Shown here one piece after another: positions 1 through 64,000 of a stretch of DNA of 64,000 nt. The stretch is from Glutinoglossum americanum (lineage: Eukaryota; Ascomycota; Geoglossomycetes; Geoglossales; Geoglossaceae). A program made the translations under genes and the position numbers. The DNA lies in assembly GCA_020080175.1 (NCBI GenBank), contig JAGHQL010000001.1:335040-399039 (forward strand). Reading direction: 5' to 3'. How positions within the stretch are numbered: the stretch's first letter is position 1; every line of letters starts with the position of its first letter. Under the pieces are notes generated by a model, which saw only the letters and a program-made list of their open reading frames with translations, made no database searches and had not been told where the DNA came from.

Positions 1-806
1 ATTAGCTCCACCCTGTATCCAAGCATGTCCTGTGTATGCTCACTTGAAGCTTTTGTTCTTCTCTGCCTCATATGCATCGTACGTATCTGGCACATTCGAC
101 CGAGCTGGTGGTGTGTATGTTGGGTATGAGGGGGTGCGAGGTGTGGAGGAGCGTCCACTGCGAGACATCTCCTTCCGCTGCAGCTCCAGCTGCTTTGCTC
201 GCCGCTTCCTCTCCTCGCTGGCCTCCAGTTCTTTATTCTACAATTGTCATCAGCAAATAACCTTTGGTAGTAGGTTGAGAGAATGGGAGTCGCAGACCCT
301 AGCAATGATCTCTTGTATTCTCTCTTCATGGCTTTCCATTTCTAGGAAGGCCTTGATCTGGCTTAAAGTGAGGTTTTCCCGGTAACCTAGGTTCACCAGC
401 TCGTCGAATGCGCTTAGAAGCTCAAACGCATTCCGTAGGATCTCACGCTCATCTAGGCTCTTGCATATGCTCGTGACAACCTGCGCAAATAGGTGGAGCG
501 AGTCGATATCTTGAAGAATGTTGGACTGGCGATTGGTAATAAGAACCATATAAAGTTCGTCTAGGGGCTGGTAGACGTATCGGACATTGTCCTGCTCGAC
601 AGTCGTGTGTTGACTGCCCGCAGCAGCCAGTTTGGGAAAGGAAGCTAGTAGGGCCTCAATCCTAGATCTATTGATTTCCCGAAATTGTCGAGACAAGACC
701 GCTTTACCCCCGCGGGTACATATCGAAGCTGCCAGAACAACCTGCAAAATTGAATAATCAGTAACGAGCTGAGTTCTAGCAGTACAAGACACAATTTCCC
801 TACCAT
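1..806 (-). CDS. RET2: Coatomer subunit delta, 5' part (runs off the window)
   Basis: This is the N-terminal part of the COPI coat subunit delta, which acts in Golgi-to-ER retrograde vesicle budding as part of the adaptor-like F subcomplex. The spliced protein starts MVVLAASICTRGGK and continues through the longin-like domain with the motifs SRIEALLASFPKL, YVYQPLDELYMVLIT and IQEIIAR. These are followed by the charged NKELEASEERKRRAKQ helix typical of the family. Coding exons on the minus strand are 806-804 (only the ATG), 741-298 and 237-44. A GTGAGC donor at 43 shows the next intron leaving the window, so the longer C-terminal part, including the mu-homology domain, lies outside. The donor after IIAR is GTCTGC, which is weak but gives the conserved reading. 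The gene is divergent from the acidic-protein gene at 1600. Family assignment is secure; the one-codon first exon is inferred from the conserved MVVLAAS start. Confidence 0.93.
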
Positions 807-1599
807 GATCTATAGCATCTAGGTTATGTCCAAATTACAGCTTAGTTGGAAGATGGTTCAGGGCATCGAATACATTTGTCTACTTCGTCTAGTTAATTGG
901 TGTCTGTGGCTTTATGAAGGCTGCGCACGGGATTCTAGACAAGTCAACAACAAAATATGTTCAAATCAGTGCCCCCCCATCTCAGTCAATAGAGCCCTCT
1001 TGAGTATTCATCAATAACAGAAATTCTCTCAAGTCTCGATGCAAAAGGGGATCAACCCGGAATCACGAGATTAGTGGAGTTCCGCTTTCGCCTATTTCTT
1101 CCACTCCTTTCGTTTGGTACGCACTGCCGCGTCCCTCTTAACATATAATCTCACAAGCAATAGATCACCGATCCAGCTCGAGCAAGTCTCGGAACTTCGA
1201 CTCGCGGTTAATAGTAACGACGTTGATATCAAGGCCACCTTATTCCTTGTTCTACTCACCCTGCCATCCTTCTCTTTGTCTCCCCTTTAGCTTATTACTC
1301 TTACCCTCACCTTGTCTTCATCTTTCTCATACTAGACATCTCTCCGCCTTAATCTGTTGCATCCCGACTGTTCCCTTTCTACTACTCCTTCACGTTACTA
1401 ACCACAGTTTACCCTTCGCCTGATTTACCATCCCAGATTACCCACGCTCATATCGACGCGACGCATGTAAGACCCACCAGGCCACGCCTATCTAACCCGA
1501 CAGAATCACGGTAGGCTTTGAGCCGCAATATTTGGCCTCACCCTAGACCCTGGAACGACCCCACCTAGACTGACGAGGAGGCGCACATCCCGAGTCCCG
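807..1599. promoter_or_regulatory. Divergent intergenic region between RET2 and the acidic-protein gene
   Basis: This stretch separates two divergently transcribed genes and should hold both promoters and both 5' leaders. A pyrimidine-rich tract (about 1240-1430) precedes the plus-strand ATG, as is common in filamentous fungal promoters. I see no RNA gene or other coding exon. Confidence 0.45.
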
Positions 1600-4398
1600 A
1601 TGACCACTCTAGAGGCCCTGCCGTCCTCGTACCCGCAGAACATACTGTTAGAAGACCAAATGGAGCTATCACCAGGTCCAGGTATGGGCGATGATATTGA
1701 TATCGACCTTGACTTGGATGCCCCTCCCCCTAACGACCAAGGTGGCGACTATATTATAGAAGACGCTGGGTCAGAGACCGCTGCGGAGCATATGGACCCA
1801 TCTGTCGAACTTGGAAACGATGATGTTATGCGCGACGAAGACCTTTCATTTACGGATGTTCAAGAGCAAGAAGTCGAAATTCCTGACGAAGAGCTCTTCG
1901 ACGCACATGATCCCATCCTCACCGATGATCCCTCAAATCAACAACAACACCAGAGTGGTGAATATTCCCCTAATGCTGCGGCATTTGGAGAAGATGGTGG
2001 TTCACGTTCTTCCCGATTGACCACTTCAGGAGATCTTATTGCAACGAGTGGCGAGCAGCAGGAAATAAATTTTGCTGAAGATAACACATACACCTCTGAG
2101 AACTCCAAAAATCTAACAATAGAAAATGAAGAACCTGCAACTAGCCCTCAAAACATCAAGGCTCCCCCTGTGGCCGAGCAGCGGTCGGCATTGGAACCGC
2201 ATGGCCCTCTTGAACTAGACAACGGAAATCAGACCCTGGAGCAGGTGGTTCCTCTGGATGAACGCCCCGCTCTGGATGTTCCAGCCACCAGTTCTAACAG
2301 CAATGTGGGAGATGATGCTCTCACTGACACTTATGAAGAAGAGGTTCCTAATGAACCGAAAGATTCGCAATCAGGCGCTGCTCATATACATCCAGTCGTG
2401 GTGATTTATGAAGGCAGCGAGATATCTTTGTTTCCCCCTTTCAAGGATGATACCTCCGACACCTTCTTCCTGCCTGACGAGTCTCTTGCGCGTGCAAATA
2501 TATGTGATCTGTTCGATGCAATACGCTCTGTGCTTGCAGGGAGCATTAGCGAAGGCGACGAGTTGAACGTGGCGGTCGGAGGCTTGGGTCTTGAGCTTAG
2601 TGAGGTAAGGACTCTAGATACACTTATGCATTTTATAGCCTTACTAACCATATTTCAAGGATTCAATCCACACTCGAACCACTACACTTTCCCAGATAGT
2701 TGGCCTTTACGTTCGATTATCCCTTCAGGATGGCGTGGATGAACCGGACCCCCTGTACATGACGCTTACAACTAAGGTTAGGTTTTCAAAAAGATTGAAT
2801 GATATATCCTCCGCCGCCGCTGAAGGTAAAGGTATCTCCCAAGTTCCCTTCTGGCACGGCGAAGGGCAAGACTATAGCGGCTTTCCTGCTGGGAATGCCT
2901 TTTACAGTGAAGATACCGATCACCACCCTGGATGGGGAACAGACTACCCGTTTCCTCAGGACCTCCAATCACCTGCTAAGAACCCGAATGATCCCGATGT
3001 GACAGGCCCTGTACGTGCTAGAGACTCTCTCGCCCCCCTTCCAACAGCTACGGATACCGATCCAGAAGGTCCTCGGGAACTAAGTAGCGCTATTTACCCC
3101 GGCACACAAGGAGCTTTGAGCAGTGCTGAGGATTCTACTGGAGCTAACAATGATGAAGACAATGAAATTCTGATTTCTTCTGCGAAAATAGACAATGAGA
3201 GTCTCCTAGGGGGAGGCCACTCGCACGCAGATACGGAACACGAGGCGGATGCCCAAGAGACTGCGAGCCACCCGGCCGAAGACGAACTTCGTGACGATGA
3301 TCTGATAGATTATGATGATGACGATGATGACGGTGCAGGACAATACACTTCCACAGGCTCATCTACCCTTCAGAGTGATGACCGTCGGACCAGCAATGGT
3401 ACATTGGAATGTTTCATTCTGCCAGAATGCTCTTTTCCTGCAGCTTGTTTTTGTGCTGATTGCATTATCCGATTAGAAGCTGAATATGCTGCTATAAATG
3501 CCGCGGCCTCTCGACGGAGCTCAGCCAGCAAATTGAGCCGTGAGAGCTCCGGGGCTGCTCTTAAAGGCGACACACATCACGAAAACGAAGATGAAGGCGA
3601 CCTTGGTCAGCCGGGGGTAAGTGGGTATGAGGAAGATTACGAGTTGTATAACGACGAAAGCAACTACGATGGAAGTCAGCAATATGGTGATGAAGCTGAA
3701 TATACTCAAAGTGAGGTCTATGAAGAACTAGAGCAGTACGACGAAAGCACCGGTTTAAATGAGTATGCTGGTTTTCAAGGATCAACAGAGAACGACTACG
3801 CAATCAACGGCCCTGAGGAATGGAATTCGAGTTCCTGGCACCCAGAGGGACAAGAAGTCGCAAGTGAAAACCCTGAAGAGTATTACCAGCAGGAAAACGT
3901 ACCTGGGGATAGTAGTGAGACCGCACACCCGGAAGACAATAGATATGTTTCAGAACATTCGAATCTAGACCTCCATTTCGACGAGGAGGCCGAAGAGCAC
4001 CCCGTTCACGACTCCCAGACGCAAGACCCTAATCGAGTCAATGGTCCCCGCCATGCTGCTCCGGGGCTTTCCGTACCTGCTGATGCCAACGGCAAACATC
4101 GCCTTGGAGAGACTGAACAACCTGTAGGAGTCGAGGAAGACGAACCCCTCTACGATGATGACGATGATGTGTTCAGTGATGCTCTATACGGCGGAGATGA
4201 GTCTGCTAAGACATCAGACGACGATCAAACCACGTCTCTGGCTCATCGTGACTCTGCGAAGCGGACTATTGATGAAATAGACGACGGCAGTGTACTTGAG
4301 GGCGGTGTACAAGGTCAGTAATCTAACGCATCCCCTAATAGCTACTAGAATTTCCCACTAACTTAGTACTAGGCACTAAACGCATGCGATCACTGTAG
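1600..4398 (+). CDS. Large acidic conserved fungal protein of unknown function
   Basis: I rebuilt three exons: 1600-2604, 2660-4313 and 4367-4398, encoding about 896 residues. The first intron (55 nt) has a perfect TACTAAC-like branch site and joins LELSE to DSIHTRTTTLSQIVGLYV. The second (53 nt) replaces a premature reading (GGVQGQ-stop) by a ten-residue tail ending LGTKRMRSL, like the basic tails I recall in related fungal proteins. The protein is strongly acidic with D/E runs such as DDDDDD near residues 540-550. The best-ordered part is about residues 260-420 (HPVVVIYEGSEISLFPP, then VGLYVRLSLQDGVDEPDPLYM, then RFSKRLNDISSAAAEGKG). A second small cluster has ECFILPECSFPAACFCADC, a Cys-rich patch of possible zinc-binding type. 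Bulk acidity and a basic KR tail suggest a nuclear or chromatin-linked role, but that is inference. I do not recognise a named domain. Confidence 0.82.
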
Positions 4399-5926
4399 TA
4401 ACTTTGGTGAATAGTCGCCTTTGTTATCTTAAATTGCATAAAGCCGCCCGCTGCCGTCGCCTATTGCCAGAAATCTCCCTCGCAGCGTTGAGGCCAAATC
4501 GGTTTTGCCCATTCTAGGCTCTACCGGCAGTCTTCATTGTTTAGGCATGGCGTTGTTGCTTATATAGGTATTTAATTATTCGTAGCATTTACGACGGAAC
4601 CTTCGTCGTATTAAGGCAGCGCTATCTGGGAGCATGGGGAAAGAATCCTAGTAAGTTCGCAGCAAAGATTTTCCTCTCTTGATCAGAACGCCGGCACTCA
4701 TCTGGTGGTTCGTGATGTTAAACCCAACCCTTGTTATTATATTCCTTTCTACCCTGTTTCCCTAGTACCCAATCTTTGTGTGGCGTTCCTTGAGGGCTCG
4801 GAAAAAATTTTATTCCCTAGGCGCTGTACCTTGAAACGTGTGTCTGTGCCGTCTTTGCGTATTCACTTGTATAATATATGCGTGCCTTGCTGCCGCTTTA
4901 ATGCTGGACGGAATTTTGAGACTGGCGATGGCGGGAGAACAACAAATTAAAGTTGGTCGAGGGCTGTTTCATAGACGTGGATCGAGCTGCCAAGCACTTG
5001 AAACTATATAATAAATGCATGTATTGGCAATGCCTCTAGATTTCTAACGCGATATGCATCTAACCGTGTCGTAATCATTCAATTTCGCAATAGCCACCTT
5101 GGGGCTGATGTTGGGGAATGTGATTAACTTGAACAACCTGGGCACTGTTATTGCTTCATAGACGTGAGAAACTAGAACTAGATTAGGACAAAAGATTTAT
5201 CCCTTATCCTAACGATTAGGCATCAAGAAACTCACCAGTCGAGGAATCAACGAAACCCTAAAGCCGTGCTAAGGTGGCATCCTAGTGCTCTCCCACGGGG
5301 TACATACGTTTGAATCCAGGGGGAAAGGCCACAGGGCACAGGTTGATCTTGTTGGGTTGGCGCGCCAGGGGCAGTTTGGTGCCCGAAGGGTACTGGGCAG
5401 AGAACAGTCAGCCACAGGCCAAGAATAGGCGCAACCCTGATCGCACAGCCGAGATCTAGCTGCTATTGTTCTATGGGGGAGCGGACTTCGAACCTCACTC
5501 TAGACAAGTTGAAACTAAACGACACACGGGCCTCAAAATTGTAGGCCACCTCATCAACGTCCGAATCAAAACGCCGATTTTACTGTCATTACTCACTAGA
5601 GCAAGCGAATATTACGCATCTGCCTCTTTCCCTCTTTCTAGTCTCGCGACAGGTGGGGGGTGGCTTTGATTCCGCCTGTCTATTTTCTATCTGTCGCAAC
5701 CGGAACATCTTTCTCACTGCACCATACGTCGCAAAAACGGCTGGAGCGGGAATTCAGAAGGTCTCTATTAGAGAATTCGAACGTCATAGAAATCGCTACG
5801 GATACCGCCGCCTCTTCCGCGTTAAAGCTGTGGCTTGAGATTCATCTTGACTGTACCTGAACGTGCGCAACTAGTCCTTGGGCACACTGGAGGGGACATA
5901 TTTTGCGCCCTGTGGACGCCGACAAG
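4399..5926. other. Intergenic region, no gene recognised
   Basis: About 1.5 kb lies between the acidic-protein gene and the NIPA transporter, both on the plus strand. Its short open frames show no codon pattern, motif or splice logic that I can support. A tRNA-like B-box match near 5310 has no partner A box. It probably holds the 3' end of one gene and the promoter of the next. Confidence 0.4.
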
Positions 5927-7577
5927 ATGCTGGAAGACAAGTACGTGGTTCTGCTATGCAATGAGTTTAGTGGATGGTATGTATGGGGGCTGACGGCGTG
6001 TCATCTTCATTTAGGTACATAGGATTGGCATTAGCGGTAACTTCGACGATGGCAATCGGTGAGTAAATGTGATCTCGAATTCGATAATTATAGGGCCGTG
6101 TGCTAACTAGATATTTGGTTACCCATAGGAACAAGTTTCGTGATAACGAAAAAGGTGTGTCCCGTACCCATATTCTCAGCCCGTGTTAGCTGCGGTTCGA
6201 TCTTGTTTCGATTCTACAAATTTGCAATATAACCCGAGCTAAACCGGTGGATAGGGTCTGATGGAAGCGAGCGAGCGGCATGGTTTTGAGGGTGAAGGCT
6301 TTCAGTACCTGCGAAGTCCGGTATGGTGGGGGGGCATAATAACGTGTACGTGGCAATGGTGTCCTATATGCATAGCAACTGACATCAATTGCTAGTGGTG
6401 GTTGGCGAAGTAGCAAATTTTGCGGCATACGCGTTTGCCCCAGCCATTCTAGTGACTCCGCTTGGAGCATTAAGTGTCCTTATTGGGTATGAATCGTTCT
6501 GTATCAAACCTCTACCGCACGTAAGCTTACTTTGTGCAGAGCCGTACTAGGCGCATATTTTCTAAAGGAAGAGCTGGGCACTCTGGGAAAGCTCGGATGC
6601 GCAATTTGTCTGATAGGCTCGGTCATTATTGTTCTTCATGCTCCACCCGACAAGGAGATTGAGACGATAGACGAAATACTTAATTATGCTATCCAGCCAG
6701 GTACGTTTCGCTCTAAAGCGCTAAGGGCCGAACTAACTACTATCTGAATGTAGGATTTTTGCTCTATTGCGCCGCCGTCGCAACTTTTGCGAGTATCATG
6801 ATCTACAAGATCGCTCCACGATACGGCAAGAAAAATCCGCTCATCTACATCTCGATATGTTCCACAGTGGGATCAGTATCTGTCATGGCAGTCAAGGCCT
6901 TTGGAATTGCGCTAAAGCTCACTTTGGCTGGCAAAAACCAATTCACACATCCATCGACTTATGTATTTGCTATTGTCGTAGTGGTCTGCATCTTGACGCA
7001 GATGAACTACTTCAATAAAGCCTTAAGCCAATTCTCAACCTCACTGTAAGTCTGGGGGTCTCACAAACCCGAGTTTGACAGGATACTCACACAAATTTTC
7101 TCCAGAGTGAACCCCCTCTACTATGTGACCTTCACAACAGCTACATTGTGTGCATCATTCATCCTCTTCCGCGGCTTCAACACCTCTGACGCCGTCAACA
7201 CGCTCTCCCTTCTCTGTGGCTTCCTAATTATCTTCACGGGTGTCTACCTCCTCAACCTATCACGCGGTGACCCGGACGGCCACAAGCTGCTCAACGGCAA
7301 GCCTATTGATGCGGATGGAGTCCCTACAGACGGCATCGCTAGCATACAGACACGGCGGAGCATGCAGGCGCACCGGAGTCTAGAGCAACGCCGGCTGAGC
7401 ACTGGAAGCGGGTATGCGCGGCACGGCGACCACATAGGCCTGATGCACGCCTATGACGAGGAGAACGGCAGGTTCGAGCTTACGGAGCTGACAGAGGACA
7501 GCGAGGATGACGATCCCGATGATGACCACCGGGATAGCTACGATGGACGGAAAGTCTCGCATCAATTAAAGCGGTAG
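5927..7577 (+). CDS. NIPA-type magnesium transporter (DUF803 family)
   Basis: Eight short exons were reconstructed: 5927-5940, 6015-6058, 6129-6154, 6255-6345, 6396-6486, 6540-6700, 6754-7045 and 7106-7577, giving 396 residues. The sequence shows the family core: [73 protein letters not shown] and [17 protein letters not shown]. About nine hydrophobic helices follow one another, as expected for this DMT-superfamily transporter. The last exon adds a cytosolic acidic tail (residues about 300-396) with [17 protein letters not shown]. Known members move Mg2+ across endosomal or plasma membranes; which membrane is used here cannot be read from sequence. Every exon junction keeps the conserved frame. 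The junction at 6345/6396 needs a GTACGT donor to read IITLVVGE. Confidence in family is high and in each splice site good. Confidence 0.93.
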
Positions 7578-9218
7578 TTTTAGAGACATGCAACATTAGA
7601 TCCAAGCGGCGTCCTGCATTGGGTTTTCCTTCTCTCCTACTTTTCCGGAGAACGTTCATAAAAATGGAATGCGTTGCATGGGGCATATTTCTGTTGTATA
7701 AAGCCTTATCCTTGTTTCCGTCTTTTCTTTTTGTTGTCATGTGAAATACCGGGAAGGTTTCCAAGGGGATTGTTTCGGGGAACAAAAGGGATTTTGTATT
7801 TCCACCCTCCTCCCAAACCCCTTGATGCAATGGGATATGTGATGAAGAATCAACAAAATCTGGGTCTCACTCTGCAGGGACGGGGAGGACTCATCAATCC
7901 TTGTTGCTGGACACTTTTTGTGTGTAATGTTTTTTTTTTTTTCGAGAGAAAGTCCAATCATCATATGAAGTAGGCAGGCTATTGCGTGCGGAGGGTACTT
8001 TTTTTTTTTTTTGGAATGGACAGGTGGGGAACTGTAAATCGGCGTTTTCATATTTCTACCCTGTTTTCCTTGATTTTCCTTTTCTCTTCCCTTTCCATCC
8101 TCTCCTTCGTTAGGGGTCATCATGTCGGGCATCTGACGTCTTTCTCACCCACCCGCCTACCCCCTGCTGGCATCCATCCACCCCCTCTGATACTCCAATG
8201 TTACAGCATACACTACATACATAGCAAGGAAAGAAAGGAAGGCATCACTACCGTTTTATCTTACCGTTCCCTTTCGCACATTGACCACTGCAGGAATCGT
8301 GAGTCGTCCGAAAAGGCGAGGGATACGTCAGCTAGACTTGACGATCTACCGCTCTGGACATCCAGCCTCGCGGCTATGGGATCTCGGGTAGGTGTGAAGA
8401 GTCAGCATATACGGGTCCCTATATCTCCCACGTCTCGGACGTCCTGGAAGCCCCCAGTCGACCAGAACTCTAAACTAGCGAGGATAGAGGATAGTGACTA
8501 ACGAAGCATTCTAGAATGAAAAAAGAAACCCCAATAACAAAACAAGGCTGCCTTATCAAGGCGGTTTTATGCGCCAAGCATGTACGAGAGTTGATGAGCC
8601 GAGTGCCCCGTTTACGTGCGCGGGGATCCCGGCGGTGTGACCACGATGCTTTCCGACGTCTCTGTTGGCGTGGAAGGGTGAGGTTCACTCAAAACCTAAC
8701 AACTTCAAGTGCAGTTGGGTCTGGATGCTCATGAGCCGTAGGGTAGGATGGTTCTACTCTTTTCTTTGTGCTGGGTTTTAGGGTGTTACTCCATACGCTG
8801 TAGGCCTACCGCCCCTTCCGTAAATAAAAGGTTTAAGGTAGTTTTCATTTCATTCCACTTATCGTTTGTCGCGGGGAATTTTCTATTTTGGCATAGCTGC
8901 AGCATAAAAAACCCGTGCTCTGGTATCTGATAAGCCGCTAGTAGGAGAGAGTATGAGAGAACAGATGGAGTAAATTGAGGGAGCAGATGAAGCAAGGAAA
9001 CCCGCCTCCCTTCCAGTGGGAAGAATACCCTCGAGTCGAAAAGCTTACGATATAGCAAGGTACAGATAGGAACATGGGACTTCGCTGGTCGGAGATCCCT
9101 GGAATAAACACCCGCTTAAATCGCACAAGTAAACCCTCCCCCCACCCCTTTAAAAATTAAATGACATGGGTTTCGGTGGTGGGCTCTGCAAATATGTCCT
9201 ATCTTAGCTAAAAGTGCC
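7578..9218. other. Convergent intergenic region
   Basis: This 1.6 kb separates the 3' ends of the NIPA gene (plus) and the GAT adaptor (minus). It contains T-runs (about 7928-7942 and 7999-8013) and CT-rich stretches, probably 3' UTRs and terminators of both genes. A GATA-like ATCTGATAA word at 8925 sits far from any start codon. No coding exon was found. Confidence 0.4.
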
Positions 9219-10683
9219 TTACGGCTTCTTATCGCTCAGACTTACGACAGGTGATACCGGCTCATCTTCAGAACGTGTTTGCCTAGCACCACGCATGGTC
9301 ATGTTCAACCCCCTAGGTTGCCCTAGCGGTCGGTCCTGATACCCAGAATACCCTTGGTAACCCCCATCGTAAGGCTGCTGTGTCGGGCCCTGTTGCCACC
9401 TTTGATCCAGCTGCGAAGACTGTGGCTCGTTTCCGTCTGCGAATGGATTCTCTTCTTTGTTTGGCTCCTGAGTCGGTGAGGGGTTAGCTTGCGACGCGAG
9501 GGCCTTTCGAGCCTGAAGGACCGCACGTTGGTGCTTGGACATGGCAAGGGATAGCTGGTCGTTGGTTTCGATGAGAGTGAGGAGTGTGTCGTCGTCCGGA
9601 GCAGGGTCTTCAGCATTGATGTAGCCTTGAATGGACCGAGAGGCGGATAGGCAACGATCGGCAAATTCTTTGATTAGCTCGTTGCCGAGTACCTCGCTGG
9701 GGAGTGTCGATTGCACAACCTGTGAGAGCAGCTTTGCGGATGTTTTGGCCTCCTCGATTCGACCCGCAAGCTCTGGCGGGGGTGGTAGACCTCTCTGTTT
9801 GTGATTTCGGGCGAAATAGTTCTGTTGTTGGGCCTGATACCGTGGGTCGAATGGCGGTGCATTAAGCGTCCGTGGTACAAGAGTTCCTCCAGGCTGTCCC
9901 CGAGCCCGTTAGCTTTGGCAAATCGATCCATGAGCTCATGAACAACATACCCCACCATACATCTTCTCCATAGCCTTTTTCTCTTTCACCCACATCTCTA
10001 AGATAGGGGCAAGGTTCTCGTCATCCTTCTTATCCTTCTCAAAAGCATCTAGGGCATCTCTTAAAATTTGTTGCACGCTAAGATCCTTTCCTTGCTTAAG
10101 TAAATCCTTAACCGTCCCAACAAATTTTGCATCCATGTTCCGCGTAAAGGTTCTTCCTGGGTTATCCACCAAAATACGCACCAGCATTACGCCGTTGTAC
10201 TGGACGTGTGGTCGATCATAGTTTTCCTTAGAAAGAAACTTCCGAATTACGGACGCAGCTTCTTTCGCAGCAGATGGACTAGATTCCGCGGCCTCGACAA
10301 TTGTGGGGAGATAAAGGACTTCTTCACCCTAAAAACAGAATGCTCAGTCCGCCTGTTACGAGAAGGATTTAATCGTCGCGCGAACTTACACCATTCTGAT
10401 TATCGGGTCCGCCGGATTCGCAAAATTGCCTCTTTAGAAATATACCTCGGTCAGCTCCAAAGATCGTCATACGAGAAGAATACCTAGATATAATGTCTTT
10501 CTAAACTCAGGAACTCACCACAGCTATTGAAATATTGGCTTCAGGTGAATCATCGTCGAAGGGCGGGCTGCCATTTTGACCTGTAATATCTCATGGTTAG
10601 CAAAGGCAACATCAGCTGGATCTGCGTGAATACCAACGCCCGCTATTTGAACGTTTGTTCAGAGAGGTTAAAATCCTCTTCAT
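9219..10683 (-). CDS. GAT-domain protein with VHS-like N-terminus (trafficking adaptor)
   Basis: Five exons on the minus strand were rebuilt: 10683-10638, 10580-10519, 10431-10390, 10328-9951 and 9893-9219, giving 400 residues. The start MKRILTSLNKRSNSG is followed by SPEANISIAVRQFCESGG and GEEVLYLPTIVEAAESSP. Residues about 20-175 form an ENTH/VHS-type helical solenoid (IRKFLSKENY, VQYNGVMLVRILVDNPG, TFTRNMDAKFVGTVK). Residues about 210-300 form a GAT three-helix bundle (AKLLSQVVQSTLPSEVLGN, LIETNDQLSLAMSKHQRA), which in GGA/Tom1/Lsb5 proteins binds ubiquitin and Arf. The tail is Q/P/G/Y rich with an NPFADGN motif, a possible NPF EH-domain ligand. The expected role is cargo sorting at Golgi, endosome or actin patches. 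An alternative start at the MTIFGADRG methionine (10470) is possible, but the five-exon model matches the family pattern better. Confidence 0.85.
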
Positions 10684-11316
10684 CTTGTTCGTCAAGTTAA
10701 ATGTGTTTCCGGAGCTGGTGTTGATAGTGGGATTGACAAAAGGACAATGAGCCACATATGCCTGGCGTAACGGTGTTGAAAGCCTTCTCGGCGTTCGTCG
10801 TGGATGTCAGTTATATGAGCAATAAGGCAAAACAAGGATTAGCGCGTGTCAAGAGCTGTAAGAGCTGCTGGGTAGGCACCTCGGACCTGCACGCGGTCGT
10901 GTCGCTCGGCAATTTATATGAAGACAGTGCTTAGTGGGGCTCCAACATTCGTAACCCATGCACAGCCCCAGTGAGTCGCCGGAACAAACTTTGAACAACG
11001 AAACACCCAAGGGACGCGTATGTACGTATGCCATGCTATATCATTTTGGCCTGGGACAAGATGGAGTCTTAACAGGCATATTTTGGGGGCCATTTCTTAG
11101 AAGGCGATTAAAGGTCATATGGCTTGCTTGTTCAAACATCCCTGATAACCCGAAGACTATCCCGTTCAAAGTCTATATGCTTCCAGTACAGCTCCGTTGA
11201 CGCCGCCGTCGCCATCGCAATGTAATCCCTATTGACGGGAATTTGTAGATATCCTGCCTAGAAGTACAACCCCCAGAGTTCCATGAAAACTAGGCGCCTT
11301 ACTGGATAGTTTACGT
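10684..11316. other. Intergenic region upstream of the GAT adaptor
   Basis: About 630 bp lies between two minus-strand genes. It should contain the promoter of the GAT adaptor and the 3' UTR of the UBX gene. No conserved element, RNA or extra exon was recognised. Confidence 0.35.
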
Positions 11317-12954
11317 TTACTCTTCTTCCCCTTCCTCCTCACCAACATCCTCCTCACCAACATCCTCCTCTACAAACAGATTAGCGCTTCGACCAATCCT
11401 GTCCTTGACAGTCCCGCCTGTCTCAAGATCCAACACTCTGCGTGGTGGCAGGGGATCGATGAGTCGGAATCCGTAATTGTGTTCAAAGTTCTCAGGTTGT
11501 TTCACAGTCAAGTCCGCAGACGCCGATCCGGGGTTGAGGGAATCGTAGCATTCCACGAAAGCGTACAGCTCCTCAACGTCCGTGTCAGGCGCAAACTTGC
11601 GCACAACACGGTCACCTGAGGGCATTTTTAGACTAACTCGAGTTGCATCTTTGACGTCCGGTCCAGGCTCTGGTCGGAGGAGCCCTGCTCGCCATTTTCT
11701 CCATTGCTCAAGATTCCTTAATCTCCTCTCCTCTGTCTCAGCCCTTTCCCTGGCTTCACGTTCTGCTAGCTCTTTAGCAGCTTCAGCTTCTCGCCTCAGT
11801 CTAGTACGTTCGCGGTCCTGTGCCAGCGACCTCTCGAATGCCGCGTTCTGGCTCGCTCGTAAGTCCCGATCGGCCTGCTGGGTTGCTCTTGCTACTCTGA
11901 CTCGTTCTAGGGGTTCCGAGCACTGTGCGATTGAATTTTGCAGTTTCGCAATGAACGTTGCTGGTGGCATTGGCCCAGCAAGACGAGCTACCGCTGACAT
12001 GGCCGTTGAGCCGGTTCGAGGGGTATGTGCTATGAGAGCTGTAAATGGAAATTTCGTACAATTTAGGGCCGTAGAGACCTGGTAAGCCTCGGAATCTTGT
12101 ACGCTCCCAGCCCATACTATGATGTTGTTCTGTGGGTTTTTGATGAAATCAACAACCTCGGGAGACAGCAGGGTCTCTCGCACATATGAGGATGTGTCAT
12201 CGTGTTCGGGCGAGATCAGAATAACGAGAAGAAATTCCAAATTCTTTTGCGCACGGTCTAGAGCCTGTGCATAACCACACTCGAGGAATGGTATTTCGCT
12301 GCTTCCATACTCTTCTTCGAACTCGCGAATAAATCTCGCAGCAGTGTCTCGTGGGTTGAGGGAACGTCGGTTAGATGTGCTTCTCAATGAGCCAGCCCTT
12401 GTTGAACTGTGAAAGAATAGAAAGGCACATAATCGTGGCAGGAACGGGAACATGTGCGAAAAGAGTCCAAAGGAGCTCGCCAGAAGACGAGAAAGAATGT
12501 TGAACGGCGTAAACAGGAGGGCTAGGATAAACGACAGTCGGCTTGTGACCTGAGCCTCAGGCTGTGGTACAATCCGTGGTGCGGGATGAAAGTTGGGGGA
12601 ATCTGTCCAAGTCGGTGGGCGAGAGGTTGAACCATTTATAAGAGTCTCCCGGTGGACAGCTGGGCGAGGCGGTGGGGCGCTTGACGATGATGCTAGAGCA
12701 TCTGCCACGGGGTCTGAGGACTCGCCATCGAAGAACTTGGCAATCGCTATCTAGAGCTTTGTGTTAGCCCTTTCAAGTGTTCTAACGGAAATGCGACATA
12801 TAAAAGCCGACACACGCACCTGAACGTTCCATTGCGACCGCTGGAGGATGGGTAGTGCAGACTCAAGGTCCTGGTCGGTCATCGACGTGAACTGCTGCAA
12901 CGCCAACTGCTGACTCTCGGTGAGGTCACCAAGGTCCACTTTTGCATCCGACAT
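11317..12954 (-). CDS. ucp10: UBX-domain protein of the FAF2/Ubx2 type (Cdc48 adaptor)
   Basis: There are two exons, 12954-12820 and 12750-11317 (intron 69 nt with a GCTAACA branch), encoding 522 residues. Order: a UBA-like helix bundle at residues about 8-50 (ESQQLALQQFTSMTDQDLE ... RSQWNVQIAIAKFFDGE), then a long hydrophobic stretch at about 100-145 (LSFILALLFTPFNILSRLL), typical of a membrane hairpin. A thioredoxin-like UAS domain follows at about 165-290, a charged coiled coil at about 300-370 (EAEAAKELAEREARERAE), and a C-terminal UBX domain at about 390-500. The UBX carries RVSLKMPSGDRVVRKF, matching the R...R.F pattern that contacts Cdc48. In yeast and animals such proteins recruit Cdc48/p97 to the ER or lipid droplets for ERAD. 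The tail repeats EEDVGEEDVGEEEGEEE. The gene shares a 644-bp divergent promoter with PAN3. Confidence 0.92.
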
Positions 12955-13598
12955 TCTATTAGAGTCGGACAGTATCCAGAATGCAAACAAATAGCAGGCA
13001 AGACGATGATGGAGGAGAGAGGAAGGAAAAAAGGCAGGAATGGAGCGTGCAGCAGGTTATGTACTTAGGGATTAGGTGACTAAGTCGCAGTCGGAGAATG
13101 GTGGGGATCGTTCCGCGTGGTGGAAGGTGGCAGCAGCCTAGAACCGAGTTTGGTTTGCATAAGTAAGCGACTCTCGTAGTTAATGATTGGTTGGCCATCC
13201 GCGTAAGGCTGTGCCTTTCTGGCTGCGCACACAAGGCACAAATTTGGAGGACTTGGAGGTCTCCTCTGCGGTGAGGTAGTGAAATATCAACCCTGCATCA
13301 TCCCCAGAACAGGCATTGCTCCACCAAGACGGTCGCACCGTGGCTCTGGTGCTCTATTGGAGGCCCTGTCTCTGGTATTCTAATATAGGATAACGCTGGG
13401 GGTGCGGCTTTGGTCGGTTAGATCCGAACTTGATGCTTTCTTTTCACGTTCATGTTGGACAATGCGCAGATCATTCTTTCCCCAACCTCGTGAGCTGGGA
13501 TCTCCTCTGTGTGCTTGGCTGTGAACATCACTGATCGCTTGCGTACCTTGGTAGTATCCATGGAACAACTTGTACGATAGTCGCTCGTGATATAAGAT
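12955..13598. promoter_or_regulatory. Divergent promoter region between the UBX gene and PAN3
   Basis: This 644 bp lies between two head-to-head start codons, so both promoters must sit here. I see no long motif shared with the other divergent pair in the window (COY1/VPS3). Confidence 0.45.
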
Positions 13599-16351
13599 AT
13601 GGCAGGCGCGACGCGGACCCCACCGACTGAGGGGCGGCGAGTTGGTGTACCGTCTCCTCGACCCAAAGGGCGCGGTATGTGTGGCACTGCTTATGTCAAT
13701 GGAAGCTCTGCGGCAGTCTCGAAAATGTCCTGGAATGGTACCTAATGCCTGAATATTTTGCTTAGACCACGCAAAGGAAACGCTCTGTCGTAATGTCACG
13801 ATTTATGGGCATTGCCGATATGAGGATAAGGGTAGGTCAATTGTCCTCGGCGGTAGCGGCCGACTGATTGGGTGGTGTAGGATGTGCGTTTAACCACGAT
13901 CCCACGCTACATGGACAGAAGAAAGATGTACCCCAGGCCCAGGTAGACAGGTGTGTTCGACTTGGAATTTTGAACCTCGTTGGGAGCAGAGCTGATTAAA
14001 CATGCTCCCGCAAAGTCTAAAAAAGCGCCTCAATGTGGATTCTCCTGCTTTCACTCCAACTCTCATAGCCCCAACAAGCAATGGTACTCCCTCAATAAGC
14101 ACACCATCGAAGAGTACTACCATCTCCCCCAAGGCGGCAAACGCTGCGCCATTCACGCCGAAAAACATGAGCGCAGGTTAGTTGCGATAACTAATTGAAG
14201 GCAGCTTGTGGCTTGCGCTCACTTAGCTCTTTTTTTCACAGGCACCGCGACTCCTCCAGCTTATCAGGAAGTACCTAGTTCAGAGTATGTCTTACGCTTT
14301 TTCTACCGTTGTGTTGCTACGGAGCGATGTGGGGTTTGACACATAGACAGACCATATCTAATACCCGAGGCGCAAGACTTCTTACCTCAGTCCTATGAGG
14401 CTTTGCAACTGGTATGATTTTGTTGTTAGCGTGTCATTCAGTTACCTAGTGGTTGTCCTGGGTCATGGTCATTCATCGCGTTTGCCCTTTACGGAAGGCT
14501 CGGTTGTGTCACTATCTATCTTTAACAATTCTCCTTCATCTTCCACTTCCCGATACCCTCCACGACACAACATTATGGCAGGTCCATACGCATCCGCTCC
14601 GCGAGGAATGGCGGCGTTCAATAACTTTAGCCGTAATGAAAATAACCCAGTCTGGATGCTGACATGGACCCAGGGCGATGCCAACAATGTAGCTACAAGT
14701 CCAAACCCCTATGACCCCTTTACGCCTACATCGTTGGCTGCAGCGGTGGCCAGCAATCACCAGAATCAACTTAATCCATATGTCCAAGATGCGACGGCGA
14801 TGGCCGGCATGGGTAGCTATTATCAAGGACAAGGAAACTTCACTCAACCTGTAAGAACTAAGGAGACAACCCATTTAAAACTCATGAGGTAACACACCTA
14901 AAATAGCTCCAATACCACCTCTATGCCCCTCTAGGACCACACAGGGAAAATCTATTGGCCTACCAGAGAACTGCCCATGATTTTTTCTTTTCCGATGCAC
15001 TCCGGGAAGAATTACAGCGGAAGAGCGAGGCATCTCTGCAGGTCCTACCGAGTAAGGAAGATTCTTCTCGACGCTACGCCATTTTCTGACTGTTGGCGAC
15101 TCTAGATTCATCTCTCCCAGCGCACATTGATCACTTCCACTCCCTTGTACCGCTAGATACCACGAACCAGAAGAACGCTACTATTTTCGGATACCCAAGC
15201 TGGGTCTATAAGGCTGTCTCCAGTAAAGATGGCCATATATATGCGCTGAGGAGGCTTGAAGGTAGAGGTCCCTGCGTTCTACAAGTACGCCTATAAGAAA
15301 TAACTAACATGCTAGTTCCGCAGGCTACCGCTTGACAAACGAAAAGGCCATCCGCTCCGTCCAGTCGTGGAAACGCGTCAGCAATAGCAGCGTGGTTACA
15401 ATTCACGACGCTTTCACCACCCGTGCATTCGGTGATAGCTCTCTAGTCTTTGTAATGGATTACCACCCGCTTTCCAAGACGCTTGCCGATAACCACTTTG
15501 GAACAGCCGGTCGCTTTCAAGGTCGCCCCTCAGGGCCGCATGTGCCCGAACCAGTCCTGTGGAGTTACATAGTCCAAATTTCATCGGCGCTAAAGACAAT
15601 CCACAGCAGTGGGCTTTCAGCGAGGCTAATTGAACCCACTAAGGTTCTGCTAACGAATAAGAACCGAATCCGCTTGAACTCCTGCGCCATATTTGACGTA
15701 GTCCAGCACGATTCTCCACTATCCATGGTGGAACTTCAGCAGGACGACCTTGTCCAATTTGGCCGGTTAATCCTGTCCATCGCTACAAACAATCCTGCTG
15801 CTATACATAACATTCCGAAGGCTATCGAACACGTCGGACGCTTATATACGACCGAGCTGAAAGATTGTATCTTATGGTTACTTTCCCCATCAAACCCGCA
15901 GAGTGCAAAGGGAATCGACCAATTCCTCGGAGGTATCGCTGGCCATCTCGCGGCAAACTTTGACTACACTCTCCACTACGACGATCAGCTCCACACCGAA
16001 TTGAACCGCGAGCTAGAGAATTCCCGAATCCTACGTCTTATGACCAAGCTGAACTTCATCAACGAAAGACCTGAATTTGCGCAAAATGAGCAATGGTCTG
16101 AGACTGGCGAACGTTACTTCCTGAAGCTCTTCAGGGACTACGTGTTTCACCAAGTCGATGCCCAAGGGAATCCTGTCATTGATCTCGCACATGTTTTGAC
16201 CTGTCTCGCGAAGCTGGATGCGGGCGTTGATGAGAAAATTAGCCTAGTCAGCAGGGACGAGCAGAATTGCCTTGTTGTCAGCTACAAGGAGTTAAAAAGG
16301 GGGGTAGATGCTGCCTTTCAGGATTTACTGAAGGCCAGTAGGAGGACTTAG
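13599..16351 (+). CDS. PAN3: PAN3, regulatory subunit of the PAN2-PAN3 poly(A) deadenylase
   Basis: Ten exons were reconstructed: 13599-13674, 13766-13831, 13881-13950, 14016-14176, 14242-14284, 14351-14411, 14674-14850, 14907-15051, 15106-15261 and 15324-16351, giving 660 residues. Residues about 32-55 form the N-terminal CCCH zinc finger (CRNVTIYGHC, then a Cys and CAFNH), which binds poly(A). A linker follows with RLNVDSPAFTP and ISPKAANAAPFTPK, then the PAM2-like and low-complexity region. The C-terminal half is the pseudokinase (IFGYPSWVYKAVSSKDG, YALRRLEGYRLTNEKAIRSV, FVMDYHPLSKTL), then the coiled coil and the knob domain (LRLMTKLNFINERPEF ... YFLKLFRDYVFHQVD) that holds PAN2. It acts in cytoplasmic poly(A) tail trimming by recruiting PAN2 to Pab1-bound mRNA. 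The 262-nt intron 14412-14673 is much longer than the others and remains open in one frame. Identity is certain; the small 5' exons are well supported by frame and family. Confidence 0.95.
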
Positions 16352-16889
16352 TAATAGAGTGGATAGACCGATGTATTTAACATCGGACGGCGGGCTAGCA
16401 GAACAGGGTCTTGCAGTGAAACATCCGGCACGAGGATTCTTTGATGGGGGACCCAATAGCTTGCCTCTTGTTTCAGTATCATTGGTTGAGAGAAACCTCT
16501 AATGGTAGGCCTAGTGCGGGCCGCCTTTTCTCGAGAATAGTCTAGATGTGGCTGCTCAGGGATTTGGTGGAAGAGAGCTGAAAAAAAGCACACAGAAATA
16601 GTCAAAAAAACGTATATGAAATCATGAAAATCTATAACAATTTATTTTTCCCCAGTAAGGGTAGCCTTTCCAGCGATTAAGTGATATTTATTTCCCAGAT
16701 AATAGTTTGTAAACCCTTTTTTTTTTTTGGAGGGTGTTCCCTAGAGAAATAGTATGCTCCTAGGTTTCCTACATACCAGTGGACGTCCCATACCACTGCA
16801 CCCATTAAAGCCAGAGATAAGCCCACCCCATCCAAGCTCCATCGTTCTTGATGCCGATCCAACGCACTCGCCGGCACCCTCACCCACCT
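16352..16889. other. Convergent intergenic region between PAN3 and LSm7
   Basis: The two genes converge here. The stretch is AT-rich with an 11-T run near 16719-16729 and probably holds both 3' UTRs. No other feature was recognised. Confidence 0.35.
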
Positions 16890-17487
16890 TCAATCCTCCT
16901 GCTGCCCAAACGGATTCGCAATCTCCTCGCTGCCATCCAAGGGCGAGATCAAGACCAGAAGGGTTCCTCGCGCGACCACCAGGCCGAGAGAGCGGGAGGA
17001 TTCATTGCCTTCGTCGTCTGGAATCCACCGTCATTAGTATCACCGGTACCAAACAAGTATACGATTGTTCCTCTCGGAGGACGATGGGGGGAGTATATTA
17101 TTATACTGCATACCTCGCGTCAACTCCCTCACATCGTCCAGAACAAGATTCATCAACTGGTCGAACCCCTTCAGTGTGCCGATGACTGGATATCACAATG
17201 GAAGAATTAATATTAGCCTCGTTTCCTAAATCGTTCAAAGCCCCACTGCCCCTCCCGTCATCGGGGGGAAAAAAAAACTCACCTTCTCTACCCCCATTAA
17301 ATTTAACGCTAATCTCCTTGTCCAAATACCGGGTCAGGTCAAGGATATTCTCCTTCTTCGGCCGCTCTGTCTGCGAGTGTCCTCCACGACCGCGCCCACC
17401 ACCGCCGCGGTGGCTACTTTCGCCCTCGCCGCCGCGTCCTCTACCGCCGCTGCCGCGGCCGCCTCGGAAGTTGCCTCGCTCTGACAT
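16890..17487 (-). CDS. LSM7: U6 snRNA-associated Sm-like protein LSm7
   Basis: Three exons on the minus strand, 17487-17283, 17185-17114 and 17017-16890, encode 134 residues. The Sm fold is clear: Sm1 (ENILDLTRYLDKEISVKFNG, then VIGTLKGFDQLMNLVLDD) and Sm2 (LGLVVARGTLLVLISPLDG). The protein ends EEIANPFGQQED, as LSm7 does. The first 42 residues are an RGG-box extension (GNFRGGRGSGGRGRGG...) that yeast LSm7 lacks but that I recall as usual in filamentous ascomycetes. LSm7 belongs to the nuclear Lsm2-8 ring on the U6 3' oligo(U) and to the cytoplasmic Lsm1-7/Pat1 decapping complex. Its neighbour PAN3 acts earlier in the same decay pathway, but convergent orientation argues against shared control. 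Both introns (97 and 96 nt) have canonical borders. Confidence 0.95.
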
Positions 17488-17736
17488 CGCTGGACATGCG
17501 GATGCGTGGGAGCTGTGTTTTTGAAATGTGGGGATGTTGTGGCGGCTGGGTTTTGAGCCGCTACCCAAAGTGAGGCTCAAAGAATGTGGGGTGCTTTGAA
17601 CGCAACAGAACTTCAATTTAGCGTGTCAAAACGGGAACAACGTCTATTCGAACGACAATAACTATACTATCGCTTAAAACTCCTCAACGAATGGTGATGT
17701 TACAGGATAGCAGCAATAAAATCCTACTATAATCTA

Positions 17737-20186
17737 CTAATCATTAAACCCTTCCTTATGCCAGTCCCCATGATGTGCTTCTGGTGCTCCGGCACCCGCC
17801 GCAGCTGCGAGTGCTCCACCTCCGAGATTACTAGCATGTTTCTCAATATCCACAGTCCCCATCCAGTAAAGCATTCCAAATACCAGAAGGTGCAACGCCA
17901 GACAATATGCCGCAAATAGATTCCGGCTCATCCTGTTAGCCAGTACCATACGAGTGATGGAAAAGACGACTCGCTCAGGGAGACTCATGCGCTTGAATGC
18001 CCTTGCCGACTCACGGCCGCGAAAGGCAGCAAAGGGAGATATATTCGCTTCGTATGCTGAGCGGTAGCGGTCAAGCGTCAACCCGGAGGCGGTGGAAGAG
18101 GAGACCTGGATAGTTGAAGGATTTGGGCTTGTCGAAAAAGCGGTGGAGGAGGTTGTAGAAGGTTGCCCCCTATTATACGAAGAAACATATCTAGTCTTTT
18201 CGTATAGCTGCAGGTTATCTTTCTGCAGCGAAGCGATCTCTTGGCGAAGAGTGGATACGGTATTGTGCGTTCGAGCTAGTTCGTTCTCAAGCTGAGTGTT
18301 TCTTTGTTTGAACCGATCTCTCTGCGCTGCAACCATTGGGAGTATGCTGGAGCCGCCCCCGGCTGGCTCACCAGCACGGATAGCATCTAGAGATGCTTGT
18401 GAGCCGCTATGCGGATCGAATCCGGATATTATCGACGATGTTGGAGAGGTTTTGCCTCGCCGACCGCTGTACGATCCCAAGGCATGAACGCCTGATTGTG
18501 GATAGCGAGAGGCGTATGTAGGTGCCACAGACATTGCTGTAGGGAAAGGATTGGAGGTCTCTTGCTGGAATTTCTCGAGGTCATTCTCAAGGGTTGTATT
18601 CAGGTTTCGAGACTTCTCTAGCTCCACATTCGTGTTCGCTAATTCGGCTTGCAGTAATTCGAGGCGATTTTGTAGATCTTGATGAGAGACTCTTAGGATG
18701 GTCAACTCATTGCCAAGCCTTTTATTTCTTGCAAGTAGTAATTGCTCAAGAGTGTCGCCTTTCACCTTTTTAACTTCGCCATTTTCGAGAGACCCAGGAG
18801 GGTCAACATCTTCATCCCCAGCAAGGTCGTCCTCGTCGCCGGTTGAAAATTCAATAGACTAAGACCGTGATCAGTGCGGCTAGTACACCGGCTAGGATAA
18901 TCCTCTCACCTTCAACATTTCAAGTTCTCTTTTGACCTCGTCGTAATCAGCCCACTTCTGGACCTTACTCCGTAGGCTATCTCCCTCGTCCCTTAGCATG
19001 TTAATCTCGCGTTCTAAGCCTCGAATTCTGCTCTCCCAATTCCTCTTCTCTGAATCCTTCTCAACCCTTGCGGCATCTAGCTTTCGCAGCAGGGATGAGT
19101 TCTCGGACTGTATTCGTAGGAAAGTCGGGTCATCTTCTACAGCATGTGCTGAATCGGGGGGATGCGGGCCCGCAGCTGTTTGTGCAAGCTCCAGCCTAAG
19201 CTGTTCATTCCTCGCCTCGACTTCAGCTAGCCTCAGGCTTGTTCGTTCCAGGTCAGAGTGAACAATCTCCAGTTCAGCAGCAGTAACGCCGTTTCGTCGA
19301 GTTTCTCCGTCTCCATCGTCAGACCTGCCCAGCCGTTGAGAGACCTCGTAGCTAGCCTTAATCTCCTTAAACAATCGGTCCTGGCTTTCGATCTTCTCTT
19401 CCAAACCTTTCTCCTTCGCTTCCCAGTTGTCTTTCTTTTCTTCTAGCACGGCTGCCCATGATGTCTCAATTTCCTTGACTTTAGCTTCCTGGTTCTCCTC
19501 TAGTAATCTGCGGGTCTTGCGTTCTCCTTCCAACCTATTCTCTGTTTCCTCAAGTTGAATAGTGAGCTTGCCAATTGTCTTCTGCAAATGTTGATTCTCG
19601 GAAGTTATCTTTGGCAACGTATCTTCCGAGAGCAGAAGAGATTCTATAGATGCTTCTAAGAGGGGGTATGGATCGGGCGCGTCGGATAATGAAGAATAGA
19701 GCTGTAGAAATGCCGAAGATGTCGACTTTGTATGATTTGTTAAGAGGTCGATGAAAGTTTGGTATGCTGCCGGAAGCATAAGCATTTGGTCTCACGAATT
19801 CGTGGCAGATCAATTACCTTTCAGGAGCCCTTTCCACTCTACTAGCTTCGCAGCATCATCAAGCTTCCGAAAGTCTTTGGTCTTCTGCGCTAAGTCTTTC
19901 CTTTGCACAAGAGAATCCCGTTGATGAGCAACAATGTCTGATGCGGTCGTATCGAGTGAGGGCAGGAGATTAGTCAAGTTGATATCTAAGTCGCGATGTC
20001 AGATTCTATAGAAACCTAGAGTCTTCATCGGGCACACCTACTCCTCCAGACAGAGATTGCCTTCTGAAACTTAGTATCTTCATCCGCATGAGCACCTGTC
20101 GGACTTGTGCCCCCAGTAACCCGACCATTAGCTTCCAAGGCTGCCCCAACACCATCTAGGGCCGTAGTCGGAGTGGTATTTGCCAT
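17737..20186 (-). CDS. COY1: CASP/COY1-like Golgi coiled-coil membrane protein
   Basis: Four exons, 20186-20042, 19985-19818, 19766-18910 and 18858-17737, encode 763 residues. The protein starts with a short disordered tail and FQKAISVWRNINLTNLLPSL, continues DTTASDIVAHQRDSLVQRKDLA, and then forms a very long coiled coil up to about residue 650. A C-terminal anchor follows: FKRMSLPERVVFSITRMVLA then MSRNLFAAYCLALHLLVFGM, with the conserved Tyr-bearing CASP membrane segment. This is the alternative CUX1 product CASP in animals and Coy1 in yeast, a tail-anchored golgin that works in intra-Golgi retrograde traffic with the COG complex. It sits head-to-head with VPS3, 248 bp apart. All three introns are 51-56 nt and phase-consistent. 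Confidence 0.93.
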
Positions 20187-20434
20187 CCTGCCAAAAGACT
20201 ATCAAGGATGAGGATCTTCCATCTACAGGAGCTTGTTGGTGGTTTTGCGGAAGCGATACACCCCGTAAATTGACAGATTATCCTTAGTCGAGCTCCACTT
20301 GGCACGAGCAGACTAAACACGTAAGGTACGACACAACGCCAAGAGCCTGAATGTTTAATGCGGTCTAGCCCCAAACGAGCTGCATATCAAAACGGCGCTG
20401 GGTCTGGTCGGAGAGTATCCACATTGCGCCTCGA
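20187..20434. promoter_or_regulatory. Compact bidirectional promoter between COY1 and VPS3
   Basis: Only 248 bp separate the two start codons, so the promoters and leaders of a Golgi tether and an endosomal tether subunit must overlap or be shared. No specific binding motif could be assigned. Confidence 0.5.
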
Positions 20435-23400
20435 ATGGCGTCCGTGGAGATGGCCGGCGTATCACGCAAGAGAAAGCGGAGCTCCGGGACAGAAGCTGGC
20501 CCTTACGTTCTTCAGAGTCTTGCGGACGACCTCCCACTCGCCGCAGAGAGTGGCGATGCCTCAGAGATTGGGATTAATTGTGTCGAGTTCTGGGGTCAGT
20601 AGAAGTCATTCCAGTCATCAGATGGAAGTTGCTATGGCCAAATCAAAGTCACGCAAAGTGTTCCAAGAGTTATAGGCTTGAGAGGCTAACAGAGCAATCC
20701 GATAATTTAGAGGGTAATCTTTACGTCGGCACTTCTGCGGCCGAAATCTTACACTTTGTCCTAATACCTCCAGAACCATCGGACGCTTTATCTAGGCCGA
20801 CCCCCATATTAGCGTCCAGGCTGCAACCTCCCTTCACTGCTTCATCATTGCCACATTCTCACTCGGGCATCCAGCAAATACTCCTTCTTCCAAAGGTCAA
20901 TAAAGCATGCGTTCTCTGCAATGGAACTCTGACATTCTATGCGCTACCAGAACTGAGCCCAGCCTTTGCACAAACGAAGGTCGCCAATTGCAGCTGGGTT
21001 GGTGGGGTCGACTTAGATGTTGAAGATGACGTTGGTACGAGAGATGATGGGGTGGTGATTATGATTTTGGTCAGGAACAAGATAAGGCTTGTACGGGTCA
21101 CAGAGGAAGTACGAGTGGTCAAGGTACGATTAAGTCACCGGTTGGTCGTTGTCCTGCCTTTACGGTTGTGTCCTCAACTTTATTATATATCTCTGCTCTA
21201 ATCATCCAATGGCCCCTAAAGGATATAGGATTCCCGGCATCAACCCTTGCCATCCGTCGCTCGAATTTTGCCTGTGTGGCTACGGCACACTCTTATGCCC
21301 TTCTTGATGTGAACCAATCTCGCAAGATTCCTCTCTTTCCGATATCCTCTTTAGATGCAGGCGTCGCTGTTGGTGGAGAGGCGGAAGATATCTCCTCCAC
21401 AAGTGGACCAGCAATATCAAGGAGGGTATCCTCCGCTCATCCTAGCCAAAGCGGTACCCATATAGATAACAGAGGCCACGGTAGAAGCACAAGTCTTGGG
21501 ACGTTTGTTGGGAGCTTAGGACGTCGACAAGAAAGCCCGAATCCTAGTTCTAGATTACGATCCGGTCTAGAGACCCCTGACCGCGGGGAAGCAAGTTCGC
21601 CTGCCCTTGCAGTATCCCCAGAGAGGCCACCTGAGCGGGGAACAAGCCCTGTAAAGAGAACTATATCGCCTAATAAGCCGCTTCCTCCGCCCCCTCCTGC
21701 AGAGAGCGGTAACGAGGCCAACAAACCAGGAAAGCCCACAATCCCTCAGGCTGTCCTCTTAGAGCCTCACATTGTATCGCCGACGCCCACTGAGTTTCTC
21801 CTTACTACAGGGACGGGACTATCTGATCCCGGCGTAGGAATTTTTGTCAATTTAGACGGTGATGTGTCAAGAGGGACGCTGGAGTTCGAAAGGTACCCTG
21901 AAACTCTAGTCGTCGACGGCCAGGGACAATGGGTGGGTTCTGAATCAGGGACAAATGATGATGGGGAGGAAGGTTATACCCTTGCTGTGATGGAACGCGA
22001 CGTGAGGTTGGGAGGTGGGCGAGGCATCGAGATTCAGAGATGGGATAGTGAAAGTGAACCCGTAAAGGAATGGATTGAAATAGCTCCTTCCTCAACCCAC
22101 TTAGAAGGAGGGCCCTCCCAGTCAGTTCCCAAGAAGGTTGGGCTTCGGAAGGTTGCCGGTCGTGGTGAAATATCTATTCCCGAAGTCGGTGATAAACTTC
22201 GCTTGGTCCGTTTAAGACTCGGCGGTTCTTCAGGGGAAGCCTCTCCGGCCTCCTTCGATAGTTCAGACTCAAGAACAAAGGCTTCGGTTGAACGTGTAAC
22301 GAAAGAGATGGAACTTTTTGAGTCTCGCACTTTTACGGAGAGCGAAAAAGAGAAGCCGCTCGAGAAGGGCTGGGAGGCTGCCAAAAACAAGCAGGAGGAG
22401 GAGATCGGCCGACGGTTTGGCAAACTCCAAAGCCGGGTCGTTGCATGGTCCGGGAACCGAATCTGGTGGATTGTGAGAAATCCTCTCGTTATTCGCCTAG
22501 ATACCAGGTTAGAGGTGGCGCGACCTGCGGAAACGGAGAACGATAACGACGCCCACCTTGACCGCTCGCAAGTCATTACTGTGCTCAACAGTATTCGAGG
22601 TCAGGAGCTGAGAACTGGAACTGGCCCCCTAAGCCTGAGTTACATCAGAGAGAAAGCGGGGTTGCTTCTCTTCACAGGCCTTATCGTTGCGTCATATGCT
22701 GGTATCGCCATCACGGAAGAGGATAAAAGGGCCACAGAAGATGCACTACTCGAGAATAATATTGACCCTAGGGTGGTCTTAGCAACCATTCCCATGCTTC
22801 GTGAGGAAGTCTTAGAAGGCCCAAAGGGTATCTGGGTCTTCGGTGGTGTGAAAGAGGTATATGAGCATTCATCACTCAATACTCACGTTGCTCGGAGTAA
22901 TGTCCAAACCGGTGAACGCCTTGATCCCGAAATTCTCAGCATCATCAAACGCTATCTGATCGCCTGGCGGCGAAAGAAAGGATATGGGAGTGTAGGGGTA
23001 GAAGACGAAAAAGAGGCATTCCGAACCGTGGATGCCGCCCTGCTACGAGTACTACTAATCCTCGACAGGAGCAGCCCAGCGGGATATGGGCTGGTTCCCT
23101 CAATTCGTGCCGAGCTTTACGATCTCGTTGACAAGGGTGTCGATTGCTTCGATCGTGCTGTGGTATTGCTGGAGGGATTTGGACGACTTTACGTACTAAG
23201 TCGACTCTATCAGAGTCGCAAATTATCCGGAGACGTTTTAGGCACTTGGAGGCGTATTATAGAGAGTGGACAAGACAACGGGGGCGAATTCGTCGATGGC
23301 GAGACTGAAGTCCGCAAGTACCTTGTCAGAATTAAAGACACCGCGTTAGTCCAAGAATATGGCGCGTGGCTAGCCAGACGAAATCCAAAGTTGGGAGTGC

Positions 23401-24433
23401 AGGTATTTGCCGACGACAAGAGCAGGGTGAAACTTGAGCCAGCACAGGTGGTAAAGATCCTAAAAGAGAAAGCTCCAGATGCTGTTAAGGAATACTTAGA
23501 GTATCTCGTCTTTGGCAAGAACGTACGATTTCTTCGTTTGCTTTATGTGACGTTGGGCTAATGCTTTAGAAGAACGCTCAATACGCCAACGATCTGATCG
23601 CATTTTACCTCGACACAGTCCTCACTGTACTGAGCACATCTGAAGCCGCACGCGACCTTCTATCCCGGTCGTATGAGACTTACCGGGCGCTTAAGCCCCC
23701 AAAGCCGACATACCAGCAATTCATCACCGAGAACGCGATTGCGGAAGAATGGTGGCGTAACCGTCTTCGGCTTCTGGAATTGCTAGGACGTACTCATGGC
23801 GCGGCGTCGGCATATAATGTTTCTACCATTTTGAAACGATTGTCGCCATACGAAAAAGAACTAGTACCCGAGATGATCATCCTCGATGGCAGGCAGGGAC
23901 GCCATGAGCAAGCTCTGCGACTTCTCACACACAACTTAGGAGATTACGATACAGCAATAAACTACTGCCTTTTAGGTGGAACCAGTATTTTCCACCCACC
24001 ACCCAGTACACCAGCTAAAGAAGCGAACGTAACGCGAGAAGACCAAGCGACTCTATTCGGTCACCTCTTGACCGAGTTTCTTCGCATCGAGGATGTCAGC
24101 GACAGAGTCGAGCAGACGGGGGGGCTTCTTGAACGCTTTGGCGGATGGTTTGACGTTGGTTATGTGAGAAATCCTCTCAAATATAAGAGCCGGTCTCTAG
24201 TAACAGCAACAACTTGCTAATGCAAGGCTTCTTAGGTCCTGGGTGTTATCCCAGACTCGTGGTCAATAGAGCTTTTATCTGGGTTCATCATCAGTGCGCT
24301 CAGAAGACTAGTTCGGGAGAAGAGCGAGACAATGGTAGCGAAGGCTTTGAGCGGGGCAGAGAATCTTAAGATCACCGCAGAATTCGTCTCGAGATGCGAC
24401 GATGTCGGGCCGTCAATGGAGCTCCCTGGCTGA
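20435..24433 (+). CDS. VPS3: VPS3/TGFBRAP1-like CORVET tethering subunit
   Basis: Five exons, 20435-20594, 20711-21123, 21222-23522, 23570-24163 and 24236-24433, encode about 1221 residues. The N-terminal half is a citron-homology (CNH) beta-propeller-like domain: INCVEFWEGNLYVGTSAAEI, then LLLPKVNKACVLCNGTLTFY and GFPASTLAIRRSNFACVATA. It is interrupted by a disordered insertion at about 250-360 rich in S/P/G (LPPPPPAES). The C-terminal half is an alpha-solenoid with the Vps39-type domains (ITVLNSIRGQEL, VDAALLRVLLILD) ending LSGAENLKITAEF. In yeast Vps3 is the Rab5-binding subunit of CORVET, which tethers early endosomes. The start at 20435 was chosen because MASVEMAGVSRKRKRSS joins in frame to the conserved block; ATG 20450 is a second in-frame option. 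Intron 1 (116 nt) removes a frame break. Family assignment is strong; VPS3 versus another CNH-VPS39 protein is likely but not proven. Confidence 0.88.
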
Positions 24434-26963
24434 CGAATTTAGGAATATAGCCCTTGCTTATTCGAAGCACACGTTACGTATGCACATACCCATGATCAAC
24501 GACTCTAGAATGCTCGGGATCTATTTTAGAATAGTATAGTACATACAAAATATTTTACCACAAGGGTCGCAATAGCCAGGGAACCCGTTACCTGGTTTGC
24601 CTGAGGCCCTATATCGGATGCAAGTATTTGAGTGAGACGTTAATATTCCGCCCCGACGCATATAGTAACAACATCTGACCGGGGGCTCCCATCTCCAGTC
24701 CCATCCTCCCGGACTCGCCACCCCCCGGAATGATATTAGTTATTACGAAGGATAAAGTGGGATGGTGTTATATCTCACGTACTCTGCTTCATGTCCTGTG
24801 GCTTAGGTATCTGGGGAATTGCGTGCGCTTTCGCTCGTGTTATGTTCAATCCCCAGCGGATGCACGGTCGCCCAGCACGTGACACACGGAAAGAGATGAG
24901 GTTAGTGAGGCATGGTTGATGGTTGATGGTTGGCGGTTGGCGGTTGGCGCCCCTGCAGTAGCCAACCGCCAAAAAGAAAAAGCGGTCAAAAAGCTCATTC
25001 GAGCCGCTGCCATACGGAGGACGGAGCACAGGACTAACTTGAAAATTCTTAAGATTTGACTATTCCGATAACGTGCCGAAAAACCACTGCCTACAGAGTA
25101 ACTACGGAGTAACCTCGGAATACTTCTGATGAATTTCCAAGACACAGGGTCAAAGATCAGGGTGGCAAAAACCCTCTCCTTTCATGGTCCACGGATAGCT
25201 ACTTTGTACTCGCGTTTGACGGCTGCCAAGGAATATAGTATTGCAGAGTACCATAGTACAAACGCAGCGCAGCGGAAGTATCGCACATGAGATGTTGCGA
25301 TAGGACACCTGATCCGGGCACAGTCAAATTACTTCTCCCGTCAGCGCCAAATGGGGTCACGAATCCGCTTTTGGCTGGGCCGTTGGCCAAACATCCTGGG
25401 ATCCAACAAGAGACGAGTTATTCAGCGTAGAGCTCGTTGTCACTCTACCAGCGGGTACCCCGAGTGGCAGAAAAAATTCATCAAGACAAATCAGAGCCCC
25501 GGCTCAGCGTCCCCTTCGGACAAACAGCGGCCCGTGAAACGTCATGACGCGGCGAGCTGCACGACGATAGGCAGCTGTGCAACCTGCCATTTCAGCTAGG
25601 GTGGTTTCATGTTCTGCCATGGATTCCATTCGTTCCTATTCGCTACCGGTCGCGAACCCGCAGTTGGATCACCGCGTGGGCGGCGCGAATATCCGCTTCC
25701 TATTCGCCCCCCTTCTTTCTGCGAGAGCCCCTTGTACCTCCAGTCGATGTACCCAGGATTCTTTCGTGCAGCCATCACCCCGCCCGGACTCCCCATGTTC
25801 GCAGCGTGCCCACCCTAGTAGTCCCCGTCACCCGTCGACCACGCCCCGTATCTCTTTGAACATACGCTGCCTGCGCTGAGATCTGAAACGTCCGCGCTCC
25901 GGCGATCAGCCTCCCTCGGCAAAAGTCTATCGAACATAATCGATAAGGAGCTTCTCGCCCCTGGATCGCTTCTACAGCGCAAATCCGTTGGCTGTGAGCC
26001 GATATGCAGATTTCAGGAACACCGCCCAGATGGAAAAAAATAACACTGCAGGGGAGCTTTCTAATATGATTTGGATGACTCCGCCAAGGAGATCTTATCC
26101 AGTCCTTGCTTCGCTCACAGGAGAGAAGGGAGAGAGAGGCGTGGTCAGATATTCACTACGAACTCTCACCACACTCTCGCTCTTCACTCTTCCACCCCTC
26201 TTCACCCACTCATTCCTTCACTCATTCCTTTCCCCCCGTTAAATGTGGAGCTAGTCCTTCCATCCCCTCTCCCATTGCGCGAAGCTGGCGGGCCTGTGGT
26301 TTTCTCTCTCAGTCGTTCTCATTTCTCCACCCACTTGTCGATCGAACCTTGTTACTGGAGCATTTCCCACCGATTGTTGACGATCACTGAACTGCCTCGC
26401 GAAAGCTCCTGGTCTTGAGCGCTTCGAGAACCCGAGGCAAATCTCCAAGGACATTCGTAAGTTGCCCGGTTGCACATGATGCTTGCTTGTGTTGCAAAAG
26501 AATTCACCGTTGACGCTTTGTGTGTTGTGGAACTAGCTGAAGTTCGAACACACTCTCTTTACATATTCCTCAAACAACGTCGTCCGGCCGACCTCCATTG
26601 TTAACACCCACGTCGGTCGTCCACAACATTCACTCAAAGAACAACAAAGTTCCTTCTTTCACCCATTTGCTGTTCCTTCGGCTATGCTTCAATAGTCATT
26701 GTTTATTTTAAACAAAGTAGGACTGCCTAGAGCATCCCGCCCTTCATTTCTGTACAATTCCTTTATCCACCTGGTGTGAAGACAATCTTTTGTCTACTCA
26801 AACGCTACGCAAAGGCCACACAACCTCATTACCCCAATCTTATCACCTATAAGTCGACGGCCCTCCTTCCCTCTCTCCAGGAGAGTCGACAAAAATCTTC
26901 TCTAAACAAAACGCTCGCACAATTCCAGCGTTAATACCTAATTCGGAAACTTCAACCGCATCA
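24434..26963. promoter_or_regulatory. Long upstream region of the ferric reductase-like gene
   Basis: This 2.5 kb lies between VPS3 and the oxidoreductase gene, both plus strand. It contains a repeat-rich hairpin at 24912-24970 and long CT-rich tracts (26130-26330), which suggest an extended promoter or 5' leader of the downstream gene. I saw no convincing iron-regulator GATA pair and no coding exon. Confidence 0.35.
24912..24970. repeat. Short tandem repeat with 10-bp hairpin
   Basis: GGTTGAT and GGTTGGC units are repeated in tandem. GGCGGTTGGC at 24939-24948 is followed after a 12-nt loop by its exact complement GCCAACCGCC at 24961-24970. The location after VPS3 would fit a 3'-end signal, but slippage in a simple repeat is equally possible. 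Confidence 0.5.
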
Positions 26964-28798
26964 ATGCCAGTAGGAGAGAGGCTAGATTACACGTCCGGCC
27001 TTGCTGGCGTGAACCAGTCCCAAAATTATGTGTTCAGGTGAGTTGTCCATGCCCTCTATCGCTTGACCTATTACAAGCATACTAACATTGCCTTTCTTAT
27101 AGGAATACTCTCTGGTACACCCTAGGGCTGTTATGTGTCTTAATACTGCTCTTGCGGTTCGCCCAAATGTTCAACGCACACTTGCGCCATATATTCTCGT
27201 TAACAGCGGACTCTAAGCAACAGCAATTTTGGTCGAAAAATCGGACATCACTATGGCCCAACCTGAAGAGCTACCTGCTCTATGCGCCGCTATGCAAGAA
27301 ACGCCACAACCGGGAGATGAGATTATCCTCGGCGATCAATATGGGCACGCTACCCTCCCGATTTCACACCACAATCCTCCTCCTTTACGTGATCAGCAAT
27401 ATAGCCTACTGCTGCGTTCTCGACTACAGCCAAGACAAGTCCGCAGTCATCGCAGAGTTACGGGGGCGGACAGGAACGTTGGCTGTAGTTAACATGATTC
27501 CCCTAATCATTTTAGCAGGAAGGAACAACCCACTCATCACAGCTCTGAAAGTGAGCTTCGACACGTACAACTTGCTGCACAGATGGATGGGCCGTATCGT
27601 TGTGTTGGAAGCTCTCGCCCACACTTTTGCCTGGGCAGGGAATAAGGTTATGAACTCCAGTTGGAAATCCATGTGGCATCACCTAATGACCCCATATCTC
27701 TTGGCTGGCACCATTGGTACAGTCGCCCTCGTGGCCATATTGTTCCAATCACCCTCGCCTATCCGACACGCCTTCTATGAAACTTTCCTTCACATTCACA
27801 TATTCCTCGCTATGGCAGCGATCATTGGCGTTTGGGTCCACCTCGATATCCCAAAGTTACCACCACTGCCCTACATTTGGGTTGTCATGTTCTTTTGGGG
27901 ATTCGATCGGGTGATTCGACTGGGGCGGATTATATACCGTAACGTCTCCCGGGGTGGCTCAACTACAGTGTCAGTCCAGGCCCTTCCTGGTGAAGCGTGC
28001 AGGGTGACACTCGACATGCCTAGACCCTGGACTTTCAAGCCAGGTTGTCACGTCTACCTTTACCTTCCATCGATCGCTCTTTGGCAATCTCACCCTTTCT
28101 CCATCGCCTGGGGCGAGGATATCCCAGTCTTGTCTCGAGATGAAGAGAATGAGAAACTGCCCTCTAACATTCACGACTTGGATCTACCACGTAGACGCAA
28201 AGCGACCATCTCTCTAGTCATCCACAAGCGAACGGGCATGACCGCAAAGCTATACGATCGAGCAAAAATATCTCCCAATGGATGCTTCACGGTGCGCGGC
28301 TTCGCCGAGGGGCCATACGGTGGCCTCGAATCGCTCCACAGCTATGGCACCGTGGTGATGTTTGCGGGTGGAATTGGGATCACTCACCAGGTTCCTCACA
28401 TCCGGGACCTAGTACAGGGTTATTCCGAGGGTACCGTCGCAGCGCGAAAAGTCGTACTTGTCTGGATTGTCAAGACGACGGAACACTTGGAATGGGTCCG
28501 CCCGTGGATGGATGTCATCCTTCAAATGCCAGGCCGAAGAGAAATCCTCAAGATACTACTCTTCATCACCAAGCCAAGGTCACCGCGAGAGGTCGTATCA
28601 CCAAGCGCAACCGTCCAGATGTATCCCGGTCGACCGAATCCCCAAGTCATCCTCGACAAGGAGATCGAAGACCGCGTGGGGGCGATGGCAGTCACGGTCT
28701 GTGGGCCTGGTGCGCTGGCCGACAGCGTAAGAGATGCCGCGAGGAAGAGGGTTGACGTCGCCAGCCTTGACTTCATCGAAGAGTCTTTCACGTGGTAG
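26964..28798 (+). CDS. Ferric reductase-like transmembrane oxidoreductase (FRE family)
   Basis: Two exons, 26964-27037 and 27103-28798, encode 589 residues. After a non-cleaved N-terminus (MPVGERLDYTSG) there are about seven membrane helices. The ferric-reductase domain holds paired haem histidines at LHRWMGR ... EALAHTFAW and at FLHIHIFLAM ... VWVH. An FAD-binding segment follows with HPFSIAWGE, then an NADPH-binding region with GPYGG and MFAGGIGITHQVP, and a C-terminal VCGPGALADSVRDA. These are the hallmarks of enzymes that pass electrons from NADPH through FAD and two haems across the membrane to Fe(III), Cu(II) or oxygen. Metal reduction is the family default; substrate cannot be told from sequence. 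The first exon is short and joined by a 65-nt intron with ACTAAC branch. The translation is intact. Confidence 0.92.
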
Positions 28799-29928
28799 CA
28801 TAACAGAAACATTGCGAATAGCGTCCCGGTGCTCAGGTCTTGACATCTCGCCGGATGTACTTGTATTTTGGTCTGTTGTAATTAGCATGATGTTGGCTGG
28901 CATACCTTTTCACCCTAGCATTTTCTCGGGCTCCCATCTGTCCCAGGCGGGTTTGCTACTTCTTCACATTCGCTTCTCGCTGCCACATGCACTCGACTGC
29001 GGTAGTGCCAATTCTTTTCTTCTTTTCATTCCATTCATTTTAAGATACCCCACCACCACCACCACCACCAATGAAACCCCCTATCAGGGTTCGCATGTTG
29101 TATTGTACATATTTGCATGGGGAAACCTAGAAACAATAGAAGATCCATAAAGATCATTACAGCGATAAAAACACTGTCTGTTGGAGTCTCACAAATATGC
29201 CTCTGAGAGTGACCACGTCTTCTGTTACCTGTACTGTGCGTTGTAGATTGGCTGGCCAAAGAGTCCCTTGAATGTCAGTAAAAATAGTTCGCTGCCTGAA
29301 CCTTTGCCACCTTCAGGCATGAGTCGAGCATGAGTTGAAGAGGCGCATTACTGAAACGGTCCCTCTTTCGCCACGACCATCCATCTCCTCGGAATAGAGG
29401 GTCCCAAAGCAGCATGCCTCCATACGGGTGGAACCCTTTGCATAGCAGTGGTTCAACGCCACATCGCGGACCCTGAGTCGGGGCTGCGCGGAGATATGGG
29501 TGGGTGATGATTGGCACACAGGTGTCGTTGGGTGCGAGCTGCCGGACGCGGTTTAGCGGCTCTGGCCTCCCCCCCCCCATTTTTCCCACAACTCCCATTT
29601 TCCAGTTCCGCCCCGCGCTTTCCTCCGCCACCCTTTCTCCTGATCCTCTCCCACATCGAAAATATTCCCTTCCCTTCATTCTCGTCTGTCGCTCGCAGCG
29701 CGGAGCATCAGAGCGTTCTGACCATCTCTTCCGAGCTCGTTTCCTCCCGGGCACCATTGGCTGTCGAGCCTCTCTTCTGCTCGCGCGTCTTCGCTGGGCG
29801 TCGGCGTCAGGTTTGCAACGCCGCGTTCCCGGTTCCGCCGCGAACCGATCGCGGTAACGGAAAGGCGACCACCAACCCACCCACCCCCACCCAGTTCTTA
29901 CGTTTTCTCCCCTCGCCCATAACATCAA
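28799..29928. other. Intergenic region upstream of the Zn2Cys6 gene
   Basis: This 1.1 kb contains a (CAC)n tract at 29051-29069 and CT-rich blocks at 29566-29690 just before the next start codon, probably its promoter and leader. Overlapping open frames on both strands look like shadows of GC-rich low-complexity sequence. Confidence 0.35.
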
Positions 29929-31720
29929 ATGAACAGCTACAACTACACCGCAAGAGGAGGTCCAAGTCATCTAGCTGGCCTGCCCCAGATGGACACATCG
30001 AGCGCGACCGCTACTGGTCAAAAGCGCAAACGCTCTCCACTCGACACTCAAATGCCGCACCCTGTTTCCTCACGTGCTCCTGGCGCGGAGGGGCAGCAGT
30101 TCCACCTCCAGATTAACTACCTCGCTCGACGGGATGCGACGAATCTCCCCATCGTGTCGGCCACGGACACTCTGCCTAACATCCTCGGTATCCTCGACAA
30201 GTATGCCGGCGTGCTCGAAAGACACGAGAGCGTCGCCGCAAACCTGGGATGCCGGCCGCTGGGGCCAATTCTGATTAAACGTTTTGAGAGGTTGTTTGAC
30301 GGGCCGGTAAAAGTCGTGCACTACGCGCAGGGGATCGTTGGAGCGACGCCAGTCACCTGGCTGGACGTTGTGGAGTTTGCAAAGGCGCGGCCGCAGGATT
30401 TTACATTGACCGAAAATAAAGATGGCGGCAGGGTGTGCAGATGCCGGATCAACCAATGCGAGGTGGAGATCTCTGAGGAGGACTACGTGTTGATCGCCTC
30501 GGGCATGCCGCAGAAAATAATCCCACCACAGCCCATCGAGGAGGATGAAGAGAAGGAGTTAGGAAGTTTGGAGACGCTAGAGAAGAATCTGTCGCAGATA
30601 ATCCTATCTGCCGATGCGGGTATGTTCACCGACGTTCTTTTTTTCGTTCATACTTTTATTGCATTCTAGGGAAGATGAGACAACACTCGAGCAGCTGTGT
30701 TACACTTCCTTTGTCATCCTTCAGTTTAATCGAGGTACTTGGCTTCTAAGCTTTATGCGGTATCTAACATCCCATCTTGCAACAGTCTCGATGCAGGCAA
30801 GGCAATTGAAACACCGTTTCGGCAATCGCAGAAAGGCCATCAACATCAGAAGAGGAGCCGAAGCTGCCAACAACCCAGGTGGACATGGACGGCCAGGTAG
30901 TGCTGGGAGTGGCCTACTCTCCATGGCCCCGGGGACCGAGAGGGAACCGCCTCGGCACACACCATCGCCAACCCCAGGATTCGTAGCCGTGAACACTCGA
31001 CAGACTGTCCCGGCAAACGGAAATAACCAGGAAAACATCCCATCCACGTCGGGACCCATGAATGGAACGACTTCCCGTCCACTTGCAGATTCCTCAAACC
31101 GTCTAAAGCCAATAACAACTGGAGACGCAGAGAACAAACACAGGGGTCAATCCAACTTCAGCACAGCAGATACGCTTCTAAAAGTCTTGGACAAGCAAGT
31201 CTTGAATGGAGGCTCCGATAAACCCCCCCACGTAGAGATCCCTCCTTACAACCACAACGACGTTATCAGAGCCGCTTCTGTTCCGCAGACGCCCAACATC
31301 AAGTCACCGTCGATACCACCAACTCGTCCTTCCCCCGCCCAAGTCACTGACGACGATGGCCCATTCAGGGCCGAGATGCTCCGACGGATGGAACGGCTGC
31401 CTAGGGGTGACCCGGTGTTGCCTCCATGCGACCGGTGCCGGCGGCTAGAACGAGAGTGTCTCAAGAACCTGACGGCATGCATGGGCTGCACTAAGAAGCA
31501 CGCCCGGTGCTCGTGGAAAAAAGTCACTCAGGAGGAGCTCGAGCAGGATGAAGCTAGACTACGCAGCGAGGTTGTGAGTGGCAGCGGCGGCGGCGGTGGT
31601 GGCGGCGGCGAGAAGGTCCCCACTACGGAGGAAGACGTGAAGATGATTGACGCTGAGGCGGCCGAGCAGGCGTCCGAGCAACTAGCCGTCTCGCACGCTC
31701 AGGGGAATGGGAATCCTTGA
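29929..31720 (+). CDS. Putative DNA-binding protein with a C-terminal Zn2Cys6-type cluster
   Basis: Three exons, 29929-30619, 30675-30734 and 30786-31720, encode 561 residues. The second exon (60 nt) reads DETTLEQLCYTSFVILQFN and joins smoothly to RVSMQARQLKHRFGNRRKAI. Residues about 60-190 look like a folded domain (LQINYLARRDATNLPIVSAT, then VVHYAQGIVGATPVTWLDV), which I do not recognise. The cluster near residue 464 has spacing C-x2-C-x6-C-x6-C-x2-C-x6-C (CDRCRRLEREC ... ACMGCTKKHARC), exactly the fungal Zn2Cys6 spacing, although most such factors carry it at the N-terminus. A basic KRKRSP near residue 33 may be a nuclear signal, and a poly-Gly tract follows the cluster. Transcription regulation is the likely role; targets are unknown. 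Confidence 0.82.
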
Positions 31721-33699
31721 CAGGTGTGGGGTGAGGAATGCCTGTGTAACGATATCGAAGCCTTTTTTTTTTTTCGCCCTCACATGTCTTAAGGGAAACG
31801 TCCTTTCGGAGGGGGATGGGGGGACGCGTAGCACACTGGATTGTTGCTAAGGGATCAGTTAGTAAGGCGTTTCGGGGACTTTTTAGCTCAGAAGTCTCTC
31901 TATATCATTGGGACGGCGGAAACTGACGGCACAAAGAGCACTGCATGTTTGTCTTTTTTTTTCTTTTTTTTCCTGTTCCAGACATATATACCATATACCA
32001 TTCGTTTTCATCCCTTTTTTTTTCCTCTTTAAGGGCCCCTGAAAGGCCTCGGGAGGCTTTTTTTCTACTCTTGCTCTATTTTTTTTTTCTTTTTATCCAC
32101 CATATGGGCGCCTAAAATTGTACCACCATCGTTGCCCCCCTTTGAGGAAACGCGCGGAGAGGGAGAGGGAGACGGACAGAGAGCGCGAGAGGGTGGAAGT
32201 AAGGGATCGGCAACTTTAAACACAGTGCTTCGGGTCGCGGTTTCAAGTTGGCCGATTAGGGGAAGGGAGAGAGAGAGAGGTGGGGAGGAAAGAATTAGGG
32301 TTACACAAACCTCACCCGCCACCACCAACACACATACACACCCAAAAACCCACACATCGTCCGGGGCCGACGGGGCCCCACTTGCCTTTTACATAGAGAA
32401 AAAAAAACACACACACAAACACACCAAGTCTTAACCCACTCACTAACACGTTTTTTCTTGTACTTTATATATAACCAATGAAAAAAAAACCTTTGGACCA
32501 GCTCTCACTTCTTTTTTTCTTTAAACCGAATTATCGTTAAAAGTGCCGCCCTTTTTTAACGCGCGTAGGGAAATTTATCCTTTAAAAAAAAAGGTGTTAA
32601 GTTACCGGCCCCCCCCAAAACGCACACGCACGTCGCAAGCAGAAGGGAAGGAGGAGCAATTCTTTTTGAAAATATTTTTACAAATCGGGGGGGGGGGGGT
32701 TGACCGCGCATGTGTGTATGTACGTGCCAGGGGGTGGTTTCTCTTTCCCCACGGCGCATGTGGCGCGCGCTGGTGGGTTTTTCCGCGGGGGTTTTTGGGG
32801 GCGGAGGAGCTCTGCCCCTTGCGGCTCTGCGCGCCGTGACACTAGCCATTGAACACATCGCTCCCATTCTCCAACACCTTCTTCCCGCCCTTGAAATATT
32901 GCCGCTGCCTTAGCACACCGCATTTAGATGCAAGACGCAAGATTTCTGGGACACTGTCGGTGAGCGCTTTGGGGGCAACCTGTGAGTGAGTGAGGTCAGT
33001 GGATTGCCGAATGCAAGCGGTTGACAGATTTCAGGCAAAATCAATTGACGTGCCTTGTAGTAAGCATAAAGACAGTTAAGGGTATTGCTGCGGAGGCGGT
33101 GGTCCATGTTTAGGGTAATCTGCTTGCTGTAAAGCTCCACGCCTCCAGCCCTTATGTTAAGATCACCCCATAGAGATTATAGATGTCCACGTTAGCTAAA
33201 GAAAATGGCCATCACGAGGCTGATGTTTCTGCATCAATGGCATAGGGCTCCTTGAGCAATGCTTCCCACCACCATGGCCTTCTCCCAACAGTTATGGTGT
33301 GCACTATCCCGCAAACGGTAGCGGTCCAGATGCCCCCAAGCTGGCCAGGTCGGGCCAGCTCCAAGCTGAATATCTCATGTGGTTAGTGTGCAGTATCCGA
33401 CGCAATTTCGCGGCTTCCGACGGGCTGAGGGAGCTCTTGAGGCTCCAAGCCGTGGAGATTAAATGCCTGTGCAGGCCCGCAGAAAGACACGGTGCATAGC
33501 CCAAAACGGCAAGCTTTAGGAAAAGCTCTAGTGATTGATTCCAGCAGCTTGAAAGAGGCTCTACGCTATCATAGCCTCCAACCGGCTGGGCCTGAGGGAT
33601 GAGGCTAGGATTTGTCTTCATCTGGCGATTACATATTCCTCGCCGACAAACAGCCTGCGCTGCTTCACCTCGTTCATTGAAAACATAAAGGGTAAGCTC
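31721..33699. other. Low-complexity boundary region
   Basis: Homopolymer runs (T, A, C and G), purine-rich and CA-rich tracts dominate from 31760 to about 32870. They mark the change from the housekeeping block to the accessory block. Copy A of a dispersed repeat lies at 32490-32737. No gene is supported; open frames on both strands follow the simple sequence. Confidence 0.4.
32490..32737 (+). repeat. Dispersed direct repeat, copy A
   Basis: This segment is alignable by eye with 36228-36529. Shared blocks include GGACCAGCTCTCACTT, TTTTTAACGCGCGT, GCAAGCAGAAGGGAAGGAGG, a poly-C/poly-G pair and GTACGTGCCAGGGGGTGG, in the same order and orientation. It has no coding content. Confidence 0.8.
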
Positions 33700-35592
33700 A
33701 TGGACGTCTACACCAACCCCCCCTCAAACACCTACACCCTCGGCACCCTCTTCACTCTCCCCACCGAAACCGGCAGCGTCCCGGCCATCTCCATAAAATC
33801 CTCCACCCTCCCCATCCTCATCGCCGCCTACTCCATCCTCATCCAAATTATCTTCGCGAGCCTATGGCAGTTCTTGGCCAACCTCGTTCTCCTCATCCAC
33901 GCGCTCTGGGGCTACGATGCCCGTCGCGCAGGCTACGTCGCTTTGGCCGCCTTCTGGAACTCGAGCAACCCCTGGACAGCCACAACCACGATGGGGAACT
34001 TCCTATGCCAGGCCATCATCAACGGCGGAAACGGGCGGGTGTCCCCATCAGAGAAACTCCACGGCTTAATCCTTTTCCTCCTCTCCGCGGCCATCGCGTT
34101 TGGCGGAATTGCTGCATCGATATTCATCCCCAACGCCATGTCCCTTGGGCCTGCCGCGCCAGTCCACCCAAAATCCGTCTTCCTCCCCGAGTTCGGAGAC
34201 ATAGCGTCGTCATCAAGCATCCGTATCGGTCGGCTGGAAGCCCCGGCCATATTACGCGCACTGGGGAGCACAGAGGCGTTCAAGGACGTGACTGCGAGGA
34301 AGAACGTCAAGACGGTGAAGACGACATTGCCGGGTAGCAATGCGACCCATCCACGGCAGCGGTACGATTACCGGTACACCATTGCCGCATGGGAGTTTGG
34401 GTTGCAAGCCCCTTTGGGGTTCTCGCATAAAGTCCAGGGATCCTGCACCACCGAATATAATTGGCTCCGTCCTGTCCCAGACATTGCAAATCCAGCGCGG
34501 TTTAACGGATACGTACCGTTCGACCTCGACCCCGTAGAGCCAATCCTGTTAGACCCAACAGACAACATGACCACGCTGTGGTCCCAGCCAGGGATGGGGA
34601 TTGAATACCACCCCTCGGACGAGGACCTGACGATCACAAACCGCTCATTTGCCCTGATTCCCCAACTCGCACACACCGGGAGTATCACGGCCAGTACAGA
34701 TCCATGGTACCTTACCGAACCGTTCAGCCTGGAAACCGCGGGGTTTCTGGGGTACCGCGTCAAATCCGGCCGCCCGGCCATGTCCTGCTGGGAAGAGTCC
34801 CTCCTCTGCCTGGACAAAACCTGCACATCTGTTGACGGCATCAATAAAACGCCTCCCCCCAAGGGCCCTCGCATAATTGTCGCGGGCAAGTTCGCCATTC
34901 CTGTACTTACTTACATCATCAACTCGGCCGGGCCTGCGGCGCCTAAATCCGTCGCTGGCATAGGGGGGACTGGGCTCCTGGACTGTGCGTCCTCGACGCT
35001 AAAAGACGACCTTGACAGACTGGTGCTCGCAGCTTATCTTAGCTCGCGCGAGGTATTCCGCGAGACTGCGCTGCTGGGCCCGCAAGCAGAAATGAGCAAC
35101 CGGCTCGAATCCGCAGATGGCGACCTCTTCCCCGGGTCCGCGGACTTTGTCATGGTGACGGGTGATGTCACAGCGATATCTTATTCCTCCCTCATCGCTA
35201 TACCCGTGACATGTCTTGCTGTCACACTCCTCGCTGCAATACTCCCACTGATGAGGAAAACAGTCATACGAGTCTCCCCCACTAATCGAAGACACGCGCC
35301 AGCGACGTATGCTGCCCTCTGCGCAGGGTTGAGGGCCACTCAGCTGTATAGGATTGCGGATGAGTCAATACTCCGTACGAAAGATTGGGGCAAAAGGAAG
35401 AACATTATTCCGTTGCCCCCACCCGCCGGGACAGCGGCGGGGGTGTTGATTCCGTCCCTTGTTGGAGAGACAGTGGAGTTGATTCCGTCTTTTGTTGGAA
35501 AGGCAGTGGAGTTTCGGGAAGACGAGAATAGCAACGATCATTCTCCTTTGACGAGAGACAGTTCTTCCGTTGAGATTGCGGATGAGCATTGA
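33700..35592 (+). CDS. Uncharacterised multi-pass fungal membrane protein
   Basis: This single-exon gene encodes 630 residues. Membrane helices are visible at about residues 32-68 (LPILIAAYSILIQIIFASLW), 120-145 (LHGLILFLLSAAIAFGGIAA) and 490-515 (IAIPVTCLAVTLLAAILPLM). Between the second and third lies a large loop of about 340 residues with several N-x-S/T sites and cysteines (GSCTTEYNW, SCWEESLLCLDKTC), which suggests an extracytosolic domain. The tail repeats a short motif, LIPSLVGETVE and then LIPSFVGKAVE. I recall many such fungal-specific proteins in lineage-variable regions; none has a function known to me. The gene is intact, lies between two direct repeats (32.5 and 36.2 kb) and is GC-richer than its surroundings. 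Confidence 0.75.
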   Translation: MDVYTNPPSNTYTLGTLFTLPTETGSVPAISIKSSTLPILIAAYSILIQIIFASLWQFLANLVLLIHALWGYDARRAGYVALAAFWNSSNPWTATTTMGNFLCQAIINGGNGRVSPSEKLHGLILFLLSAAIAFGGIAASIFIPNAMSLGPAAPVHPKSVFLPEFGDIASSSSIRIGRLEAPAILRALGSTEAFKDVTARKNVKTVKTTLPGSNATHPRQRYDYRYTIAAWEFGLQAPLGFSHKVQGSCTTEYNWLRPVPDIANPARFNGYVPFDLDPVEPILLDPTDNMTTLWSQPGMGIEYHPSDEDLTITNRSFALIPQLAHTGSITASTDPWYLTEPFSLETAGFLGYRVKSGRPAMSCWEESLLCLDKTCTSVDGINKTPPPKGPRIIVAGKFAIPVLTYIINSAGPAAPKSVAGIGGTGLLDCASSTLKDDLDRLVLAAYLSSREVFRETALLGPQAEMSNRLESADGDLFPGSADFVMVTGDVTAISYSSLIAIPVTCLAVTLLAAILPLMRKTVIRVSPTNRRHAPATYAALCAGLRATQLYRIADESILRTKDWGKRKNIIPLPPPAGTAAGVLIPSLVGETVELIPSFVGKAVEFREDENSNDHSPLTRDSSSVEIADEH

Positions 35593-36001
35593 GTTGGCAT
35601 GGAGTTGGCCTCCAGATCTTGACACCTCATCGAGCTATTAAAGCTGAGATTGTTTAATTATTATAAAGGGAGACTGGATAAATTCGAGATACAGGAAAAA
35701 CCTCCTTTGGCTTCCCTTCCGATTACAGAGCGATATCCTCGCCTCAGGACAAGCATCCGGGCGGGTAATATTTACCGCATTCAGCTCTTATCAGACCAGC
35801 AAGTACACTACTTTTTCTTTTTCTTTTTCTTTTTTCACATTTCCATTCCACAGAGGGTCCGGGGGTGCTCACGCACGAATATATAATGCATGTATTTACT
35901 ACCATAGAAATGTAACCTCTGCTTTGAGGCCACGTCTGGATCCTCGAGGGTAGCCGGTAGTGGAGCGTCTCTCCTTAGTAATAGAATCCCATGGAAAACC
36001 T

Positions 36002-36100
36002 CCCCGAGGGTTCCCATAAGCGCCGAGAAGCGTCTGCCCCCAGGGGGAAAATCCTCGAGGGCTCCCATAAGTGCCGAGAGGCATCTGTCCTCAGGCACGC
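36002..36100. repeat. Imperfect tandem repeat, about 50-bp unit
   Basis: Two adjacent units share CGAGGG.TCCCATAAG.GCCGAGA and a CTG-CC-CAGG end. A more decayed third unit may begin near 35941 (CTCGAGGG). No function is evident. Confidence 0.7.
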
Positions 36101-36227
36101 ATCGTGCTAGGGGTTTTTTGTTTTTTTTTTTTTTTTGTGGGGTACACGCCCTCCCCATCGAACGTTCTGTTTATTCCACCATTCCCCAGTCATAACGGGG
36201 GATTTTTCTTTCCATCTTTTTTCTATA

Positions 36228-36529
36228 CCCTTCGGACCAGCTCTCACTTTTCTTCTCTTTTTCTTTTTTTTTTTTTTTTTTTAAAACCGAATCATTCATT
36301 AAAAAAAAAAAAATAAAAAATAAAAAGCGCCCATTTTTAACGCGCGTGGGGGAATTAAATTTTTTTTTAAAAAGTAGAGATGTTAAGCTACACCCCCCCC
36401 CCCCCCCCCCGAATGCACACACACGCCGCAAGCAGAAGGGAAGGAGGAGCAATCCTTTTTGGAGATATTTTTACAGATCGGGGGGAGGTGGATGACCGCG
36501 CGTGTATGTATGTACGTGCCAGGGGGTGG
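36228..36529 (+). repeat. Dispersed direct repeat, copy B
   Basis: This is the partner of 32490-32737 in the same orientation. It is longer because A-, T- and C-runs are expanded. The two copies bracket the membrane-protein gene, giving a unit of about 4 kb. Confidence 0.8.
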
Positions 36530-38585
36530 CGGTTGGGCGGCAACACCCCCAAAAAGGGCCTTTTATATATATATACATATTGAACGTACGGTGTAGAAGA
36601 ATTGTATTAGCTAGCTACCGTACGGAGTAGAGAGAGTGTGTAAAAGTATATGTAGAAGAAACTAAGTACATTGGTGTTCGCGGGACCCTATATACTCCAA
36701 GTGTTAAGTCCCCGCCGGCGACCCTGTGTCAGTGAATAGGGGCCACGCAATTTAGGCCACGCCCATTTGTTAACACCGGATATTGATCGGCGTCCCAACC
36801 GCAACACATAACCTCCGGTCCCACAATACATGTGTTTGGGTAGTGAGAGGGGTGGTGGGGTGTGTTTGTTTATCTGGCAGATGGAAGTGGAAATAGAATA
36901 AAAGAATGCCGGGGGGGAATGATCCCACTGCCACCCGCCCTGACATGTTTGGAAGATAATAAACTTGTTGTTTTCGATTTCGTGGGGTTTCTTTTGCGCG
37001 TTGCGGATTGTTGTGATGCGTACACACACTCTCTCCTCCGACTGTTATTATCAGCAATGTAGATGCTGGCGAAAAGGCATCCGGATCCCGACGCTCCGGC
37101 GGCTGTTTTTTGGACGCCTCGGCGCTGTTTTCGGGCGCTTCTCTAATCTTGCATCGTAGAGTAGGTACACCGCTCGGCGAGGGGAGGGAGTGCTTTCTTA
37201 CCGCCGGCACGGCTCTGATACAGTCCCGCTCTACACTCCCCTGAGCTAGGGGTTACTTCGCTCTTGAGAAAAGGGTGACAACAATCCAGGTAGGTGCCTT
37301 TCTGCTTCTGGTATTGTTTGCGGCTGTTCTGGTGTTTAGCAGCTAGGTCGCCACTACCGTGGCGGAATAAAAACGATGCTGCCTGTAAGCTGAGACGTCG
37401 AGCCGTCGATTGATCGCCGAGATAACGGAAAAGTGTAGGGGATTTTGGAGGTGTTGAAGGGATTTCAACGGCACTGGAGGAGAGTATAGGAGAGGAGTGC
37501 AAAAAGACATTCTGGGAGTTTATAGATGTTCATTATAGGCTACAACTCCTTTGTGATTTTGGTCTACTGAATTTCCGTTAGCTGTAACTTGGTAGATATC
37601 TTTGGTCGTCTTTTATTACATGTAGTATTCTTTAGTTTGTGTTGGACGGGTGTTAACCCTCGGTGGTATGACGCCATCGATTCCCCATAGCACTAGCACG
37701 TTACCGTGCCCTAGACACACACACATCTCCTCTCTTCGCTTTTGTATTCTAGTCTAATCAATACATCATCTTCTACCCTACCTACGTTCCACAGTTTGCC
37801 CGGTGGGCATCTAGCCCTCCAACGGTCTTCCAAACCCTCAACCGAGGCTGATATTTCGGTGGTCTGTCATTGTGTCCCGTCAACTTAGGTGTGGGTGTTC
37901 GGACCGGCAGGAGTAAGGGGGTGGATAGTCTGACACCGGCGTTCTAATCTCTTCATCCAGGACCGATAGTCTTGCATAGTTCATGATTTGTTAGGGCTTT
38001 TTCCAGGGTTACGGTGCTTTTGAGACTTCAGCCAATGGTCTCGATCGTAGCGCCCAGTCATCAATCCACGCCTAGATTTTCGACCAGGAAGGATGCTTTC
38101 GGCGATGGACTCTCAAAGGCGCCTATGCATCTGTCTTCAATTCCGGCGACCCCTTTTCATCGAACGGTCCAGCCCGTCTCACGCCTCATCGAGCCCTTTG
38201 TGTTGGTTGGCTCTATCCCAACTGTCATGACCCCCCGTCTCGCCAAGTTACCACATTGCTGTGAGTGTAGCTAAATTAATTTTCATGGAGGTGGCTTTTG
38301 GAGTCGGTTCCAGACCAGAAGCACTTCTCGGCAGCCAGCACCCTATAGATAAAATAGCTTAGCCCTCCCGGTTAGTGCAGTCAGTTCTTCCATCAAATTG
38401 ACTGCGTTGATACTTAGGGCGAGGCGCCGATCAACAATAAATGCCTACTTTCGAGAGTTAGGGCTCTACTCTCTTCTCTTCTGTTGCAACTCCAATCCCA
38501 CGCCAATTAATCCGCCACCCCAAAGAAAGGCCTACTCTCAACGCTGCGTTCCCTTCTCGCAGGTGGAGAGAGGACAATTTTGGCC

Positions 38586-40934
38586 ATGGGGGCGCCTCTG
38601 TATCCGTACGGCCTTTGCCCGCTAGCCGATCCTGCAAGGGACCTTCGCTTGCTCGAGATCATAGATAATGGCCGTCCAATCGAGTGCAAGCTCTTGAACG
38701 ATTGCCGAGAACCCTATGATGCGCTATCCTGGTGCTGGGGCCCACCCGGGCCAGACGAGAAAGAAATCCGGATCTTCCACGGTGACCGGTCATATATATT
38801 ACCATTGTCACGTAACCTTGACTCCGCGCTGCAGCGGCTTCGGGATCGTAAGGTGCTTCGGGTCTAGATCGATAAAATCTGCATTAACCAGCTAGATAAC
38901 TTTGAGAAAAATAATCAGGTGCCGATGATGGCAAGCGTCTACGGGAAAGCAAGTCACGTTTACGTTTGGCTGGGCGAAGAGAGAGACGATAGTAAGCTAG
39001 CTATAGAATTCATCAAGAATCGAGTGCTTAACCTCCCAGACTTTGATCGCCTAGTTAAGGACAGGGAGACTAGCAGGGCGTGGAGCGCACTGTCGGCATT
39101 GATGAAACGGGAATGGTTCTCTCGTCGATGGATTGTGCAAGAGATAGCGCTGGCTCGAGACGCGGTGCTACTCTGTGGACCTCACGATATTAAATGGCTG
39201 GATTTTGCTGATGCTATATCACTGTTCAATGAAGTCGAGACGGGGACGCGTAGCTTCTCAGAGGTGATGAGGAGCAGAGACGAGTTCAGACACATACCAG
39301 ACTTCTTCGGGCACGTTCCGGCATTCAGTGCTACACGCTTGGTTGAGGTCGCCAACAACCTTTTTCGTCGACTTGCCGGTGACGAACGAGAGGCTTTACT
39401 CAGTCTGGAGTATTTGGTCTCTACTTTTTCGGCCTTTCAAGCTACCCAGGCTAGAGACACGATATATGCGCTTCTTGCGATCGCCAGAGACACACTGCCG
39501 CATACAACAAAGCAGACTATGGATAACATGGTGGCATCGTACTCGGAAAAAATTAAGACAAAGTTTATTGAGCAGATGTCGAAGAAGGCTGTTTCGAAGC
39601 CATACCATGTCGATTATTCGCTCCCTGTCTCGGACGTGTATGTAGAATTCGTAAAGTTTTCCATCGCAGGGTCCGATCAAACCAGGGCTCTCGACATCAT
39701 CTGCAGACCTTGGGCGCCGCTACCGAAGTTGGGGGAGCAACCCGAGACAGAAGACTGCTGGCGGGCTATTTTTGGTGAGGAGGAATCCAAGAGACCACCT
39801 GGCGAGGGTCTTGATTCGATTCCCTCGTGGATACCAAGTATAGCCGATGCAGCCTTCGGGATAGAACGTTCGGCCCAAAGTATGAGGCGCAAGAACGCAG
39901 ACACTCTAGTTGGGGTGCCCCCTCAGCGTAATTACATGGCAGCTGGCAGCCGTGTCGTGACCAAGGAGCTGCGGTTCGAAGACGGAAAGACGGAGCACAG
40001 TAGTTTCAGCGACCTGAATGGCACGCATTACCACAGCATGTTCGTCGAAGGCTTTATCCTGGATACAGTGGCTAAATTAGGTGACACATCTCAGCATGGC
40101 AACATCCCGGAAGACTGGTCGGGCTTGGGACGAAACAGGAAATCAGACAGCCAGACTCGTAAAGAGCTTCCCGAAGAGTTCTGGCGAACACTCGTTGCGG
40201 ATCGGGGACCGAATGGGGGAAACGCGCTGAGATATTATCCACGACTCATTTCCCACGCGTTCGAGCAGGGTGTACCTGGTGATACGCTCAACACGAGTCA
40301 TATCATCAACTGGGGCAGCCCCAAAGTTGTCGGTGATGTGCTAAGAAGGATCCAGTCTGTTATCTGGAACAGACGATTGACGCGAACAGAAAAACTGAGG
40401 CTGGGACTTGTTCCAAAAGCAGCGAAGCAGGGAGATTTAGTGTGCATCCTGTATGGATGCAGCGTTCCTGTCGTGATGCGGAAGATCGAGAAAACAAGGG
40501 AAGGGTTAGAGAGTCAGGAGATGCAAAGGAAAGAAAAAAGGAGGAAGGTGGAAATGGAGGCAGCAATCAAAATAGCAGGAAAATGGCGTAAACTTCTGGA
40601 GTCTCGAAAGGCAGCGAGTCTACAGGCGGCTATACCGAAGAGAAGTCCTCATGCCCAATCGACCGCTGGCGCAAGCCCTAGCCAAAAGCGGAAAAGGAAT
40701 CACGGAGATACAGGCGGTGGTTTGCCAGGAAAGAAATGGAAGGGTAGCGAAAACGTGAGCAGCCGGCAGGCGACCAATCAGAATCCGGAAAACCATAGCA
40801 CCGCAGCTACCAGCAAGCTCAAGAACGATAATTCTGTGTTCTACCAGCTGATTGGAGAGTGTTATGTTCATGGGATGATGAACGGAGAAGCGATACACCT
40901 GCAATTGGAGCGGACGCTCTTTGAGATTAGGTAG
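38586..40934 (+). pseudogene. HET-domain protein with one in-frame stop codon
   Basis: One continuous frame of 783 codons is interrupted only by TAG at 38865-38867 (codon 94). The product is a heterokaryon-incompatibility (HET) domain protein. It has YDALSWCWGPP, the IDKICINQ block right after the stop, QVPMMASVYGKASHVYVWLG, and WFSRRWIVQEIALARDAVLLCG. The C-terminal part has ARDTIYALLAIA, VDYSLPVSDVY, GDLVCILYGCSVPVVMR and FYQLIGECYVHGMMNGEAI, typical of long HET proteins, plus a lysine-rich insert (KEKRRKVEM, SQKRKRNHG) that may be a nuclear signal. The stop lies where related proteins have Trp (WIDKICINQ), so TGG to TAG is the simplest change. HET domains trigger cell death in non-self fusion. 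Whether the stop is real, read through or a sequencing error cannot be told here. A minor point is that an E/K-rich coding-like stretch (41101-41364) follows without a shared frame. Confidence 0.85.
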
Positions 40935-41660
40935 GAAGAAAGCTGCTCCCTCCACTTTTCGTTCCGGATGACAGCCCCACCCCGGAGGCGGGCCCGATGG
41001 AAGGGAACAGTTCACTCAACCATAGCGCCCGTGAGCATGACCGGCGGGACAGGCGGCTTCGTGAAGAGTCACGCAGACGAGAGCGGTCACGGAAGAAGCG
41101 ATGGAGCCTGCCTGTCTGCAGAAAGAGGCGGAAGAAACAGCGGCGGCCGAGCAAGCTGGACGAGAACGACTCCGACAGGAGATAGACGAAAGAGTAGCTG
41201 CTGAGCAAGAGCGCCTCCAAAAAGAAGCTGAAGAAAGAGCTACTGCCGAACGTGCCGCAGAAGAGACGCGACTTCAGATCGCTGAGCAAGCTAAACAAGA
41301 ACAGCTGCAACTGAAGGCGGACGAAAGAACAACTGCCGAGCAAGAGCGTGTTTTCTCTCCATAGCAATAGGCAGTTACTTGACAAATCTCTACTTTAGCA
41401 TCTAGCGAAGCCATATATCCTATATAGAAGAGCTTCAGACGACCTTTTCATATATTTAGTTTTTAGTAACATGTAGTTTCGGCAGAGTCATTGTAGATTA
41501 TAGAGTACTATTAGAGCAGCCCAGTTGAATCCAATGAACCACGCAGTGTTTACAGCTAAACTTCCCAATGACGCTAACAAATACTGCATCAGGGCCCTCT
41601 GTGAAAGCGATGGCCTCTAGGCTTAGTGCGCGCTTGCGAGCCTGTTGGGGTAATATTATG

Positions 41661-41914
41661 ATTATTAACGTTAATTTACCACTTATTGCGCCGTACCCCC
41701 AGTTGCGCCGTTTCTCATACGAAATCTTGACTTATTGCAACAAGCACGATACTAAACAACAGTACCACTTCCATCACTAAATATATGTGCATTTATCTAG
41801 AATATCTATAACCCATTTAATTTTCGATAAATGTAGGTAGATTTATAAGAACTTCAAATCAAGTACCTTTTTGCTGTAAATTGGTAAGCGAGGTGGTAAA
41901 TTACGTTATTATTA
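41661..41914. repeat. Possible MITE with short inverted ends
   Basis: The left end ATTATTAACGTTAATTTACC is nearly the reverse complement of the right end around 41893-41913 (GTGGTAAATTACGTTATTAT), with one base gap. The interior is non-coding. No clear target duplication was identified. Confidence 0.4.
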
Positions 41915-42141
41915 TTACCGCGGGGTGCTAGGGGGTTTTTTTTTTTTTTTTGTTTTTGAAAAAAAAAAAACGCTTTGTATCTTGAGATTACAACGTTGAA
42001 CAGAGGGGGAGTGTCGGGCTAACGAAACTTTCTTTCTTTCTTTCTTTCCCTTGGACGATTACCGTCGTACATACCTTCGTGAGAGAGAGAAAGCACGTTG
42101 TTTTGGTTCCAAGGAGATGGAGCCGGTTGGATGTGGGGAAA

Positions 42142-42171
42142 TTAATAATAATAATAATAATAATAATAATT
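42142..42171. repeat. AAT trinucleotide microsatellite
   Basis: About nine to ten uninterrupted TAA/AAT units lie inside copy 1 of the dispersed repeat. Confidence 0.9.
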
Positions 42172-43121
42172 TGGGTTTGGCTCACCGCCCTTTCGAGTAA
42201 AGCGCATTCTTTTGACCTCTTGCCGCTTTGTCGACCACTGCTGGGTCACAGCACAAATTCGTCGCCGTTTTTCTCCTCTCGACCTTCATTTTCCCACCTC
42301 CGACCCTGTCCCCAATGTCATACTCCGATGAGGTATTTTCTGGATTGGTGACATTCGTGCATGCGCGGTGCCGCCTAACCTCCTATCTTTTTCTTTTTTG
42401 TTCTCGCATGTCCTTTGCTAATTGGCGAGCACAGAGCTCCATCGAATTGCGACTTCGACTTTCCGGAACTATTGAGTCTCTAGGGTCGAGGTTCATCTGA
42501 TGCAATATATACCGTTCACTATAGCTGAAAGCTGAACACCCTTAGACTCACTTTGGCATTGCCGAAGATCGTGAAACCGTACGGCGGTCAAAGGTCATTT
42601 CATTCTCACGAGCACTTTTCGAAAGTCTCTTCTGGGGGTTCAAACCCTGTAACAGGCTGAAGACCATCCTGCTTCGCGGTCCTTCTAGACAGAAACGGGC
42701 AGGTCGAATCTTGCTCTCCGGAGCCATTGTCCTATGGGCAGTTAGAGGCCGTATTCTCCAACGAGCTCCGGTTTATCTGCGTTCAGATCCTTGTCTATAG
42801 CATATTGAACTGAGGGGATGGCCGTCATACGATCCCCCTAAACAACTGTGCGCCTTACACCGCTAACTCTTTCTCCCTGACTGCAGAGTTTATTGGCTTG
42901 CGGGGGGTTCTCTGGGCGGTGTTTTGGTTGAAGGGGACAACCTGCCAATCTTCAGACGCGTCATTTGGCGACGCTATGATGATCCGCGATTCACATAACC
43001 GGGAACTAGTCAGGATTCGAACCAGCGGAAGTCTGAATGTGGTGGCTGAGCGGGGAACAATCTCCCTCTGGAGAGAGGCATACCGAGTTACAGACTGGGA
43101 ACCGGCGGTGTAGGATTCATC

Positions 43122-46100
43122 TCATCCCTCTCTTATCTCCCCCAGCATAGACGAGCAGCGCTTGGAACATGCTATAGTAGTGGGATGGTTTAATCCAAGT
43201 GTCTTCTCATAGCCTGCATAGGTTCTTTGATAAAGCAAGGATGCATCGTCATACTTCTTTTGGCTGTGAAGCAAGATGGCAAGATAATAAATGCTTGTCA
43301 GTGTGTCTGGGTGATCCTTTCCTAGCATTTTTTCCCTTCCGTCCAGTGCCCGCCGGTTCATCTTAGCCGCTTCATACTTGCCCTGGTATTGCAGTAATAA
43401 AGCCAGATTGCTGATGCTCGTCAGTGTGTCTGGGTGGTCCCTCCCTAGCATTTTCTCCCTTCCGTCTAGTACTCGCCGGTTCATCTCCTCAGCCGCCTCG
43501 TACTTGCCCTGGTATTGTAGTGATAAAGCCAGATTGCTGATGCTCGTCAGTATGTCTGGGTGATCCCTCCCTAGCATTTTCTCCCTTCCGTCCAGTACTC
43601 GCCGGTTCATCTCCTCAGCCGCTTCGTACTTGCCTTGGTACTGCAACACTAAAGCTAGGTTGCTGATGCTCGTCAGTGTGTCTGGGTGATCCTTTCCTAG
43701 TGTTTTCTCCCTTCCGTCCAGTGCTTGCCGGTTCATCTTCTCAGCCGCCTCATACTCGCCCTGGTATTGCAGTGATAAAGCCAGATTGCTGATGCTCGTC
43801 AGTGTGTCTGGGTGATCCTTTCCTAGTGTTTTCTCCCTTCCGTCCAGTGCTTGCCGGTTCATCTTCTCAGCCGCCTCATACTCGCCCTGGTATTGCAGTG
43901 ATAAAGCCAGATTGCTGATGCTTGTCAGTGTGTCTGGGTGATCCTCTCCTAACGTTTTCTCTCTTCCGTCTAGTGCTCGCCGGTTCACCTTCTCAGCCGC
44001 CTCGTACTTGCCCTGGTACTGCAACACTGAAGCTAGATTGCTGATGCTCATCAATGTATCCGGATGCTCATAGCCCAGTACCTTTTCTTCTAGCTCCAGC
44101 GCTTGCCGGTGCATCTCCTCGGCCGCCTTGTACTTTCCCTGATCCCTAAACACTACCCCAAGGTTGTTTACGCTCATCAGTGTGTCTGGATGCTCAAAGC
44201 CCAACACTTTCTCCTTCAGTTCCAGTACTTGCCGGTGCATCTCCTCAGCCGTCTCGTACTTGCCCTGATGACTAAGTACCACCGCGAGGTTGTTCATACT
44301 CATCAACGTATCAGGATGCTCGGGGCCCAATGTATTTTCTCGTATAAAAAGAGCATCTAGCCCTTTTTCGTAAGCAAGATTATATCGTCCTTGTGTCTCA
44401 TCGTAGGAAGACATATTGTGAAGAAGTTGTGCGCGCTTCAGTAAATTTGAGTCAGATGTGAAGGTATATCGAGCTACAACTTGTACATGTGGAGACAATG
44501 CTTCACATATGGCCCAAGTGCTATAATCGCAAGATGGAAATGCCATCGTTAATATATTCAAAGCTTCTTCTTGCCACTTAGTCATTTCTCCCTGAAGCTT
44601 AAGCCATCTTCGAACCGAAATCTGCACGAGTCGGTGAATTTCAAAGCTTGCTCTCCCCTTCTCAGCAATAACCAAACCGAAGGCAATTAATGCCCCAAGG
44701 GCGGTTGTGAACTTGGTCTTCCGCTCGCCATCTCTATGCAGGAGAGTTTTTGGGATTCCTTGTCGATCCAAAACAGCCATGAGAGACAATATCTCAGCTG
44801 CTCGTGGCATTTGTTGTCTGATTTGGTCAAAGGATACTTTCCATGTCCGAATGACTGAATTTCGACTCTCGAAGTCTCTTCTAATATCCGGCAGGTCCTC
44901 ACTCAAAAGATCTTGTATCTCAGAATCCTCTGCGGAGAAAATTTCAAGGTATTCTCCAACCGTAATGCTGTTTTCGCTGATATAAGCGGCTGCTTGAGTA
45001 ATTGCAAGAGGCAGATATCCTAAAACGTTAAGAAGTTCTCTAGACTTGGTCTTGTCCAAACTGTCTTCCTGCGACACTTTTGACCATAATAATTCCATTG
45101 CTTCTTGCATACCCGTTGGCGAAACTATAATTACTTTCTCCCTATTAGCTAGTCTTTCTCCAACCCGTTTATCCCTTGTTGTGATTAATATCGAGCCGTT
45201 TGAACTAGAAGGAAGGTAATTGATTTACGGCACTCTCTGTTCGCTACCTATTGATAACGGGTTCGGCTTGGCGCTGAAGATTTCTATATCATCGGCATTG
45301 TCTAATACTAACAACCAAGGCCCATTCACATCGTCGCTGAGTCACCTTGAGACTAGTTGGAATGTATCGACATTCGAATCGTTCCAGTTAAGCAAGTAGA
45401 GCTTCTTTGCGATGTCCTTGTATGCTTGATCCATCCTATAGATAGTGCTGGCATGTATCCAGAAGACATGGCTTTCGGGATGCCGTTCTCGGAATCTATA
45501 GCAATATTCAATGGCGATCTGGGATTTCCTGTACAAGAGTCAACGAGATGTCAGCACTATTAGCAGACAAACTTACCCCACTCCACCAATGCCAGCCAGT
45601 GCAATGCGCCTCTGGACTTCGAATTGTCTGCTAATGTTCGCAATAACGTCTTCTCGGCCAATGAACTTTAAATCCCGTTCAAACGGCACTTCGAAGCATG
45701 CCATCCGCGAATTCTCGACATCATCTAGCTTGAATTGCTCAATATCTCCTTCACAGCACTTATTGGTTCCTGATAGGAGACAAAGAGCTCTAGTATCCGG
45801 TCTACGGTTGGGATTTCGATGTAGCATTTTCTCCACGCCATGGAGACCTTCAATAACCTTGACGCAGGAAACGCCAAGGCCAGGGAAGTTTTCCGAGTCG
45901 CTAAGTACATGTATCAATGACCCGTGCATACTGCAGTAGGTAATTAGCCTTTCGATCCATCTCTGAACGTTCGATAATGTCTGCGCAAAGCCACTGGAGA
46001 GGCCATCCATTGCAGTTTCAGTAATATCAAGACCATCTAACTCGTCGGCGGGGGACTTGCGGTACCGCTCAAAATCGCTTAGGCTCTCTCCGAGCAAGAT

Positions 46101-48148
46101 TGTGTACATTTCGAGCCAAACGCAGCCCATCGAGAAGATATCAGATGCTCGACCACGCGGCTCGCATAACAGCACTTCGGGAGACGCATACATAGGCGTA
46201 TGACCGGTCGCACCATGGGTTTGGGTTTCATGCCCACTGTCAACCCTCGTCGATAGGCCGAAATCTTCGATGAACAGTCAGCAACGAGTTATTGATAAGT
46301 TCTGCTAATCATACCCACGATAACTCACCTGCAAGGTAAACCTTATAATCCCTTTCCGTTCCACGTTCTTGCACCAAGATGTTGCTTGGCTTGATATCCT
46401 TGTGCCGGACAAACTGAGAATGAAGATAGTCCAGACCATGGATGAGACACTTGAAAAACTTTTCCAGAGCCTGTTTTCGAGCAATGTAATCCGACTTATT
46501 CAATGAGGCTTCTCGAGGCCTAGGATTCTGCAGGTCAGAAGTGGGTCCATCTGATGGTAGCGCCCTAAAAGACTCAATGCTCCCCATAAATGTCTGGAGA
46601 TTCATATCCGCAGCTGGGTATATTAGAAGCGAGAAGAAGCGCGGTTCATTAAGAGTGCCAACCAAGCGAATGATGTGCGGGTGCCGCAGCCCTTGAAGCA
46701 TTTTGACCTCATCTAACAACATCTCAAGCTTTAACAAATGCTTGGTTTTCTGTAGCGATTTCTTCGCGAATATATACGGCCCACGCCGGGTAGTGCGGAC
46801 CTTGGTCACCAGTGAAGATGACCCTATAGCTATGACGTCTAGTTGTTCGAGTGGCACAACTTCATTCGGGCCGTAATCGACATGGGCACCCCTGCCAGAC
46901 CAATCAATTCCCTGAACTACCATATTCTCCGCCTTACTCGCTATGTGAGATATTGAAGGTTGGGCCTGTGGTACGAGATCCATGGTTTCCAAGGCATCGA
47001 CGGTCGGTATGTCGATACTATAAAGAGTAAGCTGTTCCATGTCTGGATATTCTGGCTGTAACTTTCCCCTAGGGCTTGTTGAAGCATCGTTAGCCTGAGG
47101 GATGACTTCAGTGGGCAGGCTGTAATTTTCCAAAGTCACATCACAACAAGGCCCAGGCGGAAAGCTGCTAACTATCCGCATGCAATTTGGACGACCGGAA
47201 TCTGATTCAGAGAGCGTTTCCTTAATGAGTTCCAAGAGCCGTGTCCACCACTCTGACTCTCCTGGTGGAAATTGACGATAAGGAGCATTCAGCCGCAGAC
47301 TTTGCAGCCAGGAATTGCAGGCCGCGAGGTTGGCTTCAAATGCAATCGTGGGTATATTCTCCCTCAGGCACCGACGGTGGTTTGCGTACTCCAGAAGAGT
47401 TCTACCACCTAGGACTGAAGCAATCTGGGAGAACACACATCCCATCGAAAAAATGTCCGCCTGTCGACCGAAGGGTTTTTTCTGAACGACCTCAGGTGCA
47501 GCGTAAATTGGAGTAGTATAGAGAGTGTCGATATCCACACTGGAAGCTCCGTGAAGCGCCAAAGTCTGTCAAGAGTACCGTGATCTGGCGCTTCGCTAGG
47601 CGTCTGACAATGATGTTCTTCGGTTTGATATCCAAATGCTTGATGTGTGGAGTAGTCTCATTATGAAGGTATGCTAAGGCACCTGAGAGGCACTTGAAGA
47701 ACATCCCAAGACTGTAAAACTCATGGTACGCCTTACGATTCATGTTTGCTTCTTGCAACTCCTCTAGAAAGGTCTTAAGGTTCCACTGTCCAACAGGAAA
47801 CAGTAGTAGGTGAAGAGTCCAGCCTAAAGCGTATGTGCCAACGAGCTGGATGAGATGCCGATGTCGAAGCTGTTGGATGTGCTTTACTTCGCTCATAACG
47901 ACCTCTAAGCCTTTTCTGTAATCTCTAATTATCTTCTGGGCCAAAGGGCGTTCATCGTTGCTTTGGCAGATGACCTTCTGGACGACAGCGTAGCCACCAG
48001 ACCCTAATACCTCATGGGTTGCAAGTGGAATATCCTCTCTTTTACCAAATTCGACATGGTTCCCTCGACCCGACCACCCTGGCTCTTCAGTACAATTCAG
48101 ACCGATGTATTGTACGAAACAGGCATAAGGACTTTTGGGCTTCGACAT
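43122..48148 (-). pseudogene. NLR-like protein: two kinase domains, NB-ARC and TPR array, disrupted
   Basis: Reading down the minus strand from ATG 48148, kinase domain 1 has WSGRGNHVEFG, LGSGGYAVVQKV, HLDIKPKNIIV, TDFGAS and, after a +1 shift near 47543, PIYAAPEV. A second kinase repeats the WSGRGAHVDYG lead-in and has FAKKSL, HKDIKPSNILV, and DFGLST split by a 64-nt intron (46328-46265), then PMYASPEVLL. A linker ends FIGREDVIANISRQF and leads to an NB-ARC P-loop, GIGGVGKSQIA, which is interrupted by a 48-nt intron (45576-45529). The NTPase continues with WLLVLDNADD and GSILITTRDKRVG. In-frame stops are TGA at 45344-45342 (expected Trp) and TAA at 45227-45225 (probably from CAA). The rest (45110-43122) is a winged-helix-like region and about ten 42-residue TPRs of the kinesin-light-chain type. 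Catalytic Lys, HxD and DFG are present in both kinases. Such STAND receptors act in fungal non-self recognition; the dual kinase head is unusual. It is recently broken, or carries sequence errors. Confidence 0.82.
43245..44345 (-). repeat. Array of 126-bp TPR-coding repeats
   Basis: Nine consecutive units of about 42 residues follow the pattern LG..HPDTL.S..NLA..L..QGKYE.AE..., preceded and followed by degenerate units. Neighbouring units near 43692-43817 and 43818-43943 differ at a single base by eye. One unit near 43365 has lost a Glu codon (YEAAKMNRR), making it 41 residues. Such uniform repeats are typical of NLR sensor domains that evolve by unit exchange. Confidence 0.9.
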
Positions 48149-49528
48149 GCTTCAGGAAGGTTTTGCCGGATGGGAGAGTGGGATAACATTCCGTGACAGT
48201 CGCTCAAGAAGCCTATGGAAATGATACGGTCAGTCATGGTCACCTAGTGGGGATTGAAGACCAGAATATGTTTGGAGTTGGAGGATCTTAGATGTAGCTA
48301 CTAATAAAAAGGAAATACTTTTCAATAACAAGATCAAACTAGAATGCATATATTCAGATTGCTCATATGGCCCGAAGAATCGTGACAAGGGAACCTACTG
48401 CTCTGCAAACTGCGATAAACCTTCACGGTTCCCACGGGAAAGCTGTGTAGTGCAAGGCTTTAGATTAGATATGGCACGAAGCTAAACTAATCGCGAATGT
48501 TAGATAGAAAACTTTCCATTCCTTACATTGGGCTGCCTCAATTGTGCGAGCTTGGCGCGCGAGACCCATAAAAATGGCGCCGTCCCATTCCGCCCATTCT
48601 AACATTTCCAATTGGGAGCAGCAGAGGCGAGAACAAAAAATTTGTCATCGTTCATCGTTTTGATCCTAGCTACAGATATACGGTACAAAAGGATTTTCCG
48701 CGGATCAGGCGAAAAAAAAAGCATGTAAAAATACCCAATGGCTGTTTTTTTGTTTACGTTTTCAATTTTTAACTCGGATTGCCAGCAAAGTATTTTCCCG
48801 TGCCTGCTTAGCTGCCTTTCCTTTCAGGCGTACTCGCCTTCTCCCCCTCTCCTCCTTTCCATATACCCTCTAGGGGGGGCGTGCACTAATCCCGTTCCAC
48901 CCACCCGAACAACAAAGATTTCCCACATTCGATTTGATTAGCCGCCCCAAGACAGCCTCTCTAGCGGGTATTTCGAGACGGACACTTCAGGACTTCTTAG
49001 TCTGGAAATTCAGGGGTATAGCCAAGATTCGAGGACTGCTCTCTTTCTTCTTGATTGCAACGAGTCAGATACTAAAGGTTATGGTGAGGTTTCAATATCC
49101 AAAAGAGAACCCCTTCATGTAAAAGCTGTTGCTAGGATATTATCATGGGTGGGGCTAATTCTTGCTCCGCTGCTAGAACGCGGGTCTGTGCTGGAGAAAC
49201 CAGAAATCTCGACGGTAAGAACTTCTTACAGTCGCGAGCGAAACCGGCTTCCCCCCGTGTGCAGCAGCTGGAGCTTTTCTCCCGCTCTTGGCCAAGGTTC
49301 TCAGTGTACTCTATCGGCGTCAGCGAGAGTTTGGGGGGAGGGGGGGGGGGGGGGGGAAGGAAAAAAAAGGCTTTTTAATTGAAAATTAGGGGAAAGACTA
49401 ACAACCCCCCAAAAAAAAAAAAAACAAATATTTCCCCNNNNNNNNNNGTGCGAGGCCCGCGCTCTTGCGCGGGGGGTGGCGACGTGCCGGTCGGTGGTGT
49501 CGCGGGCGGGGGAGCGGGCGGGTGGGAG

Positions 49529-49565
<37 letters not shown>

Positions 49566-50232
49566 AGAGAGAGAAGAGTCTGTGAATTGTAAATTTAGGG
49601 AGAAGCTACGAACTGCCTCAAACATAAGTAAACTACAATTTCCAGCCACCCAGGTTTCACCGTGGAACCGCCAATCTAACATATAGGGTAGTATCAAACG
49701 CCGACCAGAACCCCTACTAGCCCATTAAGACCGTCATCGTCATGGTCATTCTCCTTCTTATAGTGAAGCGAATACTCCAAGTACATGGACCTGCATTAAG
49801 TGAATTCTTACTACCGCCTCAGTGCGGGGGAAAAAAAGAAAAAAATAAGACTCACATAACAACCAAGTAATCAAGGAACCGTGGTACCAAAAGCGCACTT
49901 TGAAGAACCTCCAAACATGCGGGTTCTTTTTTCGAGGTTCTTGGCTTGTGGTTTACAACAATAGCCGGCATGATACTGTTTGGACACGCCACCCGGTAAT
50001 CAAACAGCTTCTAGAGCTCTCGTTAACAGCACAGGAAGAAAACAAAAGATGGGGGGGGGGGATCGAAAACATTCATGCACGCACAAATTCAGATCCCAAG
50101 ACGCCGTCCCATTCAAACATAGACCCGTCTGGCAGGTTCCAGGCAAGCCTTAACGCAACACGTTTAGCATTTCTTCCTTCCTCCGGCCGCCCTAGCTTTT
50201 AACAAAGCAGGCTATTATCGGAAACCGGAACC
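48149..50232. other. Intergenic region with assembly gap
   Basis: No gene is recognised. The first 500 bp should be the promoter of the NLR. The second half is simple sequence around the gap described separately, then ordinary AT-rich DNA with short unsupported frames. Confidence 0.35.
49336..49564. other. Assembly gap (10 N) flanked by poly-G tracts
   Basis: Ten N bases at 49438-49447 mark a scaffold gap. G-rich runs lie at 49333-49356, and a 35-G run lies at 49530-49564, with poly-A/C between. The joined ends may not be truly adjacent and the run lengths are unreliable. Confidence 0.95.
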
Positions 50233-50675
50233 CTACTCATTATTCATAAGTCCATTCATAATGGGAACCGGAGCACCTGGGAAAAGCCCCTCGACTTTCG
50301 CCTTCTTCGGAGAGCTTGACCACTGGATTTTCGCTACGAGGGAGTTGTCGCGGGCGCGGTATATGGCGAGAGGCTGTAGGATAGCGTATGGGTTAGATTG
50401 GCTAGTGGTGAGGCTGGATAGTAGTAGTGCTTTTTTACATATGACCCCGAGAAACTGAAGAAGTGGTCCTCGCCCTCGTCAACAAGGTTGTAGATCGGTT
50501 TGCCGTCGTCGTCGACAACTTGGCCTTTACGGTTGTATTTCCTCTGCAGGTTTTCCTGAGAATGGGGAGTCTTTCAAGAGGGGGGGTGCGGGGGCTTGTT
50601 TACGTGCCTGGCAGAATTTAAAATGGACGACGGGGGGCTTTTGGAAGGAGTTCGGTCCGTCTGTCATCGTGTGTG
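50233..50675 (-). CDS. Small spliced gene of unknown function (5' exon uncertain)
   Basis: Two exons are well defined on the minus strand. Exon 50555-50439 reads ENLQRKYNRKGQVVDDDGKP, then IYNLVDEGEDHFFSFSGSY. After a 65-nt intron with a CTAACCC-like branch site and a CTACAG acceptor, exon 50373-50233 reads PLAIYRARDNSLVAKIQWSS and ends at a stop after IMNGLMNNE. The upstream exon probably contains ATG 50667 (MTDGPNSFQKPPVVHFKFCQ), but no donor in that exon gives a clean phase to the CTCAG acceptor at 50556, so the start is unresolved. I do not recognise the family. The coherent splice signals and absence of stops argue for a real, possibly recent gene or fragment in the recognition cluster. 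Confidence 0.45.
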
Positions 50676-51859
50676 TGGGACTCTCTCTTGTGGCAAATAA
50701 CGCCAAAATTTGTGAGGTTTGCGTTAAAGGCCCGGAGAGGGGTCACAACTCACGGTATATGCAACAGCTTAGCGGTTTTTTTTTGGAATTATAGGAGGCT
50801 TCCCCGGGATTCGGAAAAAGAGGTCTGACGGGTCTTTCTGCGAGCTTATACTGCCCTACAACTCGAGTCTGCTTGCTGTGCAAAGATAGTAAGAGAAGAA
50901 AGAGCTTCTTGCCTCAGTGAACCCCGAACAGAGTGGATATCGAGTAGTGTATGTTGCGAGCAGCATCCTCAGGCAGATCTCGATGCCTGATAGATGGTGA
51001 CTGATCAGCGGACTGCTATGACTTATAATTAGCACTAGTATATAGCTCGTGATGGGGGGCACTCACCTTCCTATAGATAGAACGCTCAACCGAAGTCGCC
51101 TTCAAGCCCAGCCTCGTACCCCCGTTTAAGAGTTGTGGTCGGTGAGTGCCAGAGATACCCCGCGGCCTCGGCGACACGTGAGCTGCGAAGAGAGGGGCAC
51201 CGCCCCAGGCAACCAAATAGCTGGAGTTATCCGGACAAGCTCATGAGCATCAGCAACCTCGCATCTAGCGCGATTACATTCCCCCAACTTTTCTACTCCA
51301 GTCCGAACAGAGTAAATCTCGAGCAGGGCGAGCTTGGGCGATCCTCAACAAAAATGCACAAACACCCAGCCCTATACTACCAAAGCTTTAAGCTGGCTTT
51401 TCCAACTGCGCCTGACACCTGCAGTTTCCGTCTCCACTTCCTCGCATGGTTCGGCGTCCACAGCAGGAAGAGAACAGGACGCATTCAGATATGGTAATGA
51501 TGAACGACGGCACAGAGCTCTCGGTGCTGTGGAAGTGGGGCCTTGATTCAACGAGCTGGATAGTAGCAGAGTTCTACCAGTACACTGAGAAGCCGGGAAG
51601 AATGTCTCGGCCTTCAGGGATGATGTGAGAGGAAAGGAATAGCCTCAAATTTGTTGTGGTATGCCTCGCCACCGCCTGCGCCATGTGGCGCTCGGGAGAT
51701 TAGGATGCTCGAATAGGCATCGCTCTGGGGTAGAAGAAGCTATTGAGGCCGCCATTATATAGCCCGGAGGCCTTGTAGAGTAGTTACAAGGTTGTACGAA
51801 GTCATTGTGAATATACGAGTTATCGCGAGAAAATCCTCTACACCTGATTTACGTGACCC
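50676..51859. other. Region with coding-like fragments, no gene called
   Basis: A minus-strand reading near 51180-50930 joins in frame across a plausible intron (51064-51016): QLLNGGTRLGLKATSVERS then QSADQSPSIRHRDLPEDAAR, ending at a stop. No start or family was found. On the plus strand near 51453 an exon-like block follows a CTGAC...CAG acceptor. These may be remnants of accessory genes. Confidence 0.25.
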
Positions 51860-52605
51860 CTATTCGTACCCCTGAATCGAATATTTTCCAACACCAGCCA
51901 CCACCCTCCCCCCTCCTCCAGTCGCCGCCCCTCCGACTGCTATCAAGGTGGCCGTGTGAGGGAGTCTATAGGACGGTGTCAGTGAGAATGGGTATGCAGA
52001 ATGTAAAAGGGTCACTTACGCCGTTGAGTTCGCCGAGGCACTAGGACCTGGGAGGACTGGCGCTGTATAGAGGGGGGGCGTCGGCAGGGGCCTCGGGGGA
52101 GGGGGTTGGAGGGTAAATGGAAGGGCTGGAGAGGGCGCAGTTAGAAAGGGCTACAGCGACAAATGGGAGAGGGAGTAGAAGGGGACTTACTAGTGACAGC
52201 AGCCTTGACCCTGAGGCGGGAAACCAACTTCTCGGGGACGGCGACTACCACCTCCATGAGGACTGCCCTGATGGCACCCTTCTCTCCTACGGCCGCCCGT
52301 TCCATGGCCACCCCTCCCGCGGCCTTGACCCTGAGGCGGGAAACCAACTCCTCGATGGTGGTGACTACCACCTCCAAGAGGACTGCCCTGATGGCACCCT
52401 TCCCTCCCACGGCCGCCCATTCCATGGCCACCCCTCCCGCGGCCTCTGTGACGCTGATTTGGGAAGCCGTGGCTACGAGAGGATGATGAGAGCTGGCGAT
52501 TAGAGCGAGGAGGGGTGTGGCGGCAACATCAGCGAATATTTCGTACTTCGTGGTAGGGTCGGCTTTGGGCAGCTCCCTATCTGTAGTAGTACTATCTAGA
52601 TTCAT
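51860..52605 (-). CDS. Unrecognised 208-residue protein with a 40-residue internal duplication
   Basis: Three exons, 52605-52191, 52125-52020 and 51965-51860, give an uninterrupted product from ATG to stop. Introns of 65 and 54 nt have GTAAGT donors and branch sites (CTAAC, CTGAC) just before CTCCAG and CTATAG. The N-terminus MNLDSTTTDRELPKADPTTK leads to a hydrophobic segment (VAATPLLALIASSHHPLVAT). Two copies of a 40-residue unit follow (AAGGVAMEWAAVGGKGAIRA ... VVTTIEELVSRLRVK), then a proline-rich linker (LQPPPPRPLPTPPL) and a Gly/Ala-rich end (AVGGAATGGGGRVVAGVGKY). The units look like amphipathic helices. I know no such family. Both strands are open over the duplication because of codon composition, but only the minus strand has matching splice signals. 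It could be a small cell-surface or membrane-associated effector; that is speculation. Confidence 0.55.
52203..52442. repeat. 120-bp tandem duplication (two units)
   Basis: Units 52203-52322 and 52323-52442 are head-to-tail and differ at about 10 positions by eye (about 92% identity). The length is a multiple of three, so the reading frame of the minus-strand gene is kept. Confidence 0.95.
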
Positions 52606-52702
52606 CCCTAGGCTACTGCTATTTATCGTCTGTCGTGTGATTCTGCGGACCCCTCTCCTTAGGCTTCGCAATCTCTCTCGTAGGTCGCGTTCTAAAGCTT
52701 TT

Positions 52703-53293
52703 TTAGCTATTTATTTTTTCACTATAGGGCTTAAAGTGGGTGGACGCACCAAGTTTTTGGATTTTTTGACTGAAAGGGTCGCCATGCCGCATCTCTGTAA
52801 TATGGTCGCGTAAACCCCATGCATCCCATGGCAGTTCAGCCATGCATCCTTCTGATTCACGATAGGGGCATTCTACCCTCAACTCCGCCAAGGCTTGCTT
52901 CACTGGGTCCTTGATATCAAAAATCGCTCCACAAGCTCTAAGTGCCCATTGCTCGCGTAGCATTCGTATGCTAAGATTGTCTGTAGCGTAATGGAGGGGC
53001 AGATTGAGAGGTTGTGGGATGGGTCTTCGGTCGACGGGACAGGTAGACGAGATCTTCAGTGCTGGGATAAGACAGTCGCCGCAAAAGGTATGGCCGCACG
53101 GCGTCTCAACGGCGCACCAAAGCACACCAAGGCAGATGGGGCAGCAGACGCATGGGTCGATTGGAGTTGTGGGGGTGCACTCGCGGATATCCGAGAGTCT
53201 GGCGATCGAGCTGTGCCGGGCGATGGATCTGCGTCCGTACCAGGTTACGATTCCCCCAGGCGTCCAGAGTGTTTGTGGGCAGTGAGGCACCAT
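52703..53293 (-). CDS. TRAF-type RING-finger protein (putative E3 ubiquitin ligase)
   Basis: This is a single open frame of 196 residues from ATG 53293. The RING lies at about residues 47-95: CCPICLGVLWCAVETPCGHT, then FCGDC and STCPVDRRPI. The last zinc ligand is Asp instead of Cys (CPVD), as in TRAF6-type RINGs. Downstream, VECPYRESEGCMAELPWDAW with a following His resembles a first TRAF-type zinc finger. The frame stays open upstream with a hydrophobic run but lacks another ATG; a membrane-anchored longer form would need an unseen exon. The last 20 residues are not typical, and a GTGCGT donor near the end leaves room for a further 3' exon. An E3 role is inferred from the RING; substrate unknown. 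RING/TRAF genes are often expanded in fungal accessory regions. Confidence 0.72.
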   Translation of the reverse strand: MVPHCPQTLWTPGGIVTWYGRRSIARHSSIARLSDIRECTPTTPIDPCVCCPICLGVLWCAVETPCGHTFCGDCLIPALKISSTCPVDRRPIPQPLNLPLHYATDNLSIRMLREQWALRACGAIFDIKDPVKQALAELRVECPYRESEGCMAELPWDAWGLRDHITEMRHGDPFSQKIQKLGASTHFKPYSEKINS

Positions 53294-53643
53294 CTTAAGT
53301 AAAGGTGAAGGGGGAAAAAATAGGTGGAGGAGGAAGAGGAGGAAAATTAAGTTCTCTAGAATGAAGAGGGTCGAAAGTAGTGCTGAGATATGTGGCAATT
53401 TGGGGTGGCTTATTTACAAATCGCTCTTTCCTTAGACCGCGCTCATGATTGCAGTCAGAGAGCCTAGCACCAGCGTGCCTAGCGGAATAGGCCTACACAT
53501 ATACGCCGCATTGCCCATAGTGCCTTGACAAGTGAATTTTGTTGAGGGTCCCCTATTCGGCAATTGCACCCGGCAGTGATGCCAACAAAATTCGGTTGGC
53601 CGCCTAGCCTCCAGTTAAGCGACAACCTACCCACCTCACCAAA

Positions 53644-53998
53644 ATGCCACCCGATCGCACCGGTCGCTCAACCTCAATTACTCTTCGTGCGCAAGCCTTC
53701 GCCCTTCAAGAAGAGGGAATTCCTGTTGCTAGGATTAGATATATAACTGGATTAGCCATATCTACAATTTATCGCATTAAAAAAAATCGCTTTTGAGAGA
53801 GGTTATGACCCTGTGGTGTGCAGAGAGTTCAAAGATGAATACTTTACAGATGCACTACATTCTGGAAGACCCAGAACTATTACAGAAGAAAGTACTGCCA
53901 AAGCTCTAGAATTAGTGCGCAAGGATAGAGAGGGAAGAGAAAAGCCTGCAAAGAAGTTAGGATTTTATGCTGGCATGTCAGAGACTTCAGCATTGTGA
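53644..53998 (+). pseudogene. Tc1/mariner-like transposase, N-terminal fragment
   Basis: The fragment encodes the DNA-binding part of a Tc1-like transposase: MPPDRTGRSTSITLRAQAFA, then a helix-turn-helix (GIPVARIRYITGLAISTIYR). After a one-base shift near 53792 (TTTT where TTT fits) it continues FERGYDPVVCREFKDEYF, SGRPRTITEESTAKALELVR and KLGFYAGMSETSA. The frame then stops and the DDE catalytic domain is absent. Instead comes a sequence with a 29-bp inverted repeat (54011/54521), so a later insertion or rearrangement removed the 3' half. No terminal repeat of the Tc1 element was located. Confidence 0.8.
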
Positions 53999-54010
53999 GT
54001 ACTATATTCT

Positions 54011-54521
54011 TATATAATTACCTTAGCAGGCTCAGGCCCATGACAGAGCTCATGAAGCTAACCGAAAGAAGTTATGCTCTGTTATAAGGCCTGAGCGCTA
54101 AATGTTGTAGTTTGGTATGCTACAAATTTCGCTTGATTCTGAGAAATATTTTGTAAGTGTATACCTAATACTGGGGGGGCACCTTATCTTGCTGGTTTAA
54201 AAAGCTTTTTCTTAAGTAAAGTAAAGTCCCATTTAGGCTTTGCCTTACTAAATTTTAGTTGAACCAATTTATAGGTATCGCATAACTCACTATATTTAAA
54301 TAATTTTATATTTAGAACTTTGTTGGACTGTGTTATGGTATATTGTTACCAGATACTACTTATTCTGAATTCAATGAACTTATGCAGTGCCTTACTTAAA
54401 CTTCTCAATGGTACTAGCAAATATTACATCTAGCACTTAGACCCTTTGAAAGCATAATGCCTTTTTGGACTTAGTGTACTATGCTGAACCGAGGGCCTGA
54501 GACTGCTAAGGTAATTATATA
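54011..54521. mobile_element. Possible MITE with 29-bp inverted ends inside the Tc1 remnant
   Basis: TATATAATTACCTTAGCAGG and following bases (54011-54039) are the reverse complement of 54493-54521 with one mismatch. TA at each outer end could be the target duplication. The interior is non-coding and AT-rich. Its right half overlaps the repeat shared with 41.5 kb, so the true element limits are uncertain. Confidence 0.5.
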
Positions 54522-54950
54522 AATTTTCTCAATGAATTGCCATTTACAGTTAGACTTGTCTCTTTGAGGTTGGTGCCTCACTTGCTGTTTTGTTAGTTGC
54601 TGTGGGACTACAATATAAAATTATTGCCATTTACCCTCCTCTCAATCTTCGTCCTTGCCTATTTTCTATCTTTAACCCTGCCCCTAACGTTGCCCTCTGA
54701 TGAGGGATTTTCTAAATTGGCAACATTCACGCATGCATATACTGTCTTGCTCCTCCCTTAATTTCCCTGTCCGAGGCTAACAGACAAGCATAGATTTTCT
54801 TTGAATTATACTTTGATCTTCTACCAGCTAGTAAACCTCTAGAATCGTAACTCATTTGATGTATTACACTCTGTCTCACTACAGCTGAATACTTTTAGAC
54901 TTACCTTAGTATTCTAGATAATCATAAAATCATATAGTAATTAAAGGAAT
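54360..54950 (+). repeat. Dispersed non-coding repeat, copy 2 (partner at 41515-42590)
   Basis: This is the AT-richer copy of the repeat, with most differences from copy 1 being C-to-T or G-to-A, as expected after RIP on one or both copies. It carries no open frame. Confidence 0.7.
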
Positions 54951-55549
54951 AGAGTTCTTTACTGATCAAGTTGATTACATAGTACAGTATAGTATAAGTG
55001 AAGGATTGAAGGCTGTGTGCCTTAGTTTTTAGCTCAGTATAGGTTGTTTCTTACATTGATTGAGTTAGGGGAAAAGACTTGGACAAAAGATATCAGGATA
55101 AGCATTTTAGCACTTTGGCTTAGGTGTATGGAGAGACAGATAATGATGAGCTTTACAAGGTATACTTTTAAAAGGGGTGATAGCATGCCTGTAACAGAGT
55201 TTAACTTCTAAAGTAGATTATGAAGCTACTCTTTAATGATTGTATGTGAAGTTATCAAGAGGTAGAATCAAGTATTTGTAATAGTTACTTATATAAGCTG
55301 GACCATGAAGGTCAGGTGTCACGGGTGTCAAGGCTAAGCTAGCCCTAAGGGGCTAGTCACGACGGAGCAAGGGAGGCCGGCCATGTGGCACGACAGGAGG
55401 GTAGGCCTAATAGTCTTTAATAGTCTATCTAATGTGATTATGGTATTGACCCATAAGGTTCCCTTTAGGACCCTCTTCAGCCTTCTATATATACTAATAG
55501 CTCTGAGGGGCCCACGGGTAGGGACCTGCCTAGTTCCCTCTATGGACAC

Positions 55550-55785
55550 ATACGGACCCCTCACCTCTGGCCATACTTCTATTAGGAAGTCTTTATGATG
55601 CTCATATGGTTCCCTCGCCACTGGCCATGCCTTCCACCGCTGCCCGTACTCCTATATAGAGTTCCTATGATGCTAGTGCAGTTCCTTTGTCACTGGCCTT
55701 GCTCCCATATGGAGTTTCTATGATACTCGTACGGTTCCTTCGACATCAGCCATGCTCTCATGTGGAGTTCCTTCATGACATCATT
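55550..55785. repeat. Four imperfect tandem units of about 50-70 bp
   Basis: Units share the pattern GGTTCC(C/T)T-CG-CA--GGCCATGCT followed by TGGAGTTCCTATGATGCTCGTA. They lie in the spacer of the inverted repeat. Confidence 0.65.
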
Positions 55786-55962
55786 GGTGGGGCCTTGTAG
55801 GCTCCATTCGTATGTTACCGACTTAGTGTATTACATATAAGGTAGTCCCCCCTATACTTCATCGGCCTTCCTCAGGGTTAGCCCTCCTTCTCAGCTTGTT
55901 TGGTGGCCTACCGGGCCCTTACCTGGTTGCCACCATAACATCCACACAGTTCATTATATATA

Positions 55963-56026
55963 ATCTCTAAGCATTCAAAATTTTTGAATGCTTAGAGACT
56001 TAGTCAGCCTCTGCCCAGAGGCTGAC
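55963..56026. repeat. Two adjacent perfect hairpins
   Basis: The first palindrome pairs TCTCTAAGCATTCAAAA with its complement across an essentially empty loop (about 55964-55998). The second pairs GTCAGCCTCTG (56003-56013) with CAGAGGCTGAC (56016-56026) around a CC loop. Both are intact although the surroundings are decayed. Confidence 0.85.
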
Positions 56027-56040
56027 AAAGCAATGAAAAA

Positions 56041-56142
56041 GTGGTAAGCGAGTAATTATTTTCAAAAAGAGTGGTAGTTCGGTTAATGAGTGTGGTAGGC
56101 CAGTAATTATTTTCAAAAACAGTGGTACGCGAGTAATTATCC
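56041..56142. repeat. Iterated GTGGTA..GCGAGTAATTAT motif
   Basis: The motif GTGGTAAGCGAGTAATTATT (56041) recurs as GTGGTAGGCCAGTAATTATT (about 56093) and GTGGTACGCGAGTAATTAT (about 56122), twice followed by TTCAAAAA. A related GGTAAGCGAGGTGGTAAATT occurs at 41883. Confidence 0.7.
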
Positions 56143-56435
56143 CTTTTACCTATAAGTCCCTTAGAGCCATTAGTATATATAGAAGGCTGAGGAGGGTCCT
56201 GAAGAGAACCTTATTGGTCAATACCATAATTACCTTAGATAAACTATTAAAGACTATTAAGTTTACTCTCCCATCATGCCATGTGGCTAGCTTCCCTTAC
56301 TTCATCATGACTGGCTCCTTAGAGCTAACTTGGCCTTGATCTCTATAATATCTAAACTTCGTGGCCTAGCTTATATAAGCAACCATCACACAGGGAAAAG
56401 ACATCTCCACTGCGGATATTAAGCAGGAGTTAAAA

Positions 56436-57500
56436 TTGGACAGCCTTTATAATACCGGTAATTGGAGAGTAGATAACCAGAGGCTACTATGTTATAAGGA
56501 GTCAGTTTACATCTCAACAGACCAAGTCATAAAGTATAAAATTATAAAGATAAATTATGATGACCACTATGCAGGACACTTCAGTCCTAACAGGATAATA
56601 GATCTAATTCGTCAGAAGTACTACTAGTAGAGACTTTCAGAAAATATATCATGACCTGTAGTCGGTTACTCAGTGAGGCCATTTAGGCCTTCATAACTAA
56701 GTAACTAGCTTGGGTTACACAAATGTTAACTAGTCTTTTACTGAGCACCAATAGTGACAAGAAAGTATACAATGCAATTTTAGTAATGGTAGATAAGTTT
56801 ATTAAGATGACAAAATACTTTTCAATTAATAAAACTATAGATGCAGCACAACTTGCTGACTTCTTTTGTAAATGTATAGTGTATATCTTTGGTATACTAG
56901 GGTCTATTGAAACAGACAGAAGAAGTATTTTTACAAGCTGATTCTGGTTGTTGCTATGTTACTACATGAAGACAAGACAACGACTCAGTACCATATTCTA
57001 CCTGCAGACTAATAGTCAGACGGAATGCTAAAACTAAGCATTAGAGCATTACTTATATACTTATACTAACTATCCACAAGATGACTGGGTGAAGTTGTTG
57101 TCACTAGTGGAATATACTTATAATAGTACTATATATTCAATGATAGGTGTTACCTCTTTCTTTACTATGTATGGCTACTACCCAAAGTTTACCTAAGACG
57201 TTACAGTCGATGTTTTCAAGAAAGAGGCTTCAGCAGCCTATAATAGAGCTACTTATATTAATACTATGTATGAGCAGCTGAAAGTATGACTTGAAACTAT
57301 GAGTGCCTATCAGGTAAAATATTATAATAAGTATCACAAGCTAGAGAAGTATAATACTAGGTAATTGGTACTCCTAGTAGTAAAAAACATACAAACTGAA
57401 AGACCAAGCAAGATGTTGGTCAACCAGTTTTTAGGACTATTTCGAGTTCTTGAACCTGTTGGTACCTAGGCCTACTGGCTAGTGATTCTATAGTTGTCAG
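56436..57500 (+). pseudogene. Ty3/gypsy retrotransposon integrase remnant
   Basis: Broken frames read as a gypsy integrase. First comes the His-rich zinc-binding part (DDHYAGHFSPNRIIDLIRQK), then the catalytic core (ILVMVDKFIKMTKYFSINKT, ETDRRSIFTS, then a stop where related elements have Lys, and FW). These are followed by TNSQTE and WVKLLSLVEYTYNSTIYS. At least six stops, mostly TAG/TAA at CAG/CAA- or TGG-type positions, and high AT content show RIP-like decay. Reverse transcriptase and gag are not visible upstream. The LTR-like sequence at 57929-58220 may be its 3' LTR. Confidence 0.85.
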
Positions 57501-57928
57501 GTCCTAGGGGAGTACTGCAAGCACTCAAGGCTCGAGAGAGTTATTCAGGAAGTCGTCCATGTACTTATAAACGAGTTCTCAAGCTTGGATGAGTATCACA
57601 GCTTGGTAGGAGGTCTAGTGAAATGTCAGAGGCAGATAGGCTGAGTAGAAGGATAGATATGGGGCCACCAGGTGGCTTCTATTAAATGAACTATATACAA
57701 GAGGTGTGTTAACTGATAGAGATTGAAAGGTCAACTCTGTTAGTTAGAAAAAGAGCTTGCAGGCTTGACTCAAGCATGGACCACATATTGGTTCAAGCTC
57801 ATGAGCTCTACCTCTTGTGGCTCTATGCACTGTGACAACAGTCTTTTGATAAGATTCACCCAGTATTTTATATATCCTTTTTGGAGCTGTATAAGTAATG
57901 TAAAAGTGATAGGCCACAGACATTACCT
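57501..57928. other. Decayed retroelement sequence
   Basis: The stretch between the integrase remnant and the LTR-like sequence is open to weak readings that could be the C-terminal chromodomain-like region of the element, but I cannot support a call. Confidence 0.3.
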
Positions 57929-58220
57929 GTTACGACTATAGCGGTCTACAATGTTACAACTATAACAGTCTACGTGCGGCTCATGTGTGGCCTACTACAA
58001 GCTATGGTGTTAGAGCTAACCCTTGGTATTCGGTGCGAGGCTCGCAGAGCCTTAGTGTTAAGAGTATGACTCGCTAGCACTATGCGGCCATACAGTGTTA
58101 TGCTTATATGTATATAAACCTCCACACACCCCACACCCCTCTTCTTCCTCTAGTTTAGTATTGTCTTAATAAAATCCACCTAATACGCCTTTCAGGTACC
58201 GGAACTGGCAATTCATGACA
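57929..58220 (+). repeat. LTR, copy 1 (possible 3' LTR of the gypsy remnant)
   Basis: This element starts TGTTACGAC and ends ATTCATGACA (TG...CA). It is highly similar to 63410-63678, including AGAGCTAACCCTTGGT, GAGGCTCGCAGAGCC and a TATATAAACCTCC promoter-like box. The first 23 bp are present twice in this copy. Flanks TTACC and TTCAC do not form a clear target duplication. Confidence 0.85.
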
Positions 58221-59475
58221 TTCACTCTGAGCCAGTATTCTTTCGCAAAGATATTGCCAGTACGGCGAAGGTATGCTTCCACCCAGCTAGTAAAGGTTCA
58301 TTGGAGGAAGGCAAAGGTGACAGTCCGGTCCTTCAGGTTAACTTCAGAAATTGCCTATGTAGAAGTCGAGAGGCTAGACTGCTGAACTTGAGCTGCAGTG
58401 ATCAATTGGCTAGCAGCCCCCTCTTGAAGGTGATGGAGGTGGCTTAGGAAGGCGGGAGGCACCTACATCTAGTTAGCAGGGGCTACAGACAGAGTATGGG
58501 AGTGCTAGAAGGTAGAGAGAGACTTACTAGAAGGCAATGCTTGTTTAACTACCAGTAGCAAGAATAGTTGGCATGCCTGTTGGAACGGGCACAAACGACA
58601 GTCAGGTCCACGGTATATTATTTAGTATAGTGTAGGTAATAATGATCGACGTGGGGAAGAGTTGGTTCAGTGCTGCTCCCAGGTCCAGAACTAGAGCGAC
58701 TCATACAAAGTATTATGACAGGAGTAGAAAGAAAGCAAAAGACCTAGTAAGGACAAAAACACAAGTGGCAGTAAAAGAAGAGTTGTTGACAGTGAGGCTA
58801 ACTGTAGGTGTAGATGATGAAAAAGGAAGGAAGGAAAAATGTAGCAGAAGTGAATATGTATGTGTGTAGGAGGTGCACTAGTAAGTTAGAGGTAAGCTTT
58901 AGCTTTAATCTTTAGCACTTGAGGTGCCTATCTATTGCTACGACATCAGTATAGTAGCTAGGCCAAGCAAATTGACAGTTTCCCTTGATTCGATTCTGAA
59001 ATGCCTTTGTTCTTACCTCCACAATTGGATCTACTAGAGGCTGAATGTATTGGGTAGTATGCACTAGTATAGCGATGGCTTATACTATTATTACAATAGA
59101 GATCAAGTGATAGGACAGTCAATAATATTGAGTAATATCCAATTTCTCCTTTATATGCTTAGTGGTCAGCTAGATTGTATTCAGTAGTCAGAAGATATGA
59201 GGTCTAGAAGACCAGACCTCGAAAGGGGGAGGCATTGTAAGGGATGCAGCTAGTGTTGCTTATATCACTTTCACTTGTCTTGCTAGATTGGTGTCAGCGC
59301 AGCAGCTGCATTCTGAGAGCTTTTGGATATGACATCATATATCACAGACCCTGTACTCCTTTTGAAAAGAATTGCTAGCTTCATTAAGAGGACAGCGATT
59401 AGTTCTATTACATATTGAATGACAATGGATTCTAGCTCTTTATATAGTTGTACTATAAAAGTGTAATGCTATATA
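58221..59475. other. AT-rich degraded repeat DNA
   Basis: No intact gene. A 75-codon frame at 58642-58869 rich in K/R (RSRKKAKDLVRTKTQVAVKE) may be a retroelement gag fragment, but this is weak. Confidence 0.3.
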
Positions 59476-59663
59476 TGTCACGGTTGTTACCGAGTACCGT
59501 GTTACTGTTGCTACATACAGTGTTGGGAACTAGTGTTAAATCACGTGACCCAGATATTTAAGCTGGAGGTTCCTTCAGAACCTCCTCCCTTCTACATCTT
59601 AGAATCGTCGAAATAAAGGCAACTTATCTTCGCTTTCTAAGCCCTTAATTTGTACTTGTGACA
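59476..59663 (+). repeat. Possible solo LTR of a second family
   Basis: The 188-bp segment begins TGTCAC and ends GTGACA, a perfect 6-bp terminal inversion. It contains a TATTTAAGC box, then an AATAAA signal near 59615, as LTRs do. No target duplication was found (ATATA against GTAGG). Confidence 0.5.
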
Positions 59664-60624
59664 GTAGGCCAGTAACACCGTGTGGGCTGACTGGTGGGTC
59701 AGCGTTCACAATTGAATTAATGGCATTTGACGTTGGTTTTGAGGTATTCCAGCCATGATCTTTAGATAGTGATTAGTACAGACTATGGGATTGAGCTAAG
59801 CATCTTTCATACTATTTTTTCAGGCTCGTAGCATTTTCTTATCACATCAAGCTCTAAGTGTCCTCCCCCGATTGAGCTCCTTGCCTACAAAGACAGCAAA
59901 ACTATGTCCCAGCTGAAGTTGCTCTTCACTGGTACATTCTTCGCTGAATCATGGTCCACCCGATTCTTTAGAACTTAAGATCAATTATTGAATCTTGTAA
60001 ACAAAATGAGACCAAAAGTCTACTGACCGCAACTGACTGAAGGTTGGATTCTCCGATGAAACAACCTCATAATTGACCTCTATATTTGCTCTCACATCAC
60101 TCCACGATAGAGACTTGAGAGATGCTGGCGAGCCAGTGGTAGCCTGAGAACTAGCAAGATTTTCCTTTTCCTGTAGGCGAAATACAGCAAACTCAAAAAA
60201 GGATTCATGACAGATTGAAACAAATCAAGCTTTCAAAACCTGCCCGGAAAGTGCGTTAAAATTGGTCTTCTAGGTATTCCAAGTTTCATTGCTATGTCCC
60301 TTCTTGTATCTCCTGTTTCTACCTATAATGTAATTACAGAAATAGATAAAAGTAAGACAAGAGTGGCGATTATGGGTAGAGGTGTTGAAAAGGATAACAG
60401 CTGATGAATGGAGATGTTGGAAAGAGGAATGACTGATAAGTGGAGGTGTGAAAAATTGTTGTTTTAGGGCTAGCTGATAATGGACAGCCCACAATAACAG
60501 TGTTAACCCCACAACAGCACTCCACTGCTCAGTATCGGGAAATCTTACATGTGAGTCTATTCAATCTTTGATGGAGAACAAAATGTAACTTAAGATTCCT
60601 TAGTTCTCAGTATTGTTATACAAG
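59664..60624. other. Degraded sequence with a minus-strand coding-like remnant
   Basis: The minus strand at about 60195-59990 reads without stop as EFAVFRLQEKENLASSQATT ... VRANIEVNYEVVSSENPTF. It then continues with a few stops, two at places where CAA or TGG would fit (KIQ-stop, GGP-stop-FSEEC). No family was recognised. It may belong to the same lost element as the Ulp1 fragment. Confidence 0.3.
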
Positions 60625-61401
60625 ATGACATCTCAAGCTTCCAGTCCAGTGTTTACTCCACTTTCAAAAGTCTGGAAAGGGGCTATAGAGCGACTTTTCG
60701 AAGGAAACGATCCGGAACACGAGTGGCCCGTTTCGACATATTATAATTTGCCGCTCACTTCAGAAGTCCTAATCCAAGACCTAAAGCCGGGTCAGTGGCT
60801 CAGTGACGATATCATAAATAGATACATTACAGTTCTCAAAAACACGTTCAACCAGTCCTCCACCAAACGATTTGCATGCTACAATATGCAGTTTCTCGCA
60901 CAGTTTAGCATGGCTAAAGGACACATGCCCTGGCAGAAGTTTACCGATAGTATTGACAAGTTAAACTTCATGTCATTCCATCTAGTCTTCGTGCCAGTAC
61001 GCCAGAGTGGAAACCACTAGAATCTTATCGCTATCAATTCAAGAGCCTGCCTGACTATACAATATGATAGTCTAGCCAGTAGTAGAAATGCTCTCCGTGC
61101 AAAGGGTTCAAAAGGGCTTTGTCAAGTATCCGGTTGGTTGGAAACGATGCTGGGGCCAGTGGCTGCGAACTGGACATATTTCGTGGCCAAAAATACAATC
61201 AAGCAGCCAAATACTAATAATTATGGAATATGTATCCTGGTTACGATGAGGCTGTTAATGGGGAGATATAAGGAGTTGGGGAATGAGAAGGCTGTGTCGG
61301 AAGTGACGCAGCTGCTGGCAGACATGAGATTGAGAGTTGCGGTGGAAATAATGGTGGGGAAAATAAATCCACGAGATGTTAAAGTACCTTTCACGATGTA
61401 A
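60625..61401 (+). pseudogene. Ulp1-type (C48) cysteine protease domain, inactivated
   Basis: A 259-codon frame starts MTSQASSPVFTPLSKVWK. It contains the C48 landmarks LKPGQWLSDDIINRYI, HLVFVPVRQSGNH, then a TAG (61018-61020) where Trp follows the catalytic His, and LIAINSRACLTIQYDSL. The catalytic Q-x-N-x-x-D-C-G motif reads QPNTNNYG (61204-61227): Asp is replaced by Asn and the nucleophile Cys by Tyr. All three changes are G-to-A on the coding strand. Functional members remove SUMO or related modifiers. In fungal genomes such genes often occur in repeats and may ride on DNA transposons. No introns are needed. This copy cannot be catalytic as written. Confidence 0.78.
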
Positions 61402-61803
61402 GAACACAGGACAGAGAGGGCTGTATTTATAAAAGAAAATACTTTGCCAATTAGATACGTTCAGGGAAAGCAAGAAATACATAAGGAGAAACCCCAGGTA
61501 ACCAAAATGGTTACACGTATGTTTCAAAAGTCTCCAACATCCTATCGATGTTGGCACTAGTGATAAGCAACCTATGGTTCCTTATCACTTTGTACCCTTC
61601 CCCCGCCAGCTCCCGAACCTGAGCGGAGTCTCCTAGCATAGCGAATGCTGGAGATGATTTCGCTAAGTAATACCTGCTTGTGGACTTGGAGTCTAGACAG
61701 GAACTCCTGGAACCCTTGGATAAAGGCGATAGCAGTCTTTTCTAAGGTAGCAGCTAGCCGGATGGTACCATTAGCTGAGAATATACCTAGTAAGATATAA
61801 ATC
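61402..61803. other. Intergenic region, nothing recognised
   Basis: The 400 bp between the protease remnant and the convergent small gene shows no motif beyond ordinary AT-rich sequence. A word near 61538-61560 (CATCCTATCGATGTTGG) is weakly palindromic. Confidence 0.3.
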
Positions 61804-62245
61804 CTAACCTTTATTTTCAGTCTCCCTGATTAGATCTGGCAACTTGGTCGTATCAGGCTCACTCGCTGTGATAGTGTGGTACTTCTTGTAGGTGAGCCAC
61901 CCCCTATCAGGAGTATAGCCCCCAGTAGTCACATAAGCCATCCAGACGTCTTCGATTGATGGAGGTTCATCCGCCAAAGGTATGCTAGGCTGTCGGCCGA
62001 TAGAAGATGAGAGTGTCTCTGCTCCGCCATCATCGGCTCCAACAAATGACCATTTGGCAATGCTATTCCGGGAGGGGTCCTTTGCAGGTGCCAACTTTGT
62101 CATACTTAGCTGAGTGAAATATAGAGAATGAAGGGACGGCCGATACCCTATATACCTCTGCTTCTCTTTTGCGCTTTTGCCTCTTAGGCGATGTAACTGA
62201 GAACTTTATTGCTTTCTCTTTAGATATTGATAGTAGTCTATCCAT
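61804..62245 (-). CDS. Small putative spliced gene of unknown function
   Basis: Two exons, 62245-62156 and 62109-61804, joined by a 46-nt intron (GTATAT donor, CTCAG acceptor), give 131 residues without stops. The start is MDRLLSISKEKAIKFSVTSP, then a basic patch KRQKRKREAE that could be a nuclear signal. The second part is FVGADDGGAETLSSSIGRQP ... SIEDVWMAYVTTGGYTPDRG, with aromatic and Gly residues suggesting a small fold. I do not recognise it. It converges with the Ulp1 remnant 400 bp away and could be part of the same mobile unit. The non-ideal donor lowers confidence. Confidence 0.4.
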
Positions 62246-62314
62246 GGTTGTGCTAGTTGTAGATACTATGAGGGACACCGGCGTCGTGAAAGAAAATAGG
62301 TCTTTGATAGCCAA

Positions 62315-63409
62315 CCGAGGTGCTGATGCTAGCGTGATTGTGAGCAGTTAAATGATCATAAAAAGAGGCACCTACCTCTTATTCGCAATAGCTGGGTAAT
62401 CCAAGTGAGGCGGTAATCGAGCCTGATGGTGAGGCAAATGACAAGAGATAACAACAAGAAGTATCAGAGGTAGACAACAAGAGATGACAACAAGAGGTAT
62501 TAGAGCCCGATGACAAGGCAGACAACAAGAGATGACAACAAGGGGTATCAATATCTTGGTTTCGATAGGAAACTGCTTTCATTAATCAATAATCTATTAT
62601 AGGGAACTAAGTAAGCAGCAATCCCAACTCTCCCTAGTAATGATATCTAAACTGCCTGTCACGTAAGCTGACAGCCAGACGCAAGCTCTGTTCCCATTCA
62701 TTAAGAACCCTACATACTCTCAGTTCCAAACCTTGAAGGATTGGGTTGGCATCCACATCTCTAGCAAACCTTGCGGTAGCCCCTGACATTTCGAGGAAGT
62801 TCTAAATAGGTGCATCAGAAGAACATGAGTGTAGAACAGTCAGAGACTCATCTAGATGGTTGGAACAGCTATTTTGAAGTCCCGCAATACTATTAACCAC
62901 CCTGTATGGTTGTCCATAGGATCAACCCACCAATTGACAGCGCAAAAAACTGTCTCGAAGCTCCCATAGAATTTCACCTAACTGGCGCTACTTTAAAGGG
63001 TGAACCGGGTAATGTCACCTTACAGTCGCTCGCAAGTTTCCATTGAAAATCTTGGCATTGCGGCTCGAAACTACCATCGCCGAGACGATGAGTAATAATT
63101 AGCAATTTGAACCTGTATATCCACAACGAGCTGTCTAAATACCTCCAGGACGTACCAGATCGAAGAGGAAAATTGCGCCATCTAGGAAAGCTAGTGAAAA
63201 TGCCAACTGGTATCGTATTGCTCAGCCTCCAATATCTAAAAGTAAGAAAATGCAAGCACGAGTTCCAGTCCACATTAACCTCACTTCTACGGACTCCCTT
63301 AGTCTAGAATTGACTCAGACAGTCAGTAAAAAGGCTTCAAAGCCAGTCGAGCCCTTACCAACGAAGTATAGCCTTTCGATTGAGATTTTTGTAGGCGAAG
63401 TAGCTATAT
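62315..63409. other. AT-rich region with short tandem repeats
   Basis: A repeat of GACAACAAGAGATGACAACA occurs around 62472 and 62520, with a looser copy near 62437. Frames at 62974-63307 on both strands have no motif. No gene is supported. Confidence 0.35.
62430..62550. repeat. Tandem repeat, unit about 48 bp
   Basis: Three imperfect copies of a GACAACAAGAGATGACAACA core are each followed by AGNGGTAT. Confidence 0.75.
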
Positions 63410-63678
63410 TATTACGACTATAGTGGTCTACATACGGCTCATAAATGGCTTACTACAAGCTATGGTGTTAGAGCTAACCCTTGGTGTTCGGTGCGAGGCT
63501 CGCAGAGCCTCAGTGTTAAGAGTATGACTCGCTGGCGCCACGCGGCCATACAGTGTTATGCCTATATGTATATAAACCTCCGCACACCCCACACCCCTCT
63601 TCTTCCTCTAGTTTAGTATCGTCTTAATAGAATCCACCCAATACGCCTTCCAGGCACTGGAACTGGCAATTCATAACA
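63410..63678 (+). mobile_element. Solo LTR with TATAT target-site duplication, copy 2
   Basis: This 269-bp LTR is highly similar to 57929-58220. It begins TATTACGAC (TG to TA at the first dinucleotide, again a G-to-A change) and ends CATAACA. TATAT lies directly before (63405-63409) and after (63679-63683), a 5-bp target duplication typical of gypsy integration. No internal region remains, so it arose by LTR-LTR recombination. Confidence 0.88.
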
Positions 63679-64000
63679 TATATATTCGCGAACAATGCTA
63701 TAGACGGCGAGAGCGTTTGATTACACTGGATTTATGAGCGTTGAAGCTCAAAAGATATTGGAATACTGTGCCAGAATAGGTCGAGTCACTAGTATTCGAA
63801 CTAGTAAAGCGACAATTACATACAATAAGAAAGATGTATGCAGCTCTCATATCGAGACTGTTGTTATTGGTGCCCTGTCCACCTCAGCCAAGAAGGAGGT
63901 CTCAGCCTCAGGAGTATTACGTTTAGTATGTAAAAGTTTTCTACTCTAATGTTCCTACCTTCCTATTCGGGAATAGCTGGCAAGCCATGGCGCTCGGCCA
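63679..64000. other. Window end, possible exon not supported
   Basis: An ATG at 63734 opens a 71-codon frame (MSVEAQKILEYCARIGRVTS) up to 63949 that looks protein-like, but it is short and has no recognised family. It could be the first exon of a gene that continues outside the window. Confidence 0.3.

What the first reader, a model, noticed from the sequence alone, without database searches (positions are those of the whole stretch)
43122..48148. Tandem-kinase NLR: kinase-kinase-NB-ARC-TPR architecture
The minus strand encodes two successive kinase domains, each preceded by the same WSGRG-x-HV-(F/Y)G lead-in, then an NB-ARC NTPase and a TPR array. Fungal NLRs with one N-terminal effector domain are known; two complete kinase domains with Lys, HxD and DFG retained suggest a duplicated signalling head, loosely comparable to plant tandem-kinase immunity proteins. 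This is the best candidate here for an under-described recognition system.
Basis: partly seen in the sequence, partly recalled or inferred. Interest (0 to 1): 0.82.

Follow-up and report, generated by a model that had tools for sequence, protein, structure and literature searches.

The report
Broken fungal immune-type receptor, two kinases
An earth-tongue fungus carries a gene for an immune-type receptor with two protein-kinase domains in front of its usual switch and repeat-sensor parts; the copy in this assembly is broken, and no intact relative with the same layout was found.

Summary
On the minus strand, 48148-43122, lie two kinase domains (each with a WSGRG-x-HV-[FY]-G lead-in), an NB-ARC switch and nine TPR units. 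One open frame of 419 aa runs from kinase 1 into kinase 2, so they read as one gene. Two interruptions are introns; three are lesions (a frame break in kinase 1, two stop codons in NB-ARC). The host is Glutinoglossum americanum. The locus is already deposited as FGG08_000110; that model crosses the lesions with a 13-nt and a 141-nt 'intron' and so loses the DFG of kinase 1 and Walker B.

The body is an ordinary fungal NB-ARC/TPR NLR. Its nearest relative (Trichoglossum, 73% over the NB-ARC region) has a hydrolase head. The lead-in is a kinase-family signature, not a duplication scar: the two kinases are 34% identical and do not group, though a sister pairing is not rejected. Two protein searches found no other fungal protein with kinases plus NB-ARC. 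NB-ARC keeps its conserved residues, so the loss is very recent, or an assembly or strain effect. Kinase-headed fungal NLRs and two-domain heads are in print; I found no report of two kinases.

The parts
47540..48148 (-). Kinase 1: ATG, lead-in WSGRGNHVEFG, N-lobe to DFG and just beyond (203 aa)
   Evidence: Pfam Pkinase E 6.7e-19; Lys, Glu, HxD, DF in invariant columns
47500..47566 (-). Activation loop of kinase 1: frame break; loop shorter than that of kinase 2 by a length not divisible by three
   Evidence: three-frame translation, alignment
46906..47568 (-). Kinase 1 C-lobe (APE onward, ends ...GPCC) and a 79-aa linker, open into kinase 2
   Evidence: one open frame 47568-46309, 419 aa
46329..46905 (-). 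Kinase 2 from lead-in WSGRGAHVDYG through HKD (HxD) to just before DFG
   Evidence: Pkinase E 1.1e-28 for the 419-aa piece, two stretches, best 243-404
46265..46328 (-). Intron 1, 64 nt, GTGAGT...AAG, just before DFG of kinase 2
   Evidence: splicing gives LADFG in frame; same intron in the deposited model
45577..46264 (-). Kinase 2 DFG to C-lobe, then start of NB-ARC to the P-loop
   Evidence: Pkinase E 9.7e-10
45529..45576 (-). Intron 2, 48 nt, inside Walker A (GIGGVG^KS)
45345..45528 (-). NB-ARC after Walker A
   Evidence: alignment with P0002; no Pfam match alone
45342..45344 (-). Premature stop codon TGA in NB-ARC
45228..45341 (-). NB-ARC stretch with Walker B (WLLVLDNADD)
   Evidence: lies inside the 141-nt 'intron' of the deposited model; no Pfam match alone
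45225..45227 (-). Premature stop codon TAA in NB-ARC
44328..45224 (-). NB-ARC C-part (TTRD, GYLPLA, IHRLVQ), weak DUF7779 match just below its cut-off, start of TPR region
43122..44327 (-). Nine TPR units (eight of 42 aa, one of 41 aa), a partial tenth and the stop; units 4 and 5 are 98% identical in DNA
   Evidence: TPR_10 E 2.9e-127, TRF period 126, unit table

Best explanation
A fungal NLR (STAND NTPase) with a double-kinase head, very recently inactivated in the sequenced strain or damaged in the assembly. Shown here: the domain order, one open frame joining the two kinases, two introns, three lesions, kept catalytic and nucleotide-binding residues, a TPR array with recent unit copying, and other heads on the nearest relatives. 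Inferred: as in other NLRs the TPR array senses a non-self or altered-self ligand, NB-ARC exchanges nucleotide and assembles several receptors, and the crowded kinase heads phosphorylate each other and then a downstream target, probably in a cell-death or incompatibility response. The head was probably gained by joining two members of the WSGRG kinase family to an existing NB-ARC/TPR body. The copy as assembled cannot make the full receptor: its first frame ends inside kinase 1.
For: Pkinase in two stretches, NB-ARC and TPR in order on one strand. Open 419-aa frame from kinase 1 C-lobe to kinase 2 N-lobe. Nearest relatives share the NB-ARC/TPR body with other heads: P0002 and P0013 DUF676, L025, L028, L029 SesA; homology with P0002 begins just before NB-ARC. 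Of 110 NB-ARC-region sites conserved in at least 85% of 13 relatives, the window differs alone at 1, intact P0002 alone at 3, both at 3, so constraint lasted until very recently. TPR units 4 and 5 98% identical. Both kinases share 29 invariant columns with seven single-kinase relatives, catalytic ones included. A HET-domain ORF lies 2.2 kb away, tail to tail.
Against: No intact orthologue with this layout found, so the full protein is inferred from one broken copy. No expression data. Three lesions speak against present function. The glycine loop of kinase 2 is degenerate (AIGSSSLV) and both kinases sit on long branches (2.41 and 2.07 against a median of 0.94), so relaxed constraint on the head before the lesions is possible. 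A genome-wide NB-ARC search did not list the locus. The signalling mechanism is inference.
Confidence: 0.7

Rival explanations
1. The deposited model FGG08_000110 is right: four introns, a functional 1586-aa protein lacking the DFG of kinase 1 and Walker B of NB-ARC.
For: The four introns reproduce the deposited protein exactly; the 141-nt one is GT...AG and keeps the frame.
Against: One 'intron' is 13 nt, shorter than any spliceosomal intron I know of (recalled). The 141-nt one contains sequence that aligns with protein sequence of P0002 and P0013, Walker B included. Both lie where the lesions are.
Confidence: 0.06
2. The lesions are assembly errors and the gene is intact in the organism.
For: Conserved NB-ARC residues are almost untouched; only three lesions over about 1,640 codons.
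Against: None lies in a long homopolymer run (reading); two are stop codons in otherwise unshifted frame, less usual for assembly error (inference). Raw reads not available.
Confidence: 0.25
3. Two genes: kinase 1 alone and a single-kinase NLR beginning at kinase 2.
For: The four family members whose frames I read in this genome have one kinase motif each; Met codons occur in the linker.
Against: No stop after kinase 1 down to 46309; the 79-codon linker is short for a 3' end plus a promoter; kinase 1 ends with the family tail ...GPCC and runs straight on.
Confidence: 0.12
4. The kinases are integrated decoys (baits for effectors or viruses), not the output domain.
For: PKinase domains are C-terminal in 9 of 12 Sordariales kinase NLRs and were proposed as decoys (PMC12258605, passages).
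Against: Here the kinases take the N-terminal place where fungal NLRs carry output domains, and catalytic residues are kept.
Confidence: 0.2

Closest known systems
Fungal NB-ARC/TPR NLRs (Trichoglossum hirsutum P0002; Glutinoglossum P0013)
   Same: NB-ARC and 42-aa TPR body; window vs P0002 322/440 identical over the NB-ARC region
   Different: Heads are DUF676/abhydrolase, not kinases
Kinase-bearing fungal NLRs (PKinase class, Dyrka et al. 2014, PMC4986451; PMC12258605)
   Same: Kinase as an NLR domain (passages)
   Different: The passages seen speak of a PKinase domain, not of two in tandem; per-protein tables were not seen
Two-domain heads of fungal NLRs (PMC9815663; PMC10197012 section 13)
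   Same: Two consecutive N-terminal domains (passages; section read)
   Different: PMC10197012 describes two distinct domains of different function; here both are kinases of one family. The table of double architectures in PMC9815663 (Table A in S1 Text) was not seen, so a double kinase there is not excluded
WSGRG fungal kinases (Glutinoglossum C157 = FGG08_001730, C274, C287, C8; P0032, P0059, P0121)
   Same: Same lead-in (with small changes; P0121 has an insertion in it), kinase and CC tail
   Different: One kinase each, no NB-ARC listed; P0059 and P0121 carry ankyrin-type domains in their precomputed lists
Plant tandem-kinase proteins (Yr15 and others; search listing and abstract starts only)
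   Same: Two kinases in one protein
   Different: No NB-ARC/TPR fused (recalled); plant; often kinase-pseudokinase; relationship beyond the kinase fold not tested
Bacterial kinase plus NB-ARC proteins (P0191, named Chloroflexota; P0087, unnamed source)
   Same: Kinase and NB-ARC in the domain list
   Different: Distant (28-29% over 19-45% of the query), other accessory domains

Membership tests
Fungal NLR | N-terminal effector or signalling domain of a known class | tested here: met
   Two Pkinase domains; PKinase is in the published list
Fungal NLR | Central NB-ARC or NACHT with Walker A and B | tested here: inconclusive
   Residues GIGGVGKS, WLLVLDNADD, TTRD present, but stop codons flank the Walker B stretch; Pfam passes its cut-off only on the deposited model, and the genome-wide NB-ARC search did not list the locus
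Fungal NLR | C-terminal repeat array with high internal similarity | tested here: met
   Nine TPR units, units 4 and 5 98% identical
Fungal NLR | Uninterrupted coding frame (this copy) | tested here: not met
   One frame break and two stops. This bears on the copy, not on what its parts descend from; expression was not testable
Active protein kinase (each domain) | Lys, alpha-C Glu, HxD, DFG | tested here: met
   Invariant columns; DFG of kinase 1 read, DFG of kinase 2 across intron 1
Active protein kinase (each domain) | Glycine-rich loop | tested here: inconclusive
   Kinase 1 GSGGYAVV; kinase 2 AIGSSSLV, degenerate
Plant tandem-kinase protein | Two or more kinase domains in one protein | tested here: met
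Plant tandem-kinase protein | Common descent with the plant proteins | not tested
   No tree with plant kinases was built
Recent internal kinase duplication | The two kinases are each other's closest relatives | tested here: inconclusive
   34% identity, paired in 4% and 0% of 200 bootstrap trees, pairing not rejected, p-AU 0.333

The most novel reading that the evidence does not exclude
Intact alleles elsewhere in the population or genus make a receptor whose oligomerisation brings two non-identical kinases per protomer together, so that one phosphorylates the other: a kinase relay built into an NLR, a self-contained fungal counterpart of plant systems in which tandem kinases and NLRs are separate proteins.
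Probability: 0.25. Interest if true: 0.65.

Novelty: new variant of a known kind. Interest (0 to 1): 0.4.

Why it matters
What the kinase heads of fungal NLRs do is largely open (my reading of the papers seen). A two-kinase head would allow direct tests of whether NLR assembly works by kinase cross-activation, and would link fungal NLRs to plant tandem-kinase immunity by convergence. As it stands it is one broken copy; its main practical lesson is that the deposited model hides a probable pseudogene behind two implausible introns.

Tried and rejected
Recent tandem duplication of one kinase: not supported, not excluded. Lead-in as a private feature of this gene: rejected, it is shared by relatives. 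All frame interruptions as damage: rejected for two, which are introns.

A second kinase-NLR in this genome: none seen, within limits. tblastn with K1 and K2 over the 20 regions hit 2: L027 (kinase 4.4 kb upstream of NB-ARC, with a hydrolase-like ORF between, by eye) and L043 (kinase with TPR units, no NB-ARC hit). Comparing by eye the places listed, ten contigs, the window's included, carry both a kinase-type and an NLR- or TPR-type hit; apart from the window these hits lie within 1.5 kb of each other only at C263 (L046, kinase-TPR without NB-ARC seen, broken) and C21 (degenerate, not fetched). Those lists are lower bounds by the tool's own statement, and kinases unlike K1/K2 could be missed.

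Heads of relatives: tested by Pfam for L025, L028, L029, P0002 and P0013; judged by eye only for L026, L027, L030-L034 and L037; no head recognised at L040; L036, L038, L039, L041, L042 and L044 not inspected for heads.

Protein search 3 (alignment A1) was swamped by general kinase words: 99 hits, no NB-ARC seen in the lists as printed, and known relatives such as P0032 and P0059 absent, so it is uninformative. The first relative-rate script used a wrong phase and lost the NB-ARC N-part; one search replaces it. The 'TPR' query was out of frame and its hits were not printed. Rows left out of the trees: P0062 and P0124 and also P0123, P0125 and P0067. The relatives are 14 that I picked from the hits. 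No structure was predicted. A short-pattern count in the window added nothing.

Literature on two kinases in a fungal NLR: searches (2 papers; 20 listed of 118; 10; 1; 2), PubMed Central open-licence library only; none found in what I saw. Searches looked for the host's genome paper without success. Seen: passages of PMC4986451, PMC9815663, PMC12258605 and PMC12881547; passages and section 13 of PMC10197012; for plant papers only the listing and abstract starts. Supplementary tables, where a double kinase might be listed, could not be opened.
Full report
What is there. The minus strand of 48148-43122 encodes, in order, a protein kinase (K1), a linker, a second protein kinase (K2), an NB-ARC domain and a TPR array. 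K1 starts at an ATG one codon after an in-frame stop (48148) with the lead-in WSGRGNHVEFG; K2 has WSGRGAHVDYG. The open frame 47568-46309 (419 aa) contains the C-lobe of K1, a 79-aa linker and the N-part of K2 without a stop, the best evidence here that the two kinases belong to one gene.

Introns and lesions. Two interruptions are ordinary introns: 64 nt at 46328-46265, giving LADFG of K2, and 48 nt at 45576-45529, giving GIGGVGKS of the P-loop. Three are lesions: a frame break in the activation loop of K1 just after its DFG, and stop codons at 45344-45342 and 45227-45225 on either side of the Walker B stretch. The deposited protein P0001 (FGG08_000110, 1586 aa) is reproduced exactly by the two introns plus a 13-nt and a 141-nt 'intron' laid over the lesions. 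That model loses the DFG of K1 and Walker B, and the 141-nt stretch aligns with protein sequence of relatives; it is very probably a prediction artefact.

Host. P0001 lies on a contig of 399,039 bases, the length of the contig that holds the window, and is named Glutinoglossum americanum, a Geoglossomycete; that it is a saprobic, non-pathogenic earth tongue is recalled. The assembly has 25.8 Mb in 317 contigs.

The body. NB-ARC and TPR are ordinary. P0002 of Trichoglossum hirsutum is 322/440 identical over the NB-ARC region and aligns from residue 788 of P0001 onward, just before NB-ARC; its own head is a DUF676/abhydrolase. In this genome the same body type carries SesA heads (L025, L028, L029) or DUF676 (P0013) by Pfam; by eye others look SesA-, hydrolase-, patatin- or PNP_UDP-like. 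Head exchange on a constant body is thus common here. The TPR array has nine units of 42 aa (one of 41), neighbours up to 98% identical in DNA, as described for fungal NLRs (PMC10197012 section 13). Against the reading: NB-ARC is the least certain domain by profile, below cut-off in the pieces and not listed in the genome-wide search.

The kinases. In a nine-row alignment of K1 (N-part), K2 and seven single-kinase relatives, 29 columns are invariant, among them the catalytic Lys, alpha-C Glu, HxD and DF. The lead-in occurs in the relatives too. K1 and K2 share 102/301 residues; K1 shares 113/278 and K2 111/294 with the single kinase at C157. Trees do not pair them (4% of 200 bootstrap trees with 16 rows, 0% with 13), but both branches are long and a pairing is not rejected (p-AU 0.333). 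The head therefore looks like an old duplication or a joining of two family members, not a recent copy.

Relatives with the same layout. Of the 120 listed of 138 hits (candidates about 900-2865 aa), two list both PF00069 and PF00931: P0001 itself and P0087, a distant protein of unnamed source. Of 84 hits, again two: P0001 and P0191 (Chloroflexota). A few domain lists are cut off in the print, and 18 hits are not listed. The searches need shared exact 5-residue words, so distant cases may be missed; a third, alignment-based search was uninformative. Partial parallels in the same genome: kinase joined to TPR units without NB-ARC seen (L043 at a contig end; L046, broken) and a two-kinase locus without NB-ARC seen (L045).

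How recent is the loss. Of 110 NB-ARC-region sites conserved in at least 85% of 13 relatives, the window differs alone at 1, intact P0002 alone at 3, both at 3. Selection thus held NB-ARC until very recently, or the stops are not real. The kinases differ at 5 of 42 (K1) and 3 of 43 (K2) sites invariant in eight relatives; the eight relatives, each tested against the other seven, differ at 0 to 10.

Mechanism. Shown: parts, order, residues, lesions. Inferred: TPR sensing, NB-ARC exchange and oligomerisation, kinase trans-phosphorylation, output probably cell death or incompatibility. A HET-domain ORF stands tail to tail 2.2 kb away (38868-40931 +), a suggestive but weak neighbourhood.

What is known. 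PKinase is listed among fungal NLR head domains (PMC4986451, passage); 12 Sordariales NLRs have PKinase, nine of them C-terminal and proposed as decoys (PMC12258605, passages); two-domain heads are reported (PMC9815663, passages; PMC10197012, section 13). I found no report of two kinases in one fungal NLR; one search listed 20 of 118 papers, and supplementary tables were not seen.

Verdict. Observation confirmed; interpretation partly supported; a new variant of a known kind, seen once and broken.

Noticed in passing
window 38868-40931 +: HET-domain ORF (PF06985, E 1.5e-19), tail to tail with the kinase NLR; the match begins at profile position 52 at the ORF's first residue, so an upstream exon is likely.
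   Followed up: partly
window 41065-41364 +: Open frame rich in Glu, Ala and Gln, coiled-coil-like by eye, just downstream of the HET ORF; no Pfam match.
   Followed up: no
window 54001-60000: GC falls to 37.5-42% against about 46-55% in the rest of the window up to 54 kb; cause not examined.
   Followed up: no
window 49438-49447: Run of N next to G/C-rich low-complexity sequence, an assembly gap 1.3 kb upstream of the gene start.
   Followed up: no
window 15308-16348 +: Pan3 pseudokinase (PF18101), unrelated to the NLR.
   Followed up: no
L045 (C287:107500-113500): Two kinases in tandem, no NB-ARC seen, with another lead-in than the WSGRG family.
   Followed up: partly
L046 (C263:155800-160300) and L043 (C29 end): Kinase joined to TPR units of the NLR type without NB-ARC seen; L046 has several frame breaks.
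   Followed up: partly
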